NCBI RefSeq assembly: GCF_000821185.2
Contig: NZ_CP050857.1
Location: forward strand, 1-64,000
Reading direction: 5' to 3'
Origin: Serratia symbiotica
Lineage (GTDB): Bacteria > Pseudomonadota > Gammaproteobacteria > Enterobacterales > Enterobacteriaceae
Length of the DNA stretch: 64,000 nucleotides
Under the pieces are notes generated by a model. It had not been told where the DNA came from. It saw only the letters and a list, made by a program, of their open reading frames with translations, and ran no database searches. The position numbers were made by a program, and so were the translations under genes. This document shows positions 1 through 64,000 of the stretch, one piece after another; position 1 is the stretch's first letter; the number at the start of each line of letters is the position of its first letter.

Positions 1-1046
1 TTACGGCAGGGGAACACCCGCACGCTCTAGCAGCAGTCGGTAATACTGTTCAGCATCCGTGGTTTGCAGGTGGGGGAATTCCGTTTTCAGGGCGCTTTCC
101 ATTTTCAGGCGCATCACCGGTGTACAGGCGTCACTGGCCGTCCAGCGCCACCAGGCTTGCTGGTAACGCGTGTCGCTGCTGCGACGGGACGCGCGGCGTT
201 GTGCGTGACCGACCAGCGACGCGTCAATCTCTGCGATGATACGCTGCTTCTCGGCACGCAGCTCCGGGCTGACCACCCAGCGTTTAATGCTCTTTAGCCG
301 GTTTTTCAGCGAATGGTAGCGGTCAATATCAATCCCCAGGCGGGCCATCTTCAGTTGATGCCGTTCATATTTCTCCCGCAGGGATTCGGCGACGCCCGCC
401 GCTATCGCCCACTGACGGTAGTTATGCAGCCACTGACGCACGCTCTCGACGGTCATCCCACGTGAGGTGAAAAAGCGTTCCGTCAGGAAAACCCGCATCG
501 GCTTGTGCTGGCCAGAATCGCTGTCGCGGTCACGGTGAACCACCACGTAATCCAGTTGCTCAAGCACACGCAACGCATTGAGCAGCACGTCATACGCCTT
601 GCGACCGTTGTCATACACATGCAGTACCCCCATGCGCCGCGCCATTTCTTCCACCGGCAGCATGACTTCAAACATATACTCGCTGTCCGGGCTGTAGTCA
701 CAGTTCGCCGCCAGCACCAGTGACAGGGCGCTGAGCGCCTCGCGACTCTCGGAGCGGGCGGTGATGCGCAGGGGTTTCGGTTGAAATGACCGGTCAAACA
801 TCCGCGAGTAGGGCGTATAGCCCTTTTGGCGCAGCGCTATCAGGTCTGTATTGCGCCGCCAGTCATGGTGACGAATGCAGGCCACGACTTTAGACGCCAT
901 GCCGCGCGGCGGTTTGCCGGTAAAGTGGGGTTGGTGGTTACGGTGTGTTTTGGTCTGACCTTTACGCTGGCGATTGGTCTCGCCACGCCGGGTCGGGCGA
1001 TATGAAAACGGGGGGGCGCCTGAAGCGCTACACTGTTGTCATTCAC
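1..1046 (-). CDS. repA: RepA replication initiator, N-terminus frameshifted
   Basis: Replication initiator of the IncFII/IncI/IncL/M RepA type; it would bind the origin, which should lie left of position 1. The uninterrupted frame gives 299 residues from an ATG at 900, but that ATG has no Shine-Dalgarno. The same frame stays open upstream with protein-like sequence (YRPTRRGE, RQRKGQTK) and no start codon. A second frame begins with ATG at 1046 behind a GGGACAGGGTG stretch. The two frames join if the C7 run at 1010-1016 had eight bases, giving about 347 residues. Mid-protein, a winged-helix-like stretch (about residues 100-125 of the short form) and a basic C-terminal half fit the family. So either repA is frameshifted, the run length is wrong, or a shortened RepA is used. 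Family call rests on remembered RepA features, not a search. Confidence 0.72.
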
Positions 1047-1062
1047 CCTGTCCCAATCTTAT

Positions 1063-1157
1063 GGCGGACAGGGGTTGTCTTCTGATAGGCATGCGTTATA
1101 ATCCTTCACAGGCCAGCAGCCTGCTTACGACCCCTCGATATCTGATTCAGCCGCCAA
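1063..1157 (-). promoter_or_regulatory. repA translation control: pseudoknot pair
   Basis: On the repA mRNA strand, TTGGCGG (1157-1151) lies in what should be the loop of the leader stem-loop. CGCC (1066-1063) lies about 17 bases before the ATG at 1046. In I-complex plasmids a GGCG loop pairs with CGCC just upstream of the initiator Shine-Dalgarno to activate translation, and the antisense RNA blocks this. The geometry matches; the pairing itself is inferred. Confidence 0.6.
1075..1102 (+). promoter_or_regulatory. Promoter of the antisense copy-control RNA
   Basis: TTGTCT, 16 bases, TATAAT on the plus strand, pointing against repA. Transcription would start near 1109, just ahead of the predicted countertranscript and opposite the repA leader. 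Confidence 0.6.
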
Positions 1158-1186
1158 GTTGACACAGAATCGGGGGGTTTTTGCAT
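1106..1186 (-). CDS. Candidate RepA leader peptide (26 codons)
   Basis: A 26-codon frame (starts MQKPPDSV, ends KQAAGL) that crosses the predicted leader stem-loop and stops about 60 bases before the RepA start. I-complex replicons use such a leader (RepY in ColIb-P9, RepB in IncL/M), whose translation opens the stem-loop so the pseudoknot can form. No good Shine-Dalgarno precedes this ATG. The same frame is open to 1351, so an upstream non-ATG start is possible. Confidence 0.4.
   Translation of the reverse strand: MQKPPDSVSTWRLNQISRGRKQAAGL
1109..1182 (+). ncRNA. Antisense RNA controlling repA (Inc RNA/RNAI-like)
   Basis: About 70 nucleotides, complementary to the repA leader. It has a strong promoter just upstream (TTGTCT/TATAAT). 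The 3' part folds as a stem (CCCC/CGAT arms against ATCG/GGGG) with GCCGCCAAG exposed in the loop, followed by G6 then T5 at 1172-1182, which serves as its intrinsic terminator. Size, position and the CGCCAA loop are those of I-complex incompatibility RNAs. The exact 5' end is estimated. Confidence 0.62.
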
Positions 1187-1494
1187 TCGGCGACCGGTTA
1201 AACCAGGCCGCGTCTCCCGGACGTTTAAGGATACGTCCCATCCATCAAGTCTGTTCCGCTGTCCGGAAAACGGGGGCACACATCGGTATAAGGCCAGAAT
1301 ACAGCCACCACACACATGATCCCGTCCGGCTAGGCTGATATTGGTCAACAATATTACAGCGCGTGCCAGAAAGCATACCTGCTAAATCGCCCTTGATCCA
1401 GCCCGATCCCCTATTATGGTGAAAAATACAGCGCATACGGGGTGAAATTAGCCAGGCAGGGTAGGGTGGGCAGCAGGGCAGGCAGACCGGGGCA
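1187..1494. other. Rep upstream control region, no gene
   Basis: No supported gene. The repA transcript must start in here on the minus strand, but I see only weak promoter-like hexamers and do not name one. Short open frames in this stretch lack ribosome-binding sites. Confidence 0.4.
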
Positions 1495-1520
1495 TATCAC
1501 CCGCAGGCGGGCGGGTGATA
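1495..1520. terminator. Perfect 10-bp hairpin downstream of nuc
   Basis: TATCACCCGC and GCGGGTGATA flank a six-base loop, 19 bases after the nuc stop. There is no T-run on the minus strand, so it is a hairpin-only terminator or mRNA 3' stabiliser candidate. Confidence 0.4.
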
Positions 1521-1538
1521 CCCAGCGGAAGTCACAGA

Positions 1539-2069
1539 CTAGTAGGAAGAAGTCCAGTCGGCTCCCTCATCCCAACGTGACTGCCAGTGCGCCAGATAGA
1601 TTTGGGCCAGCGCCGGCACATCACGCACCACCAGGACGTTCTCGGAATTGGCGCGGGCACGCCGTGTAAAGTTAAAGGAGCCGACCTGCAGATTCTGGCC
1701 ATCGGTGACAATCATCTTGTCATGCAGGAGGGGGTAACGGTCATTGGTTCGCAGCGGTATCCCGGCATTAACGACCAGGTTCATCGCCGCCTGGCTGGCT
1801 TTGCTGCGGTTGCCCTTTTCGTCGACCCCCACCCTGACGTCCACGCCGCGCCGGCGGGCAGCCATCAGGGCGCGTACCACGTCTGGCGATGTAAAGCTGT
1901 AGCCCATTAGCCGAATGCTCGTCTGGGCCTCCGCCAGTAAACGGATAACCCGTTGCTGCGCAGTTCCCTCCGGTGAAAATCCGACATCAAAGGACGGCGT
2001 GGCCCAGGTTGCGCCCGCAGGCAAGATCAGGGTCGCCATCAGCGCCCCGATAAATAGGTGTTTTCTCAT
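1539..2069 (-). CDS. nuc: Secreted phospholipase D-family nuclease (Nuc/EndA type)
   Basis: 176 residues. A signal peptide (MRKHLFIGALMATLIL...) is followed by one PLD domain with a single HKD motif: LLHDKMIVTDG then GSFNFT at about residues 118-138. One-motif proteins of this length are the periplasmic endonucleases known from IncN and IncL/M plasmids, which act as dimers on DNA. It lies between repA and trbC in the same orientation as the transfer genes. Its contribution to conjugation is not shown by the sequence. Confidence 0.88.
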   Translation of the reverse strand: MRKHLFIGALMATLILPAGATWATPSFDVGFSPEGTAQQRVIRLLAEAQTSIRLMGYSFTSPDVVRALMAARRRGVDVRVGVDEKGNRSKASQAAMNLVVNAGIPLRTNDRYPLLHDKMIVTDGQNLQVGSFNFTRRARANSENVLVVRDVPALAQIYLAHWQSRWDEGADWTSSY

Positions 2070-2129
2070 TCCTGTTTTCCTTGATGTTACGTGACCTTGT
2101 CACTCGTAATCTTTTATTCATGAGCAATA

Positions 2130-4313
2130 TCAGGCATCGGCAGCCCCTGTCAGCACCACATGATACTGCTCTGCCTGCTGGATTGCCTTGATGCTCGTGG
2201 TCAACCGCCGGGGTTCGCGCAAACGGACGCGGTAACCCCGACCCCGTTTCGGCAGGCTGGCCAGGACCATACGCCACAGTACGGCCGAACGCACCGCCGC
2301 AGACGGCGGACGCGACCAGCTGTATTCACATTCAAGCTCAAACTCACAGACCGCCGCCAGCGCCGGGTCGGTCAGCACCAGGCCGCCGGTGTCCTGCGAT
2401 CCCGGTTCATTGTCCAGGACACGCAGAATATGCTGCACCCGCTCGGCACGCACGTAGCCGCGGCGCTGCCTGAGCGGAGCCGCTGCCAGCAGGGCTGCCT
2501 CAGTTGGCGGGGCCACCTCCACGAAGCGGTTGATACGCACCGCCTCCGATGCAAACTTGTCCGCATCCTTGATATACAACGCGCTGCAACGCAGCAGGGT
2601 GCCGTTAAACAGGGTCACATTCTCCCCCTCCTGCAGCGCCTGCACTTCTTCCACCTCCACTTTTTTCTGCTCACGCAGGATCAGCCGGTTATCGTCACGC
2701 CAGTGGCTGCCCGTCAGGCCCGCCTGCTGCACCATGGCCTGCATCTCCGGCCGGTACTCCGTACCCGCCATCAGTTGCAGGATTTCCAGCGTGTCCTTCG
2801 GATCCCGGATCTTCCCCGTAATGCGGATGCCCATATTGGCGACAAGCGTCCAGATTTCGTCGCCCGCCGCTGATTTCAGGCGTTGTACCTCCTGACCAGC
2901 CAGCAGCAGGCAGTAGCCCAGTGAGCGGAGCTGCGTGGCCAGCTCGCCCAGCTTTTCGCTATAACCCGCCCCCACTTCATCAATGATCCACAGGAACGGA
3001 AACCGATCCATGAACTTGCGGATCTTCATGATATCCTGCGGCCGCCCCTCCAGTTTCTCACCCAGATCCTGACTCAGTATCATGGCCAACTGGGACTGAT
3101 AGAGACGCCCCAGCGTGGCCCCTTCATTGGCTGACATCTCCAGTGCCGGCACCAGTACGGTCAGGATGCGGTCGTTGTGCACCACATCGCGCAGGTCGAT
3201 ATCACCTGCATCACGGGCGAAGACATGGCCATAGGTGTCATTGAACAGGCTCAGCATGCGGGTAAACTGCTGCATCAGATAGCCATGCTGGCGGAGCGCT
3301 TCCAGATCCCATTCAGACGGGGTGGCGACCTTGTCCATGTCGAAGCCGGCCAGCGTACTGAGGTAGTTCTCCAGGACCCGACAGATATCTTCATGCCACT
3401 GCTCTTCAACCGCCTGCGTGTATAGCCCGGCCATCTTTCGCAGCGGCAGGTGTGACTGGATGGTACGCTGTGACATCACCGTTCCTTCGCGTCGACACTT
3501 GTAGACCAGGGCAAAAATCAGCGCCTGATTCATGGCACGCGCCTTTTCCTGCCAGCTGCCATCACCACTGCCGGTTTTAGGCAGCATCGCGTCCATCAGG
3601 TTGACGATGTAGGTTTCCTGCGCGATACCAAAGGCGTTGGTGGTGTTGGTCTGGGGGCGTCCCCTGACATCCTCCAGTAGCTCCTGCGCCCGCGAGCGCC
3701 CGCCCGTGATGAAGTTCATGGTACGCAGGTCATCCTCACGCCCAAAACGCCGGGCAAGTGACGCCACGGCCAGCGCCACATCGTTCTGCGCCTTGTGGTC
3801 AGAGAAAATCACGCCCTTGCCCCAGCACAGGGCGTTAAACACCCACCCCAGCAGGGTCTCGGTTTTACCGGCACCGGTGGTACCGAACATCAGGACGTGC
3901 CGGCACAGATCTTCCATCGACAACCAGAGCTCGCGACCGGCATCCTTCCCTCGCAGATGGCCTGCGTAGAGGATACCGGCGGCCCGATCAGTGTGAATAC
4001 GCATCCGCGTGATGGGCAAAAACCCCAGCATTTTCGTGGGAGCCTGCCGGGCGGTGGAGGGGTCGTCCCGGGTCATGTCGGTGGGCATACGCATCGGCAT
4101 CTGCCAGCGATCGTCCAGTACGGAAACCAGTGACCAGAACAGCAGCACCGGCAGGCTAAACAGCAGCGTCGCCGGGTAAACCATACCGCCGGCCACTACC
4201 GTGCACAGGCCCCACGCCAGCGTACCCGGTTTTGCCAGCAGGTCACCCAGCCAGGGGTTGCCGACACGCCGCCTGACGCGGTCGCGATCAAGCGCAGTGG
4301 GAATGTCTGTCAT
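2130..4313 (-). CDS. trbC: Type IV coupling protein TrbC (DotL/IcmO-like)
   Basis: 727 residues. The protein has two N-terminal membrane segments (about 32-75), then a VirD4/TraD-type ATPase. Walker A is GTTGAGKTE near residue 150 and a Walker B-like hydrophobic stretch ends in DEVGAGYSEK near 445. In R64 and IncL/M plasmids TrbC is the inner-membrane ATPase that brings the relaxase-DNA complex to the secretion channel. It lies 12 bases downstream of trbB, so it belongs to the trbABC unit. In R64 nikB and nikA follow; here nuc and repA follow instead, so the usual relaxase neighbour is absent. Confidence 0.92.
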   Translation of the reverse strand: MTDIPTALDRDRVRRRVGNPWLGDLLAKPGTLAWGLCTVVAGGMVYPATLLFSLPVLLFWSLVSVLDDRWQMPMRMPTDMTRDDPSTARQAPTKMLGFLPITRMRIHTDRAAGILYAGHLRGKDAGRELWLSMEDLCRHVLMFGTTGAGKTETLLGWVFNALCWGKGVIFSDHKAQNDVALAVASLARRFGREDDLRTMNFITGGRSRAQELLEDVRGRPQTNTTNAFGIAQETYIVNLMDAMLPKTGSGDGSWQEKARAMNQALIFALVYKCRREGTVMSQRTIQSHLPLRKMAGLYTQAVEEQWHEDICRVLENYLSTLAGFDMDKVATPSEWDLEALRQHGYLMQQFTRMLSLFNDTYGHVFARDAGDIDLRDVVHNDRILTVLVPALEMSANEGATLGRLYQSQLAMILSQDLGEKLEGRPQDIMKIRKFMDRFPFLWIIDEVGAGYSEKLGELATQLRSLGYCLLLAGQEVQRLKSAAGDEIWTLVANMGIRITGKIRDPKDTLEILQLMAGTEYRPEMQAMVQQAGLTGSHWRDDNRLILREQKKVEVEEVQALQEGENVTLFNGTLLRCSALYIKDADKFASEAVRINRFVEVAPPTEAALLAAAPLRQRRGYVRAERVQHILRVLDNEPGSQDTGGLVLTDPALAAVCEFELECEYSWSRPPSAAVRSAVLWRMVLASLPKRGRGYRVRLREPRRLTTSIKAIQQAEQYHVVLTGAADA

Positions 4314-4325
4314 ATTTTTTTCCTG

Positions 4326-5345
4326 TCAGGACGTGGGGGTAGCGGGTATTCCAGACGCGCCCGGCGGTGCCGGTGTCTCCAGAAATGCGTCGAGTGCAGA
4401 CGGCGAGCTCAGCACCGCCTGCGGAACGTAGCGGCCGTCATCGGACAAGATCCAGGGGGTGCCCGGCAGGCGGTAAGCGCGGAAGGCCACGTCGTTAACA
4501 CCGAGGGCCGCCGTGGCGGTTTCGCAATGTGCCGCGTCAGCCGTGTGTCCCGCCTCCTGTCCCGGCACGGCGATGCCGACGTCGGCCGCGAACAGTGACG
4601 TCCAAGCCCCCGCCCGCGACGCGGCCGGCAAGCACAACACCGGGGTCAACCGGGTCAGGGAGTCGGTCCCGCCAACGGACGTGACCGGGAAAATCACCAC
4701 ATTGACACGGCCGGCGGCGGTCTCAATATGGCGCTCCATCCGTTGGCAGTTGATGCACGCCGGGTCGGCAAACACATACAGCGTGCGCGCATGACCGGTG
4801 GACAAGGGCACGGTAAAAAGCCCGCGCGACGCCGCATGGCCGAGCCTGGCGGGCAGGTGGGCGCGCACTGACGCCGACAGCGTCCAGTTATCCGGGGCGG
4901 CCGGGTTCCCCCCGGCGGACACCGCTGACCGGAGCGGCTTTATCCCGGGGCGGTCGTTTATCCGGACACGCTCCCTTGCCTGTGAGGGCCGATCATCCAC
5001 CGGCGACAACACCGCCCACAATGACAGCGTCAGCACAAGGGCCATCCCCCCGGCAAGAAGGGCGGCCAGCCCGGCAATCAGGCGACGACGCCAGACACGG
5101 CTTTTTTCCACCGTGGCCAGTGCCACCGTAAGGCGATTCAGCAGCGTCACGGCATCGTCGCCACGGTACAGGGGCGTCAATGCGCCATGAGTCCGTTGCG
5201 CATGGAGTCCATCGCGATGTAACACCAGGCCCGGCAGGTCACGCAGGCGCAAGGTAAACAGGCAGATGCCGTGCTGGCGAGCCACAAGCAGGCCGCCGCA
5301 GATTTCAACGGTGAACGGATCGGTAATAGGGGGCGTTTTCATCAA
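4326..5345 (-). CDS. trbB: TrbB thioredoxin-like disulfide isomerase
   Basis: 339 residues. A membrane anchor sits near residues 85-110, followed by a periplasmic DsbC-like thioredoxin fold with the active-site CINC in FADPACINCQRM near residue 200. I-type plasmid TrbB proteins are thought to fold periplasmic parts of the transfer apparatus. It abuts trbA directly (stop at 4326, start at 5345 against trbA stop at 5346). Confidence 0.85.
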   Translation of the reverse strand: MMKTPPITDPFTVEICGGLLVARQHGICLFTLRLRDLPGLVLHRDGLHAQRTHGALTPLYRGDDAVTLLNRLTVALATVEKSRVWRRRLIAGLAALLAGGMALVLTLSLWAVLSPVDDRPSQARERVRINDRPGIKPLRSAVSAGGNPAAPDNWTLSASVRAHLPARLGHAASRGLFTVPLSTGHARTLYVFADPACINCQRMERHIETAAGRVNVVIFPVTSVGGTDSLTRLTPVLCLPAASRAGAWTSLFAADVGIAVPGQEAGHTADAAHCETATAALGVNDVAFRAYRLPGTPWILSDDGRYVPQAVLSSPSALDAFLETPAPPGASGIPATPTS

Positions 5346-6566
5346 TCACTCCGGGGCGGGCCTGCCGCCATTGAATGAAACAGTCGTGGTGTCCTGCGGC
5401 CGGTAAAGGGCGTCCAGGGAAAACGTGTCGTGTTCAGGCTGAGGTCGTGGCGGCCGCCTATCGCGGGCATGGATCAGACCCAGGGTCTCAAGCTCCATAC
5501 GCAGCCCCGCCACGGCCTGATCCGTCATCAGCGGCGGACGGGGCAGACCAAGCCGGCAGGCCTGCTGCTCCGCGCGGGCCTGGGCAACGATACCCGCCCC
5601 CTCAACGAAGACTTTTGCCGCGTCCGCCGTTTGCAGGCCGTACCACAGCGTCCGGTCGATCCCCTTGAGCCAGCGAAAACGGGCCGGGGGCAGACGCAGA
5701 TCACGCCCATAAAGCCCGGCCAGCGCCGAGCGCACCGTGCCGTGCGTGGCCAGCCAGTCGCTGACCCCTGCACAGGCCAGGACTCGCGCCACCTGTGCTT
5801 CTGACACTGACCAGTCGGGCTGGCTGCGGAACACCGGAGCCCGGAAGGGACGGCGTACCAGGCAGGAACGATTCAGGCCATCAAGCAGGGTCGAGGCCGC
5901 CGCGCGGTCATCGGCAAACACCTGCAGCCCGAAGACGGCGAGCAAGGCCCGCTCATGTGGCTGCCACTGGTCAGGCGGCGTCATCGCCGGCCCCGTCTGC
6001 GCATCAAAAATGGCACGGGCCGCCTCGCGATCCAGCAGACGCTGGCCAACCAGGCCGTGCTGCGCCGCAAAATCCTCCGGTGTCAGCGCCCAGGCGTTCT
6101 CAGGCGTGGTGTCGTTCATCAATCCATCACCCTTGTGGCCTGCCAGCACCGGGATCACCGAAGGGGCGAAGGTGACCATCACACGCGGCAGCGTGTGAAT
6201 GGTTAACCAGCGGCGACTATGAAAACCGAGCGCCGGATGGCGAGCGACTCCCCACCCGGCCAACATCAGCAGGGGGAAGCAGGGCACCAGCAGAATGTGG
6301 GCAGTGCCGTTCATGACAGCCAGCCACGTGCTGACGCTGACGGTCGTCGCCCCGTTGCCGGTCATGGCCAGCAGGTTGATGCGTTGAGCCGCGTAGTGGT
6401 GGATCTGCGGAAAGTCGGTGAACCGCCACAGCCAGTAGAGCAACCAGCAGCTCCAGTGCACCAGGTCGGCGAAGTAGAGCCAGCACAGCACGGCGGACAG
6501 GCACAGCGTGATCACTGCCACAGCCGGCTCATTATGACCGGCGGCACTGGGATAGGGCGTTTGCAT
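5346..6566 (-). CDS. trbA: TrbA (DotM/IcmP-like) coupling complex protein
   Basis: 406 residues with two to three N-terminal membrane segments (about 15-50 and 85-115) and a soluble C-terminal domain. Gene order excA-trbA-trbB-trbC matches R64 and IncL/M plasmids. The Legionella homologue DotM/IcmP partners the coupling protein DotL, so it probably forms a complex with TrbC here. A strong terminator lies just upstream, so trbABC probably has its own promoter after 6619. Confidence 0.88.
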   Translation of the reverse strand: MQTPYPSAAGHNEPAVAVITLCLSAVLCWLYFADLVHWSCWLLYWLWRFTDFPQIHHYAAQRINLLAMTGNGATTVSVSTWLAVMNGTAHILLVPCFPLLMLAGWGVARHPALGFHSRRWLTIHTLPRVMVTFAPSVIPVLAGHKGDGLMNDTTPENAWALTPEDFAAQHGLVGQRLLDREAARAIFDAQTGPAMTPPDQWQPHERALLAVFGLQVFADDRAAASTLLDGLNRSCLVRRPFRAPVFRSQPDWSVSEAQVARVLACAGVSDWLATHGTVRSALAGLYGRDLRLPPARFRWLKGIDRTLWYGLQTADAAKVFVEGAGIVAQARAEQQACRLGLPRPPLMTDQAVAGLRMELETLGLIHARDRRPPRPQPEHDTFSLDALYRPQDTTTVSFNGGRPAPE

Positions 6567-6618
6567 AAGGGGATCCGGAAAGGGAAGCCGGGACGAACGG
6601 CCTGCTGAAATAATGACG

Positions 6619-6644
6619 AAAAAACACCGGCACGGAGCCGGTGT
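6619..6644 (-). terminator. Intrinsic terminator after excA
   Basis: On the minus strand ACACCGGC, a five-base loop and GCCGGTGT are followed directly by six T. It lies 37 bases after the excA stop and separates excA from trbA. Confidence 0.85.
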
Positions 6645-6680
6645 CAGTCGAAAAGCCTTGATTCAAGCCCTGATGGGCGC

Positions 6681-7337
6681 TCAGGCCACCTGCGGCACCA
6701 CCACGTCGTGCTCAAATTCAATGAAGCGGCTCTGCTGCTTCACGTATTCCGGCCAGGCGTCCGGGAACGGATCGTCATAATGGTTGTGACTCATCGCGTC
6801 CAGGGTATCAAACAGTACCCTGGCCACCGACGGATGCGCATGGATACTCAGTACCGGCATATCGGGCATCCGGGTGTACAGACGCAACGCGCTACCTTCC
6901 AGTTGGCGTCTGGTCCAGTCCTTCATGGACAGGCCGATGACATCGATGACGTCTTTCTTCACCCTATGGATATAGAGGAGGGTGCCATGCCGCGTATCGA
7001 TACCGAAATACTTGCCGTCACCGACATCCATCACCTGATGCTGTTTCTGTGGACTGAATCGGTCAGGACGGCTAAGCAAAGCAACCATTTTCTCAAGTTT
7101 ACGACGTTGATTTCTAAAGCTGCAGCGACGTATAGCAAGAGGAATCAATATCGTCAGCCACAACATAGTCAATAGGAAATAGTCAGTGGTGAATAGTTTG
7201 AAAGAACTGCTTATAACAATAGGTAGTGTAATTACTGAAAAGAGTAATGCACACGGTAGCAAGACAAAATAGTAAAGCATTCGAACAAGTGCCCAAATAA
7301 AATCCAGCCAATTATCATGTCGTTGTACGGTTTGCAT
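6681..7337 (-). CDS. excA: ExcA plasmid entry-exclusion protein
   Basis: 218 residues. Two N-terminal membrane segments (about residues 18-45 and 52-72) precede a cytoplasmic domain. It sits just after traY, as in IncI1 and IncL/M plasmids, where ExcA in the recipient membrane recognises donor TraY and blocks redundant transfer. The 66-base gap to traY holds a promoter-like inverted repeat and a terminator follows, so it can be transcribed separately. It is noticeably richer in A+T than traY. Confidence 0.85.
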   Translation of the reverse strand: MQTVQRHDNWLDFIWALVRMLYYFVLLPCALLFSVITLPIVISSSFKLFTTDYFLLTMLWLTILIPLAIRRCSFRNQRRKLEKMVALLSRPDRFSPQKQHQVMDVGDGKYFGIDTRHGTLLYIHRVKKDVIDVIGLSMKDWTRRQLEGSALRLYTRMPDMPVLSIHAHPSVARVLFDTLDAMSHNHYDDPFPDAWPEYVKQQSRFIEFEHDVVVPQVA

Positions 7338-7369
7338 GGCATCCTCCTGCCACAGTTCTTCTGATTAAA

Positions 7370-7391
7370 TTATACCCTAACCTGGGTATAA
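7370..7391 (-). promoter_or_regulatory. Promoter/operator candidate for excA
   Basis: A perfect 8-bp inverted repeat (TTATACCC/GGGTATAA, six-base loop) contains a minus-strand TATAAT, with TGGCAT 16 bases upstream as a possible -35. It lies between the traY stop and the excA start. It could be a regulated excA promoter or a hairpin after traY. Confidence 0.45.
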
Positions 7392-7403
7392 TGCCAGGTG
7401 TAG

Positions 7404-9545
7404 TTACCGTACACCATCCTGGTTGCCCGGCTGCAAGTCGCGGTTGGGGGCATCCTGCAGTCCCGGTGTTTTCCGTGAGTCGCTCCCCGCCTGAACAAAC
7501 ATCCCTTTGACGTCATCCACCATGCCACCCATGATACCGGCCATGCGCGCCCCTCCCAGAAACGTAATGACATGATCGGCCAGCATGGCCTGCAAACCAA
7601 ACACCCGCGTCACTCCGAAGGTGGCGATACGGGCATAAATCATCAACCAGCCTATCATCTTGAACAGGCCAATAATGGAGTCAGCGTTGGCATTGGCCAG
7701 CGCCGAACCAAACAGCAGGTCTAGCAGTGTGCCGCCCGCCATCACCGCCATTGAGGCAAAAAAGAACCCCAACACCATCAGCGAGGGCCGCAACATCATG
7801 TCGATCAGGAAAATATAGCCATAGGCGCTGCGACTCCCCCTGTCCTCCTCGGCTCCAAGGTGCGTGGCCGACCACATCGGCCCCGCCGCACACCCCACCA
7901 TGACGCTCACCAGCCAGTTGAAAACCCCGACCATCCAGTACAGGAACGGCACCGCCGGCAGGAAAACCGCCAGCGAGAAGCCTATCGCGAACAGCAACAG
8001 CAACAGGAAGTAAAACGGGGGAGACAGCTCGGTCAGGACATCCTTGACCACGGCGGGCAGATTGATAAAGGTAAGCTTACCGATGGCACCCAGCACCGAG
8101 TTGTCCGCCGTCGAGGCGGCCGCCAGCGTCAGAGAGTAGGCCGTCAGGGCGCTTTCTGCCACGCCCAGGGTATAGTCTCCAATGGTCTGCATCTTGATAA
8201 GTGGGTTAACCTGATCAGAAAAATCTCCATAGGTTCCTATTTTACTTGTCGCGAAAAAGTTGGTTAGACGCTGAATTGGACTTCTAAATAAACCAACAAA
8301 CACGGCATCCGGATCAGTGGCGCTTAGCGCCGCCCCATCATCAGGGGAGGTTTGCGATCCCAGCGGCGCGGTGTAAGGACTGTTCTGTACCTGCGCCCGG
8401 TAAGCTGCAAAGACCTGATGATACAGATCCCCGGTGCCCGTTTCGCCCTGCAGTCCCGGCCCGGTGGTGATCGGCGAGGCATTGGCCACCGCGTTGGTCT
8501 TGCTGTTGGCCGTCGCAAAGGTGTGATACCAGGCACCCAGCGACAACCAGCCCCGGGCTTTTAACTGGGTGGTCAACTGGCTCTGCAGGGCCGCGTGGTA
8601 ATTCAGCTGGTTCAATGCCTGGTTCACGGTGTGTTCATAGGTGGCGGCCGCCGTCTGGATCAGGGTTTCCGCGTCAGCGAGCGTGCCGGTGTCCTGGTCG
8701 CGGCGACTCAGGTACGTATCAACAAACGCCCCCGCTGCGGCGTCAAGCGTCGACTGCAGGGTGTCCAGCGCCTGCCGCTCGGCGGCCGTCACGTTGTCGG
8801 TATTGACCGGAGACGCAAGGCTCCCCTCCAGCCCCCCTTCTGACGTTTTGGGGATACGGGCGCTTCCACAGCGCGCGCTGCCATTGTCAGTGAGGTAGGA
8901 TCCGTTACCGCCCCTCGTCTCCATGGGCAGGGTGCGCGCCTGTCCGTCCTGATAGAGCATGGCCAGTTCGCGATTGGTGGCGTACTTGCAGAGGTTCATT
9001 TCAAACACGGCCCGCGCGGCCGAGCGGGTCGCGGGAGCCGTAGGCGGGACGACCAGGGACATGCCACTGCTTATCATGTCCGCCGCCTTGTCGGTGAGCT
9101 GGTTCGCCCCGCCGATCCCCATGGTCGAGGCCGCCCACAGCATCACCAGTTGGGAGAGTGACCAGCCCGACGCCGTGGGGATCAGGGTGATAAAGCCGGC
9201 GAAGCTCATCACGGGATGCAACATCGTGCGCCCGCTACGAAACACCTGCCCCTCCTGCCCCCCCTGGTAGAGCGATTTCAGGGTCACGACCAGGAACCAC
9301 ACCAGCGCCACCGTGCACAGCACGCCGTTGAGCATGGCGAAAAGCGAGCCTATCAGCGTGGGCTGGCCGGGCTGGAAAGGGGACAGCACCACGTCCCCAA
9401 ATATCATCACCAGCGCCTGTCTGGACAGGTCACCCGTCTTCTGTGCGGCATCGCTGATGGTCTGATAGTCCACATCGGCGGCGAACGCCGGGCAGGATAC
9501 GGCGCACAGCAGCGCCGCCGCCTGAAGGGGTTTCAGTAGCTTCAT
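7404..9545 (-). CDS. traY: TraY, DotA-like polytopic channel protein
   Basis: 713 residues from the ATG at 9545, which gives a clean signal peptide (MKLLKPLQAAALLCAVSCPAFA). Membrane segments occur near residues 60-110 and as a cluster in the C-terminal third. A long periplasmic domain of about 300 residues lies between them. This is the DotA/TraY layout, an inner-membrane protein of the I-type conjugation machine and the target of ExcA. The open frame continues to 9722, but that extension overlaps traX and spoils the signal peptide. Confidence 0.9.
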   Translation of the reverse strand: MKLLKPLQAAALLCAVSCPAFAADVDYQTISDAAQKTGDLSRQALVMIFGDVVLSPFQPGQPTLIGSLFAMLNGVLCTVALVWFLVVTLKSLYQGGQEGQVFRSGRTMLHPVMSFAGFITLIPTASGWSLSQLVMLWAASTMGIGGANQLTDKAADMISSGMSLVVPPTAPATRSAARAVFEMNLCKYATNRELAMLYQDGQARTLPMETRGGNGSYLTDNGSARCGSARIPKTSEGGLEGSLASPVNTDNVTAAERQALDTLQSTLDAAAGAFVDTYLSRRDQDTGTLADAETLIQTAAATYEHTVNQALNQLNYHAALQSQLTTQLKARGWLSLGAWYHTFATANSKTNAVANASPITTGPGLQGETGTGDLYHQVFAAYRAQVQNSPYTAPLGSQTSPDDGAALSATDPDAVFVGLFRSPIQRLTNFFATSKIGTYGDFSDQVNPLIKMQTIGDYTLGVAESALTAYSLTLAAASTADNSVLGAIGKLTFINLPAVVKDVLTELSPPFYFLLLLLFAIGFSLAVFLPAVPFLYWMVGVFNWLVSVMVGCAAGPMWSATHLGAEEDRGSRSAYGYIFLIDMMLRPSLMVLGFFFASMAVMAGGTLLDLLFGSALANANADSIIGLFKMIGWLMIYARIATFGVTRVFGLQAMLADHVITFLGGARMAGIMGGMVDDVKGMFVQAGSDSRKTPGLQDAPNRDLQPGNQDGVR

Positions 9546-9610
9546 GGTAAACCTTAAGGAATGTGAGAGGTGAGACTGCAGAAATCGCCCGAGGGGCGGC
9601 AGGCAATGGG

Positions 9611-10189
9611 CTATCGCCGTAAACCGGCGGTGAGTACCCGGCGACACCAGCGCGTCTCCCGCAGGAAGGCCTGAAACCCGCCCTGCTCTGACGCCGAAAC
9701 CCGCTGCGCGTCCAACTGCCACAGCCGGTAGTTTACTCCCAGTGCCTGCACAAAACCGGTGGCGCTCAGCAATCCCATGACCAGTAACACACTGCCGATG
9801 CGCAGCCAGCCAGTCGGGCTAACGCTCCCCCCCGCTGTCACCAGCATCAGCAGGAGCCCGATGGCCGGCAGGGCCGTCAGCCACATCAGCCCCCACCAGA
9901 TCCACAGACTGAAGCGATAGTGCCGGTATAGCGTCGAGGCCGGCAGGCCGGTGTCCGCCACAGCCTGAGACCAGTTGGCGGGACGATAGTCATCCACAGC
10001 CCGGCACGACGTGACAGTCCGGATACGCTGCCAGAGCCGGGCAACGTTGTGGCCGGTGTAGCGCCCAACCTGAGCGATGTCGGAGACCGGCACCAGCACG
10101 TTGAGGGCAAACCAGCCTGCACGTTTCGCAATCGGTACGGGCGGTTTTTCCTCCGGGAGGCGATCACGCCCCCTGCTTTCTGTCTTCAT
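9611..10189 (-). CDS. traX: TraX conjugal transfer membrane protein
   Basis: 192 residues with two membrane segments (about 95-118 and 128-148) and basic cytoplasmic ends. Position between traW and traY matches R64 TraX. Its start overlaps the end of the upstream 250-residue gene by 26 bases, suggesting coupled translation. The function within the machine is not established. Confidence 0.72.
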   Translation of the reverse strand: MKTESRGRDRLPEEKPPVPIAKRAGWFALNVLVPVSDIAQVGRYTGHNVARLWQRIRTVTSCRAVDDYRPANWSQAVADTGLPASTLYRHYRFSLWIWWGLMWLTALPAIGLLLMLVTAGGSVSPTGWLRIGSVLLVMGLLSATGFVQALGVNYRLWQLDAQRVSASEQGGFQAFLRETRWCRRVLTAGLRR

Positions 10190-10916
10190 GGCCCGCCCCC
10201 TGATGCGTCAATGTCGGTTGAAACAGCGTGAAGGGCTGATAGTGCAGCACACTCAACGCGCGCAGCGCCCCCGTAATAAAGGCGTACACCGCCATCAATG
10301 CGGGATCTTCCAGACAGCGGATCCCCGGTGTCAGGAAAAGTATCTGGCCAGGCCGGGCGCGCAGCGTTTCAAGCCGGAATCCGTATCCCGCCAGGAATGT
10401 CTCCGCCACGTGTGGATGGTGATAAACCGCCATACGCTCACGGATAGCCTGTGCCGCCTCACCGGCACCCCACTGCGTCAGCAGGGTCTGGGCTGCCTGC
10501 AATGCCGGGTGAACGCGATACTGCCGACTCCAGCGGGCAATAACCGCCCACAACCGCCCGGCCAGCGTCGGCAGATCGGCGCAGCAGCGGGTGTCCTCCG
10601 CAAAGGTCAGTATGCAGACCATGAGCCGATGCGTCAGCGACGCCGGCCCCTCACCGGGAAAAAGCGCCCCGGCCAGCGCCGCTACCCCCTCCTTGGCCTT
10701 CACCCCCTGCAGCTCGCGCAGAACGTCCCAGTTGTCTCCCTCCGGCGTCTGGCCGGGCATCAGTCGCCAGGCCTGCCAACATCGCCAGCGGCTCGCCTGC
10801 CAGAACTGCGTCCAGAGTTCACCACACGGATCCAGCACCAGTAATGGGCCGTCAGCCGCGTCCAGTGCCGCAGTCAGCGCGTGGCTGTCTGGCACGAATA
10901 CGCTGCTCATCGTCAT
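10164..10916 (-). CDS. Unrecognised transfer-operon protein, 250 residues
   Basis: ATG at 10916 follows GGGAG with six-base spacing. The product is soluble-looking, without signal peptide or membrane segments. It is rich in Trp in its first 50 residues (SRWRCWQAWRL) and in Ala/Leu helices. It lies between traW and traX, in the transfer operon direction, with overlap into traX. R64 has traV in this general neighbourhood (between traU and traW), but I cannot support that name from the sequence. Likely an accessory component of the I-type machine. Confidence 0.6.
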   Translation of the reverse strand: MTMSSVFVPDSHALTAALDAADGPLLVLDPCGELWTQFWQASRWRCWQAWRLMPGQTPEGDNWDVLRELQGVKAKEGVAALAGALFPGEGPASLTHRLMVCILTFAEDTRCCADLPTLAGRLWAVIARWSRQYRVHPALQAAQTLLTQWGAGEAAQAIRERMAVYHHPHVAETFLAGYGFRLETLRARPGQILFLTPGIRCLEDPALMAVYAFITGALRALSVLHYQPFTLFQPTLTHQGAGHEDRKQGA

Positions 10917-10944
10917 TTTTTGCTCCCTTTTTTTCCTGATGTCA

Positions 10945-12165
10945 TCACGGTGACGTGACGCCCGCGCTCATCTGTGCAGACAGCGCCTGCAACTGCGGGG
11001 CATAGTCCGCCCTGGCGGCCAGTGCCAGCTGTTGGCCCGCCAGAATGTTTGCCTGCCTCAGCTCGTTTTTGATACCTAATGCCAGCCAGTTGCCCAGACT
11101 CTGCTGGCGCGCCAGTTCGCGCAGCAGGTTATCGCCGCTCATGGCCTGCAGGTCGGTGACCCAGGCAGTATTGGCATAACGGCGTCCCACCTCGAAGGCG
11201 TCGAACTCGCGTTCGCTCATCTCGCCCGTCTGCTTCACCTGCGCCGAGGCGGTCTGCTGGTAATAGGTCTCGGCGGACGGTGTCTGACGGGCTTCACTCA
11301 GTGCCTCGCGCGTGGCCGCCAGCGGCTGGCTCGCGGCCACCATATCCAGTTGCGGCTGCGCCGCCGCGCTCTGGATGGCCTTGTATTGCGTCAGCAACCC
11401 TTGATACGCCTGCCCGGTGGCGGTCTGGATCTCCCCCTTGCCCGGCGAGCGGCCCGCGTTATGGCGCGCCGTGTTACTGAGGTACGCCATCGCCGCGTCC
11501 GTCTGCTGGGGTGTAAACGTCAGGTCTGGCACCTTGCCAGGCGGCCCCGCGCCATCCAGCAGGGAGCGTATCTCGGTATCACCACCCGGCAGCGGTGACA
11601 CACCTGAACACAGCCCCGTGCCGCCGTACGCCCTGGCCTCCTCAGCCGTACAGTAGGCCGCGTGTATGGCGGCACTGCGATAGCTCCCCTGCCGTGGCGA
11701 CACCGGCAGACTGGCCAGCGTATCCCGCACAGCCGGGCTGCTTACGCCCCCGCCCGAGGTCAGGCGTGACGCCGCCGCCCGTGTGGCGCGGCTTACCTGT
11801 ACCGCCGTGCCCGATGCTGACTCGCTGCAGATACTGTCCGGCAGGGTATAGGCCTTACGGGCTTTCTCCAGCCGGTCTGCCTGGCGGTTAAAATTGTCCG
11901 CCTCCCGCTGCATGCGTGCCGTCTCGGTGATGGCCGTGGTGATCTTTTCGCCGGACTGCACCACCGCCGTACCGGTTTCGGTCTCGGCCGAAAGAATTTC
12001 GCCGAGCGTGTCCTGTATCTTTCGCAGCGCCGGCATCACCTGCTGCTCAACCGGCTGACTGCTGACAACATCGACCGCCATGGCCTGAGCCTGTGGGGTC
12101 AGCGCGGCGAGCAGGCAGGTCGCCTGCAGCCCTTGCCGCACGCTTGCGTGTAATGCTCTGTTCAT
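10945..12165 (-). CDS. traW: TraW conjugal transfer periplasmic protein
   Basis: 406 residues from ATG 12165, chosen because AGGAGG precedes it and it yields a signal peptide ending PQAQA. Downstream is a mostly helical periplasmic protein. A coiled-coil-like Gln/Arg-rich stretch at about 90-130 (READNFNRQADRLEKARKAY) is followed by paired cysteines. Order traU-traW matches R64. Required for transfer in R64; its molecular role is not known. Confidence 0.8.
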   Translation of the reverse strand: MNRALHASVRQGLQATCLLAALTPQAQAMAVDVVSSQPVEQQVMPALRKIQDTLGEILSAETETGTAVVQSGEKITTAITETARMQREADNFNRQADRLEKARKAYTLPDSICSESASGTAVQVSRATRAAASRLTSGGGVSSPAVRDTLASLPVSPRQGSYRSAAIHAAYCTAEEARAYGGTGLCSGVSPLPGGDTEIRSLLDGAGPPGKVPDLTFTPQQTDAAMAYLSNTARHNAGRSPGKGEIQTATGQAYQGLLTQYKAIQSAAAQPQLDMVAASQPLAATREALSEARQTPSAETYYQQTASAQVKQTGEMSEREFDAFEVGRRYANTAWVTDLQAMSGDNLLRELARQQSLGNWLALGIKNELRQANILAGQQLALAARADYAPQLQALSAQMSAGVTSP

Positions 12166-12187
12166 GGATTGGATCCTCCTGACGGGT

Positions 12188-15100
12188 TCAGAGGTCATAG
12201 CCCTGTTGCCTGACGAGTTCGTCCGCCAGTATGCGAATGGCGTTGTCGCTGCTGATCTCACCCGTGGTGCGCCGCCGGTGCGCAATGACTTTCGCCGCGC
12301 TGCCGCCGGGGAAAAAACGCCCGAGGATGCGTCGTGCCGTCTCATCGCCCACGTCTTTTTCCAGCATCTCGCGCAGCGCCCTGTCCTCCGGCGTGGTACT
12401 CAGCGCCCACAGTTCCTGCGGCCCCACGGTATGCTTCATGATATGCGCCAGCGTGCTCCCTCCCTTGATTTTAAAAATCCCCAGGAAGGGCACGCCGCTG
12501 CCGTCCGCCGCGGCCCCACTGCCCATGCGCATGAATCGCCTGAGCGTCACCGTAGGAACCTGGAAGCGATCCCGCAGCACCGCCTCATCATCCGGATCGA
12601 CCGCCACCATATAGACCGAGTTGGCGGAGCGCTGGACAGCCTCCGGAAAGTCACGCAGGTACTGGGATGAGAGCACCGTGCGCACGCCGTGCTTGCGCTG
12701 CTCGCGGTCAGCGGTCTCCAGCATCGGGAAGATAAACGGCACATGCCTGGCGTTGTGCAGCTCGTCGTACACCCGGGTTTTTACCTCCTGGTCAAGCTGC
12801 TCCACGCGCGCCCTGTGCAGCGCATGCCAACGTGGGTTCAGCCCCGCAAACAGCTCACCGGCAAACTGGGGCAGGACAAAGTCGCCGCCCGAGATATGCC
12901 CGGCAAACAGGAACATGATCCCGGTCTGCAGGTGACCGACCCTGGTCTCCTTGCCGACCACATACTGCAGATCCACATTGATGACCCGCGCCTGCGGACT
13001 GATCATGAACCGCGTGCGGCCCGCAAACATGCGATACTGGCGACAGGCGTCGCGCAGACAGCGGGCGAGGTAGTCGACAAGCAACTCCCGGCTCCCGTCA
13101 CGCTCAATGGTGCCGTAGATACTGGTCAGATCCGCGCTGCCAAGCAGCGGGGGCATGTCTGCCAGTTCCGGCACCGCCTGAAATTGCGCCCGCTGCGCGG
13201 CAAGCGTTTCCCCCACATCCTGCAGCACATCGCACAGCTCATACCAGCTACAGTTTTCGCGGTAGTCGGGAAACCTGTCCCACAGCGCGGTTTTCTCTAT
13301 CGCCCGATCCACCTCCGGCACCAGACCAGGCTCGTAACGACGTGGCGTGTTGCGGGCGGCGTTGAAGGCTTCGCACACCAGGCGTCGCAGGATCACCCCG
13401 GTGTCTTTGCTGTTAGGCGGATCACCCGTGGCCGGATCGATGCACAGTGCCGTCAGCAGGTTCGTCATGAAGTCTTCCTCGTAGCCGAGCGGCGCGCGCA
13501 GGCCGAGCTGGATATCGAACAGGTTACGGCAGTACGCCGGCTCATTGCGCAGGATGATGTTCAGCACCTCGTCCTGCCGCGCGAGCGGCAGCGCCGATCG
13601 CATCAGTGAGACCATGCCCGTTGCACTCAGCCCTTTATCCGTCACTGAAACGAAGGGGAGGTGATGATTCGCACTCGTGGCCATGATGGTGGTCAGCCGG
13701 TTGAGCAGCACCGATTTGCCGCCCCCGGAGTCGCCCGCCAGAATCGTGGTGAGTTTGGTCTGCTTCGGCGTGGCAAGCCCCACTGGCATGATTTTGCCAT
13801 CGGGCGTTGGAAACAGGGCGTTGCCGTCTTCGTTCCACGCCGAGGCGGGCCGGGTCAAGGGCAGCAGGTTCAGTGCCGCTGACAGGGGCGGGTACAGCAG
13901 ACAGGGGCCACTCGCCGCCGATGAGGCGGTCAATGTGGCCACCCACGCACGCACCGGGTCACCGAAGGTCTGCGTCACGCCACACACGCCCCAGGAGTCC
14001 AGCGCCTGTTTCACTAGCGTCAGATTGCGCGTCACCGTTTTGGGCGAATCGCCCCAGGTGGCGACAGTGATGCTCATCACACACACCGGGTCGTGCCTGT
14101 CGCGTGCCGCGAGCAGTGACACCGACTGCCAGATAGGCTTGAGTCCCGGCACCCATTGGGTGAAGTCCAGCACGCCGTGCTTGAGGCCCAGCTTGCGCAT
14201 GCCGCCGGGCATCAGATCCAGCCGAATGCGCCAGGGCACGCCACGGGGAAGCAGCTTGCGCAAACACCTGAAACTCTGCGGATCCTGCGGCCCGAGGCTG
14301 ACGGCCAGCGTGCCGTGCCAGACGCCGTTGATTTCCAGCATGTTGTTGCGGATCTGCTGCACACCCGCTCCCATCACCTGCACGTTCAGCCAGGGGGCCA
14401 GCAGCGCCGTCACGTCCTTACCCTGACGCACCCCTCGCGGCATCACGGGGTCGTCCGGCAACAGCGGCTGCCAGTCATTCCCGGTGCCCAGTGGGTCGGT
14501 CTGCGCGCGCAGCACGCGGCCCACCTCGTGTGCATCAAGGCGACGGAGCAGCACGCCCTTGCCGCTGTCGCCGAAGGCACGCTCCACCTGGGCAATGAAG
14601 GCGTCGTGACGGATTTTGAGACCCGCCAGGTCTGTGAGCAGTGGGTTCTGGCCGAAAGCGGCCGGCGGACTGGCCTTGATCAGCTCGCCCAGCCGCGCGT
14701 TTTCGTCGCGCAGCTCGTGCCCGGCCAGCACGCCGCGCCCGGTGTAGCACACAAGCCAGGTACGCTCGCGGTTCACCCAGGGGGCCAGTTTCTCTACCTG
14801 CTCGTCGAGCAGATACGCCAGGTCGAGGCCGGTACGCGTCAGCGAGCGGTACTGGGGGGCAAGCAGGTGTTGGATTTCCGCGCGCCCACCGTCCGGATCG
14901 CACTCGTGCACCAGACTGATCTTGTGCCCGGTTTTACGGTAATGCGCTGTCAGGGCCTCGGTCATGCGCGCGAGACGCCCCTGCCAGGCATCCGTCTGCC
15001 CTTCGGGCAGCGTTTCGTCTGACTCGCGATAGCTGCCAACGACCTCGTACACCGTCAGGTAGTCGCCGTTATGCGTGACCATAATATAGGGGGCTATGAG

Positions 15101-15241
15101 GTCGGGATTGTGAACGCGATCGTCGTCAGTCAAGCGGATAATTGTTTGCAGGTCACAGTAGTCAGGCAGATCACGGGAAACGGCAAAGCGCGTAACAGCG
15201 GTGATGACATCTTCAGTCCAGCGGATGAGGCGGTTTGGCAT
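12188..15241 (-). CDS. traU: TraU, DotO/IcmB-like transfer ATPase (VirB4 role)
   Basis: 1017 residues, the usual TraU length. The C-terminal half carries Walker A GDSGGGKS near residue 500 and a Walker B-like segment near 850 (YDELHNARHVPFIF). This is the large AAA+ ATPase of I-type secretion, equivalent to VirB4 and to Legionella DotO. It overlaps the end of traT by 29 bases, so translation is probably coupled. Confidence 0.93.
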   Translation of the reverse strand: MPNRLIRWTEDVITAVTRFAVSRDLPDYCDLQTIIRLTDDDRVHNPDLIAPYIMVTHNGDYLTVYEVVGSYRESDETLPEGQTDAWQGRLARMTEALTAHYRKTGHKISLVHECDPDGGRAEIQHLLAPQYRSLTRTGLDLAYLLDEQVEKLAPWVNRERTWLVCYTGRGVLAGHELRDENARLGELIKASPPAAFGQNPLLTDLAGLKIRHDAFIAQVERAFGDSGKGVLLRRLDAHEVGRVLRAQTDPLGTGNDWQPLLPDDPVMPRGVRQGKDVTALLAPWLNVQVMGAGVQQIRNNMLEINGVWHGTLAVSLGPQDPQSFRCLRKLLPRGVPWRIRLDLMPGGMRKLGLKHGVLDFTQWVPGLKPIWQSVSLLAARDRHDPVCVMSITVATWGDSPKTVTRNLTLVKQALDSWGVCGVTQTFGDPVRAWVATLTASSAASGPCLLYPPLSAALNLLPLTRPASAWNEDGNALFPTPDGKIMPVGLATPKQTKLTTILAGDSGGGKSVLLNRLTTIMATSANHHLPFVSVTDKGLSATGMVSLMRSALPLARQDEVLNIILRNEPAYCRNLFDIQLGLRAPLGYEEDFMTNLLTALCIDPATGDPPNSKDTGVILRRLVCEAFNAARNTPRRYEPGLVPEVDRAIEKTALWDRFPDYRENCSWYELCDVLQDVGETLAAQRAQFQAVPELADMPPLLGSADLTSIYGTIERDGSRELLVDYLARCLRDACRQYRMFAGRTRFMISPQARVINVDLQYVVGKETRVGHLQTGIMFLFAGHISGGDFVLPQFAGELFAGLNPRWHALHRARVEQLDQEVKTRVYDELHNARHVPFIFPMLETADREQRKHGVRTVLSSQYLRDFPEAVQRSANSVYMVAVDPDDEAVLRDRFQVPTVTLRRFMRMGSGAAADGSGVPFLGIFKIKGGSTLAHIMKHTVGPQELWALSTTPEDRALREMLEKDVGDETARRILGRFFPGGSAAKVIAHRRRTTGEISSDNAIRILADELVRQQGYDL

Positions 15242-15833
15242 ACAGGTCGCTCCGTGTGTAGGTCTGCCAGCAAGGCGTCTGCACCGCGTTCTCCGCCGTG
15301 CGGCCCTCTGGCAACAGCAGGGTCAGGTCGTCAAAAACATCAGGGGGAAGGATAAGCACGCAGCCTTCGAGGCGGTGCTGCATGGCCTTGCGGCGGGCGG
15401 GTGACAGTCGCTGCATCGCGCGGGCGAACTCTGACGCCCGTGCGGTGCCCCACATGTTCACCACTTCCCGCGCATGGCGGGACAACCAGTTCCACACGCG
15501 TCGACCGTCCCTGCGGGTGGCGCGGTCATCACTGCGCAGCGCAATCAGCGCCCGCCGCTGCAGATTTATCAGGTCAGCGGCGGGCGCATCCGGGAGCCAC
15601 GCGAGGTGCCCGTGCAGGGCCGTGGGACTGTCAAGATGACCGGTGAGCCAGCAGAGCGTGCACACGGGCAGGGCATGCGGCCCCTGCCACAGCCGCTGTG
15701 CATGGGTGGCGCAGCCACAGCAGGCCGGCCCGGCCGTCATCGGCACCGGGCGCGGCGGGTCGTCTTCGCCGCTGATATCCGGCACAAGTGGCAGCAGCCC
15801 GCCTGCCGGGGCGGGTGCATCAAAAACAGACAT
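15213..15833 (-). CDS. traT: TraT, DotN/IcmJ-like zinc-binding protein
   Basis: 206 residues. Cysteine pairs CCGC near residue 38 and CTLC near 58 suggest a bound metal, as in DotN/IcmJ, which joins the DotL-DotM coupling complex. Size (DotN is about 208 residues) and the place before traU agree. Not to be confused with F-plasmid TraT, an unrelated exclusion lipoprotein. Confidence 0.78.
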   Translation of the reverse strand: MSVFDAPAPAGGLLPLVPDISGEDDPPRPVPMTAGPACCGCATHAQRLWQGPHALPVCTLCWLTGHLDSPTALHGHLAWLPDAPAADLINLQRRALIALRSDDRATRRDGRRVWNWLSRHAREVVNMWGTARASEFARAMQRLSPARRKAMQHRLEGCVLILPPDVFDDLTLLLPEGRTAENAVQTPCWQTYTRSDLYAKPPHPLD

Positions 15834-15945
15834 GAGGAGTCCTTACAGGCCGGGCCTGATGAGATAAAAAGACGGGTTGGGTCAACGTTTGACTGTCAGG
15901 GGTCATCCCGTCGTTATGGCAGATGCACTCCCGGGTTGAAACTTT

Positions 15946-16656
15946 TCAGAGGCCGTTTGCTGCGGTGTAAAAAAACGCCAAGGCCAGCCCGACTGCCGTC
16001 ACGAACAGCACCGCCAGTGTGATCGCCGCAAACAGAGGTGAAAATTTGTCCTGGCTCAGCGTTTCCGCTGCCCCTGCCAGCAGGCCATAAACAATCAGCG
16101 CCAGGACGCAGAACCGGGTGGGTGGCAGGTACAGAAGCAGCCCGAAAAATACGGGCGACATCAGCATCAGTATTATGCTGGCCAAACCCGCCCACTCACC
16201 GTACCTGTGTGACCGTGACACGCTGACGGGACGTGCCTGAAGCGCGGCCGCCTCCAGCCGTTTCAGTGCATCAATCAGACACTGAATCTCCGCCGCCGCT
16301 GAATCACCTCTGCCCCGCTCGCGAACGATGCGGAACTTCTCGTCACGGATGCAATGGATCAGCATCGATATATCTGCAGGATCCGGATAGCCTGAAGGAT
16401 GTGCGCTCAGACGCATTGCAGTAACCTGCCTCAGCACATTGTTTCGGGCTGTGATGTCTGCAAATTCATGGGCACTGGTCCACTTTATGACGTACCACAG
16501 GTACAGACTGATGTTTTTCTCACACGGCAGGGAGAATTGGTTAATCACAATTTTGCCCCTATAATCAAAGACTTTTACATGCGGGATTAAGTCGTGGAAA
16601 AACGCGATTTCTGATCCGTAGAGCTGATTAATCGACGGTGACGCCGGTCTGTGCAC
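15946..16656 (-). CDS. Membrane protein at the traS position
   Basis: 236 residues. The N-terminal half is soluble; the last 80 residues hold about four membrane segments (from ASIILMLMSPVFFGLL on). The ATG at 16656 overlaps the tail of an upstream broken frame. R64 has traS between traR and traT, but this is far longer and I see no recognisable relationship. The N-terminal half is richer in A+T than traT, and the protein adjoins the foreign cassette, so it could be cargo rather than backbone. Confidence 0.55.
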   Translation of the reverse strand: MHRPASPSINQLYGSEIAFFHDLIPHVKVFDYRGKIVINQFSLPCEKNISLYLWYVIKWTSAHEFADITARNNVLRQVTAMRLSAHPSGYPDPADISMLIHCIRDEKFRIVRERGRGDSAAAEIQCLIDALKRLEAAALQARPVSVSRSHRYGEWAGLASIILMLMSPVFFGLLLYLPPTRFCVLALIVYGLLAGAAETLSQDKFSPLFAAITLAVLFVTAVGLALAFFYTAANGL

Positions 16657-16735
16657 TCTGGTTCAGCACGGTCAGTATCTGCTGCAGGCGGGCAGCCGGA
16701 TCTCCGTCAAGAGAAAATGGGGGGTGTTGTTGCAC
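16628..16735 (-). pseudogene. C-terminal remnant upstream of the membrane gene
   Basis: A GC-rich frame ending LTVLNQSAQTGVTVD is open for only about 36 codons. It begins abruptly where the base composition switches to the A+T-rich cassette. It reads like the tail of a gene whose front was replaced by the cassette. Identity unknown; the short gap before traR on the other side shows a similar isolated GC-rich tail (ends AVQNGAPV near 19130). Confidence 0.35.
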
Positions 16736-16778
16736 CTTAATCAGTCAAATGCCCAACTTTTCGGGTGCAGGTCAGTAT

Positions 16779-17351
16779 TTAATCGTGCAGCGTGGGGATC
16801 ACCAGCATATGATAGTTGTTGCCGTTGAACTGAAATTCACCAACATCAGCAAATCCCGCACGCATATGGAAAGCATACGATCTCGGATTGACCTTGTTGA
16901 CAAATGTCACCACCAAGGGAAAACGCTTTCCAAACAATCGTCGTTGATACTCCAGCAATTTTTCACCAACTCCTTTGCTCCGGTATTCCTCGGCAATACA
17001 GATCGGACCATACTGATAGGATGTTTGCTTATTGAGCCGCTCCCCATCAAAAAGGTAATCCCCTAAAATCCCCTGCATATAATCAAACATTTTCCATGGC
17101 TTTAAAAAATCCCATGATGCGCCAATAAGCATACCGGCAATCACGCCGTTTGAGGCATCAACAGCAATCGTTACACCTTGCTCTGTGTGACTGAGCGCCT
17201 GTAGCTCAGCAATTGTCATATCGGTGGTAACAAACCCGTTGATTTTCGACTCATCAGTCAGGTTTTTCGCATGGTAACGCTCTAATAATGCTTTTACCTG
17301 TGGAATATCTTCATCCGTTGCACATCTGATCTTGATGTCTAACATTTTCAC
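16779..17351 (-). CDS. GNAT-family N-acetyltransferase
   Basis: 190 residues. Acetyl-CoA-binding motif A appears as AEEYRSKGVGEKLLEYQRR near residue 117, preceded by a GNAT beta strand (QYGPICIAEE) and followed by the usual NxxSxxFHxRAGF-type motif (VNPRSYAFHMRAGF). GNATs transfer acetyl groups to amines. It is the last gene of a three-gene A+T-rich cassette, three bases after the permease gene, so its substrate may be the oxygenase product; that link is inference. Confidence 0.85.
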   Translation of the reverse strand: MKMLDIKIRCATDEDIPQVKALLERYHAKNLTDESKINGFVTTDMTIAELQALSHTEQGVTIAVDASNGVIAGMLIGASWDFLKPWKMFDYMQGILGDYLFDGERLNKQTSYQYGPICIAEEYRSKGVGEKLLEYQRRLFGKRFPLVVTFVNKVNPRSYAFHMRAGFADVGEFQFNGNNYHMLVIPTLHD

Positions 17352-17354
17352 CCC

Positions 17355-18164
17355 TTAATGACCTGAAATGTATTTCACCAGTAACGTGACCATCATTGAT
17401 CCTACTGATAGATAGAGCACTTTCTTAATGATTTCGCCATTGGTCTTAATCGCGTGCAAGCTGCCAATGTGATTTCCTAGGAGGCTGGCCACTATCATGG
17501 GAATACCTATTATCCAGGCCATCTGACCTGCAATAGCAAACGCAACGAAAGCACCCATGTTTGAGGAAAAATTAAATATCTTACTCGTGGCAGAAGCTTC
17601 AAGCAGACAAAACCGGTTAACAACTGCAAGCACAACAATGAATAAACTCCCGGTGCCTGGCCCAAAAAAGCCATCATAAAAGCCCACAACAAAGCATACC
17701 GTAAAGATTGCAATCGGGTTGGTTGTAGGTGTCTGATAATTTTCCTTCAGACGACTTTTTACTGTAGCGGCCACAAGACCAATGGGCAGAAGGGCAACAA
17801 TCACAAGTGACAGTGCCTCTGAAGGTAAAAGCAGAATTACGCGAGCGCCAACAAATGCCCCTACTAATGCGGATAGTATTCCTGCAGGAACCACCTTCCA
17901 GATCACAGAGCGGTTTTTGACAAAGTTTTTTATGGCCGCAATAGTGCCAATGGTACTCACAAGTTTTTCCTGGCCCAAAGCCAACTGAGGAGGCAAACCA
18001 GTCAGGATAAATGCAGGGATGAGGATTAACCCTGCACCACCTGCTACAGCATCGATATAACCCGCTATAAATGACGCTACCACCAGTAGAAATACACCAA
18101 TGAGGAAAAACTGAGCGATCAAGCTTCCCCCAACGAAAATTGAGTGATCAATAAAATTAAACAT
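17355..18164 (-). CDS. TauE/SafE (TSUP) family permease
   Basis: 269 residues with about eight membrane segments. Both family signature halves are present: GYIDAVAGGAGLILIP near residue 35 and GFYDGFFGPGTGSLF near 160. TSUP proteins move small anions or sulfonates, commonly outward. It starts seven bases after the oxygenase stop and runs three bases from the GNAT gene, forming a tight operon. Transport substrate is not visible from sequence; export of the oxygenase product is a reasonable guess. Confidence 0.87.
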   Translation of the reverse strand: MFNFIDHSIFVGGSLIAQFFLIGVFLLVVASFIAGYIDAVAGGAGLILIPAFILTGLPPQLALGQEKLVSTIGTIAAIKNFVKNRSVIWKVVPAGILSALVGAFVGARVILLLPSEALSLVIVALLPIGLVAATVKSRLKENYQTPTTNPIAIFTVCFVVGFYDGFFGPGTGSLFIVVLAVVNRFCLLEASATSKIFNFSSNMGAFVAFAIAGQMAWIIGIPMIVASLLGNHIGSLHAIKTNGEIIKKVLYLSVGSMMVTLLVKYISGH

Positions 18165-18171
18165 GGCTTGC

Positions 18172-19089
18172 CTATACCGTTCTTAAATTATGTTCGCAAC
18201 TTTCAGGAGTAAGCAGCTGCGTGCGGAGGGGTTTATTAAATATGCCGAAAACACGCAGTAACCAGCGATCTGTACCGTCATAGCGGGGGGTAAAAGCATT
18301 GCGTGTGTGTAACGTTCGCTGATTGAGAAACGTCACAGCAGTACCAGGCACAAGCGGCACATTGTGCCATAACTCATTATTGAGTGTTGTATGACGCAAC
18401 TTTTCTAGCGCGTGCTCTGCCGCTTTTGTCATGCCACTGACATTATGCCAGTCAAAGCGAGAATAATATAACCCCTTATGCTTGACAAGCACCGGTAAGC
18501 TTTTAATTACAATGGTGTTTTCGAAACTTTCTGGCCGTCTAACCTGAAATTCAGGGCGTTTTAAATCGGTAATTGTTTCAACATCAAGACGTTTCAGCAC
18601 TTCATCAATTAACAAAATGCTTGTGTTTACACCTGGCTCATCACGCAAACAAAGCAAAGTCAATGTGTCAGGACAACACCCTAAACGAGGCTTGATAGCT
18701 TCGCCTGTAATGCGCAAATCAGGATTATCTACGTGAGGATAGAAATCATGTGCCCCACCCTGAGAGCTAATAGTATCGGCTTTCGTTAGCAATGGGCAAA
18801 CATGCCGGATTAGATGGCCATTATTCTCGCCCTCATACACCACTGGCCATAGCCCTACATCAAAATGAGCGCGCAGTAGAGCGCCATGCAGATCCCCATT
18901 ATGCTTCTCTACATAGTTGGCAAAGTCTGGCATCACTGGAGTATCTGTAAGCTGATATCCTTCAAAATCATGCAGCTTCCAGACTATATAACCATTCTGT
19001 AGTAAAGACTGCTTAAAATCGTGCGGCATTGCTATTTGTGCTTCACCCTGCCGCGCCTTTGCAATAATGCTTTGATTTACCACTTTCAA
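18172..19089 (-). CDS. Fe(II)/2-oxoglutarate oxygenase, clavaminate synthase-like
   Basis: 305 residues of the TauD/clavaminate synthase-like superfamily. The iron triad is H119-x-D121 in HDFYPHVDNPDL plus a distal His in NQRTLHTRNAF (about 267). A 2-oxoglutarate-binding Arg lies in DGTDRWLLRVFG about 20 residues later. That last segment is typical of enzymes that hydroxylate free amino acids (VioC, OrfP and lysine hydroxylase type). The listed start is TTG; there is no ATG until residue 21, and a GTG is present at residue 3, so the start is unsure. It heads the cassette with the permease and GNAT genes. Confidence 0.83.
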   Translation of the reverse strand: MKVVNQSIIAKARQGEAQIAMPHDFKQSLLQNGYIVWKLHDFEGYQLTDTPVMPDFANYVEKHNGDLHGALLRAHFDVGLWPVVYEGENNGHLIRHVCPLLTKADTISSQGGAHDFYPHVDNPDLRITGEAIKPRLGCCPDTLTLLCLRDEPGVNTSILLIDEVLKRLDVETITDLKRPEFQVRRPESFENTIVIKSLPVLVKHKGLYYSRFDWHNVSGMTKAAEHALEKLRHTTLNNELWHNVPLVPGTAVTFLNQRTLHTRNAFTPRYDGTDRWLLRVFGIFNKPLRTQLLTPESCEHNLRTV

Positions 19090-19191
19090 ATCCCATTGAA
19101 ATATGATGGTTTATTAAACATGGAGGTTTAAACCGGAGCGCCATTCTGAACCGCCATATCGAGTTGTGCCTGGATCAGGACATTAACGGAT

Positions 19192-19578
19192 TCAGAAGGT
19201 GCTCACCGGTGTCAGGCCCATCTGCACCTGTCCACGTTTAATCAGTTCCGGGATGGCCATCAGTAGCAGGCTGACCACGAATCCCAGCCCCACGTGCCAG
19301 GGGCGGATTTGAGGATTCACCTTCATCGATTTGAGCGCGACGAGGCTACCCACGATACCGACGACCCCGATGAACTGGGCAATCGTCAGGGTACTGCCTG
19401 TGCCGGTTTTAGCGCCTTCCGCCAGGCGATTCAGCATGTCGGCCACATCTCCGTCTGCCCTGGCCAGAGGGGCGATGAAGGCCACAGAGGCACAGAGCCC
19501 CCGCACAACCAGGTGACGCAGAAAATCGGCCAGTATCAGTGCACGCGCGAGGGCCGCGCAGTAAAGGCGGTTTAACAT
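19192..19578 (-). CDS. traR: TraR inner-membrane transfer protein
   Basis: 128 residues from ATG 19578. A signal or first membrane segment (about 5-35), then two hydrophobic segments near 65-85 and 95-115, resembling VirB2/DotE-like small pilin or channel subunits. Order traQ-traR matches R64. In R64 the next genes are traS and traT; here the cassette intervenes. Confidence 0.75.
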   Translation of the reverse strand: MLNRLYCAALARALILADFLRHLVVRGLCASVAFIAPLARADGDVADMLNRLAEGAKTGTGSTLTIAQFIGVVGIVGSLVALKSMKVNPQIRPWHVGLGFVVSLLLMAIPELIKRGQVQMGLTPVSTF

Positions 19579-19672
19579 GGTATTTTCCTTATGGGTTATA
19601 AACCTGACAGGGCCAGACGTGGCCGGATGTATTGCCCGACGCAGAGCGGGCACGGGTATGTGGGTCGCGCCG

Positions 19673-20212
19673 TTAGCGCGTCCCAAGTGTTTTTTGCAAC
19701 GCGTCCAGCAAAGAGGGACTGCAGCACATCATCACACCGATAATGAACTTCACGTTACCGGTGGTGACATCATTACCAGCCGACAACCCGGTGTGCCCCT
19801 CCTTGCGTGAGCGCCGCCACAGCAGGACACCCTGCAGACAGAAGTAAACCCCTGCCATGTTCAGCAGGGTCAGCAGGGCGTTAGCCGCCACCGCCCCTTG
19901 GCCAAAGGTGCTCACTGACACATAACTGATGGCATCAAAAGAGACCTGCCACCCCATCTGACGCCCCGCCGCGCTGATCAGTTGCTCAAGCCCGGCCAGT
20001 CCGGCGCAGAGCAGTATCCAGGCAACCATGCTGCCGCCACTGGCCGCCTGTCCCGGTGCCTTGCGACCAAGCCAGGACTGACGCGCCAGGAAGCCTGCGG
20101 CACCGAGTACCGCGACCAGCGTGGCCAGCGTAAAGGCAAAGTGAATGGCCGCCCCATGCAGGTGGGTGGCCAGATTCGACAGCATCGTAATGCCGTCTGT
20201 CATCGATCCCAT
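19673..20212 (-). CDS. traQ: TraQ inner-membrane transfer protein
   Basis: 179 residues from the ATG at 20212, chosen because AAGGAGG sits five bases upstream and traP stops just before. About four membrane segments (about 18-45, 65-85, 105-130 and 145-170). R64 TraQ is of similar size and position. Probably an integral part of the inner-membrane platform. Confidence 0.76.
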   Translation of the reverse strand: MGSMTDGITMLSNLATHLHGAAIHFAFTLATLVAVLGAAGFLARQSWLGRKAPGQAASGGSMVAWILLCAGLAGLEQLISAAGRQMGWQVSFDAISYVSVSTFGQGAVAANALLTLLNMAGVYFCLQGVLLWRRSRKEGHTGLSAGNDVTTGNVKFIIGVMMCCSPSLLDALQKTLGTR

Positions 20213-20222
20213 CTTAACCTCC

Positions 20223-20963
20223 TTAGCGCAGCACACCGCCGCTGGTCAGCACCTGACGCTCAGCCGCGTTAACATCCTTCACTCTTACCGGCCCCAGCGG
20301 GTCGCCGGCCTGTACCGCCCAGGTTCTCCCCTGCCAGTTAACCCAGGCCATCCCGCCCTGTACGCTCTCCAGTCGCATGCCGGCCAGCGGTGAAGCCTGC
20401 GCCGGGTGCCGGGGACGCTTTTCACCCGTGGGGACGGCCACGGTTCGGGCTTCCAGCACCGTCAGCCGGTTGAGTAACGCGTTATGCCCTGACGCCCAGT
20501 CCGCCATCTGCTTTTGCAGCGTGGCCAACGCCGCATTCTGTGCCCGGACGGTGTCTGACAGGCGGCTGATGGCCTCTCGGTTGGCGGTAGCGAAGTCGTG
20601 CCCTGCGTGGATCATCCTGACCACCTCCTCCGGTACGCGGCGGTCAGTGGACTCATCCGCTCCTGTTGCCGGAAGGGCGTTATCGGCAACCGAGGGGGGC
20701 GATGGAGGCGTGCGTGACACAGGCTGAAGACCTGGCGCGCCCTGCGCCACCTCACCAAACGCCAGCCGGTTGATGTCGGGCACAGATACCGGCCAGAACA
20801 GGTACCAGGCAGAGCCTGCCAGTACCAGGACGATGCCGACCAGCCAGGGCAGTGACAACCCCAACAACCGTGGACGCGTCAGCAGACCCGACCGGGGTAG
20901 CGGCGAATGCGGGGGCACGGGAGTCGGGCGATGATCGGCGGTGGGTGACTCAAATTCATTCAC
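20223..20963 (-). CDS. traP: TraP conjugal transfer protein
   Basis: 246 residues from a GTG at 20963 that overlaps the traO stop. One membrane segment (about 38-60) and a periplasmic part with a helical, coiled-coil-like stretch (about 110-165) before a small beta-rich tail. In R64 TraP follows TraO and is an inner-membrane protein. The longer open frame to 21068 lies inside traO and is not needed. Confidence 0.78.
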   Translation of the reverse strand: MNEFESPTADHRPTPVPPHSPLPRSGLLTRPRLLGLSLPWLVGIVLVLAGSAWYLFWPVSVPDINRLAFGEVAQGAPGLQPVSRTPPSPPSVADNALPATGADESTDRRVPEEVVRMIHAGHDFATANREAISRLSDTVRAQNAALATLQKQMADWASGHNALLNRLTVLEARTVAVPTGEKRPRHPAQASPLAGMRLESVQGGMAWVNWQGRTWAVQAGDPLGPVRVKDVNAAERQVLTSGGVLR

Positions 20964-22281
20964 GGGATTCTCCTCTGTGTTGCGCGGCGCGGATCCGCGC
21001 CTGCGTATCGGCGTGAAGCTCGGCCGCTGAAGGGGAAGGATTGGTGTACTTTTCCTGCCCCCGCGCAACCGTTATCGGTAGCGGGCTGGCACCGGACATG
21101 CCCGTCAGCGGCTGCACATCCGTACTGTAAACCCCACGCATGAACTGGATGGCTACCACCTCCCCCGGCGTGACCGTGACGGTGCGATCTGGCAACCGTG
21201 CAGCGTCGCTCGCCAGTACCTGAGCCGCCTGGCTCGCCGTACCGCCGGCAATCACCCCGGCGACAGCCGAGCCATCTGGCGAGGACGGCCGGGTGGTCAC
21301 CGAACTGAAGCCGGTGCTCAGTACCTGGGTGTTGGCCTGGGCATAGAGGTCGCCGATGCCGCCGATCCCCTTCAGAATGGACGGCAGAATGCGCCGGACA
21401 TAATGGTGGTTGACGTCGGTGGCAATATTCGCCACAAGACTGTCGTCCTGCAGTGCGTAGGCGTCGATCGTATAGGTCTGCCCTTGCCACGCCATCGCGG
21501 TAAAGTGGACGACCACGCCCTCACCGGCCAGCTTCGCCCCCTCGGGCGCGGCCAGAATGGCACCGGCGTACGGCCCCGTCGTAAAGCGGCCCAGCACCGG
21601 CGTGATACCGTTGTCAGAATCTACGCCCGTGTAGATTTCTCCGGGCCCACGCCAGTAAGGCGGAACCACTTCCATGGGGAGCGTGACAGGTGCCCCGCCC
21701 CGCTTGTCGCGTTGTGCCGCCCGCTGCACTGCGCTACCCGGCAACGAGTCACGCCAGGCAGACCAGCCGCCTTCCTTGCCCCCCAGCCCTTCTGCGGCAG
21801 GCAGATCACTCTCGGTTACCGGTGCCTGCAGCCGGGCAAGCAGCCCGGCCAGCGCCTTTTGACGCGTGTCAGTCAGTGCCTTATCCTGCGCCTGCGTCCG
21901 TGGCGCTCCCTGGCTGTCTCCCCGCAGGGTGACCGGTACAGTGGCACTGGTCGGCGGGGTGATCGGGGGGGGCGGCACAATAACGTCCTGCTGTAGCGGA
22001 ATGCTGGCAATAAAGCTGACGTTCTGGCGCTGAGCCGCCTGCGCGCCGCGCGCATTGTGTTCCCGCAACAGCTCACGGTAGGCAGGAGACTCCTGTGCGC
22101 TGGACTGCGCACTTCCGCCGATGCGGTTCAGATCGAGCCGTGACTCGGCAGGAGGGGGGGCGGCATACCAGCTCCACAACGCGTAACCGCCGCCAACCAG
22201 CACAATGGCCCCGGCCACAACCAGGCCGAACATCACCCCGACATGTCGGCTGCCGCGTTCGGTATTTTCTTGGTCACTCAT
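20956..22281 (-). CDS. traO: TraO, DotG/IcmE-like (VirB10 role) channel protein
   Basis: 441 residues. A single N-terminal membrane segment (about 14-35), a Pro-rich linker (VIVPPPPITPP) and a C-terminal VirB10/TrbI-type beta domain from about residue 210. DotG/TraO spans both membranes as the central core-complex subunit. The coding strand contains a run of seven C near 21965 that stays in frame, which matters for the indel question. It overlaps traP by eight bases. Confidence 0.9.
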   Translation of the reverse strand: MSDQENTERGSRHVGVMFGLVVAGAIVLVGGGYALWSWYAAPPPAESRLDLNRIGGSAQSSAQESPAYRELLREHNARGAQAAQRQNVSFIASIPLQQDVIVPPPPITPPTSATVPVTLRGDSQGAPRTQAQDKALTDTRQKALAGLLARLQAPVTESDLPAAEGLGGKEGGWSAWRDSLPGSAVQRAAQRDKRGGAPVTLPMEVVPPYWRGPGEIYTGVDSDNGITPVLGRFTTGPYAGAILAAPEGAKLAGEGVVVHFTAMAWQGQTYTIDAYALQDDSLVANIATDVNHHYVRRILPSILKGIGGIGDLYAQANTQVLSTGFSSVTTRPSSPDGSAVAGVIAGGTASQAAQVLASDAARLPDRTVTVTPGEVVAIQFMRGVYSTDVQPLTGMSGASPLPITVARGQEKYTNPSPSAAELHADTQARIRAAQHRGESRE

Positions 22282-22287
22282 GCGAAT

Positions 22288-23226
22288 TCACTCCAGAACA
22301 ATACTCAGGGCCTCGGTGTGCCCATCAACGGAGAACGCCACACGGGGCGTCACAGGCAGCGTCCACAGGTGCGTACCGTCTGCCGACGACAGCGTGGCAT
22401 CAAACTCGTCGCGTATCTCCGCGCGTGAACGGAGGTACAGGGTATCGCCCAGTTGCCACACTTCGGTGTCCGGCACCCTGCCCGTGCTCTTCAGACGCCT
22501 TGCGCCCTGCGGCGGAACGCCGTCCAGAAACGCCTGCAGGATGCTGTCATGCAGACCGATGCGCGCCGGGGGGGGCGCGTCAGCGGCCGCGCCCGGACCA
22601 CGCTGCGGAATACGTAAATCAAGACGGGCATCGACGACCCAGGTCTTTTTCGCCGTGTCCGGCTCACCGCTCATCACGCTGATCGTGACAGGCACAGCCA
22701 GTCCTTCCAACGCCACCGTCACGCTGGTGTTGATGAAGTTACGCTTCGCAATCAGTGTCATGACAGACGTCCCCGGCAACCACTTCACGATCAGGGCCGA
22801 TGCGCCGCTCACCGGCTCGCCGAGGATTTTCCAGGGCGCACCGGTGCTGTCGATAAAGCTGATCGTGGCGGGCCAGTTGACGGCATTGCGCACCAGCGGC
22901 AGGCTGGCACCCGGAGCCAGACTCACGGTCAGGGCGCTGATGCGCGGCACCACCGCCACCATCGGCGAGGCGATCGCCCGATCCTGATCTGACTGTTGCT
23001 GCCGAAGCCGTCGTATCTCATCCGCAGTCAACGGGGCCACCGTGGCCTCCGCCTGGTCATAGGACGCCGAAGGCGGCGGCAACGCGTCCCCCGGCTGTGG
23101 CCCCACCGACTCGCGGGTGGCCGGTGTCGTCACCGTCGCACCCTGCCCGTCAGCCTTAGCGGGCGTCGCCGCCGAAGTGCAGCACCACAGCATCAGCCCC
23201 AGCGCCTGATAGCGTAAGTTGATCAT
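22288..23226 (-). CDS. traN: TraN, DotH/IcmK-like outer-membrane core protein
   Basis: 312 residues with a signal peptide ending near PAKA (residue 25). The C-terminal two thirds are beta-rich, in the style of VirB9-like proteins. DotH/TraN forms the outer-membrane ring with the lipoproteins DotC/TraI and DotD/TraH. Spacing to traM upstream is nine bases and to traO downstream six. Confidence 0.86.
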   Translation of the reverse strand: MINLRYQALGLMLWCCTSAATPAKADGQGATVTTPATRESVGPQPGDALPPPSASYDQAEATVAPLTADEIRRLRQQQSDQDRAIASPMVAVVPRISALTVSLAPGASLPLVRNAVNWPATISFIDSTGAPWKILGEPVSGASALIVKWLPGTSVMTLIAKRNFINTSVTVALEGLAVPVTISVMSGEPDTAKKTWVVDARLDLRIPQRGPGAAADAPPPARIGLHDSILQAFLDGVPPQGARRLKSTGRVPDTEVWQLGDTLYLRSRAEIRDEFDATLSSADGTHLWTLPVTPRVAFSVDGHTEALSIVLE

Positions 23227-23235
23227 CGGTTTCCC

Positions 23236-23925
23236 TTATCCTGCGTTGCTGGTGATTGTCTGCGTCACTTCAAGTCCCTGCGGCTTGAGGCGCACATCGG
23301 CCTGCTGAATACGCAGCGTGAAGATGAAGCGCAGGGGTGGGCTATCCGAATTCTGCCCCTGCAGACGCAGCGTCACCGGGTACTGGAATTCCCAGGCATA
23401 GCGGTCATCGATAACGCCCCGGCGAGTAATAACGCCGGGTTCGACGGAGACGGTGAGGTTCATGCGTTTGTCACGCACCAGACTCAGCACGTTCGAGCGG
23501 GTCACTGCCTGGACGTACCCCTCAAACCCCGCCGCCGAGAAACGTGGCGAAACCGCCGTCATCTGGTTGCGGTAGTGCACGAAGTCCAGGGTAAAGGCGG
23601 CGCTGAGGGTATCCGCACCGAACTGACGCACATCGCCTTCACTCCAGGCGGGCCTGTCCATCGGATAGACCTGCTTGATGCGCCCGTTTTCGGTGGCAAA
23701 GTAGTTCACCGGCATGTGCATCAGTACCCAGACGAGGCCGCCGATAACGACCATCTGGATCACATTGCCGGACAGGCTTAACATCAGGTTACTGAGGCAG
23801 CGGCGGGCAAACTCAGCGCCGAGCGAGCGTGCGTGCTGCGCTTGTACGGCGTGCGTGTAGGCCTCCGGATCGCTCAGAACCACCGCCGCCTCCTCAGGCG
23901 GCGCGGCAGGGTGGGGATTCTGCAT
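23236..23925 (-). CDS. traM: TraM, DotI/IcmL-like (VirB8 role) protein
   Basis: 229 residues: a cytoplasmic N-terminus, one membrane segment (about 52-70) and a periplasmic VirB8/NTF2-like domain. R64 TraM is the structurally characterised DotI homologue. Order L-M-N-O is conserved. Confidence 0.88.
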   Translation of the reverse strand: MQNPHPAAPPEEAAVVLSDPEAYTHAVQAQHARSLGAEFARRCLSNLMLSLSGNVIQMVVIGGLVWVLMHMPVNYFATENGRIKQVYPMDRPAWSEGDVRQFGADTLSAAFTLDFVHYRNQMTAVSPRFSAAGFEGYVQAVTRSNVLSLVRDKRMNLTVSVEPGVITRRGVIDDRYAWEFQYPVTLRLQGQNSDSPPLRFIFTLRIQQADVRLKPQGLEVTQTITSNAG

Positions 23926-23935
23926 ACGCTACTCC

Positions 23936-24286
23936 TTACATCCCGTACGACTGCCACGGATCGATGTTGTCCGGCAGGTAGTGGTTGATTTTGTCTGTCA
24001 TGGCACTGCAGACCTGCTCTGACGCCTGGTTAATCATGTCTTGCAGGTTGGGCAGGTGCGGCAGGCTGATAGAGATATTGCGGATCCCGTCCAGGCAATG
24101 CTGCACCTGCCCGGCGGTCTGACTTTCGCGCGCCGCCCATGCATCGCTGGCCTTCTTCGCGGCAGTGTAGCCCGCCTCGCTCCCGGCCTGCGCGGCGCTG
24201 CCGGCGCGGCAGTGGCCGGCGCTGGCCGGCAGTGACGTGCAACAGATGATGGCCACCAACAGGGTGGCCGTTGTACGGTTACTCAT
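23936..24286 (-). CDS. traL: TraL small periplasmic transfer protein
   Basis: 116 residues from ATG 24286, which gives a signal peptide ending PASA (about residue 21). Three cysteines follow in the mature part. R64 TraL has the same length and lies between the primase gene and traM. Confidence 0.75.
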   Translation of the reverse strand: MSNRTTATLLVAIICCTSLPASAGHCRAGSAAQAGSEAGYTAAKKASDAWAARESQTAGQVQHCLDGIRNISISLPHLPNLQDMINQASEQVCSAMTDKINHYLPDNIDPWQSYGM

Positions 24287-24311
24287 GTGAAATCTCCGGT
24301 CGCGTCGATGT

Positions 24312-27300
24312 TCAGGCTGGACGGGGTGGCGTGACTGGCGCAGCCTGTGGCGCTGCTCCCGGTCGTTCCTTTGGGTAAGCCACCTCGGCCTTGTAGCGTT
24401 CGTCAAAGCCCAGGCGGGCGTGCAACGTGGGAGGCAGCGCGGCGGGGGTGTCGAGTTTGGCAATGCGCGGCTGCTCGTCACCGGTGAGGCGGATAACCAC
24501 ATGCTCGCGCGGCACGGGCTGACCGTTTGAGCGATTGATGCCATTGCCACTGCCCACGGGCACGGCACCTTCAGGCGTCAGCATGTTCACCACCATCGGT
24601 GGAGCCCCCTTGCTGTCCGGCAGACTGACCAGCACATGTTGATAGACACCTGCCTGCCGTACCACACCCTGCAGGTAATGCCCCTCTCCCTGCACCAGAT
24701 AGAGGTCAGGGGTTCCATCGGAGGCCCAGGCCGACATCACCGGCCCGCCCGCCTGCGGGTTCTGCGCTGGCCGCTCGGCCGATAATGCATCGCCTGGTGC
24801 GGTGCTGCCCTGCCCATCCGGCCGCACCCAGTACAGCCCCTCTGACGGTATGGGTGGAGGGGGCATATCCAGTTGCAGCCGGGCAATGACCGCCCGCTGT
24901 ACCTGCGTGAAACGACCGGCGTCATAGGCGGAGAGGGGCACCAGCGTATCGTCACCCGTCTGCACGCGATCACCCCGCGCCGGTGCCAACACCCACTGGT
25001 TACGGTGGCGCTCAATGGATTCATAATGCGTCACTGCGCCAGTGTCGTCAGTACGCGGCACCTTGACGGTAACCGGCTGTTTACCCAACCACTGGAGTGA
25101 CACCATGCGTCCCGGCTGCAGACGGGTCTCACGCAGCAGCCCCGCGAGCTCCTTGCCCCAAAAAGTCTGTGTGCCCGCTTTCGTCCGCAGGGTGATAAAG
25201 GTACTCTCGGCCGCCTTCGGCTCGAAGCGGAACGGTGCCTGCCCGCAGGCCGTGACCTTCCCGGTGACAGCTTCGCGCGCCTTCTCTGCCGGCGTATGAA
25301 CCGCCGAGGGGGTTTCTGGTGTCCCTGCAGCGGTACTCGTCGCCTGAGGGACACCTGCCTGCGTTGACGGTATTACGGGCGCGGCGCTGCCCAGGGTGGC
25401 CGTAGGAGCCGGTGGGGGGGGCGTCGCGTTCGGTGTTTTCGCGCCGGCGCGTGGCACCGCCGGCTCCCCCCTGACCGCATCCAACGGTGTGGTCGGCTGC
25501 CCAGCGGCACGGCGCGCTTCATCCAGCGCGGCCTGCTGGCTCGCCACTTTCATGCTGACGTCCAGTCTGTTGGCCACGATGACGCTGAGGGCAAACGTCT
25601 TGAACGCGTCGCTGCCAGTGAGTTCAATCCGTCCATGATAATGCCTTGCTGCGGTAAGCAGAGTGGCGAGCACCTTCTCCTCGTGCGCACTTGCCCCCTC
25701 TGCCATCACCAGCCGGTTGCCAAAATCAAGGAAGGCGGGTTCGCCATCGAGCTTGTAGAGCACGCTTTTACCATCCGGTTGCTCCTCGTACGTGACGCGG
25801 CTCAGGAGCTTATCGGCATCAATGCATGTCTGTTTGCGCGTCTCTGGCACGTCATCATCTGACGGAGCAATGCGGCGCGGGCCAGTCAGAATGGCGTTCT
25901 CCTCGTCGGGGATCGCCCAGTTTTCCTCGTCAGCACCGGCGGCCGTTGCCTGCTGCACGGGCTGAGAGGACGTATCACGCGCGGCCGGATCAGGCGGGGA
26001 GGCGGCGGCAGTGGGTTCTGCCGCTGCGGGTGCGACCGCCTTCGCGTCAACAGATGGCGCGTCCGGTACGGGGGACACCGGCTCTGCGTTCAGCCTCGCC
26101 GGCTCAGCGGCCTGTTGTGGGCCATCTGACGGGGCAATGCGGCGCGGGCCAGTCAGAATGGTGTTCTCCTCACCGGGGATCGCCCAGTTTTCTTCGTCAG
26201 CACTGGCGGCCGTTGCCTGCTGCATGGGCTGAGAGGACGTATCACGCGCGGCCGGATCAGGCGGGGAAGCGGCGGCAATGGGTTCTGCCGCTGCCGGTGC
26301 GACCGCCTTCGCGTCAACAGATGGCGCGTCCGGTACGGGGGGTACCCGCTCTGCGATCAGCTTCTCCGGCTCAGCGACCTGTTGCGCGCGCAGGAGGCGG
26401 TAAACACTCGTCTGCCCGATCGCCAGTTGCCGGGCAATCTGCGCCGGCTTCATGCCCTGATCACGCAGGGCGAAGATCTCGGCCGCTTTTACCTGTGCCG
26501 CCCCCGGTCGACGGCGGGCAGGCCCAGGCAATGCAACAGGAGCAGCGGGTGTAAGGGGGGAAGGCGCGCGGGGCGCATCGTCGGGTGTGCTCATGGGGGG
26601 ATCCTTATCGTTAAGCCGTTCAAGGGCCTGGTTAATATCTGGCAGCAGGGTTGCCCGCAGGCGCTCAGCGCCTCGGGACTGGTGCAGATCGTTGAAGTCG
26701 GTGAGCCCCCGGGCGATATCTGCGGCAGTCAGATCCGGGAGCAGCACCGCCCCGCCAGTGGCGGCGGCCGCATGCTGGGCAGAAAGCACGCCCTTGTTTT
26801 TTTCTTTGGCATGATCTACATCAGCCATAAACAGGTGCGGGCTGTCGGGGTAGCGGATTGTCAGCACATCCGCCACCACCGGCATGTTCCCGGCATCAAT
26901 GGTCATCACCACCGGACGGCCGGTAACCATGTGCAGGCTGCGCGCCGTCGCGTAGCCCTCGGCGTAAAGGATGGGCTCACCGTTACGCAGCTCGCCGCCC
27001 TCGACGCGGAAGTGTCCGGATTTTGGTGCGTCCTTGTACAGGTACTTCCCTCCGTCAGGCGAGATGTACTGCAGTGTACGAAACGTCCCGTCCACGTCGT
27101 AAAACGGGACGACCAGCGTACCGTTACGCGTCTGCCGAATATCGGTGGCAACCGTAATGCCCTTGCGCGTGAGATACCCGTGCGCCGGATCGGTAGCGGG
27201 AAGCCGGTCGTAGAGCGCCTTCGCCCTGGCGGTTTGCCGGGCGTAGCGTGCCGCCTGATCGCGCGCAAAACTGTCCTGCGACTGACGCATGACCGCGCGC

Positions 27301-27773
27301 ATGTGCACGCGCGCGACCGGATCTGCCTCGCCGGTGTGGCCGCTGGCCTTCCAGCGCGTGATGTCCTTGTCGTTATCCGCGCGGTGGTAGTTGATGAACC
27401 AGCCACCGGGCTTGATGCCGTCCAGAAAACCCCGGTACACACCGTCGCGGTTGCCCCTTTTGCCCTCTAACACGGGCACACGGTGACGCTGCCCGTCCAT
27501 CACCGGCAGGCCGTCCAGCACCAGCCCGGCGCGGGTCAGCGCGTCCAAAAACTCAGACTGCGGATCTCCGCCCCCGCTGCTGCGGATACTGCGGTCAGGC
27601 ATCCACGCCTGAAGGCGGCTCAGATCCGCGCCCGGGCGGGCGTACCAGAGCTGGTCTGCCTGACTCCAGGCGATGGCGCTGCGCCCGTCGGGGAGCTTTC
27701 CCGCGTCGGTGCGCGCCGCATGACGCTGATCTGGCATGACAGCCAGCCAGACCCGATGGTGAGCAATACTCAT
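24312..27773 (-). CDS. pri: Conjugative DNA primase (TraC/Pri-like), 1153 residues
   Basis: Primes complementary-strand synthesis on transferred single strands. N-terminal primase region, then a Toprim fold with AEGYATA near residue 265 and the acidic MADVDHAKEKNKG near 315. A helix-turn-helix follows near 430 (KPAQIARQLAIGQTSVYRLL), then a Pro/Ala linker holding an 89-residue tandem duplication. Near 680 comes an LPD7-like domain (VTYEEQPDGKSVLYKLDGE), then a long C-terminal region. IncL/M plasmids carry a primase at this place, whereas R64 has the larger sog. It also contains long G runs that stay in frame. Confidence 0.88.
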   Translation of the reverse strand: MSIAHHRVWLAVMPDQRHAARTDAGKLPDGRSAIAWSQADQLWYARPGADLSRLQAWMPDRSIRSSGGGDPQSEFLDALTRAGLVLDGLPVMDGQRHRVPVLEGKRGNRDGVYRGFLDGIKPGGWFINYHRADNDKDITRWKASGHTGEADPVARVHMRAVMRQSQDSFARDQAARYARQTARAKALYDRLPATDPAHGYLTRKGITVATDIRQTRNGTLVVPFYDVDGTFRTLQYISPDGGKYLYKDAPKSGHFRVEGGELRNGEPILYAEGYATARSLHMVTGRPVVMTIDAGNMPVVADVLTIRYPDSPHLFMADVDHAKEKNKGVLSAQHAAAATGGAVLLPDLTAADIARGLTDFNDLHQSRGAERLRATLLPDINQALERLNDKDPPMSTPDDAPRAPSPLTPAAPVALPGPARRRPGAAQVKAAEIFALRDQGMKPAQIARQLAIGQTSVYRLLRAQQVAEPEKLIAERVPPVPDAPSVDAKAVAPAAAEPIAAASPPDPAARDTSSQPMQQATAASADEENWAIPGEENTILTGPRRIAPSDGPQQAAEPARLNAEPVSPVPDAPSVDAKAVAPAAAEPTAAASPPDPAARDTSSQPVQQATAAGADEENWAIPDEENAILTGPRRIAPSDDDVPETRKQTCIDADKLLSRVTYEEQPDGKSVLYKLDGEPAFLDFGNRLVMAEGASAHEEKVLATLLTAARHYHGRIELTGSDAFKTFALSVIVANRLDVSMKVASQQAALDEARRAAGQPTTPLDAVRGEPAVPRAGAKTPNATPPPPAPTATLGSAAPVIPSTQAGVPQATSTAAGTPETPSAVHTPAEKAREAVTGKVTACGQAPFRFEPKAAESTFITLRTKAGTQTFWGKELAGLLRETRLQPGRMVSLQWLGKQPVTVKVPRTDDTGAVTHYESIERHRNQWVLAPARGDRVQTGDDTLVPLSAYDAGRFTQVQRAVIARLQLDMPPPPIPSEGLYWVRPDGQGSTAPGDALSAERPAQNPQAGGPVMSAWASDGTPDLYLVQGEGHYLQGVVRQAGVYQHVLVSLPDSKGAPPMVVNMLTPEGAVPVGSGNGINRSNGQPVPREHVVIRLTGDEQPRIAKLDTPAALPPTLHARLGFDERYKAEVAYPKERPGAAPQAAPVTPPRPA
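25861..26394 (-). repeat. 267-bp tandem duplication inside the primase linker
   Basis: Two copies, period 267 bp (89 codons), starting at 25861 and 26128. Each encodes a Pro/Ala-rich stretch ending in an acidic EENWAIP motif and TGPRRIAPSD. The copies differ at scattered sites, so the duplication is not brand new. The frame is kept. The 3' edge of the second copy is approximate. Confidence 0.88.
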
Positions 27774-27800
27774 GTTGCCTCCAGGTTAATCAGCACACGG

Positions 27801-28091
27801 CTATTCGCCGTCAGTAAAACGTCGGTACCACCAGGGGCGGCCGCTGAGGCTTTTACCCCGCATCAGGCGGACACCGCGCGCGGCAAGCACACTGACCGAC
27901 CAGCCAAATGCCTGCAGGAGACGAAACACTGCAATGACGGCTGTCACACTGTAGAGGGTGTTCATGGCGGGAAAACGGAACCAGAAGAGGTAGAGAAAGA
28001 ACAGTCCCCCGGGGACACCGTACACATTCAGGCTGCGCCCGGCATCTCGCCAATAACCGGGAGGCCAGCGCGACGGATCGTTATCACGCAT
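27801..28091 (-). CDS. traK: TraK, IcmT-like small membrane protein
   Basis: 96 residues from ATG 28091, overlapping the traJ stop by eight bases. One or two hydrophobic segments (about 24-40 and 45-65) and basic ends. Small IcmT/TraK proteins sit between the DotB-type ATPase and the primase in I-type clusters. Confidence 0.78.
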   Translation of the reverse strand: MRDNDPSRWPPGYWRDAGRSLNVYGVPGGLFFLYLFWFRFPAMNTLYSVTAVIAVFRLLQAFGWSVSVLAARGVRLMRGKSLSGRPWWYRRFTDGE

Positions 28092-29253
28092 CACCCGCCT
28101 CCTCAAACTCACGGCGCTGACGTGGCGACATCACCACCGCCAGCTCTGTCACATCGATGCGCCCGCGCCGGTACAGCGCCCACGCCTGGTCAATGATGCG
28201 GCGCTTCTCCAGCCGGATGAGGGCATTGACGTGCCTGCCCCACTCCGGCCAGGGGATGTCGCCGAGCTTTTCGCGCAGAGGGTGGTCGATAATGATGTAC
28301 TCACGTACCGCCACGCGCGTCCCGTCAGTGGTGCGCAACAGCGTTTGCACCACCACATACTGCAGTACACCCAGCAGCGCCCAGGCCATGGCATCACGGC
28401 TCTCATGCGGAAATTCGTTGATCAGGCGGGGAAAAGCGTCACCTGGCGAGTCGATATGCGTGGTGGACAGGCACAGGTGGCCCAGTTGGCCTGCGCGGAT
28501 ACCGGCGTCAATGGTTTCACGATCACGCATCTCACCTACGCCGATCACCGAGGGGGCTCGGCGTAGGTCTGCCCGGATGCCGGTGGCAAAATTCGGGATA
28601 TCCTTCCCGATCTGCGACTGCACCGGGGGGAGAATATCGCCCGGTTTACCCAGAATGAACTCGATGGGATCTTCTTTGGTCGTGACCTTGCGATCCGGAT
28701 AGTGATCGAGACACCAGCGGTAAATGGAGGCCAGGGCGGTGCTTTTTCCCGACCCGGTCACCCCGCCAAACAGCGCCAGCCCTTTGGCGGGCAGAATGGT
28801 ATCCATCAGCGCCGGGGCAAGTCCCAGGCTACCCAGTGGTGGGATATCAGCGGGGATCACACGCAGCGTCCAGCCAATGGTGCTGTCCTGTCGGCCGGCC
28901 GTTCCCTGGAGCAGATTAACGCGATAGCGGACACGCTCGCCGCGCGCCAGCCCGTAGCGTCCCTCGGCATTTCCCTCCAGTTGCAGCGCCCGATCCACCG
29001 ATACCCCGCTGCGCACCAGGGGACGCAACTCGGGCGAAAACACCTCATCCATCAGCTTGGCCAAGGTGTCATCCGCCACCACAAACGGACTGGCGCGCAA
29101 CAGGCGGCCATGGCGGCTGATAACCAGGTGGTTATCCCCCTGCAGGTGAATGTCGCTGGCCCCCTGATGGGCGCACCAGACAAAGAAATGACACAGGGAT
29201 TCGGCGGTCAGCCCGGCGGGAAAAGGGTATGGCTGAAAGTTTTCCGTTGTCAT
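28084..29253 (-). CDS. traJ: TraJ, DotB-like secretion ATPase
   Basis: 389 residues from ATG 29253, which overlaps the traI stop as TGATG. Walker A is GGVTGSGKST near residue 160, with the PilT/GspE-family Asp and His boxes downstream (VIGVGEMRDRETI; LCLSTTHIDSP). DotB/TraJ is the cytoplasmic hexameric ATPase that energises the I-type system. Confidence 0.92.
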   Translation of the reverse strand: MTTENFQPYPFPAGLTAESLCHFFVWCAHQGASDIHLQGDNHLVISRHGRLLRASPFVVADDTLAKLMDEVFSPELRPLVRSGVSVDRALQLEGNAEGRYGLARGERVRYRVNLLQGTAGRQDSTIGWTLRVIPADIPPLGSLGLAPALMDTILPAKGLALFGGVTGSGKSTALASIYRWCLDHYPDRKVTTKEDPIEFILGKPGDILPPVQSQIGKDIPNFATGIRADLRRAPSVIGVGEMRDRETIDAGIRAGQLGHLCLSTTHIDSPGDAFPRLINEFPHESRDAMAWALLGVLQYVVVQTLLRTTDGTRVAVREYIIIDHPLREKLGDIPWPEWGRHVNALIRLEKRRIIDQAWALYRRGRIDVTELAVVMSPRQRREFEEAGDA

Positions 29254-30077
29254 CAGGGCTTCTCCGTATTGATGAACGGTATCCATTTTTCACGATCAGT
29301 AATAAACGTCGCGTGCGCCGCCAGTCGACGCTCACGATCACCGGTGGTCAATTTATGGCTGTCACCGGTGACGGTCCGCTGACGTTCCGTGACCACCGGG
29401 GCGGTAATCAGGTTCTGGCGGCGCAGCAGCACGTACTGCAACATGCCGTTATAGTCACGCGTCAGGCGGTTGACGTTGGCGGCCAGCGTATCGTCAGCGC
29501 TCTGCCGCCCTTCCTCCCACCCTTTTTTTAACGCCGCCTGCCAGATGTCACGTTGAACGCTGTTCTCCGGGATCAGTGCTCTCTCCGGCTCTTTCGGGGG
29601 TGTCATCATCAGCCCGGCCAGCAGCCATGCCCGCCATGTAGGCGGATTACTGACAAAGCGCTCCGGCTTGATGATTTCGTATACATGACTGGCAGTGCGT
29701 ATCTGGTCGGGCGTCACATGCGCCACACCGATTGCCTCGGTGATCACCGGGGGCAGCCAGCCGCGCGCGTTGATGAGTGGGCGGAAATCATATGTCTCAT
29801 CCAGTCGCCTGGCCCGGACGTCCAGGTCACGCCTCAGTTCCCACGCGCGTTGCACCTTGCCCCCCCGAAAGCCCAGCGTGCGGGCCGCGTCGGTGAGCAT
29901 CTCGCGGCGATTATCCGAGACGGCAGCGGTGTCACGTTTTACCGGTGAAAGGTAGGCCTCGGGGCCCGGCGGCGGAAGCGCGTCAGTCCTGGAGGACTGG
30001 TCAGTCTGAGGCGCGTGTAACCCCGTACAGCCCGTCAGCAGGGCGGGCAGCAGGAGCAGGCAAAACCAGGCTTTCAT
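29253..30077 (-). CDS. traI: TraI, DotC-like outer-membrane lipoprotein
   Basis: 274 residues from ATG 30077, overlapping the traH stop as ATGA. The lipobox LLTGC ends at about residue 19. DotC/TraI pilots DotH/TraN to the outer membrane. Unrelated to F-plasmid TraI relaxase. Confidence 0.88.
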   Translation of the reverse strand: MKAWFCLLLLPALLTGCTGLHAPQTDQSSRTDALPPPGPEAYLSPVKRDTAAVSDNRREMLTDAARTLGFRGGKVQRAWELRRDLDVRARRLDETYDFRPLINARGWLPPVITEAIGVAHVTPDQIRTASHVYEIIKPERFVSNPPTWRAWLLAGLMMTPPKEPERALIPENSVQRDIWQAALKKGWEEGRQSADDTLAANVNRLTRDYNGMLQYVLLRRQNLITAPVVTERQRTVTGDSHKLTTGDRERRLAAHATFITDREKWIPFINTEKP

Positions 30078-30526
30078 CGTCCCCCTCCCTGCCGCTCCGG
30101 GATAGCGGTCATGAATTGCAGCACAAGTTGGCCGGGATACTGTGCCAGCGTGGCGCGCCACGCCGTCTGCATCTCAATGATGCGCAGCAGGTTCGCATAC
30201 GTGACACCCTGCACCTGGATGTCCACAGGCAGCGGCAGACGCACACCGACAAAGCTGAAGATCTGCCCCCGCACATGAGCCAGATGGCCAAGCAGCTCCA
30301 CGGCGTCTCCATGCCAGGCCAGCGTAACGCGATCGCTATCAGCCCGGATGACCGCCACGGGTCGTGGCGTGTCAGCAAACATGTCGCCTTCAAGCCGCAA
30401 CTGTTGCCCCGACGCAACCCGGGAGGAAGCCGCAACTGATGAAGACGCCCGGTGGTTGAGTGAGGCTGTCTGACAGCCAGTCAGCAGCAGGGCCGCCATA
30501 CAGGGAGCAAGGATGCTCATTTTCAT
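30074..30526 (-). CDS. traH: TraH, DotD-like outer-membrane lipoprotein
   Basis: 150 residues. The lipobox LLLTGC lies near residue 18 and is followed by a small secretin N-domain-like fold, as in DotD. It is coupled to traI by an ATGA overlap. It is the first recognised tra gene of the long minus-strand cluster after the transglycosylase. Confidence 0.86.
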   Translation of the reverse strand: MKMSILAPCMAALLLTGCQTASLNHRASSSVAASSRVASGQQLRLEGDMFADTPRPVAVIRADSDRVTLAWHGDAVELLGHLAHVRGQIFSFVGVRLPLPVDIQVQGVTYANLLRIIEMQTAWRATLAQYPGQLVLQFMTAIPERQGGGR

Positions 30527-30545
30527 GATATCTCCGGGAATGTTA

Positions 30546-31061
30546 TCAATCCTTCGCAGAAGGGGGCATTTTGCCGGTCACGGCGGTGTTGGGGGAGCGG
30601 GCTATCCAGGTGGCATAGACCTTTCTGGCGTACCGCATCCGGCGGGTCTGTTTGCCGTCGGAAAAACCGGCGTTATAACTGCCAAGGCACTGCCAGGTCA
30701 GTCCGCAGATCTGCAGGTGACGCGCCAGTATCCAGGCCCCGGTCTGCACGTTCAGGCAGGGCTGGCTCAGCAGGTCATGCGCGTGGCGGATCACACCCAT
30801 CGCCTTCAGTTGCGGGATATGCGTGGAGTTGATCTGCATCAACCCATAATCCCGGCTGGTGATATGCCCCTGACTATCGCGGTTAACACCCACCGCATGA
30901 GGGTTCATGTTGCTCTCCACCTGGGCGATGGCTCGCAGCACCTGTGGAGAAATGTGATAGCGCGCGCCGGCGTCATTAAAGCAGTCGGCCTGAGCATGAA
31001 ATGACAGCATCAGGGTTGCAACGAACAGTGCCGTCGCAAACACATCAGAAAGAATACGCAT
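30546..31061 (-). CDS. Lytic transglycosylase (IagB/TrbN-like)
   Basis: 171 residues with a signal peptide ending FHAQA. The SLT fold has catalytic Glu in AIAQVESNMNPHAVG (about residue 50), then DYGLMQINS and GSYNAGFSDG. It opens peptidoglycan for the transfer apparatus. The protein resembles the second transglycosylase of this plasmid (pilT), but is diverged. It lies 20 bases before traH. Confidence 0.88.
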   Translation of the reverse strand: MRILSDVFATALFVATLMLSFHAQADCFNDAGARYHISPQVLRAIAQVESNMNPHAVGVNRDSQGHITSRDYGLMQINSTHIPQLKAMGVIRHAHDLLSQPCLNVQTGAWILARHLQICGLTWQCLGSYNAGFSDGKQTRRMRYARKVYATWIARSPNTAVTGKMPPSAKD

Positions 31062-31132
31062 ACAAAAGTTCGCTGACAGGGGGAGGCCGGAGTGCCGTTC
31101 AGGCGTTAGATTTCGTCGAGTTGACGTTCATT

Positions 31133-31176
31133 ATTTGTAATGCGGGTGAACTGCATTTGTAATGCGGGTGAACTGC
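31133..31176. repeat. 22-bp tandem direct repeat
   Basis: ATTTGTAATGCGGGTGAAC plus TGC occurs twice back to back. The second copy runs into CTGCATCAGATAGC, making about 28 bases that match an internal part of trbC (around 3258-3285) with one difference. This marks a recombination junction between the tra cluster and the small-gene cluster. Confidence 0.75.
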
Positions 31177-31188
31177 TGCATCAGATAG

Positions 31189-31530
31189 CTAATCATCATC
31201 GTCAAACGTGACGTCGATAGAGTCCATGGCAGCCGCTATCATTTCCGTTGTCGGGACAAGTGGCACCACCACGCAACCCTCCGGAATTTCCGGATAGTTG
31301 CTTTCATCGTGGCGATTTGCGACCACATCCACAGCGTCCCTAAAACCAAACCAGTTACTCCATTTTGGTCGCTCGCCTGTGGCGGCTTCAAACATGTCAG
31401 ACAGTGCATCCTCTGCGTGGTCACGTTCCTCAATCAATTTTATCTCGCTCGCTTCTAGCTCGGCGATACGTGATAGTAGTGTTGAGACGTACTCTTGCGG
31501 GTAAAGCGGGATTGTTGGATTATTGTCCAT
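31189..31530 (-). CDS. Small phage-like protein, 113 residues
   Basis: ATG 31530 with GGAG nine bases upstream, overlapping the preceding gene by 11 bases. Begins with a coiled-coil-like helix (SRIAELEASEIKLIEERD) and ends in an acidic DDDD tail. Resembles small early genes of lambdoid phages in style; no function recognised. Last of a five-gene minus-strand cluster. Confidence 0.6.
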   Translation of the reverse strand: MDNNPTIPLYPQEYVSTLLSRIAELEASEIKLIEERDHAEDALSDMFEAATGERPKWSNWFGFRDAVDVVANRHDESNYPEIPEGCVVVPLVPTTEMIAAAMDSIDVTFDDDD

Positions 31531-31732
31531 CGCTATTGCTCCAGTCGTTATCCCATACTGCATAGGCGTGGTCTTCGTCGACTTCTACAGCGCCAGTACT
31601 ACCACATTGGGGGCAAGTGATTTTGTCTCCATCGTATAACCAGGGATCACTACCGTCCTCTGTCTCTACCTTGAGTATGTCGTTGTCACATAGTGGACAT
31701 ATGCCAACCCATGAAATATTCAGATTCTTCAT
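31520..31732 (-). CDS. Zinc-ribbon small protein, 70 residues
   Basis: Two cysteine pairs (GICPLCDND; ITCPQCGSTG) form a zinc ribbon, with an acidic C-terminal half. It is coupled to the previous gene by an ATGA overlap. Phage-like small protein; function unknown. Confidence 0.65.
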   Translation of the reverse strand: MKNLNISWVGICPLCDNDILKVETEDGSDPWLYDGDKITCPQCGSTGAVEVDEDHAYAVWDNDWSNSDGQ

Positions 31733-31923
31733 TGGACTACCGCCATTTTTCCATATTTAACGGTTTCACCAGCATTCAGACCGGCATCAATCAAAAATGA
31801 CAATGCAATAAAAATGTCATCTTTATTTTTGCAGTGGCACGAATTAACAAAGTTTTCGATGGTGCTTTGTGCCAATGCTTTTATTTCTTTCTCACTTAAA
31901 TGTGGCTGGTTATGCTTCTTCAT
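31729..31923 (-). CDS. Small protein, 64 residues
   Basis: The start at 31923 (MKKHNQPHLSEKE) is preferred over 31947 because GGAAGGAAG lies seven bases upstream and the previous gene then ends just before. Helical, with CHCK near the middle. Function unknown. Confidence 0.58.
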   Translation of the reverse strand: MKKHNQPHLSEKEIKALAQSTIENFVNSCHCKNKDDIFIALSFLIDAGLNAGETVKYGKMAVVQ

Positions 31924-31927
31924 GATG

Positions 31928-32119
31928 TTACTTCCTTCCCCTATCACAATTCCAAAAGGACTTAACTTCTGCCTCGCTATTCCCCGTAAAAGTAATATTT
32001 CCCCTTATTAAATCGCAGTAGTGATTGAGCGTGTATGAATGTATTCCAGCGTTGCACCTATTCGGGCTAACATATGTTTCGCCGGATTTACAAAATGGGC
32101 AGGGATTTAATTCAATCAT
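31928..32119 (-). CDS. Lar-like restriction alleviation protein, 63 residues
   Basis: N-terminus ELNPCPFCKSGE is the Lar-family zinc-knuckle signature; a second knuckle is less clear (HYCDLIRGN, FWNCDRG). Lar of Rac prophage relieves type I restriction, so a conjugative plasmid could use it on entry. Its ATG overlaps the stop of the upstream 33-codon gene. Family assignment is good, activity is inferred. Confidence 0.62.
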   Translation of the reverse strand: MIELNPCPFCKSGETYVSPNRCNAGIHSYTLNHYCDLIRGNITFTGNSEAEVKSFWNCDRGRK

Positions 32120-32217
32120 CTTGTTATCCTCTGAGCGCTAACCAATCCCTCTAAAAGCTGACGAATTTCAATTTCGTCAAAGCCACCGGGATATTTTGCT
32201 TTTGATTCATCAGACAT
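32116..32217 (-). CDS. Tiny protein, 33 residues
   Basis: A 33-codon frame (MSDESKAKYPGGFDE...) with a strong GAGGAG six bases before ATG 32217 and an ATGA overlap with the Lar-like gene. The tight coupling and Shine-Dalgarno support translation. It starts 12 bases after the adhesin stop. Function unknown. Confidence 0.6.
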   Translation of the reverse strand: MSDESKAKYPGGFDEIEIRQLLEGLVSAQRITR

Positions 32218-32228
32218 GTTTTTCTCCT

Positions 32229-33520
32229 CTACCATCCACCGCCGACACCCACTGCCAGAGCGGCGTTGTCTGATGAGTCCAAAGACACATTGAGGCGGAT
32301 AGTCGTGTTGGGTGAAGTTTTGTACTGGATACCCCCTGCAAGGGCATTAGCGGACTGGTAATTTCCTACCGCGACCCCGTAGGAAAAGCGGTTGCTGGCC
32401 ACATAGGGGATCGAGGCTATCGCCGCTACACCCGCTATCCCGGCATGCAGGCGCTTCTCCGCCCGCTCGATACGCGTGTTTAGCTGGCTGAACTTGCTGT
32501 CGGTGTAATACCTGGCTTCATTGGCCCGCGTATCGGTGTAGGTCTGCGATTGGCGCAGCGTGTCAGCGGTGTCGATATTCAGGGTATCAACCCGCCAGTT
32601 GGTATAGTCGTTTGCTGATTTCAGCGTCGCGGCGTCACCGTCTCTCCGTGCCTGGGACTCGTTGGCAATGGCTTCATTGCGGGCCGTCTGCTCCACTTTT
32701 AACAGGGCATCGGTACGCGCATTGGTGGCTGTCTCACGCTCGTCCGTGTGTGACCTGGCAGCACGCAGCGTATCGGCATTCCCTGTATCGCTGTGAGCAT
32801 TAGCCACGGCCAGCGTGTTGGCATTGGACACCTGCACCTGCCCCACATTGGCGGCATCGGTTTTTGACGTCCCTGCCTTGACGCCGCTAATAAAGCGCTC
32901 ACCTACATTGACCTCATCAAACCTTGCGGTGAGGGAGCCGGTTCCCAGCGCAACCCCGCCGTTTGTAGCATTGGCCCCGTAGCCCAGTCCCACCCCGCCA
33001 TAGCCTGCGGTCGCGCGGGTGCCGACTGCCACCGAGCCTTGCCCCTGCGGGCCAGAACTCAGGGCGGCTGACTCAGCCCCAACGGCCACGCCGAAGCTGG
33101 CTTTTTCAGTCGTGGCCCCCTGGCCAACGGAGACCGCGTTATAGCCGCCTTTGGCACCATTCCCCACGGCAACACCCAGCGCCTTGCTGGCGTCACCGCC
33201 CACTACAACACTCTGTTCATCGGCGACCCCGCCCTCACCCAGGATGATGGCCCGGCGTTCGCCTGGTTCTTGTCCCCGATGATAATCCGGGGATGATTTT
33301 CTGAGGTGTTGTACTGTTTGGTTTCGTTCTGCTGCCCAATCACCACAGAATTATCCTGTGGCACCGTGTTCTGGTTCCCGATAACGGTGCTTTTGCTGCT
33401 CGGCACGTTATTCGCCTCGCCGCCGTCAAGGTTAATAGAGCCGTCAGCGGAAAACGCGGAAGCTGTCATGACAGCACAGACAAATCCCGCTAGAATAATC
33501 AGCGTTATTTTCAATTTCAT
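32229..33520 (-). pseudogene. YadA-type trimeric autotransporter adhesin, frameshifted
   Basis: Two frames form one adhesin of about 430 residues. From ATG 33520 come a signal peptide and the first head repeats (SVVIGQQN, IIIGDKNQANAG). The frame then slips at the CCC at 33251-33253. One added base restores a smooth head (AIILGEGGVADEQSVVVGG). The second frame continues with GVAVGxG head repeats, a neck, a short coiled-coil stalk and a YadA membrane anchor ending in Trp. Such surface adhesins bind host or cell surfaces. Everything but the single indel looks intact. Confidence 0.82.
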
Positions 33521-33595
33521 TTGACGATGCTCCGTAGTATTGGATGGCTTTGGAAATGACGGGCGTGGTGTGCTGGAACACACCACGCCAACTTT

Positions 33596-33886
33596 TTATG
33601 GGTAGTTATGGGTGATCACCGCCGCTTTTTTTCCTTCACTCAGCCAGCGAAACGTTATCTCCGGTCGCCCGTGTTTCTCTGTTGCCTTCCCACGCCACTG
33701 ATCCGAGCAATCAATCTCTCCTGTGAAAGATGTTTTGCATGCAGGTACCACGATAGAGCCGGTAAAGCGGATCTGCCCGGCGGCGATTGGCGAGGACGCG
33801 AGCGCTGGCAATGCCATTGTGGCGAACGCAACAAGAATAATTACAACGGGGTTGATTGCGGCTAAAGTGTATTTCGTTGTTTTCAT
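33596..33886 (-). CDS. Small secreted protein, 96 residues
   Basis: ATG 33886 with AGGAGA upstream. A signal peptide ends ALA (about residue 30). The mature part, with two cysteines (VVPACKTSF; EIDCSDQW), starts like fimbrial subunits (GQIRFTGSIV). It is too short for a full fimbrin. Located just upstream of the adhesin gene in the same direction; function unknown. Confidence 0.6.
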   Translation of the reverse strand: MKTTKYTLAAINPVVIILVAFATMALPALASSPIAAGQIRFTGSIVVPACKTSFTGEIDCSDQWRGKATEKHGRPEITFRWLSEGKKAAVITHNYP

Positions 33887-34090
33887 CGGACTCTCCTTTC
33901 TGTATGAAGCAATGCACCGGGGGTACTGCCATACCCCCGGTACCTGCTGCGTATCAGTCACGGATGCGACCAAATTTTATAACTAACTCCCCTTACGCTT
34001 AGTTGATACTGATGATGATTTAACCAATTATTGTACAGGTTATAGTCAATGCTTTTGCCGTTTTCTGTGAAAGGGCGTGCCTATTGAACA

Positions 34091-34579
34091 TCAACGATCT
34101 CTTGTGCTGGTCAGTCTGAGATAACGGTCGTAGACCTTACGGGCGTACCTCATTCGGAAAGGGGCATTGGTATTTCTGAATCCGGCGTTATAGGCCCCCA
34201 CTGACGTCCAGTTCACGCCGTTCTGTTCAATATTCCTCGCCAGTATCCAGGCACCTACGTGGATGTTCTGGCAGGGATTGTTCAGTAACACCGCGCGGGT
34301 GATCCCCAGGGGCTTCAGCGCGGGCAACCAGGCGGAATTTATCTGCATCAGTCCAATGTCTTCGCTACGCACCTGGCCGTTTTTTTTATTCAGCCCGATG
34401 ACGCGGGGATCCAGGCCACTTTCCACTTCAGCAATAGCCAGCAGCAACCGCCAGTCCACGCGGAATTTCAGCCCGGCATCCTGGAAGCATCGAGCGATGT
34501 CCGGCGTAAGCGTCGCCGCCCGAAGCATGCCTGACGTGGCTACCAACAGCAGCAAGACGCCAATCACCCGGTACCACAT
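34091..34579 (-). CDS. pilT: PilT lytic transglycosylase of the thin pilus
   Basis: 162 residues from ATG 34579, with a signal peptide. SLT motifs: AIAEVESGLDPRVIG, DIGLMQINS, GAYNAGFRN. R64 pilT encodes this enzyme, not a retraction ATPase. It overlaps pilU by 16 bases. Frame intact. Confidence 0.85.
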   Translation of the reverse strand: MWYRVIGVLLLLVATSGMLRAATLTPDIARCFQDAGLKFRVDWRLLLAIAEVESGLDPRVIGLNKKNGQVRSEDIGLMQINSAWLPALKPLGITRAVLLNNPCQNIHVGAWILARNIEQNGVNWTSVGAYNAGFRNTNAPFRMRYARKVYDRYLRLTSTRDR

Positions 34580-35172
34580 AATGAAACCACCATGAAAACG
34601 GAATAAAGAATGGGAATAAATGGCACGCTGCGCGCGAACTTCCCGGCTATCGCGGCCAACACAAGGCTCCCCCCCAAACAGGCCGCCGCCCATTCTGGTG
34701 TCAGCCAGGCTCCCACGGCGGGCAGCACATAAAGGTCACCCGCCGCCAGCGCCGGCGGCTGTGACCGCCACGCGGTAACCAGATTCAACGTCAAGGCCGG
34801 AAGCAGCATCACCGCCGCACCGGCCAATGGCGGCAGGGGATCTTTCCCGGGCAACACGGCGCTGAGCGCCACCCAGGACAGGGCGAAGATCAACATGTCC
34901 GGTACCCACTGCGTAACACCATCAATGTAGGCAGCGCTGCCCAGCAGCAGGACAAACAGCGTAAACACCGGGTTACTGGACACCAGAGCGACGGACAGCA
35001 TACCGCCGCCCAGCAGCAGAATGGCGAGACAGGAACGGATGCGGATCGGGTTCTCCCAGCCATCAGTGGTCCGGTGCGACTGCGCAGCTGACTGTCGGGC
35101 GCGTTCATACAGCGTTGGCGTGGCATAGGCCAGCATCAGGGAGAAAATAATCAGACTTACTACGGTCAACAT
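34564..35172 (-). CDS. pilU: PilU prepilin peptidase
   Basis: 202 residues from ATG 35172. About six membrane segments, with the two catalytic aspartates of A24 peptidases in AYIDGVTQWVPD (about 88) and AAGDLYVLP (about 143). It would cleave and possibly methylate PilS and PilV. It lacks the cytosolic cysteine domain of long PilD enzymes, as R64 PilU does. Overlaps its neighbours. Confidence 0.85.
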   Translation of the reverse strand: MLTVVSLIIFSLMLAYATPTLYERARQSAAQSHRTTDGWENPIRIRSCLAILLLGGGMLSVALVSSNPVFTLFVLLLGSAAYIDGVTQWVPDMLIFALSWVALSAVLPGKDPLPPLAGAAVMLLPALTLNLVTAWRSQPPALAAGDLYVLPAVGAWLTPEWAAACLGGSLVLAAIAGKFARSVPFIPILYSVFMVVSLCGTG

Positions 35173-35606
35173 CGGTTTTCCCTCAAATAGACCACGTATC
35201 CAACCGGAATAAAGGCGGGCCGGGGCTGCCAACCTGTTGGCGTAGTAATCCCCGTAAGGTCGGACAAGCCGAAGTGCGTGCTGTTTTCCGTGTCCTGCAA
35301 CAGTTGCGAAAACAACCCGGGGACTGCTGGCCTGAACGCATAAGCGATGTCGCCGCTGATGCGGAGCGCTATGCCGCTGCTTTGGGGAAGCCAGGCCGGC
35401 AATGTGACGCGGTCTGACACATCTCCATTTGTGGGCATAGCGGCGCACAGGGCGTTATCAAGCGCTTCAACGTAGTGAAGAAACTGGCTGGACTGTTGCT
35501 GCTGCTTTACCACAGCCAGGGGAGATTGCTGCATGTCACTGACGATGGACAACAGAATGCTGGCCGCCATCAGTAAGGTGGCGGCAAGGAATAGAGCGGT
35601 TTTCAT
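35166..35606 (-). CDS. pilM: PilM-family thin-pilus protein
   Basis: 146 residues. An N-terminal hydrophobic segment, then a periplasmic domain with the PilM pattern LPAWLPQSSGI ... VVYL. R64 PilM has the same size but lies between pilL and pilN; here it follows pilV. Its ATG overlaps the TGA of the restored pilV frame as ATGA, which independently supports that frame. Frame intact. Confidence 0.7.
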   Translation of the reverse strand: MKTALFLAATLLMAASILLSIVSDMQQSPLAVVKQQQQSSQFLHYVEALDNALCAAMPTNGDVSDRVTLPAWLPQSSGIALRISGDIAYAFRPAVPGLFSQLLQDTENSTHFGLSDLTGITTPTGWQPRPAFIPVGYVVYLRENRC

Positions 35607-36840
35607 TGATAGATATAAACCCAGAACGCGCCCGGGGAACACCCATGCGTCGGGTTAGGGTCGGATACGATCCTGTACCCCGTGTTCCCCGGAACCTGAA
35701 AGCTGAGGAAACCGGACTTCGCCCAGTCGGTATTGTTGTCGAATGCATTCGCTACCAGCGTATCACCGACGTACCCTGCCAGCGCCCAGGCGTTTCTGCA
35801 CGACCCCCCGGAACCCACCTCTTTTGGCACGACAGACGTGCCGCCTGATGCGTAAACAGTGATGGTATGTGAGGTCTGATTATGTCCGTCATATTGGTTA
35901 ACGTAGTGTCCAGCACCTGTATAACGGCCAGTGGATCCCCCCCGTGCCAGATACCAGACTGACAGGACAGGATAGCGCCGGCATTGTCACGACTTATCGC
36001 TCCCCAGGTATCGCAGGAGGCTCCCGCCGTGTTCACCTGCTGCAGCTTGACGACCCCCCCCAGCACCAGGTCATGACTGCCCCGTAGCATGCCGTTGGCT
36101 GTCAGGTCTTTATTGGCCGTGATAGCACCACCCGACTGTACGCTTTCAGAGAAGTAACCATTTCTGGCATTGACATCCCGGACAGTGGTGATGTCGTTGC
36201 CGCCCATATTCAGCGCCGTACCCATGGTATTGAGCTCCGGGTAACCCGCCACCGCGTGACGGTAGAGATAATCATTGACCCGCGCCCCATTGGCGTAAAA
36301 GCCCGCAATGACTACACTGCCATCACCTGGGTTATAACCGCCAAAGGCTGACAGGTTTTCCTGCCAACTTCCCAGCGCCCCTTTTGCCACACCGTTCTCG
36401 ATATAACCCCCTGCCGCCCCGATACTGTTCGCGAGCTTGCGCGCCTGACTGAGAGAAAGTGGCGTACCGCCACTCATGAACGTCATGCTATGAAGCCGGT
36501 TCGGCACGGGCTGGAAAATCAGCGTGCGGTATGTCGCGGTATAGGGGGTCGTTGAGGCAAACCCGGCGGGCAGATAACCCGCCGTTATGAGCATGGGTAC
36601 CGTCAGGGTATAGCCCGACGACACACTGCTGCGCGCAGCAATGACCGCATGCTGATCGGCAATATAGTGATTAACGGCCTTCTGGACGGTATTTGCCTGC
36701 CCCGCCGCGATGTTGAGACGGTACGCCTCCGCAGCCCACTGACTGAGCGGGATCAACACGCTCACCAGAATAATGGCCACAATGCCATACCCGATAGTGG
36801 CATCGGTTATCTGCGCGATGCCCCGCTTCAGGATCTTCAC
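35603..36840 (-). pseudogene. pilV: PilV tip adhesin, frameshifted at a G7 run
   Basis: The prepilin leader MKILKRG|IAQ and hydrophobic helix precede the long shufflon-type N-terminal domain (about 300 residues). The main frame slips at the run of seven G at 35937-35943 (coding strand), just where the constant part (SCQSGIWHGG) meets the variable tip. With eight G the protein would continue to YRIVSDPNPTHGC...WVYIYQ, about 412 residues, and overlap the next start by ATGA. As written it ends in 63 unrelated residues. In R64 this tip domain chooses recipients and is switched by the shufflon; no rci or shufflon repeats are present here. Confidence 0.82.
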
Positions 36841-36843
36841 GCT

Positions 36844-37785
36844 CTAGCCCTCAAAATCGTAGGTTAAGGAGGAAAACTGATCGCTCAGGGCCGGGAAACT
36901 GCCTGACGCGATTTTTGCCTTGATGGTCGCGGCCGCCGATGTATTGCGGAGATTAAACCCGGTGATATCCACCTGCCGCCGATTGCTGTCAGGCGTGATC
37001 CGCAGGGTCTGGTGCGCAAGCACATACAGCGTACTGGCAATAGTGGATCTCGCTGTCGGGCTGACTTCTTCGCAGAACATCACATAGCGCTCCAGTGCCT
37101 CAATCACTGAGGAGGCGTGAATAGTCGATACCACAAACATGCTGAGGGAAGCCTTCAGTACCTCATGTGCCGTGGCCCCATCGCGAATTTCGCCCAGCAG
37201 AAATGCCGAGGCACCCATGCGATAAGCTTTGCGTGTTGCACTGGCGTACCCCTCATTTTCCCTCACTTCAAGCTGAATGCAGCGCCCCTTGCCATGGCGG
37301 CCTTGCAACAGGGTTTCCGCCGGATCTTCAATGGAAACCCCCAACTGGCCGGTATGGGCAATCCGGTGGCGCAGCACCGCAGCCGCCGTGGACGTCTTGC
37401 CCGCGCCCATTTCGCCCGCAATCAGGAACAGCCCGGACGCCCCGGGCAGTTCAACGGATCGGCGCAAGGGCGTACTCAGTGGCACATCACTGAATGCAGG
37501 TATTGATGCGGGTGTCTGACGTAACACCATATCCGTCCGGCCAAACAGATCTTGCGACACCGTAGCCCGGTACAGGCGCTGATCGTAAAAACAGGAAAAC
37601 TCGTTACGTCCGGCATCCCTGTGCTGATCTGTGCAGCGCTTGTGAAGCTGTCTGACGTCATCCATAAGAGGGGCAGGCACGGGAACGAGGAAACCGGTGG
37701 CGCCGACCATGCCCTTGATTTCGGCATAGTCCTCGCCGAGATAGAGGTCGATGAAATCAGCCTCACGTAGCGTGGTGGCAATCAT
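36844..37785 (-). CDS. Extra PilT/GspE-family pilus ATPase
   Basis: 313 residues. Walker A GEMGAGKTST near residue 127, Asp box FLLGEIRDGATAHE near 195 and His box VVSTIHASS near 222 identify a type IV pilus ATPase. It starts 46 bases after pilS and runs into pilV. R64's thin pilus cluster has only the PilQ ATPase, so this second ATPase may act as a retraction motor, like BfpF or PilT. Frame intact. Confidence 0.82.
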   Translation of the reverse strand: MIATTLREADFIDLYLGEDYAEIKGMVGATGFLVPVPAPLMDDVRQLHKRCTDQHRDAGRNEFSCFYDQRLYRATVSQDLFGRTDMVLRQTPASIPAFSDVPLSTPLRRSVELPGASGLFLIAGEMGAGKTSTAAAVLRHRIAHTGQLGVSIEDPAETLLQGRHGKGRCIQLEVRENEGYASATRKAYRMGASAFLLGEIRDGATAHEVLKASLSMFVVSTIHASSVIEALERYVMFCEEVSPTARSTIASTLYVLAHQTLRITPDSNRRQVDITGFNLRNTSAAATIKAKIASGSFPALSDQFSSLTYDFEG

Positions 37786-37830
37786 GATGTGTCCGGATAC
37801 AGGGGCCGCTGCAGGCGGCGAGGGGAAAGG

Positions 37831-38334
37831 TCAGGATTTGGTGGTAAATGTCAGGGTGTTATCCCCATCAATACAGGCGGTAGCAGCCCCGGCACCAGTC
37901 ACCTCAGTGGTAAAGGTGGTGGTGTTGATTTTCGTGGACAGCAGATCAGCCGTGCCGAGGCTTTTGGCCACTTTCACGCAGTCGCGTTGCTGCAGTTGCG
38001 AGTCGGTGACGGTAAATCCAACGCCATTGCCGACCACGGTGATTTGACCTCCGGACTTGTTGTAAATCCGGTTATCCGACACGGTATAACTTCTGGAGAT
38101 ACTGCCGCCCTTCACCAAGGCAGGCACATAATCATCCGTCCCATAGCCACTGGACGAACGCAGGTTGCGCGTCTCATTCATCACGGTGGTCAGCAGCGTG
38201 ACCTCACTGGTACTGTTCACATAGAAATAAGCCAATGCGGCAGCGGCCACCACCAGACCAATCACCACGATCATGATCCCCAGCGCCGCGATGGCGTCAG
38301 TAATATTTGAAATACCTTTCTTTAACGTTTTCAT
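37831..38334 (-). CDS. pilS: PilS major thin-pilus prepilin
   Basis: 167 residues from ATG 38334. The short leader MKTLKKG is followed by a hydrophobic helix (about 20-42) and a C-terminal domain with two cysteines (QQRDCVKV and ATACIDG) that likely form the pilin disulfide loop. Substrate of PilU. An upstream ATG at 38358 would add eight residues. Frame intact. Confidence 0.85.
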   Translation of the reverse strand: MKTLKKGISNITDAIAALGIMIVVIGLVVAAAALAYFYVNSTSEVTLLTTVMNETRNLRSSSGYGTDDYVPALVKGGSISRSYTVSDNRIYNKSGGQITVVGNGVGFTVTDSQLQQRDCVKVAKSLGTADLLSTKINTTTFTTEVTGAGAATACIDGDNTLTFTTKS

Positions 38335-38381
38335 GGCACTGCCTTGGTTCAGGAGCATACTCGACGGGAGACGCCGCCTGC

Positions 38382-39449
38382 TCAGTTGAAGAAAAAAGCC
38401 TGCTGTATCAGGCCGAACATGATCAGCATCAGAGCCGCTACCAGTACACCGCAACCCAGCAGGCTGCCAATGCGCATCCGGTCACCGGTTTTCTCGACAT
38501 CCCCCACCGTCTTTTCCAGCCAGGTGTCGGCAAAACGTTTTAGCGAGCCCTCGCTGTTTTTTGTCTCAAACAGACTCTGCATCTTGATGATGGCCTGCTC
38601 ATCCGGGAAGTCATAGCCCGTCACGTCCAGGGCCTGCCCGAGATTCATTTCCCCGGCGCTGATGGCCCTTTCCAGCGCATCCAGCCGCTCATACAACCAG
38701 GCCGAACGGGTCGCCTCTTTCATGCTGGTGACCGCCTTCTCCATCGGGATCCCTGCAGCGAGCATGGCATTCACGTTCATGATAAAGGCCGCACCGTGAA
38801 TGCGCCGGTAGATAGACCACGGAGGAAACCGATCGAGAAAGAAGCGAAGCCGGCCAGTCAGCCGGGGCAGCGACAGCAGCACCAGTGTGACAATGCCACC
38901 CAGCAGCAGCACCACCGCCCACCCGTACTGCGTCAGCAGAAGATAGAAGTAGTACACCCCGGTCTGCATACTGTTCCACTGGCTGAGCGGCACCGCCTGC
39001 ATGATCACCGGCACCAGCATGACGCAGAACAGCGTCACGATCCCCACAGACAGCAGTGTCAGGTACCCCGAAATCATCACGGTGGCCTTCACGGTACGGC
39101 GTATGCGTCCGGTTCCCTCGGCAATCCCCATCGCGTTCAGGAATCCCTCCTCTGGCCTCCCGGACAGGTCGCAGGAATCAATGATGCCGAGTTCCTGATC
39201 GGGGATCCATTCACGCAGCGACTCCCCCAGTCCGAACCCCCCGTCGAGATTTTCCGCACACTCTTCCAGGATCTGCGCAATGGCATTGCCCGGATTTTTC
39301 CCGCGTCGGCTGTAGTTATCAATCAGCTTCTGAAAGGTTTCCTTCGCAGACCGGCCATCCAGCAGGTATTGCCTGAAATCGTCATAAATCTCTATGCGAT
39401 CCTGTGCGTTGAAGGTAATTTTATAGATAAAGCGCGCCAGTCTGTTCAC
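38382..39449 (-). CDS. pilR: PilR inner-membrane platform protein
   Basis: 355 residues of the GspF/PilC family with three large hydrophobic segments (about 128-155, 168-195 and 325-350) and the repeated F domain. It anchors the pilus ATPase. ATGA-type overlap with pilQ. Frame intact. Confidence 0.88.
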   Translation of the reverse strand: MNRLARFIYKITFNAQDRIEIYDDFRQYLLDGRSAKETFQKLIDNYSRRGKNPGNAIAQILEECAENLDGGFGLGESLREWIPDQELGIIDSCDLSGRPEEGFLNAMGIAEGTGRIRRTVKATVMISGYLTLLSVGIVTLFCVMLVPVIMQAVPLSQWNSMQTGVYYFYLLLTQYGWAVVLLLGGIVTLVLLSLPRLTGRLRFFLDRFPPWSIYRRIHGAAFIMNVNAMLAAGIPMEKAVTSMKEATRSAWLYERLDALERAISAGEMNLGQALDVTGYDFPDEQAIIKMQSLFETKNSEGSLKRFADTWLEKTVGDVEKTGDRMRIGSLLGCGVLVAALMLIMFGLIQQAFFFN

Positions 39450-40962
39450 CGTTCACTCCCCGCTTTCAATCTGGCGTCGCGGTCAAGATTGCACAGGCGG
39501 CGATGCGCCCAGACCGGATCGGCCCGACCTTCGTTAATCAGCCGCGTGAGGTTCTGGCAGAGTGTCACACCTCCCTTTGCGATCCAGTCCAGATAGGCGG
39601 CCATCTTGCCCTTTTCGGCATAAAGCCGCATAAAGGCATTGTTCGTTTCAATGACCTCGAATACGCCAATACGCCCGCTGATGCCGGTGTCGCCACAGCC
39701 GCTGCAGCCGCCGATTTTACGCAGGTAAACATGGGCAGGATCGGCATACGTCTCCACCAGATCCTGCATCACCGGGCTGATTTTTTCCCGTCCACGTTGC
39801 CAGGGTACCTTGCAGGCTTCACACAACAGGGGGACCAGCCGGAGGCCGACAAGACCGGAGATGATTGTCGGGTCAAACAGCAGATCTTCATCCACACCAA
39901 ATCGTCTCAGCCGCTGAAGAATGTCGGCAGGCGAGTGGGTGTGAATAGTAGTCAGTACCGGGATGCCGGTATGAATCGCCTCCACGCACCCGTGTGCCGA
40001 ACCGGCATCGCGGATTTCTCCGATGTAGAGCCGATCAGGATCCATGCGCAACAGGTTGGTAATCGCCTCGGCAAACGTCTGGCTCCCCAGTGGGGTCTGG
40101 AATATGCCTTCAATGGGTGACTCAATCGGATCTTCCACCGACAGAATATTTTCCCCTTCATCTTCGGCCGCCAGAAATTCTGCTGAACACTGGCAGACAG
40201 TGGATTTGCCATGCCCGGTAGGCCCACTGTACAGCGTCCCGCCAGAGCTGTTCAGCAGCCGACGCAGCGTGATTTCTTCTTCCGGAGTCAACCCCAGTTG
40301 ATCAAAGCGCAGACTCTGTTTGCGCCGGCTCACGAGGCGCAGCGCCACCGCGAGCCTTCCCTGCCCACCTGGACGGCTCGCAAAACGGCAGGTGCTGAGG
40401 CCAAAGCCGTTGACAAATTCCTCACGTACCCGTGCGTCAGCGGGTTCGGTATAGCTCAGTACCGGAATGCTGTGCTCATCACACATGGAGTTGTACAGGG
40501 CATTCACCAGCCGCGTGCCCCATTTTACCGACTCGGTACGCACGCGGCGCAGGTTGCCATCTACCCGGTAATAGACCCGCGTAAAGTTTGTCTTGATCCG
40601 GATATGTATATCTGACGCGCGCAGACTCACCGCCTCGCTGAAGAGGCTGAGCATCAAGGTCTGAAAATCGCTGGCACTGGCCACGGTGTCACCGACTGCG
40701 CTGAACTGATGACTGATTTTCTCCAGCTGTTGGCGATCGCACCAGGTGACGCCTGTATCTAGCCCCTGTCCTCGCAGTTGCTGGCGTAGCTCAAAGAACT
40801 CCGTGTTCTGATCGAGTTCGCTCAAGACATACAGGCAAACAAACTGCGTCTGATTGTCGCGGATCAGCCGGACATTATCCCGGATGGCCGCCGAATAGCC
40901 CCGTCCCCCGCCGGTGGAGGCAGCGGAAGCAGGCTGTGGGTCTGGTCGCTGATAGTCATCAT
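39446..40962 (-). pseudogene. pilQ: PilQ pilus assembly ATPase, early frameshift
   Basis: GspE-family ATPase: Walker A YSGPTGHGKSTV near residue 197 of the 459-residue open part, Asp box YIGEIRDAGSAHG, His box TTIHTHSPADI and a CxxC pair (GCSGCGD). The open part could only start at TTG 40825. Coding sequence continues upstream in the same frame (SAAIRDNVRLIRDNQTQF) without a start. An ATG at 40962 with GAGG upstream opens the other frame (MMTISDQTHSLLPLP). One extra base in the G5 run at 40905-40909 joins them, giving about 505 residues. Confidence 0.8.
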
Positions 40963-40973
40963 GGGAGGTCGCC

Positions 40974-41395
40974 TCAGTTCAGTGTGAAGAGATGACCGTC
41001 ACGGGTACGCCTGATCACCACGCCCGCAGAGAAACGGACACCACGCTATAGCCCCCGGCCACGCTGTCGCCTGCACGCACCTGCGCACTGGTGCCATCTG
41101 CAAGGTCAAGCGTGGCCACCGCGCCCGTAATTTTTGCCAAGGCGGGCAGGGCGCTGACGGAAGGGGCGGTCACGAATGCGCCCCCCTGTCCGGCCGGAGA
41201 CGGACTGACCACCGGGGTCATGGCCGTGTCGGCCAGACCGGCGGCCATTTTTGCCTTGTTGAATGCGGCCTGCGCGTCGTAATACACGCGGCCACTCTGC
41301 AGGCGATCTAGATCACCCAGCGTTCTGACGTCCTCCTCGGCCTGCACGCCGCCGCACGACAGCAGAAACAACAAGGCGTACTTAACGTTTGCCAT
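40974..41395 (-). pseudogene. pilP: PilP, frameshifted near its C-terminus
   Basis: Signal peptide from ATG 41395, then TLGDLDRLQSG, a linker, and a PilP beta domain (DGTSAQVRAGDSVAGGYSV). The frame ends in SLRAW at 41015. With one more base in the CCC at 41023-41025 it reads GVVIRRTRDGHLFTLN and stops at 40974, just before the pilQ start. The normal ending is lost as written, costing about 14 residues. Confidence 0.75.
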
Positions 41396-42737
41396 AAAGC
41401 ACTCCTGAGATTTTGTATCTGAGTGAGCCATCTGAACTGTTGAGGGCGACGGTGATGTCGGAAAGGCGGAGCCCTGTGTAGCGGTCACCGGCAAAGATTT
41501 GCTGCGGTGAAATGTCTGTCTCTGCCGAGAACGTGTAGGCCAGCCAGTCCTGCAATGGCAGCGCTTCACCCTCGCTGTTCGTCTTCACCGCCTTAATCGG
41601 CACGGCCATGATGGCGAGATCGATATTCAGCGCCTGAAACAGCGACATGAGATCCATCAGGCGTTCTTCGGCCGACCCCATCGGGTCGTCCCCTTCCGGG
41701 GGAAGCCGCTGCGGCAATGAAAATGAGGTCAGACCGCTTTGCTGAAAGTTAAAATCTGCCGACACACCAAACCGTGCCTGCACAGCACGGACAACGTCGC
41801 GTGTTGTCACCGCCGAGTGTGTTCTGCGCACAGACTGAACGCTGATATGGGTGTCTGTACACACCACCGTGGTAGATATCCAGCCCTTGATCGAGACAGG
41901 AATACGATCCAGCCCTCCCGACAATGGCGGATAAACGTGGAGACCGACGGTTTATCGATCCAGGGGTGTCGAAGCCCGGCCAGGGCTGTCTGGTAACGGG
42001 CCTGCCGGTTAAGCTCGGCCTGCCGGATCCGGGCGCGCTCGATGGCCAGCCGTGCAGCGGCTTCCCGCTCCCCCACTGCGTGCAGGTATACCATCAGCCC
42101 GGCCAGCGCAAGGATGAGGGCTATCCCTGTTGCCACAAGCTGTGCGCGGGTCATCCCCCACGTCAGGGGACGCAGCCTGAACTGCTTGCTGAGCGCCTGC
42201 GGGACAAGCAGCGTCGACAGATCCAGGGCCGCCGTTACCCATGGCAGTGACAGGTCACCCTGGACAGGGACATCCAGACTTCCCTGACTGCCACGCAGTT
42301 CATTACGCAGGTCGATGATCCGCTGACGCAGCTCATCCGCTGTGTAGATTTTATCAGACCCACGGGTGGATACCCCCGCGCTCGGTCTTGCCAACCAGCG
42401 TGTACTGCGCAATACCCTCAGGGCTGTCACCCAGCGGCACCACGGCGATACAGCAGCCTTCCAGCAGCGAGGCCAGTGCAACAATCAGCGAATAGGCCCC
42501 CCGCAGCCGCTGACGCGTCTTGGGGGCAAAGCCTGCCTGAATGCTGTCACTCTGCCGCACCGCCACCAGATCCAGCCCCTGCGCTTTCCCAATACGCCGG
42601 ATCTCTTTCATGGGGTTACGCTGCGCGCGGATGGTCTGCCAGACTAGCCCGACCACAAAACGCCGTTGATGAAAGGTCAAGACGCGGATCTGACCGGCAC
42701 CCTGTCCCGGTACCGGCTTTGGACTCTTTTTTTTCAT
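41382..42737 (-). pseudogene. pilO: PilO, broken by two frameshifts
   Basis: R64 PilO-like inner-membrane protein of about 450 residues. Piece one starts at 42737 (MKKKSPKPVPG). It slips at C5 42373-42377, where four bases would fit. Piece two has the membrane segment (VATGIALILALAGLMVYL). It slips near 41913-41915, where one more G restores EGLDRIPVSIKGW and the last piece to 41382. The three pieces abut in order and each lacks its own start signal. Confidence 0.8.
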
Positions 42738-42742
42738 GAGTG

Positions 42743-44446
42743 TTACCCGATATAGGGTGTGACGGTGATGACGAAGGACTGGCGGGTGGTTGTACCGGAA
42801 CGGTGTCCGCCGGTGAGGAGGTTATCCGGTGATCCGATACCCTGTTTACTGGCGTTATCCACATTCTGCTCCAGTCCGCTGATGATGACGGTCTGTCCAG
42901 GCTTCAGCCAGACGCGCTGTGGCACTGAACGGGAATCCACCTCTGGCGTCTCGATTCTGTTCGCGCCCTTGCCGCTTTCACGCAATGTGACGAGGCTGGA
43001 AATATTCAGGAACATGTTGAGCATCATCCGTTCACCCCCATCGAGAATTTTAGGGAAGAGGGTGATGTTGGTGCCGGTAGTGACCGTCCCTGGCGTCAGC
43101 GTTTCTGAGGCAACGCTGCTACTGCCGCTGACAAACGGCGTGCTGGTTGTACTCTTGAGATAGGCAATCTGCCGCCCGACCACCACCGAGGCAGCAGCCA
43201 TGTTGGTGGTCATCAGCGGGATGGTTCTCACGTCCGCCACCTTCGCCTGACTGGACAGTGCATCAAACAGGAAAGAAGATCCGGCCAACTGCTGCGCCCT
43301 CCCCGTTGCCGTGTCCAGCACAGAGACACTCAACGATCCGGCGTCAGCGATCGTTCCGGCCGGATCAGCAAGGTTAATGCCATATTTTACCGGCCAGCGT
43401 CCTGTACAGGACGTTCCAGTTGATACCCACTGCATCACGGGTATCGCTGTTCACGGTGTAAATGACCACTTTCAGATTGACCTGACGGCTGAGCGCCCTG
43501 TTCTCGGCGGTGAGATACTCACCGATCCGCCTTACTACGTCCGGCACATCAGTGACGACGACGGTGCCGGTGGTTCTGTTCATGTCAAGCCGTCCCACTC
43601 CTGGGGTCAGCATGCTCTGCGCGGTCAATTTCAGGTCATCATAAAGATTGTTCCCCATCACCACGTCCGACTTGAGGTTGGTGCCACTCTCCCCGACACG
43701 CCCCCTGAACCGCCGCTGCCGGAACTGGACGCCCCGTCTGAGCTGCTGCTGTTGGAGACGCCGCTGACTACCGAGCCGGTGAGCGCATATCTTGCGTCAG
43801 AAGGTTCAATATCAAATCGCGCGGTCTGCAGATAAAAGAAGGTCACCCTGCCGTCCTCATACTTCCAGGAAATCCCCAGACGCGCGGTAACGATGTCGAG
43901 CAGCCCCCCGAGGTTACCGTTGTAGCGGATGCCGGAGAACGTTCTCGCCGCGCCGCCGTCGTTCGCTGATGTGCCAGCGGTAACGCTGCCGCTCCCGAAT
44001 GACCCCAGCGGCCGCATATCGCCGCTGGCTGACAGGACTGGCGAGGGCGCACTGTCCAGCCGCTGCGTGGGAGATCCCCCACACTGCCCCGGCCCGCCAG
44101 TACGGCCATCGCGTCAGGTGTTACACGGGTACGAATAGGGCAGAAGGTCGCAATATCCTGACTGAACTGCATGATGTCTACCGGTTTTTTTTGTCAGGTA
44201 AGGCAGGGTGCAGTTGACCACCTCCCGGGGCGCATCATACTTCGCGGCAGGCAATGGCACCGGGCTGACAAACTGGCTGTTCTGAAACTGGACGACCGGG
44301 CGGTTCTCGCTGGCCTGGCGGATCATGGAAGAGGTCGCGTCAGCGGTTGCTTCCGCAGACCGGTTAACATCGTTGATGCGCTCAAAAGCGCAGCCCGGCA
44401 GCAGCAGTGAACCTGTCAGCACTGCCAGGGCGTGTTTTTTTAACAT
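42743..44446 (-). pseudogene. pilN: PilN outer-membrane secretin, four frameshifts
   Basis: Lipoprotein secretin of about 565 residues in ordered pieces. From 44446 comes a lipobox (LLLPGC). The frame slips at A8 44185-44192 (seven fit), G5 44076-44080 (six fit), G4 43691-43694 (five fit) and A4 43385-43388 (three fit). The pieces include the N domain, a Ser/Gly-rich linker (SGSGGSGGVSG) and the secretin core ending in QSFVITVTPYIG. No nonsense codons other than those caused by the shifts were seen. Confidence 0.85.
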
Positions 44447-44595
44447 GGCTCTTTCCTGTTACGGTCTGTCAGGTCAGATACCACGGCAAAACGCGGCTGA
44501 CATAGTCTGACGACGTGAACATTAGGGTGAGGAAACCGCGATTTTGGTGGTGTGGGCCGGGTGATGCTCGACTGTAACCCGGGTTGATTTTGTTG

Positions 44596-44760
44596 TTAAC
44601 AATCCTTGTGCTCACGCTGATACAACGCCAGGAATGCCTTGGTGATAAAATCAGCACGTTCAAGCGTGTTGTCTTCGTCGTATACATTCATCGCGATGAT
44701 CTGGCTAAGCGTTTCCGCTGCAACCACTTGCACGCCTTCTGGGAGATCACTTAATTTCAT
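44596..44760 (-). CDS. Small protein, 54 residues
   Basis: ATG 44760 with GAGG upstream; sequence starts MKLSDLPEGVQVVAAETLSQ and is helical and acidic. It occupies the place between pilL and pilN where R64 has pilM. It resembles small regulatory or phage proteins in style; function unknown. Confidence 0.5.
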   Translation of the reverse strand: MKLSDLPEGVQVVAAETLSQIIAMNVYDEDNTLERADFITKAFLALYQREHKDC

Positions 44761-45206
44761 GGCTACCTCGATTTAAATCAAACGGGTTTTGGTGATGTGG
44801 TGAGCAGGCATTGCCCCTGGTGTTGGCTGTATCTTATATCCAGCCCACCACACCCCAAAAACAGCTTGGAAATGGTTCGCCACGTTGTCGGTGGCTGCCG
44901 TAGAGCGCAAGGCTTGTTGTGAAAGAGCAGTTAAAACAGAGCAGACTGGTTAATCTGCGTTGGTTTAGTGCCTGGTTTACTTCTCCACCTCAGGCTGCAG
45001 TGTTAGTCTCGTCGTTTTGTGCTTACTGATGCGTTAACCGGGCGCAAACCGGCACTGAGTGATGCCCTATGCCTCCTTTCCCTCACTGCGTCGCCATGGG
45101 AACCCGACCTGTATCGCCGTCGTCGCGTGTCCTCAAATCAATCAGGACGCATGCGGTCTGTCCGCCTTGTTACTTCAAATCGGTTTCCTCCCGGAAAAAT
45201 AGGGGT
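44761..45206. other. 446-bp stretch without a supported gene
   Basis: Between pilL and the 54-residue gene. Short open frames on both strands lack starts and coding character. It probably holds the promoter of the small gene. The pilL-pilN linkage seen in R64 is interrupted here. Confidence 0.4.
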
Positions 45207-45919
45207 TCAGCGCCCTTCACTGACAACAATCAGACATTGCTGGCGATAGCCGCTGACAAAAAGCGGCACCTGCGCGTGACGCCAGAGGGTAAACAACTGT
45301 GCCGTTGCCGCTTCAAGATTTGCTGCGGAGAAGGAAAGCGCGTAATCGATGGGGTAGTCCGTCCCTGTATCCCAGCGAACTGTCCATTTTCCCTTGTCCA
45401 GCGAGCAGCGTTCTTTTGACATCCACAGGCTGTAGCCCTGCCTGAGCGTCATGCCTTTATCAATTTTCCAGACTTTCATCACCGGTGACGGTGCACCTGT
45501 GGGGGCGGCTCTGCCTTGCGTCTTGTCGCCGTGGAAAGGATTAGGGCGGGTTGTGGGTAAGGAAACGGGGTGACTCCCCCGCTCTGCCGGATCACGCCTT
45601 GATACGTATGAGAGGTATCCGCCGTTGCCGCCGCACGCGGTGGGGAAGATTTACCCGCTGCCGTACCCGCAATGACTGGATGAGTCAGCAGCAGGGAAGA
45701 GGCGTCGGTGCCTGCCGGCGCGGCGGGACGTTGTGCAAACAGCCCACTCTGATGGAGACGAAATTGCATTGCACTGATTTGGGTAGCACTGCGTGTCAGG
45801 TCATTGTCCACGACGTTGCCCGAAGACGATCCGGCAACAACAACCGATGGCGATGCACAGCCGGTTAGCAGCAGGGCCGGAAGCAGCCCTGCCTGTTTAC
45901 TCAATGACATAAAGGACAC
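45207..45919 (-). pseudogene. pilL: PilL lipoprotein, frameshifted
   Basis: Frame one: lipobox ALLLTGC near residue 21 and a Pro/Ala-rich middle. It slips at the G5 run (plus strand) 45501-45505. One more base leads through TGAPSPVMKVWKIDKG into a TcpQ-like C-terminal domain (SLWMSKERCSLDKGKWTVRW). Total about 237 residues. PilL-type proteins stabilise the secretin. As written the second part would need a GTG at 45482. Confidence 0.75.
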
Positions 45920-45966
45920 TCCGGAAAATCAGGGCAGACACAGGCTGCCCGCCACCAGATTGGGCG

Positions 45967-46365
45967 TTAGGCGGCTGAATCCTGATACTGGGAAGACTCG
46001 GTTGATATGCGTTGAGCAGAAGCCGTCACAGCCGCATATTTCTCAAACCAGAACTCCACTGGCGCGGCCGTCTCTCTGACCAGCCCAAAACGCATCGCGG
46101 TGCGGAAATTCACACTGTGCCGCTGCGCCCGGTAGACCTGCTGAGACAGCAGTACGCGGAACGCTTCTGCCGAGGCATTCCCTTTTGACGTTCGGCACTC
46201 TGTGCACACGGGCATGAGTCCGCAGCATTCACCGGGCAACAAGGCAAAATCCGCTTCACACCGTTCCGCATGCCAGCCTCGTGCCGGCAACTCACTGCCA
46301 CAATAGGCGCAGCATCCACCAAACTTCCTGCGCAACACGTCACGTTTTGTTTTCGTTAGCTTCAT
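45967..46365 (-). CDS. HNH-endonuclease-like protein with altered active site
   Basis: 132 residues. The framework of plasmid/phage HNH proteins is clear (KRDVLRRKFGGCCAYCGSEL, LMPVCTECR, SVNFRTAMRFGL). However, the segment that is GWHADHVEA in active relatives reads GWHAERCEA, so the first catalytic His is gone, and the following Asn position is also changed. Probably inactive as a nuclease; it may bind DNA. Start overlaps the upstream frame by ATGA. Confidence 0.72.
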   Translation of the reverse strand: MKLTKTKRDVLRRKFGGCCAYCGSELPARGWHAERCEADFALLPGECCGLMPVCTECRTSKGNASAEAFRVLLSQQVYRAQRHSVNFRTAMRFGLVRETAAPVEFWFEKYAAVTASAQRISTESSQYQDSAA

Positions 46366-46689
46366 GTGCCACCTCCAGTTTTACCAGTTAGGCAAATCAA
46401 CAATAACTGTCCAAGCGGTTCCGGGCAGACCCACTCCAGCGAGTGGGCCTGCACAGACTGCTTTATGTCATTTGGCGCTATGTGGTTTGCTACCGTCAGG
46501 GATGCCCGTTCACGACCGCATGAAAATGCAGGGCTAATCTTCTCCACAGACAGGGGTCCCGACGGATCGCCCCGAGAGCCTGCTGCAGATACATCGAATT
46601 TGTACGTAGGGGTATAACGGCAACTCGCCACAGTTCCGACTTTCCAGTGTCCCGGCCAGTATAAGAGTGGACAAGGTCCAGGCTCTCAT
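46362..46689 (-). pseudogene. Small gene upstream of the HNH-like gene, probably frameshifted
   Basis: ATG 46689 follows GGGAGGTGGGG and starts MRAWTLSTLILAG. The frame that ends with an ATGA overlap at the HNH start is a different one (RYTPTYKFDVSAAG ... GKTGGGT). A one- or two-base shift around 46610-46680 is needed to join them. The overlap and strong ribosome-binding site suggest a real gene, but I do not recognise it; pilI/J/K of R64 would be expected near here. Confidence 0.35.
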
Positions 46690-47058
46690 TACTGCCCCAC
46701 CTCCCGGCAGGTTCCCCTGATGTATGTCAGGCCATGACGTAGCCTCCGGCCATCTTCCGCGCATCAGCATTGCATACCGGCAAGAGAGGACCTTGAGATC
46801 AGGGTTCAACGGGCACGTTGTTAAAGAGCAGGCGTCAAAGCAACGTACTTAGACTTTGACGACGGAGCCGCCTGCGGCGGAAAAGCTTGAGACTTTTGCT
46901 ACTTACAAAAAACTTACACCACAAAAATTAATATTTCAAACAAATTTTAGTAGTATATTAATTTATACTTAAATATTAAAAATAACTCATAAAATACAAT
47001 TACTTATAAATAACTATTTACTATAGTTAATGACTAATTTTTAATTTGGAATAAATAT
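46690..47058. other. Intergenic switch from GC-rich to A+T-rich DNA
   Basis: No supported gene. The left 180 bases have backbone composition and must contain the start of the pil transcript (minus strand). After about 46900 the sequence turns strongly A+T-rich and leads into the plus-strand regulator. The left edge of the queC island therefore lies near 46880-46920. Confidence 0.5.
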
Positions 47059-47607
47059 ATGATTGATATCTCACCAAAAACACTAGGGGAGAGATTAGAA
47101 TTAGCTCTTGCAGAGTCCAAGCTATCGCAAGCACAAGCGTCTGCGGTAACAGGGGTTCCCCAAGCCACTATCAGCCACTTGATAAGAAATAAAGCTAGGA
47201 CATATAAAAACTCGCGCGCCCTAGCCGACGGACTTAAAATAAATCATGACTGGCTCGTATATGGACGTGGAGGGATCCTCAACCACGATACCTACTATAT
47301 TCCTATAATTCATGACTATTTTCGGCTTCGTTTATATTTATCTGAGAAATTCCTTGAAAAAAGAACTCATTTTATTGTTACTGAGCAGAATTACGGCGAA
47401 TGCATGTTTGCAACAGTTTTGGATACCTCATTGCTGATATGTTCAGAGAAAGAGGAAAGTGAATATATTTACAGGAACTCAGAGTTACTATCATGGACTG
47501 AAAGTAATAAATTAATTACAAACAACCATTCTCAATGGATTGGGATTTTTCTTATACATGAAAAGCGCTCATATAATATAACACCAAATTTCTTAATTAG
47601 AGAATAA
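47059..47607 (+). CDS. XRE-type HTH regulator
   Basis: 182 residues. N-terminal HTH (about 9-60: LGERLELALAESKLSQAQAS, TGVPQATISHLIRNKA) followed by DGLKINHDWLVYGRGG, as in phage-repressor-like regulators. The C-terminal 110 residues are not recognised. It lies 151 bases before queC on the same strand and may control it. Confidence 0.75.
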   Translation: MIDISPKTLGERLELALAESKLSQAQASAVTGVPQATISHLIRNKARTYKNSRALADGLKINHDWLVYGRGGILNHDTYYIPIIHDYFRLRLYLSEKFLEKRTHFIVTEQNYGECMFATVLDTSLLICSEKEESEYIYRNSELLSWTESNKLITNNHSQWIGIFLIHEKRSYNITPNFLIRE

Positions 47608-47758
47608 TTCATTAACAAAATATTTTTCAATTATGCTCACGTATCATATAGATTTACTACATGAAAAAAAGTGTAGATACGAGGGTTGAAAAAATCAACA
47701 AAAAAACATAATTTTGTTTAAAAATAATTTTTTATTCATATTTATCAAGGTGATACTT

Positions 47759-48457
47759 ATGAAAAATTCATCTGTTGTGGTTTTTAGTGGTGGACAGGAC
47801 TCGACCACATGTCTCCTACAGGCTATCAACAAATACAATTCCGTTCATTGCGTTACTTTTGATTATGGCCAACGCCATAGCCAAGAGATTGACATAGCGA
47901 GGGATATTGCGAAGAAATTAGGGGTGAAATCACATAAATTCATTGATGTTTCCATAATTAATGAGCTTTCAGCCAGCAGCCTAACAAGGGATGACTTGCT
48001 GGTTCCTGAACCCCATATGCGCAAAAATAGTGATTTACCTCTTACCTTTGTTCCAGGCCGAAACATTATTTTCCTAACATTGGCATCGATCTATGCTTAT
48101 CAAGTTCAGGCGGAAACAATCATTACAGGAGTATGTGAGACAGACTTTTCAGGCTATCCAGATTGTCGTAATGATTTTGTTGTTGCGCTTAATAAGGCAA
48201 TATCATTAGGCATCGACAGAGAATTAGTTTTTGAGACTCCACTTATGTGGCTGACCAAAGCTGAAATTTGGGCATTAGCAGACAAACTTGGGATGCTAAA
48301 CTTTGTTAAAAATGAAACCATGACTTGTTACAATGGAATAAAGAGCTTCGGATGTGGTAAATGTGAAGCCTGCAACCTTCGGAGTAAAGGTCTTAAAGAG
48401 TATCTAAACAATAAAACAGTCATAAGAAAAAAATTACAAAGCAAACTATATTTATAG
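47759..48457 (+). CDS. queC: QueC 7-cyano-7-deazaguanine synthase
   Basis: 232 residues from ATG 47759, with AAGGTG upstream. Converts 7-carboxy-7-deazaguanine to preQ0 using ATP and ammonia. PP-loop [10 protein letters not shown] (about 9-18) and the four zinc cysteines in [19 protein letters not shown] near the C-terminus are all present, and the length matches E. coli QueC. A plasmid copy with low GC and a queuosine-precursor transporter next door is unusual. It converges with the transporter gene, three bases apart. Confidence 0.93.
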
Positions 48458-48460
48458 ATG

Positions 48461-49315
48461 CTATTCAGCAAGGTATCTGTTAAAGAGATATCTTGCTCCA
48501 TACGCTGGAAAAACATTAATTAGTGCGTAAATAAGCTTCACAGCTATTTGAACACAAATAATTTGTAATATTTGGCCCTGCTCCATAACCCCATAAAAAG
48601 CTATAAAGCAGAATATAATGCTATCTAAAACAGAAGCAACGAACGTACTTGAAATTAATCGGACATACAAATACTTAGATTTAGTTAATTTTTTTATCTT
48701 TATTAATGTATAGGAGTTTGCTAGTTCAGAGCAAAAAAATGCTAGTGTTGAAGCAATAAACGCTGACTGAATTTGTGTTACCAAATTTTTGTATGAGCTG
48801 TTAAAAATCCATTCTGGAAGAACTGGCAAAGATAAGGATAAAGATAGTAGCAACAAAAGGAGAGCATTTGAACACACACACATATATATAGCTCTTCTTG
48901 CCAACTTAAAACCATAGAATTCATTCAACAAATCTACAATCAGAAACGTCAGTGGATAAACAAATACACCTGGAGTTACTAACACTCCCAAACCTGAAAA
49001 AAAGACTGGCTTGACTGCGGAAATATTACTAAATATGTAGCAAACAGTAATTATTAGGCAAAAAAGAGAATATAGTATCCATTGTCTTTCGGGACGACTT
49101 GTAATGTCATATTGTGTATCTACCTGTTGGCCTGAACTATACGCCTTCCTATAAATTGCCTCGACTTCATCACGACTTAGATCATCCATAACATCTGTGT
49201 TGCGAATATCATAGAAATTTGCTGACATAATACGCCCAGTGTTTTTAATCATAATCTTTATTCTGTTAGTGACTGGATCAAAGCCAAGCAATTTAAATCT
49301 TTCATTGTACTCCAT
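48461..49315 (-). CDS. YhhQ-family queuosine precursor transporter with N-terminal extension
   Basis: 284 residues. Residues about 80-280 form the VUT/YhhQ transporter with six membrane segments and the family motif FVYPLTFLIVDLLNEFYG near 125. YhhQ imports preQ0 and preQ1. The first 78 residues (MEYNERFKLLGFDPVTNR...) are hydrophilic and absent from E. coli YhhQ. Its start overlaps the regulator stop by 14 bases, so it is probably controlled by that regulator. Confidence 0.85.
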   Translation of the reverse strand: MEYNERFKLLGFDPVTNRIKIMIKNTGRIMSANFYDIRNTDVMDDLSRDEVEAIYRKAYSSGQQVDTQYDITSRPERQWILYSLFCLIITVCYIFSNISAVKPVFFSGLGVLVTPGVFVYPLTFLIVDLLNEFYGFKLARRAIYMCVCSNALLLLLLSLSLSLPVLPEWIFNSSYKNLVTQIQSAFIASTLAFFCSELANSYTLIKIKKLTKSKYLYVRLISSTFVASVLDSIIFCFIAFYGVMEQGQILQIICVQIAVKLIYALINVFPAYGARYLFNRYLAE

Positions 49316-49892
49316 ATCTTTCCTCTACTATTGTTCCAACCAACTCATCAGAAGCTGAGGAAAATCTACCATTCCTAACTACCCTTAGTGTCATTTTAGG
49401 AGTAATAACCAGAATGTTGCCCTCTCCCTCATTTACCCATCGCCTCACAATCAAAATATCTCCCTTATTGTAGTAACCCCTTATTTCCTTGGATAGATGG
49501 ATGCCAATTACATTTGGTCCTTCACCAAAGAAATAAGTTATTTCTGACGAAACAACCAAATTACCTATTTTTGCTTTCAAGGCTGACATTAGGGTTGTAT
49601 CAGTAACAATAGGTACAGCTATTGGGTTCATATTCCCATCGAGGGCAATTAGATCATTTGAGAGTTCTTTTTCTCTTAAGTCTAATGTTTGAATTTCGCT
49701 GAAAGAAACACCAAAGAATCCGGCCACCTTTCTAACGGTACTACTTTGGACTCTATCAACTTTACCTTCAAGTATATTGTAAATTGTTGTTCGATTTACG
49801 CCTGCTCCCTCACTAAGGGAAATCTGTGTTTCTTTTCGTGATTTTAAAAGGTAGTCGATGTTACTTTTTAGGTAGTTTTTATTTTTAGTCAT
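49302..49892 (-). CDS. HTH regulator with S24/CI-like C-terminal domain
   Basis: 196 residues from ATG 49892 (a longer frame starts at 49916). N-terminal XRE HTH (ETQISLSEGAGVNRTTIYNI). The C-terminal part resembles the LexA/CI fold (YFFGEGPNVIGIHLSKEI ... YNKGDILIVRR), but I do not see the catalytic Ser-Lys dyad clearly. It probably represses or activates the overlapping transporter gene. Confidence 0.78.
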   Translation of the reverse strand: MTKNKNYLKSNIDYLLKSRKETQISLSEGAGVNRTTIYNILEGKVDRVQSSTVRKVAGFFGVSFSEIQTLDLREKELSNDLIALDGNMNPIAVPIVTDTTLMSALKAKIGNLVVSSEITYFFGEGPNVIGIHLSKEIRGYYNKGDILIVRRWVNEGEGNILVITPKMTLRVVRNGRFSSASDELVGTIVEERYGVQ

Positions 49893-49987
49893 GACGACCC
49901 TGCTCCGGCCTTCCACAGCTCACTGAAAGACAAGTGGATTTGCCTTGTCGAGGAGATGAAGTTTCATCAGTGTAAAAATAAGCGCGT

Positions 49988-50032
49988 TCAGATTGTTCTA
50001 CGTGTGATGGGTCGGCACGTAGAACAATCTGA
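49988..50032. repeat. 17-bp perfect inverted repeat
   Basis: TCAGATTGTTCTACGTG and its exact complement, separated by 11 bases. It lies between the regulator start and the Rpn gene stop, where A+T-rich island meets backbone. No T-run follows on either strand. Could be an operator, an island boundary or a REP-like hairpin. Confidence 0.85.
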
Positions 50033-50117
50033 CATATTTCCGTTACCGGGAACAGCGTTAATCGAACCATCTTTTTCCCGCCTTGATACAGCAGTCACTC
50101 TGGCAAGGCATTTTATG

Positions 50118-51041
50118 CTAATGCTGGATTTTGGCCAGGTCATCGGCGGTCAACCCCGTCATCTTCATGACCAGGTTACGATCAAGACCGTTGGTCAGCA
50201 TTGTGCGGGCAACGGCAAGCTTGCCTTCTTGGCGGCCTCTAGCTTCGCCAAGTTGAATGCCTTCCTGACGCCCTTTTTCAATCCCTTTAAGTTCCAGTTT
50301 TTGTGCAACGGTCATAAGCACCTCCTCATGTTGTGGCGCACGACGCGCCAGTTCGCGGATAAACGCCTCCGGGGCTGCCGTGTCACCAACCTGTAGCATG
50401 TAATTCATCAATGATGTCAGTTGCTCCTGCGTAGTATATCCGGCCAGCAGCAACGTGACCAGTTGTTCCAGCAGGTCAGCCAGGTCGCGCTGACGGATGT
50501 GTTTCTGTAAAAGCTCCAGGATGGCCATACGGCGATGCTGCATGATTTGCTCATCCGGGATGACTGTGACATCGACCAGGGAAAACGCTCCCGCATAAAG
50601 CTGTGTGGCCAGTTCAGGGTCACCAAACTCATCCAGCCAGCGCATCGAGTACGGATAAGGCGTCACCTGACCGTGATAGAACAACAGTGGAACCACCAGA
50701 GGCAGCTGCTCGTTACCCGCATCAAGATGGCGTTGCATTGCCGCGATACTGTATCTCATCAAGCGAAAGGCCATATTCTTATCAGGGGAACTTTGGTGCT
50801 CGATAAGGCAATAGACAAAGCCGATACCCTTCCCCGCCTTGAGTGAATAGAGCACATCGGAATAATAGGCACGCAGGTCTTCTTCAACAAAGCTGCCCGA
50901 TTCCAGCTTTAACGTACTCAAGTCACAGTGTGTGAGCACTGCCGGCGGCAAATGCAATTGCAGGAAGTCACGCGCTGTTTCTGGATGGGTCAGAAACTGC
51001 TTGAACACGGCGTCATGGGGAATGGGGGTCGTTTTGCTCAT
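50118..51041 (-). CDS. Rpn/YhgA-family PD-(D/E)XK nuclease
   Basis: 307 residues of the transposase_31/RpnA family. HDAVFKQFLTHPETARDFLQ at the start, then the nuclease core ESGSFVEEDLRAYYSDVLY and FVYCLIEHQSSPDKNM, which provides the D and ExQ residues. A typical C-terminal KGIEKGRQEGIQ helix follows. Rpn proteins are DNA endonucleases that promote recombination. Confidence 0.88.
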   Translation of the reverse strand: MSKTTPIPHDAVFKQFLTHPETARDFLQLHLPPAVLTHCDLSTLKLESGSFVEEDLRAYYSDVLYSLKAGKGIGFVYCLIEHQSSPDKNMAFRLMRYSIAAMQRHLDAGNEQLPLVVPLLFYHGQVTPYPYSMRWLDEFGDPELATQLYAGAFSLVDVTVIPDEQIMQHRRMAILELLQKHIRQRDLADLLEQLVTLLLAGYTTQEQLTSLMNYMLQVGDTAAPEAFIRELARRAPQHEEVLMTVAQKLELKGIEKGRQEGIQLGEARGRQEGKLAVARTMLTNGLDRNLVMKMTGLTADDLAKIQH

Positions 51042-51044
51042 CAG

Positions 51045-51371
51045 TTACCTGCTTCGGGTGACGATGGCCTGGGCGAACAGGCGGCCTGACGGGTAAAGCA
51101 CCAGGCTGCTCTCGATATTATAGACCTGGCCGGTACGTTTGGTGGCTTCGTGCATGGCGGGTACCAGCAGGCGGCGGGCGCGTTTTTTCAGACTGTTGAC
51201 GTCCTGGACAAGTTGTCCGGCGGCACAGTCGGGGGAGAGTGGCTCCGAGTGGGTATGGGACATGCCGGGCTTGAGCAGCACCATCATGGCGACGGTATGA
51301 GCAAACGCCTCGGTGTCGATATCGATAATCTCGTCTTCAGCACTCTCTGGCTGGACAGGGTGGTCAGTCAT
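51045..51371 (-). CDS. Unrecognised protein, 108 residues
   Basis: ATG 51371 (MTDHPVQPES...). An acidic N-terminus and a basic C-terminal half (SLKKRARRLLVPAMHEATK). It starts eight bases after the stop of the 61-residue frame and ends four bases before the Rpn gene, suggesting one transcript. Function unknown. Confidence 0.5.
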   Translation of the reverse strand: MTDHPVQPESAEDEIIDIDTEAFAHTVAMMVLLKPGMSHTHSEPLSPDCAAGQLVQDVNSLKKRARRLLVPAMHEATKRTGQVYNIESSLVLYPSGRLFAQAIVTRSR

Positions 51372-51378
51372 CAATTTT

Positions 51379-51564
51379 TCAGCTGGCGGGGTAATGTGAC
51401 CAAAGTATCGCATAGTCCGTGCCATTGAGCACCTGTGAGTGACCATCATTGCGCAACACCTGCGCATCACTGAAGGACAACGGCCTCCTGGGCATGCCCA
51501 CTTTCTCCATCCAGTTATACACGGGTTTTGCAACATATCTGTGGATAATCTCGCCAGTATACAC
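51379..51564 (-). CDS. Possible small protein, 61 residues
   Basis: MYTGEIIHRYVAKPVYNWME..., first frame leftward from the LexA-box region. It would be divergently transcribed from mucA, so may be SOS-influenced. Coding status rests on its tight spacing to the next gene. Function unknown. Confidence 0.4.
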   Translation of the reverse strand: MYTGEIIHRYVAKPVYNWMEKVGMPRRPLSFSDAQVLRNDGHSQVLNGTDYAILWSHYPAS

Positions 51565-51607
51565 CCTGGACTTAAGTGCAGCTTACGCCCGGTTGCGCAA
51601 TATTATA

Positions 51608-51623
51608 CTGTTTATACGTCCAG
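51608..51623. promoter_or_regulatory. LexA box upstream of mucA
   Basis: CTGT, eight bases, CCAG, inside TACTGT...CCAGTA. One base differs from the CTGT-N8-ACAG consensus. It lies 48-63 bases before the mucA start, where umuD-type operons have their SOS operator, and could also act on the divergent small gene. Confidence 0.65.
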
Positions 51624-51670
51624 TACAATATTAATGCTTAAGTAAAATTCTGACCAGGAAAGTACACATT

Positions 51671-52162
51671 GTGAGCAACACCTCCCAGACCATCACCGCG
51701 ATGGCCCTCCCCACCACGCCAGCAGTTCAGCGACCCGGCGTTCATCCAGGTAAAACAGCCCCTTCCCCTCAGCGCCAGACAGGGGTCAGACTCCATGATA
51801 CCGGTATCGCCTGTGGCTTCCCCTCGCCCGCTCAGGACTACCTGGAACAACGTCTGTCACTGGATGATATCTGCATCCGTTTCCCGGAAAGTACCTACCT
51901 GGTGCGAGCCGACGGCCATTCAATGCGGGACGCCGGTATTCTCGACAGCGACCTGCTGGTCGTTGAGTGCTGTTACCCGGCACGGCACGGCGACATCGTC
52001 ATTGCGACGGTCGATGGCGCATTCACCTGCAAACGCCTGCAATTGCATCCCCGCCCGTTACTGCTGCCGGCCAACCCAGCCTTTGCGTCCATCGACGTGG
52101 ATAATGAGGACATGGAGACGGTCATCTTTGGCGTGGTTCGCTACGCTATCCACACGCTTTGA
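51671..52162 (+). CDS. mucA: MucA/UmuD-like SOS mutagenesis protein
   Basis: 163 residues from GTG 51671 with AGGAAAG upstream; an internal ATG at 51701 would give 153. Autocleavage site ACGFPSP, catalytic Ser in DGHSMRD and Lys in FTCKRLQL identify an active UmuD-type S24 protein. After RecA-assisted cleavage it would pair with the polymerase MucB, whose gene is cut off just downstream. Confidence 0.88.
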   Translation: MSNTSQTITAMALPTTPAVQRPGVHPGKTAPSPQRQTGVRLHDTGIACGFPSPAQDYLEQRLSLDDICIRFPESTYLVRADGHSMRDAGILDSDLLVVECCYPARHGDIVIATVDGAFTCKRLQLHPRPLLLPANPAFASIDVDNEDMETVIFGVVRYAIHTL

Positions 52163-52185
52163 CCCTTGCCAACGCCTGTTAAGCC

Positions 52186-52272
52186 ATGTTTGCCCTGGTT
52201 GACGTCAACAGCTTTTATGCCTCTTGCGAGACGGTGTTTCGACCTGACCTGCGCGGTAAACCCGTGGTGTAG
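52186..52272 (+). pseudogene. mucB: MucB/UmuC polymerase stump
   Basis: 28 codons, MFALVDVNSFYASCETVFRP and RGKPVV, the exact UmuC/MucB N-terminus with the first catalytic Asp. The frame stops in the left end of the IS. I do not find the rest of the gene right of the IS, so the element probably mediated a deletion. The plasmid SOS polymerase is lost. Confidence 0.9.
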
Positions 52273-52275
52273 TGG

Positions 52276-53444
<1,169 letters not shown>

Positions 53445-53525
53445 TGAAGCACCTGTAATGTCCTGAGGTGAGCATATCACCTCTGTTCAGGTGGCCAAAT
53501 TCAGTGTGCCACTACAGTTTTAACG

Positions 53526-53816
53526 ATGGCGGCAAGAAGATTTTTTACACAGATGGAAGTCGATGATGTCAAAGAAAATCTCGAAAAACTTCCAGATTTA
53601 TCCTCACAAAGGATGACAAGAAGGGATGTTCTTGAACATCTCAAGGAAACTATAGTGATGCTGTCGAGGGAAAAAGGCTACAGCACAGAAGATATAAAAT
53701 CAGCCATGGATGCCATGAACTTTAACTTCAGTGAAAAATCCATTGCAGATATTATCAGGAAAGAGGCTGGCGATAAAAAACGCCGGACTAAGAAAGATAA
53801 GGAGGGCATTGTCTGA
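53526..53816 (+). CDS. MobC-like relaxosome accessory protein
   Basis: 96 residues. MAARRFFTQMEVDDVKENLE, LPDLSSQRMTRRDVLEHLKE and a charged tail resemble small MobC proteins found beside I/L/M-type oriT regions. The start lies nine bases after the IS end, so its native promoter and neighbours were removed or displaced. No relaxase gene is near. Family call from memory of MobC-type sequences. Confidence 0.5.
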   Translation: MAARRFFTQMEVDDVKENLEKLPDLSSQRMTRRDVLEHLKETIVMLSREKGYSTEDIKSAMDAMNFNFSEKSIADIIRKEAGDKKRRTKKDKEGIV

Positions 53817-53943
53817 AAAAGGAAATACATCATTAGGGAGACAGGTGATTGAACAGTGGCTTTAAAGTCCCTACCCCACTCTAGAGTAAATCTTTCGCTA
53901 TTGGCGATATAGTATGAACCTGGGATAAAGAATCTGGATTTTG

Positions 53944-54453
53944 TTAAACCCACAACCACAGTGAAGTAATTTGATGCTGAATAGCCAGCTTTGCCACATC
54001 TCGATCAACGGGTGAAACATCATCAATCTTCGCTATCGTTTCACCATAATCCCACCTATCTGAATCAGATAAATACTCTCCTCGACCTCGATAATCGACC
54101 ATTTCTTCCTCCAGTTTATCCCATAATGCCTTGAGTGAAGGGGCGAAACATATCCGCGTAGAAGAAAATTCCATATCCCCTACATACTCCAAAATTCTCA
54201 CATTAAAGCAGGTCATTTTAGACATTACTGTATCCCAGGCTCTCCTTATCTGAGTACCACCAATGAGACCAAATGAGCGTACATGTGAGCCATCTTCATA
54301 ACAGGGAAATTTGTCTTCTGCCAGACTAACAGTGCACCTGTGATACAAAGTGAAAACCCGCTCACTCCGAGAGGTGGTCATCAGGAAATAGCGATCGGTT
54401 GCCTTGATGATGTCAAAGGTAATGCCCGTTTTTGAGGTCAGTTGTAGGGTCAT
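53944..54453 (-). CDS. Unrecognised protein, 169 residues
   Basis: No membrane segment or signal peptide. An acidic C-terminal half (LEEEMVDYRGRGEYLSDSDR) and a possible beta-rich N-terminus. It converges with the MobC-like gene. Composition is A+T-rich compared with the backbone. Function unknown. Confidence 0.55.
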   Translation of the reverse strand: MTLQLTSKTGITFDIIKATDRYFLMTTSRSERVFTLYHRCTVSLAEDKFPCYEDGSHVRSFGLIGGTQIRRAWDTVMSKMTCFNVRILEYVGDMEFSSTRICFAPSLKALWDKLEEEMVDYRGRGEYLSDSDRWDYGETIAKIDDVSPVDRDVAKLAIQHQITSLWLWV

Positions 54454-54541
54454 TTTTGATTTACGCCCAGAGAAGTGTTTTTCCTGTGAAATGAGATAAA
54501 AAAACAGGGGAATGAAGCACGAATCATCACCTTTGAGGGCG

Positions 54542-54856
54542 TTAAGGAAGCCACTCGGCGATACACCAATCTATCCACACGGCCTCATCACTGGCGGCAA
54601 CAGGCCAGCCATCAACGAGCCAGACCGCCAGTGAATCAAAATCACCCAGTTGGATGGACAGATACTCTGCATCTGCGGGTAATGCCGGCGACTCCAGGGT
54701 GCCGATAGCTCGCCCACCACAGGCGTGGCATACATGACAAAAAAGGTCATACACCTGGTCATCAGACAACCCGCCGTTTTTGAGTGCTGTTTTTTTCCCA
54801 TATCTTTCAGAGCGTTCCTGAGCGGCGGTGTTGACGTTGACGTTTTGTGTGTTCAT
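54542..54856 (-). CDS. Unrecognised acidic protein, 104 residues
   Basis: Starts MNTQNVNVNTAAQERSERYG and contains a CHVCHACGG segment near residue 40 that may bind metal, then Trp-rich C-terminal sequence (VWIDWCIAEWLP). Upstream lies the noncoding GC-rich stretch. Function unknown. Confidence 0.55.
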   Translation of the reverse strand: MNTQNVNVNTAAQERSERYGKKTALKNGGLSDDQVYDLFCHVCHACGGRAIGTLESPALPADAEYLSIQLGDFDSLAVWLVDGWPVAASDEAVWIDWCIAEWLP

Positions 54857-54881
54857 GCTGGCACTCCTCTTAGTGGTTGAT

Positions 54882-55037
54882 TTATCTCTCGTCGGAACCT
54901 TTCGCGGCGAAAAAGCTGACGTAGCGACGGCGAACGGGGGAACGCAAGGGCGCCGCTTGCGGCGTGCATTTCACCCTTGCGGGCACGCGGGCGACGGTGC
55001 TACAAAAGCGGCCGCGTAAGGGGCTGACGAGAGATAA
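54882..55037. repeat. 12-bp inverted repeat flanking 132 bp
   Basis: TTATCTCTCGTC at 54882-54893 and GACGAGAGATAA at 55026-55037 are exact complements. Similarity extends weakly outward on the GTGGTT side. Could bound a recombination or protein-binding module. Confidence 0.7.
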
Positions 55038-55521
55038 CCACCGGTGAAATGAGCATGAACACACCCGACACGGCGGCACGCCGGGGCGTCCTTGACGTTC
55101 GCCGGTTAGCCGGCGAACTGTGAAAAGCGGCGGCGGCACAGCCGCCTGCAAGCGTGCCTTTCGCGTCAGCGATGGACGCCCGCAGGGTGGCGACGGCTCG
55201 CCGGCGCCATGCGCAGCACGACAGCGCGCCCGGACGCACACCACCGCATAGTCTCGCCAAGCAAATCATTCAGAAGCAGCACATCCATGCCCAACTGTCG
55301 CCGTGACACCGTCAACAGGCGTCGCACCTCCTGTCGAAAGAAGAGGCATACCTGGCATAGGAAGCAGGGTACCCCCCAGGGGCAGACGCCCGGCGTGTAC
55401 CCTGCCAGACGATGCATAACAGCAGATAACAGGGTGGAAGGAAGAAGATGAGAAAGAGGATGAGGGGTTAAACGGAGAACGTCGGGCAGAAGAGACTAAA
55501 TCCGGTCCTTCAGCAGGAGAA

Positions 55522-55544
55522 CTGCCGCGCCGCAGGCGCGGCAG
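55522..55544 (-). terminator. Hairpin downstream of higA
   Basis: CTGCCGCGCC and GGCGCGGCAG around a three-base loop, 20 bases after the higA stop. Very stable but followed by only a short T-poor stretch on the minus strand. Confidence 0.5.
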
Positions 55545-55563
55545 TCCGTCCCTGAAACGCGGC

Positions 55564-55854
55564 TCAGGCGGCCACGGCCTCGCTGATTTCAATGGTGCCA
55601 ATCTGCATACCGGCATGCGCCAGCATGTTAATCAGCTTATCCACGCTGAACAGCTGAATTTTTCCGCTGGCAAGCTCGGACACGCGCGGCTGGCTGACGC
55701 CCAGCAGGGCGGCAGCCTGGCGGGTATCCAGCCCGCGCTTTCCAATCAGCCCGTTCAGCGCCATCACCAGCTGAGAACGGACCTTCATGTTTTCTGCCTC
55801 TTCAGGCGTGGAGCTGATGGCATCCCACACGCTGTCAAATTTCTGGATTTTCAT
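55564..55854 (-). CDS. higA: HigA-like antitoxin
   Basis: 96 residues with an XRE-type HTH near the middle (DTRQAAALLGVSQPRVSELA). Binds and neutralises the toxin and represses the operon. It starts inside the last codons of the toxin gene (ATGA overlap). Toxin-first order is typical of HigBA. Confidence 0.85.
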   Translation of the reverse strand: MKIQKFDSVWDAISSTPEEAENMKVRSQLVMALNGLIGKRGLDTRQAAALLGVSQPRVSELASGKIQLFSVDKLINMLAHAGMQIGTIEISEAVAA

Positions 55855-56183
55855 GCTTTACGCTCCTGAACAAGTTCTCTAAATCGTTTACAGGCCAGCT
55901 GGACGTCAGGCTGGCTGGTTGCCTGCGTTTTTTTCTGGAAGCAGTGCAGGACGTACACTGATTCTTCGAATTTCGCGACGTACATGGCGCGGTAGATGCC
56001 ATCCGGACCCTTCACGCGGATTTCCCGCACCCCCTGCCCCACGGTACTGAACGGCTTCCAGTCGTCCGGATCAAGCCCCTGCTGGACCCTGTCCAGCTGG
56101 TGACCGATTTCGCTTTGCATCTCGCCCGGAAATTTTTTCAAATCCTCCAGGCTGCTGTCGATAAAACTGAGTGGCTTACGCAT
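55851..56183 (-). CDS. higB: HigB-like toxin (RelE/Gp49 family)
   Basis: 110 residues. Motifs KPFSTVGQGVREIRVKGPDG, YRAMYVAKFEESVYVLHCFQ and KKTQATSQPDV are those of phage-derived Gp49/HigB mRNA interferases. Paired with higA as a stability module. Confidence 0.86.
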   Translation of the reverse strand: MRKPLSFIDSSLEDLKKFPGEMQSEIGHQLDRVQQGLDPDDWKPFSTVGQGVREIRVKGPDGIYRAMYVAKFEESVYVLHCFQKKTQATSQPDVQLACKRFRELVQERKA

Positions 56184-56226
56184 CCGCTGCCTTAATCACA
56201 TTTACGTAATTGCGTATATTTTTATT

Positions 56227-56570
56227 TTACAGCACTGGCGGTAATCCGCCAGGACTATTTTTAGCCGGTACATAATCTGACGGGCAGCGCTCGCACCGCG
56301 TGCGGATAAGCACGTCCAGTGCGCGGAGATAATCGGCGGCGGCGGGGCCGTGCCGGTCTCTCGGCGAGTACTCGGGCATCACGCGGCGCAGGTGTTCTGA
56401 GCGGATTTTTTTGTGCCGCAGAAGTGGCGCAGAAAGGCGTTTGCCCAGGGGTGTTCACCGCAAAATGCCCTGCCCTGCTGGCGTTTTTCGACCTCTGCCG
56501 TGGCGGCAGCAATGGCCTGACGGTACGGGCAGGCCGGAACGAGTGAAAGATGGCGCGGAATGTGGCTCAT
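56227..56570 (-). CDS. Small gene needing a -1 shift at A7
   Basis: Zero frame from ATG 56570 (MSHIPRHLSLVPACPYRQA) runs 63 codons and stops just after HFCGTKKSAQNTCAA. The -1 frame continues smoothly (KIRSEHLRRVMPEYSPRDRH, ERCPSDYVPAK) and stops at 56227, total about 114 residues. The junction is A AAA AAA (56406-56412 as T7), a textbook -1 slippery heptamer. It is either programmed frameshifting or a single-base deletion. Function unknown. Confidence 0.6.
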
Positions 56571-56686
56571 GGTGGCTCCTTTATGAGAAGAAGCTGCCCC
56601 GCAGCCTGGTGTTATCAGGCGACGTCATGATCCCCGCCGAAAAATCGTCATAACCCGCCGTTTCCGCCTTATAAAGGACTTCAAAC

Positions 56687-56767
56687 ATGTCCATCCGCGC
56701 CATTGCCCGTCATTTACGTTGCTCTCGCCAGACCGTTCGGCGGTTTATCAGCTACCGTGTTGAGTAA
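56687..56767 (+). pseudogene. Short HTH fragment, 26 codons
   Basis: MSIRAIARHLRCSRQTVRRF reads as a transposase-type HTH (IstA or similar), cut after 26 codons. AAGGA precedes the ATG. Probably a remnant, possibly linked to the istB fragment at 58.7 kb. Confidence 0.35.
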
Positions 56768-56901
56768 AGAAAATATCGCTTTAGATTTCGGCGTACAGCC
56801 CCCTAAATGCTGTCAGCAGGCTGCCAGCAACAAAGTCCCCAGCACACCACGACTACGTCGCCCTAACGGGTTTAAAAGGGCATGCTTCCGTATGAATTTA
56901 A

Positions 56902-56928
56902 ATTTCACTCTCACTATCATAGTGAAAT
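56902..56928. promoter_or_regulatory. Inverted repeat upstream of parA
   Basis: ATTTCACT and AGTGAAAT separated by 11 bases, in an A+T-rich stretch with further short repeats (TTTTAATATTAAAGT) before parA. Candidate operator or centromere of the partition operon. Confidence 0.45.
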
Positions 56929-57057
56929 CATTTTAATATTAAAGTAAAATCATATAGATATTATTATGATGTCAATATAATCCCGCCACCCACTTGACAC
57001 AAGTGAGTTTTAGTTACTACTATTTTGAAGTTTTATTAATATTAAAAAGAGATTAAA

Positions 57058-57711
57058 ATGATACTAACAATTGCAAATACGAAAGGGGGAGTAGGAAAAT
57101 CTACTCTCGCGGTTAACATCGCAGTAGCAAGGGCTAGACAAGGCAGGAAGGTATGGTTAGTTGATGGTGATAAACAGGGCTCGTCACAAACAGCTATTTT
57201 GGTTCGTTCAGAAGACGGTGTTGAACCAGGCATCGCTTGTTCGCATTACCCTGAAGGCCCGGTGTTAAGGAGTCAAGTTCTACAACAGAAAGATAACTTT
57301 GACGATATCATCATTGAATGTGGAGGCCGAGATTCCACTGCTATGAGGGCTGCTCTGACAATCACAGACGTCCTTTTAGTTCCTTCAGCACCGGGAAGTT
57401 TCGAAGCTTGGGCAATGGATGCCAACGCCGATCTAATCAAAGAAGCGAGGAGCATTAGAGATGGGTTGGTCTGTTATTCGCTTTTGAACAAAGCGGATAC
57501 TCAAGCTAGATCCTCCGACAACAGAGATATGCTTGAAATGATGGAAGAGTACAAAGAGGATATCCCAATCCTCGACAAAATCATCTATCAAAGAAAAGTC
57601 TACGCCAATGCTGCAGGCAGTGGAAGAACCGTAAGTGAACTGAAACTACGTTCGCATGAAAAGATAGCAGTGCAAGAGTTAGACGCTCTCATATCAATAC
57701 TGTTTAAATAG
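57058..57711 (+). CDS. parA: ParA-family partition ATPase
   Basis: 217 residues without an N-terminal HTH, so type Ib-like. Deviant Walker A KGGVGKST at residues 9-16, Walker A' DGDKQGSS near 41 and IIIECGG as the Walker B region. Drives segregation with the small protein encoded 47 bases downstream. Confidence 0.9.
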   Translation: MILTIANTKGGVGKSTLAVNIAVARARQGRKVWLVDGDKQGSSQTAILVRSEDGVEPGIACSHYPEGPVLRSQVLQQKDNFDDIIIECGGRDSTAMRAALTITDVLLVPSAPGSFEAWAMDANADLIKEARSIRDGLVCYSLLNKADTQARSSDNRDMLEMMEEYKEDIPILDKIIYQRKVYANAAGSGRTVSELKLRSHEKIAVQELDALISILFK

Positions 57712-57758
57712 TTAAACGCAATCAAAATAATATTAAATTAATGTATAGGTGATATGAA

Positions 57759-58043
57759 ATGGCGATCCAAAAGAAACCCAAAATGCAGCTACCTGATTCA
57801 AAGAATGAGGCAGTAGAGAAGTTCATAAATTCCGCCCCCGATGCAAAAATTCCCGCCACGAAGGGAGTCGTAAAAGGTAAAAAACAGCAGATCACGATCA
57901 CGATGGACCCCGAGCTGATTCAGCGTATAGATGAAGCTGCTGCGGAGAACGGGCAATCGCGCGCTGCCTTCATCAATATGTCATGTATCAACATATTGGA
58001 CTATGGTTTGCAAATTGCTGGTAAGAAAAAGATAAGCGAATAG
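57759..58043 (+). CDS. Small RHH centromere-binding partition protein
   Basis: 94 residues: a basic, flexible N-terminus and a C-terminal ribbon-helix-helix (QQITITMDPELIQRIDEAAA). Same layout as ParG-like partners of small ParA proteins. Would bind the centromere and autoregulate. Confidence 0.8.
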   Translation: MAIQKKPKMQLPDSKNEAVEKFINSAPDAKIPATKGVVKGKKQQITITMDPELIQRIDEAAAENGQSRAAFINMSCINILDYGLQIAGKKKISE

Positions 58044-58817
<774 letters not shown>

Positions 58818-58841
58818 TCATCCCGGCAGTCAACCTCCAGC

Positions 58842-58944
58842 TTAGGTAGGTATCAAATATTATGATATTTGATACCTACCTAAAACAGTATAAAAGAAGG
58901 TTTCAAAAATCGCTTTTCGAGCATTATGATACCATGGAGTATCA
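58842..58944. promoter_or_regulatory. Recombination sites upstream of the serine resolvase
   Basis: A perfect palindrome with 19-bp arms (TTAGGTAGGTATCAAATAT) and a TATG centre at 58842-58883, then TGATAC...GTATCA at 58927-58944. Both share the GATAC/GTATC core. Position right before the resolvase gene fits resI and resII sites, which double as its operator. Confidence 0.7.
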
Positions 58945-58966
58945 AAAACGATAAGTGAGACTAAAA

Positions 58967-59548
58967 ATGGCATTACTGGGGTACGCGCGGGTATCGACCA
59001 GCCATCAAAGGCTGACGCATCAAATTTCGGAGCTGAAAATTGCAGGGGTGCGGGAAGATCGTATTTTTACAGACATGATGACTGGTGCAACTGATGAGCG
59101 TGAAGGGTTGCAGCGACTGCTGGCCCGGGCAGAGAAAGACGACGTAATCATCTGCACAAAAATGGATCGCCTGGGGCGTAACACTGCTGACATGATCCGT
59201 GTTGTTGATGGCTGTTACAAAAAGGGTATTGCAATCCGATTCCTGGAGAATGGTCTCAGTACTGAAGGGACTATGGGAAAAATGGTTATCCAGATCCTTG
59301 CCGCCGTGGCTGAAGCAGAGCGTGAGCGTATCCTGGAGCGGACGAATGACGGCAGAATAGCTGCACTTGCTGCAGGTGTAAAATTTGGCAGAAAGATTCA
59401 CCCCCGAACGCCAGTAGCGCTGACGCTTATCCTGCAAGGCGAAACACTGAGCAGTGTGACAGACAAAACAGGGATCTCCCGGGCGACGTACTTTCGGTTG
59501 AAAAGAAAAATAAAAAACGATGCTAAAAATGAGCATATTTCTCAATAA
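58967..59548 (+). CDS. Serine recombinase (resolvase/invertase)
   Basis: 193 residues from ATG 58967. Catalytic Ser in GYARVSTSHQ (about residue 9), KMDRLGRN arginine motif, the long E helix (AEAERERILERTNDGR) and a C-terminal HTH. A plasmid multimer resolvase acting at the palindromic sites just upstream is the simplest reading; a transposon remnant is possible. Confidence 0.9.
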   Translation: MALLGYARVSTSHQRLTHQISELKIAGVREDRIFTDMMTGATDEREGLQRLLARAEKDDVIICTKMDRLGRNTADMIRVVDGCYKKGIAIRFLENGLSTEGTMGKMVIQILAAVAEAERERILERTNDGRIAALAAGVKFGRKIHPRTPVALTLILQGETLSSVTDKTGISRATYFRLKRKIKNDAKNEHISQ

Positions 59549-59567
59549 CATTCAATATGATATCTAA

Positions 59568-59831
59568 ATAAGGTGGGACTTTTGGAGGAAATGGGCGCGG
59601 AACCCCTTACTCCGTGAGCTGCCTTCATTGCCATCCCAACATGCAATACCGATGGGCTGGGCATCTGAACTTCCTGTTCTGGTTAAAATGAAAAATTTGA
59701 CGAAAGAGCAGCAACCACATTCTGATGACCCTGACTTCTGGGATGTTTGGACAAGAAAGGATGCTGATGGGAAATCGGTTGAGAGAACTGTCGATTGGAA
59801 AACTGTTGTAAAGGAATGGCAACAAAATTGA
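59568..59831 (+). pseudogene. C-terminal remnant of an unknown gene
   Basis: Open from 59568 without a good start; reads RNPLLRELPSLPSQHAIPMG ... DPDFWDVWTRKDADGKSVER and stops at 59831. It is coherent protein sequence, but its N-terminus is missing, probably lost at the junction with the resolvase segment. Confidence 0.4.
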
Positions 59832-60084
59832 GCTGGAGCAGAAAATGAAATCGGAAGGGCAGATCGGAATTTAAGGAACTTTATGCCATCAATCTACTTG
59901 GTATTGCGTTCCATTATTTGTAGATATAAAAACTAGATACTTAAAAGTTAATGAGGGGGTTAGGCCTTAACGTAGGTTTTCACCCCGTTGGCCCTCAAAC
60001 CCCAATAAGCTTGAGAATGATCGCGATATTACTCCGCCACGATGAACGTGTGCTAGCATCCCTGGCAGTACGATTATCGAGGGT

Positions 60085-60603
60085 TTGAAAGTGCAAGGTA
60101 AAAGCTGGCGTGATGTGAATCTCAATGGGAAAACATACGACCTCAAACATCTACACCCATTCAGCTTTATGGCGGATATTAAGGGCGCTACGGTGAATAT
60201 CTCCGTGGCGTTCTCTAACCACTGTTTCACAGACAAGAAGGGTGAGGGGAAAACGTTGATGAGCGGCCGCTATTTTTGCGAGTCACGCTATCAGCGAAGC
60301 CTGGAACTGCGGAAAATCTTAGTTGATCACGTAGTCAACGGCCATATCGTGCCGCACTTCGACCGTAATAGTAACGAGGTGTATTACTACGCGGCGGTTT
60401 ACGATTACATAGTGTTCTTCGACCTGCGACCGGATGCAAGCAACCCTGGCGGGCTGATTATGTTCGTCACGTCTGCTTATGAGCTGGATCAGTGGGGAAA
60501 AGAAACTGTGCCGAAAGGTTCGCGCGTTCGCTTCGACCACATCGGCCAGCTGCGCCTCAACGGTCAAACATTCCTGTTGGGCAAGAAGCAAAAGGGGCGC
60601 TGA
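60085..60603 (+). CDS. Unrecognised protein, 172 residues
   Basis: Starts at 60085 within ...GKSWRDVNLNGKTYDLKHLH; the exact start is unsure. It looks beta-rich and soluble, with conserved-looking aromatic stretches (NEVYYYAAVYDYIVFFDLRP) and a basic tail. The stop lies inside a strong hairpin. Function unknown. Confidence 0.6.
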   Translation: MKVQGKSWRDVNLNGKTYDLKHLHPFSFMADIKGATVNISVAFSNHCFTDKKGEGKTLMSGRYFCESRYQRSLELRKILVDHVVNGHIVPHFDRNSNEVYYYAAVYDYIVFFDLRPDASNPGGLIMFVTSAYELDQWGKETVPKGSRVRFDHIGQLRLNGQTFLLGKKQKGR

Positions 60604-60617
60604 TTGCTCAGCGCCCC
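60594..60617 (+). terminator. Hairpin spanning the stop of the 172-residue gene
   Basis: GGGGCGCTGA and TCAGCGCCCC around TTGC. Ten-base perfect stem that contains the stop codon; no immediate T-run. Confidence 0.5.
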
Positions 60618-60710
60618 TATGCGAAAGTAATATCGATTTTTACTCTCAAACGTTTCCGGCCTACACCTTTGGTTATCCCGCTCTAGGCTGGGGGTAATTA
60701 ATTTCTTAAT

Positions 60711-60833
60711 CACCGGTATCAATACCCCGATTTCTCGGTTCCGGTCAGTATCGACAACCCAATATTAGTTCAGTAATACCGGTATTGCAACCAGAATTGA
60801 TACTTTGAAGTATCGGTGCATCACCGGTAAGCG
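60711..60833. repeat. Cluster of ACCGGT and GTATC palindromes
   Basis: ATCACCGGT occurs twice (about 60709 and 60824), with AATACCGGTATT at 60775-60786 and GATACTTTGAAGTATC at 60799-60814 between, plus related GGTATCAATACC and CAGTATCGA copies. It recalls iterons or multiple binding sites and shares the GTATC core with the resolvase sites at 58.9 kb. Confidence 0.6.
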
Positions 60834-60949
60834 AAGATCTTGTGGCAGCCCTGTCCGATAAGTGCCATTTTTCGATTAAAAGGACGTCATTTTCATGGCG
60901 TTTCATACGCCCACTATATCCTTATATATCAAATATTTAATTCACTGAC

Positions 60950-61225
60950 GTGCGTTTTCGTACGATTTGGCTACAGACCTCGACATGGCGTTGCCATCCC
61001 AGCATCGCTGCATTTTCTGAAACTATTTTTGATAAAAGCTGGTTGTTTCCCGCAACTGACTCAAGGAACGAGATAGTCACAGATCATGATGGTGTATTCC
61101 TTGTACCTAAAAGGTACGTTGCCGATTATGTAGCAAAATTTCAACCTCAGTGTTTGCGGATTACAGCCAGTTCAGGCAAAGAGTTTCATCTTAACTTCAT
61201 GAATTTTAAAATTTCCAGCAGATAG
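60950..61225 (+). pseudogene. Possible gene remnant
   Basis: The last 60 codons (EIVTDHDGVFLVPKRYVADY ... HLNFMNFKISSR) look protein-like; the upstream part does not and there is no convincing start. Identity unknown. Confidence 0.3.
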
Positions 61226-61464
61226 TGAACTAACATATAAACCGTTGAGTAGGGCAACATTCATTTTGGTGAATTTTAACTATATCAACGGATATGTTAC
61301 GCATAAGAATCGGTATTGACTATTGAGGGATTTCCTTATAGGCGGTTCCGGCGTAGAATCCCTTCTAAAATAATTTTTAGGATTTAGTTTTAACTCTATG
61401 TATATAGAACTATTATCTTAGGTTTAATCAATCTGCATCACTAGTCACGGCACGGTCCTTGCTT

Positions 61465-62610
61465 ATGGAGTTATGGGTATTAGTAGCGGCAATTTATTTA
61501 ATTTATATATTTTTTTTTAAAAAGAAGAAACATAAATCCGGTGAGTCATATAAAGCTGTTAAAACGCCTACAAGAGGGTTGAAAACTGATACCAAGAACA
61601 ATAAGAATATTGTCTCAAAAGATGACAGTGAAGATGATGCGCTCGCAACCTTTACGTTGACTTCAAGACGGACTGTCGAATACCGGATATCGGCTACTCC
61701 ACGACAGGCTTCTTCAAAAAGTACAGGTGCCCTGGCTCAATGGGTACAGCCGGGTAATGAGATCTCTGCGGGAGGGGTGGTTATTGCTGGCGGTTACCTG
61801 TATTTCGGCCAGCGGATGAAGCCCCCTGGGCAAAGCCTGAGCGGATATTATAACGATGGTGGTGAAGCATCACTCATAGACGCCACGCTTAATGTACAAC
61901 CCAGGCCCTATCACTACGAAGACGGCTCTCTAGGATACCGGCCTGATTATAGCTCGCTTTCCCCTGAGTCTCGCGGAGCATATCTCAGCTGGCTGGCAAG
62001 CGACAGAGGCGATGTATCATGCCCTATCGGTTACGTTTTTATCTACCTTTATGGCTTGGAAAGAAGGGCGCTTGTTGATAGCAGGGATGAAAATATCTCT
62101 GACGATGAATTTCGCTCGCTGTTTTCTGAGGTTGAACGGTTAAGGTTAGTATTCTTTGATAACCGCTCCTTCCGGCATTACACATCGCAACTGCTAGAAG
62201 CCATGACCATTTTACGCCTGGGTATGGAACTCTCCACTGATACCTGCAATGAGGTCGGTTTCAGTAATGGCATGATTTTTAAACTTTCCCTCTCAAAGGC
62301 GGTGGATGCAGGAATGCCCGTGTCAGCCGGTCAGGCTCTGACTTGGGTTAAACACCACGCGGAATATGCGCTACGTACCCCTGCCCGTCGCTGTGCGAAA
62401 GAGTTCGCGGTGCTTTTCAAGCAGCGTTATACCATTAAATACGGTGACGGGATGATAATTAAGCCAAACAAGACACGGTTGCGTCTGGATTATAGGCCAG
62501 CAAGTCCGAGCTTGCCCGGCGTTAGTCTCCCGGTTTCAGATCTCCCCGATCCTAGGGGTGCTACGCCGGAACCCCAGATTTTTCCGTCCGCCAAAATTAT
62601 CCCCGGTTGA
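61465..62610 (+). pseudogene. TerB_N-domain protein, truncated by a Tn3-family element
   Basis: From ATG 61465: an N-terminal membrane anchor (VLVAAIYLIYIFFF), a charged linker and a TerB_N domain (WVQPGNEISAGGVVIAGGYL, CPIGYVFIYLYGLERRAL). Full-length relatives continue with TerB_C for several hundred residues. Here true sequence seems to end at LPVSDLPDP near 62553, and the last 18 codons are transposon end. Related proteins are tied to tellurite or stress islands; function uncertain. Confidence 0.75.
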
Positions 62611-63211
62611 GCAGCTTTATACCGTCAGCGCGCAGTTGACCATCCGGGGATATGTGGCGGTACAGCGTTTGTCGGGTTATCCCCAGCTCCTGGCATAACG
62701 TACTGACTTTCGTCTCTGGCCGCCCCATTGATGCCATTGCCAGTCGCAATTTTATTGGCGTCATTTTGTAAGGCCGCCCGCCGTTCCTCCCGCGGGCTCT
62801 TGCTGAGGCAAGGCCTGCAGTCGTTCGCTCGGCAATCAGTTCGCGCTCAAACTCGGCCAGTGCGGCAAAGATCCCAAAAACAAGCTTGCCGGCAGCTGTC
62901 GTGGTATCGATAGTCGCTCCGTGACCGGTCAGTACCTTCAGGCCGATCCCGCGTTCGGTAAGGTCATGCACCGTATTAATGAGATGACGAAGGTCGCGAC
63001 CGAGTCGATCCAGTTTCCAGACAATCAGGGTGTCATCTGGCCGTAGGGCTTTCAGACAGGCAATAAGTCCTGGGCGATCTTCTCGCTTGCCCGTTGCCCG
63101 GTCTTCATAAAGATGGGCAACATCAACGCCGGCTGCGATCAGCGCATCACGCTGTAAATCATTAGTCTGAGAACCATCTGCTTTTGACACCCGCATATAA
63201 CCAATTAACAT
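62597..63211 (-). CDS. tnpR: TnpR serine resolvase
   Basis: 204 residues. MLIGYMRVSKADGSQ with catalytic Ser9, KLDRLGRDLRHLI, and a C-terminal HTH (TKVSTLCQELGITRQTLYRH). Resolves cointegrates at res, 9 bases upstream of its start. Divergent from tnpA, the Tn3 arrangement. Confidence 0.93.
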   Translation of the reverse strand: MLIGYMRVSKADGSQTNDLQRDALIAAGVDVAHLYEDRATGKREDRPGLIACLKALRPDDTLIVWKLDRLGRDLRHLINTVHDLTERGIGLKVLTGHGATIDTTTAAGKLVFGIFAALAEFERELIAERTTAGLASARARGRNGGRPYKMTPIKLRLAMASMGRPETKVSTLCQELGITRQTLYRHISPDGQLRADGIKLLNRG

Positions 63212-63219
63212 TTTATACC

Positions 63220-63350
63220 TGTCACATATACGTTCGATTATGTGACATTTTGGTTTTGGTGCTGATGTCTGTCAACAATAGTCACATTACCCGTCATTTA
63301 ATTTATGACACGTAAAGGCTGAATTTTAATGATAATGTTACACTTGCGTA
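63220..63350. promoter_or_regulatory. Tn3-type res site region
   Basis: A 28-bp site at 63220-63247 with perfect 9-bp arms (TGTCACATA/TATGTGACA) is followed by diverged copies built from TGTCA and TGACA (about 63271-63310). This matches a multi-subsite res between divergent tnpR and tnpA, also containing their promoters. Confidence 0.75.
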
Positions 63351-63370
63351 TATAAGCATAAGGATCAGGG

Positions 63371-64000
63371 ATGGCCAATAAAAATAAACTCCTCAGCATT
63401 CTTTCGGACGCCGAGCAGGAAGCGCTGTATGGCCTCCCGGATTTCGATGATGCTCAGCGACTGGAGTTTCTGGCGCTGGATGAATCTGAACTGGCGCTGG
63501 CCTGCAGCCGTAGGGGGCTTCACGCTCAGATTTATTGCATCATCCAGATCGCTTACTTTAAAGCCAAGCACCTGTTTTTCCGCTTCGGGTGGGATGATGT
63601 TCCGGACGACTGTAGCTTTGTCCTGAGCCGTTATTTCCCCGGGGAGTCACTTCCTGACAAATCACCCACTAAGCACGAGCGCTATGCTCAGCGGGAAAAA
63701 ATCTGCGCGCTGTATGGTTACCGCCCCTGGTCATCAGCACTGTCTTCAGCGCTTGAACAACAGGCCGCCCACATTGTTCACCGCGATGTCACTCCCGGCT
63801 TTGTAGCCACAGAGTTGATCATCTGGCTCAACGCGCACAAAATCATCCGACCTGGCTATACCACGCTCCAGGAGCTGGTAAGCCGGACGCTTTCTGATGA
63901 AAGGCAGCGGCTGGGGCGTATCCTGATGGAGCGGCTTGATGATGCCACCATCGATGGTCTGAACACGCTGATTGAACGTGATGATACCCTTTCCCGGCTG
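63371..64000 (+). CDS. tnpA: Tn3-family transposase TnpA, N-terminal part
   Basis: 210 codons open to the window edge, from ATG 63371 preceded by AGGATCAGGG. MANKNKLLSILSDAEQEALY, HAQIYCIIQIAYFKAKHLFF and REKICALYGYRPW are typical of the DUF4158 N-terminal DNA-binding region of Tn3 transposases. The catalytic DDE region lies outside the window. Confidence 0.92.
   Translation, partial: MANKNKLLSILSDAEQEALYGLPDFDDAQRLEFLALDESELALACSRRGLHAQIYCIIQIAYFKAKHLFFRFGWDDVPDDCSFVLSRYFPGESLPDKSPTKHERYAQREKICALYGYRPWSSALSSALEQQAAHIVHRDVTPGFVATELIIWLNAHKIIRPGYTTLQELVSRTLSDERQRLGRILMERLDDATIDGLNTLIERDDTLSRL

Follow-up and report, generated by a model that had tools for sequence, protein, structure and literature searches.

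The window, a stretch of 64,000 nucleotides from the Serratia symbiotica contig NZ_CP050857.1, carries three A+T-rich genes in the midst of conjugation genes, which raises the question of how they came to lie there and what they do together. The region is laid out as follows.

15213..15833, minus strand: traT, one flank of the insert
15946..16656, minus strand: open reading frame of 236 residues without family assignment, inside the traR-traT insert
16628..16735, minus strand: GC-rich coding-like tail of 35 residues, stop at 16628-16630
16779..17351, minus strand: GNAT acetyltransferase (GNAT), third operon gene in the enterobacterial loci examined
17355..18164, minus strand: TSUP (TauE/SafE) permease (TSUP), near-constant partner of the oxygenase
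18172..19089, minus strand: Fe(II)/2-oxoglutarate oxygenase, AsnO/clavaminate synthase-like (OXY), with HxD at 119-121, distal H261, R275 and a side-chain-reading D213
19128..19191, minus strand: GC-rich coding-like tail of 21 residues, between the traR stop and OXY
19192..19686, minus strand: DUF6750 gene in the traR position, the other flank of the insert
19673-20236: traQ (NF033883, 236 bits, cut-off 80)

A three-gene cassette inserted between traR and traT

The initial annotation described three tightly packed, A+T-rich genes on the minus strand encoding an oxygenase, a TauE/SafE permease and a GNAT, and both the layout and the family assignments held. The genes have a GC content of 44-45%; 500-base windows give 42-47% at the cassette, whereas the flanks, beyond its borders, lie at about 59-69%. 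OXY is 305 amino acids long from a TTG start, while its homologues point to a GTG start two codons later (303 amino acids); TSUP and GNAT have 269 and 190 amino acids. Since OXY and TSUP are separated by only 7 bases and TSUP and GNAT by 3, a single operon is likely; a scan for promoters and terminators gave the same counts as in shuffles. All three proteins scored above their Pfam cut-offs: OXY with TauD (PF02668, 3.8e-7), TSUP with TauE/SafE (PF01925, 4.1e-39, 135 bits against a gathering cut-off of 32.6) and GNAT with Acetyltransf_1 (PF00583, 1.4e-5, 25.7 bits against 20.7). The two isolated GC-rich coding tails noted previously are present as well, at about 19128-19191 and 16628-16735, and the 35-residue one found no match at E<=1 in the plasmid collection. 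The 236-residue open reading frame within the insert had been overlooked; it contains hydrophobic stretches, no family was found for it in Pfam or NCBIfam, and it was not met as a part of the module in other loci.

When we compared the traR-traT junction with that of related plasmids, we found traT directly behind traR in five plasmid loci (E. amylovora, Cronobacter, Pantoea, Rahnella and Serratia), with no annotated gene between the two. From the end of traR to the start of traT there are 89-106 bases in the four loci where both are annotated, versus 3359 in the window; in the Cronobacter plasmid traT is unannotated, yet it aligns right behind the DUF6750 gene. In a congener of the host, an 81-kb contig has 154 bases between its matches to TraR and TraT. 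The block was missing from this site in all six related loci examined, which agrees with the insert suspected earlier, and on the basis of these comparisons the cassette is an insertion among plasmid transfer genes. No convincing flanking repeats were found at the insert as a mark of transposition. For the TraT of the window, identity is 71-74% to the proteins from plasmids of Pantoea, Erwinia, Rahnella and Cronobacter and drops to about 55% for those from Serratia plasmids.

An oxygenase with the fold of free-amino-acid hydroxylases

A structure-based search agreed with the expected amino-acid oxygenase: OXY has a DSBH fold nearest to those of AsnO, KDO1 and VioC, and it shares with AsnO the HxD/E...H iron site, the 2-oxoglutarate arginine, a conserved Glu and an Asp that reads the substrate side chain. 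In an alignment of the window with 26 relatives (27 rows), H119, D121, H261 and R275 are invariant; going by what is known of the family, we take the first three to form the facial triad and R275 to bind 2-oxoglutarate, so that OXY carries the HxD/E...H triad together with a 2-oxoglutarate-binding arginine. Of the two motifs pointed out in the initial annotation, the HxD at 119-121 is thus invariant at both its His and its Asp, and WLLRVFG at W276, L277, R279 and F281.

Among relatives with solved structures, the nearest ones have Asn, Lys and Arg as substrates. In structural alignments OXY shares 17-25% identity with AsnO, VioC, OrfP, KDO1 and CmnC, and its sequence match to AsnO (2.5e-14) spans residues 140-284 only. 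These five enzymes, whose fold is like that of OXY, use free L-amino acids as substrates and come from antibiotic pathways or stand alone; to our knowledge none is constantly accompanied by a TSUP together with a beta-hydroxy-acid dehydrogenase. AsnO was not among the NCBIfam models listed for OXY, and the best match was GntD (1.8e-16), the L-enduracididine beta-hydroxylase of guanitoxin synthesis, although OXY is not a member of that family (60 bits against 345) and is likewise below the curated cut-offs of ClavSyn (39 against 450) and VioC (37 against 418.6). We consider it probable that OXY is a beta-hydroxylase of a free amino acid. As for which one, D213 suggests only that the side chain of the substrate has a hydrogen-bond donor.

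Conservation of the pair and its distribution

Using the OXY alignment alone as query and one genome per species, we recovered 41 OXY loci in 17 named genera plus one more, 23 of them from Pseudomonas and some of them visibly broken (e.g. L038, L040 and L046). A TSUP of the window's kind follows downstream on the same strand in 40 of these, at a distance of at most 70 bases in 33 and at most about 1.1 kb in the other seven; the sole locus without it is an OXY remnant in Erwinia. The OXY and TSUP trees contain the same three groups, these being quick trees with long-branch warnings, and the group uniting Pseudomonas and Deefgea has 91% support in the OXY tree. OXY and TSUP distances were correlated with r=0.937 (0 of 5000 permutations; 22 loci, 17 Pseudomonas dropped). 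These comparisons show that OXY and TSUP form a conserved and, judged by their distances, co-inherited pair.

When OXY was searched by tblastn against 72,556 plasmid records, 85 matched, and in 43 of these the match spanned 80% or more of OXY. The 85 comprise 40 records from Klebsiella, 28 from Streptomyces, 7 from Vibrio, 3 from Pantoea, 2 from Streptantibioticus and 1 from Escherichia, along with others. The co-occurrence of the three genes elsewhere, on which the earlier idea of a module hung, was found on Klebsiella plasmids, of which four were examined: OXY, TSUP and GNAT are all intact on L001, L002 and L138, while L139 has intact OXY and TSUP and a GNAT match that stops at residue 59. 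Identities to the window are 56-57% for OXY, 74-75% for TSUP and 61-62% for GNAT. The previous framing of the cassette as a matter of I-type plasmids did not hold, as only L138 is MPF_I and the other three are IncFIA (L001), IncFIB/MOBH (L002) and IncFIA-IncFIB (L139). A Vibrio coralliilyticus plasmid has, in a row, an annotated aminotransferase-family regulator, OXY, an oxidoreductase and TSUP. Within the window's taxonomic family, OXY-type matches occur in 4 of 392 genomes, and two of these are distant enzymes with no TSUP within their 3.5-kb loci. A scan of viral contigs gave 39 OXY pattern matches, none confirmed by tblastn.

Several neighbourhoods deserve separate mention. The Klebsiella plasmid L001 carries at 1328-5790 an HlyD protein, a peptidase-domain ABC exporter, a CPBP protein and a small Gly-rich open reading frame. 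This group, which lies some 2.7 kb away from OXY, resembles a class II microcin cluster; we rejected a microcin link since other plasmid genes separate the two and L002 lacks the cluster. In an Enterobacter plasmid (L003, 8157-16933) only TSUP survives, with OXY and GNAT remnants on either side; type VI secretion genes and one for an Exc2 lipoprotein are its neighbours. In a Pantoea stewartii plasmid (L141, 3612-5600) a distant oxygenase (32%) lies directly downstream of a gene annotated as 'amino acid--tRNA ligase-related', with no TSUP annotated nearby; this is perhaps another small amino-acid module.

The third gene: dehydrogenases and GNAT

Counting genes up to 3.2 kb upstream or 5 kb downstream of OXY, we found exactly one of two unrelated dehydrogenases in 38 of the 41 loci and both together in none. 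Twenty-nine loci have a YdfG-type SDR (>40% identity to a Pseudomonas one) and nine a beta-hydroxy-acid dehydrogenase, the family names being assigned from representatives; three YdfG-type proteins scored 325-364 bits, below the curated cut-off of 411. Neither dehydrogenase is present in the Neisseria dentiae, Rosenbergiella and Erwinia loci. By gene order, the wider unit is the OXY-TSUP pair plus a third enzyme, usually one or the other of these two dehydrogenases of beta-hydroxy acids. The proposed three-gene module stood as far as co-occurrence is concerned, but among the loci examined GNAT is an operon member in Enterobacterales alone. Neither kind of dehydrogenase was found in eight enterobacterial loci or in the whole window, except for an unrelated SDR (29%) in L003. 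The best YdfG-like SDR match in the host genome (G000:C1:2391653-2392378) reaches 164 bits and is interrupted by an internal stop, which fits a reduced genome.

A related pair of dehydrogenases has been described for Pseudomonas syringae NK-15, where one operon holds one enzyme of each family. Each oxidises phenylserine at its beta-hydroxyl, after which decarboxylation of the keto acid yields 2-aminoacetophenone; the D-type enzyme is induced by phenylserine (PMC2963168). There an SDR and a beta-hydroxy-acid dehydrogenase turn a beta-hydroxy aromatic amino acid into an aminoketone and CO2. However, that operon holds both dehydrogenases and, as described there, has neither an oxygenase nor a TSUP, being accompanied instead by a LysR regulator, an MFS transporter and an ilvD-like gene (PMC2963168). 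The mutual exclusion of the two dehydrogenases is our best evidence that the product of OXY would be a beta-hydroxy amino acid.

The structure model of GNAT (pLDDT 94.4) matches GNAT folds. Its Foldseek matches include the ArsN, BAR and phosphinothricin acetyltransferases, whose substrates are toxic amino acids, whereas VIA ranked protein N-terminal acetyltransferases top, so that the fold was set aside as a guide to function, the two kinds not being separated; GNAT also misses the ArsN1 NCBIfam cut-off (21.9 against 170 bits). Relatives occur in 15 of the 392 family genomes (six at >=59% identity, five at 44-48% and four at 29-30%), mostly without OXY; GNAT also has a match at 80% identity in Serratia microhaemolytica and one at 79% to a protein in a Bartonella record. 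Two loci (L093 and L045) have an intact GNAT next to a fragmentary OXY, with TSUP a remnant or gone, which, going by the state of the genes, fits a retained protection gene; the cut GNAT of L139 beside intact OXY and TSUP speaks against a strict need for it. Among nine enterobacterial loci (the window, L001, L002, L138, L139, L038, L093, L045 and L003, with L005 counted with L038), OXY is damaged in four, GNAT in two, one of these with OXY and TSUP intact, and TSUP lost or a remnant in two; an orphan-immunity pattern, in which OXY always decays first and GNAT stays, is suggestive only and we did not retain it. A protective role for GNAT is a tentative assignment. In two further loci (L097, 3662-6718, and L098, 4222-6712) distant GNAT relatives (45-48%) adjoin MocR-type regulators, that of L097 looking split and L097 having in addition an EamA transporter beside the GNAT relative; a parallel regulator-exporter-acetyltransferase unit is possible there.

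Linkage to tryptophan synthase

In five of the 41 loci (Haemophilus, Actinobacillus, Endobugula, Deefgea and Parendozoicomonas), trpB and trpA follow the OXY-TSUP pair, with an SDR gene between trpB and trpA in Deefgea. These loci span all three OXY groups, on both sides of the window's branch. In Endobugula, Deefgea and Parendozoicomonas further trpA and trpB genes lie elsewhere in the genome, while in Haemophilus and Actinobacillus OXY is broken and trpBA is the only copy. Gene order and tree position had suggested a single ancestral trpBA, but a TrpB tree of 19 rows, one of them a long branch, rejected a single clade for the cluster TrpBs of the three second copies (AU p 0.0156); trpBA thus seems to have entered on more than one occasion.

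OXY was found in 2 of 140 Pasteurellaceae genomes, both times with stops. In three of the nine genomes of this family that have trpB but lack OXY (L127, L129 and L130), a YdfG-type gene immediately precedes trpB-trpA; the available part of a paper on Haemophilus tryptophan synthesis names neither ydfG nor an oxygenase there (PMC13395689). Extra TrpBs of Vibrio hepatarius, Neisseria dentiae and Parendozoicomonas (L116, L117 and L118, the last a third copy) make up a fully supported separate TrpB clade; their surrounding genes are unrelated, and we discarded them as a link to the module.

We tentatively name tryptophan as the substrate of OXY, at somewhat less than even odds. The initial annotation had listed Arg, Lys, Asn and His, which agrees with the free-amino-acid fold but omits tryptophan, the amino acid favoured by the gene neighbourhoods. 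Against tryptophan count the 36 loci that have no trpBA, the broken OXY and single trpBA of the two Pasteurellaceae, and the YdfG-type genes that precede trpB in members of this family without OXY. A known source of beta-hydroxytryptophan, the product that we propose for OXY, is Qui15 of echinomycin synthesis; it is, however, a cytochrome P450 acting on NRPS-tethered tryptophan and reported to be inactive on free L-tryptophan (PMC3578932), whereas OXY is an Fe(II)/2-oxoglutarate enzyme with a proposed free substrate.

Proposed mechanism and alternatives

Sequence comparison establishes the operon, its conservation, its families and its insertion, and from these we infer the enzymatic steps. 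With O2, Fe(II) and 2-oxoglutarate, OXY would hydroxylate a free L-amino acid, most likely L-tryptophan, at its beta carbon, and TSUP would export the resulting beta-hydroxy amino acid or what is made from it. The dehydrogenase, where present, would oxidise the beta-hydroxyl to a 2-amino-3-keto acid, which would lose CO2 to give an aminoketone; in the window GNAT may instead acetylate the amino group, disposing of or capping the molecule inside the cell, and the likely end product there would be either a beta-hydroxy amino acid found outside the cell or the N-acetylated version of it. We give this reading, a mobile three-gene small-molecule operon with the mechanism as proposed, a probability of about 50%, and slightly favour TSUP as exporter of the product. 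A fuller version, in which a mobile pathway to free beta-hydroxytryptophan secretes an antimetabolite or signal through TSUP, is fed by extra trpBA in some genera and has dehydrogenase and GNAT interchangeably protecting the producer, appears rather doubtful.

Should the substrate be another free amino acid (Asn, His, Arg, Lys or others), trpBA would have joined the cluster otherwise, for example as self-resistance to a blocker of tryptophan synthesis. This is a serious contender, with roughly one chance in three by our estimate, since Asn, Lys and Arg are used by the nearest relatives of solved structure, D213 asks only for a hydrogen-bond donor and trpBA is missing from 36 of the 41 loci; but a second trpBA in three genera, with different OXY clades and apparently separate gains, is hard to understand without tryptophan as substrate or target. 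OXY and the dehydrogenase could also degrade an unusual amino acid that TSUP brings into the cell, the route being controlled by a MocR regulator. MocR-type regulators are indeed present in 30 of the 41 loci (two representatives are nearest to the EhuR and PdxR models, both below cut-offs), and the phenylserine dehydrogenases form one operon whose D-type enzyme is induced by phenylserine (PMC2963168). We nevertheless find such a catabolic or salvage route unlikely, because a second tryptophan synthase belongs to biosynthesis, no dehydrogenase of either kind was found in eight enterobacterial loci or in the window save for the one SDR match, and the three-gene form sits on unrelated plasmids.

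Its carriage on plasmids could also recall a resistance cassette, with OXY and GNAT modifying and TSUP expelling an amino-acid-like antibiotic made by others. The ArsN, BAR and phosphinothricin matches of GNAT, and its occurrence in 15 of 392 family genomes against 4 for OXY, point that way; the VIA ranking and the weak ArsN1 score do not, and trpBA and the dehydrogenases would be left unaccounted for, making this quite improbable. TrpB acts on beta-hydroxy amino acids, and it might thus work downstream of OXY, with a 3-hydroxy amino acid replacing serine to yield a beta-substituted tryptophan. However, the one cluster TrpB scanned (L018) scores as an ordinary TrpB (579 bits, cut-off 392), the dehydrogenase would compete and the window has no nearby TrpB; we hold this to be very improbable indeed.

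Significance

We found no description, in the open-licence literature, of the OXY-TSUP operon when searching for it and for beta-hydroxytryptophan formation by 2-oxoglutarate oxygenases. The individual protein families are known; what appears new is how they are combined and how far the combination has spread, through Pseudomonas, vibrios, Neisseria, Rickettsiales-related symbionts and enterobacteria, including Klebsiella plasmids. The operon is widespread in bacteria and apparently undescribed, and it probably hydroxylates a free amino acid and then exports or modifies it. If the proposal is true, a two- or three-gene operon acting on free tryptophan would be a new and very small route to an indole metabolite. 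With another substrate, it would still bring together, as a single pathway, many genes that so far bear no annotation beyond 'TauD/TfdA family dioxygenase' or 'TSUP family transporter', and it offers TSUP permeases a candidate substrate class.
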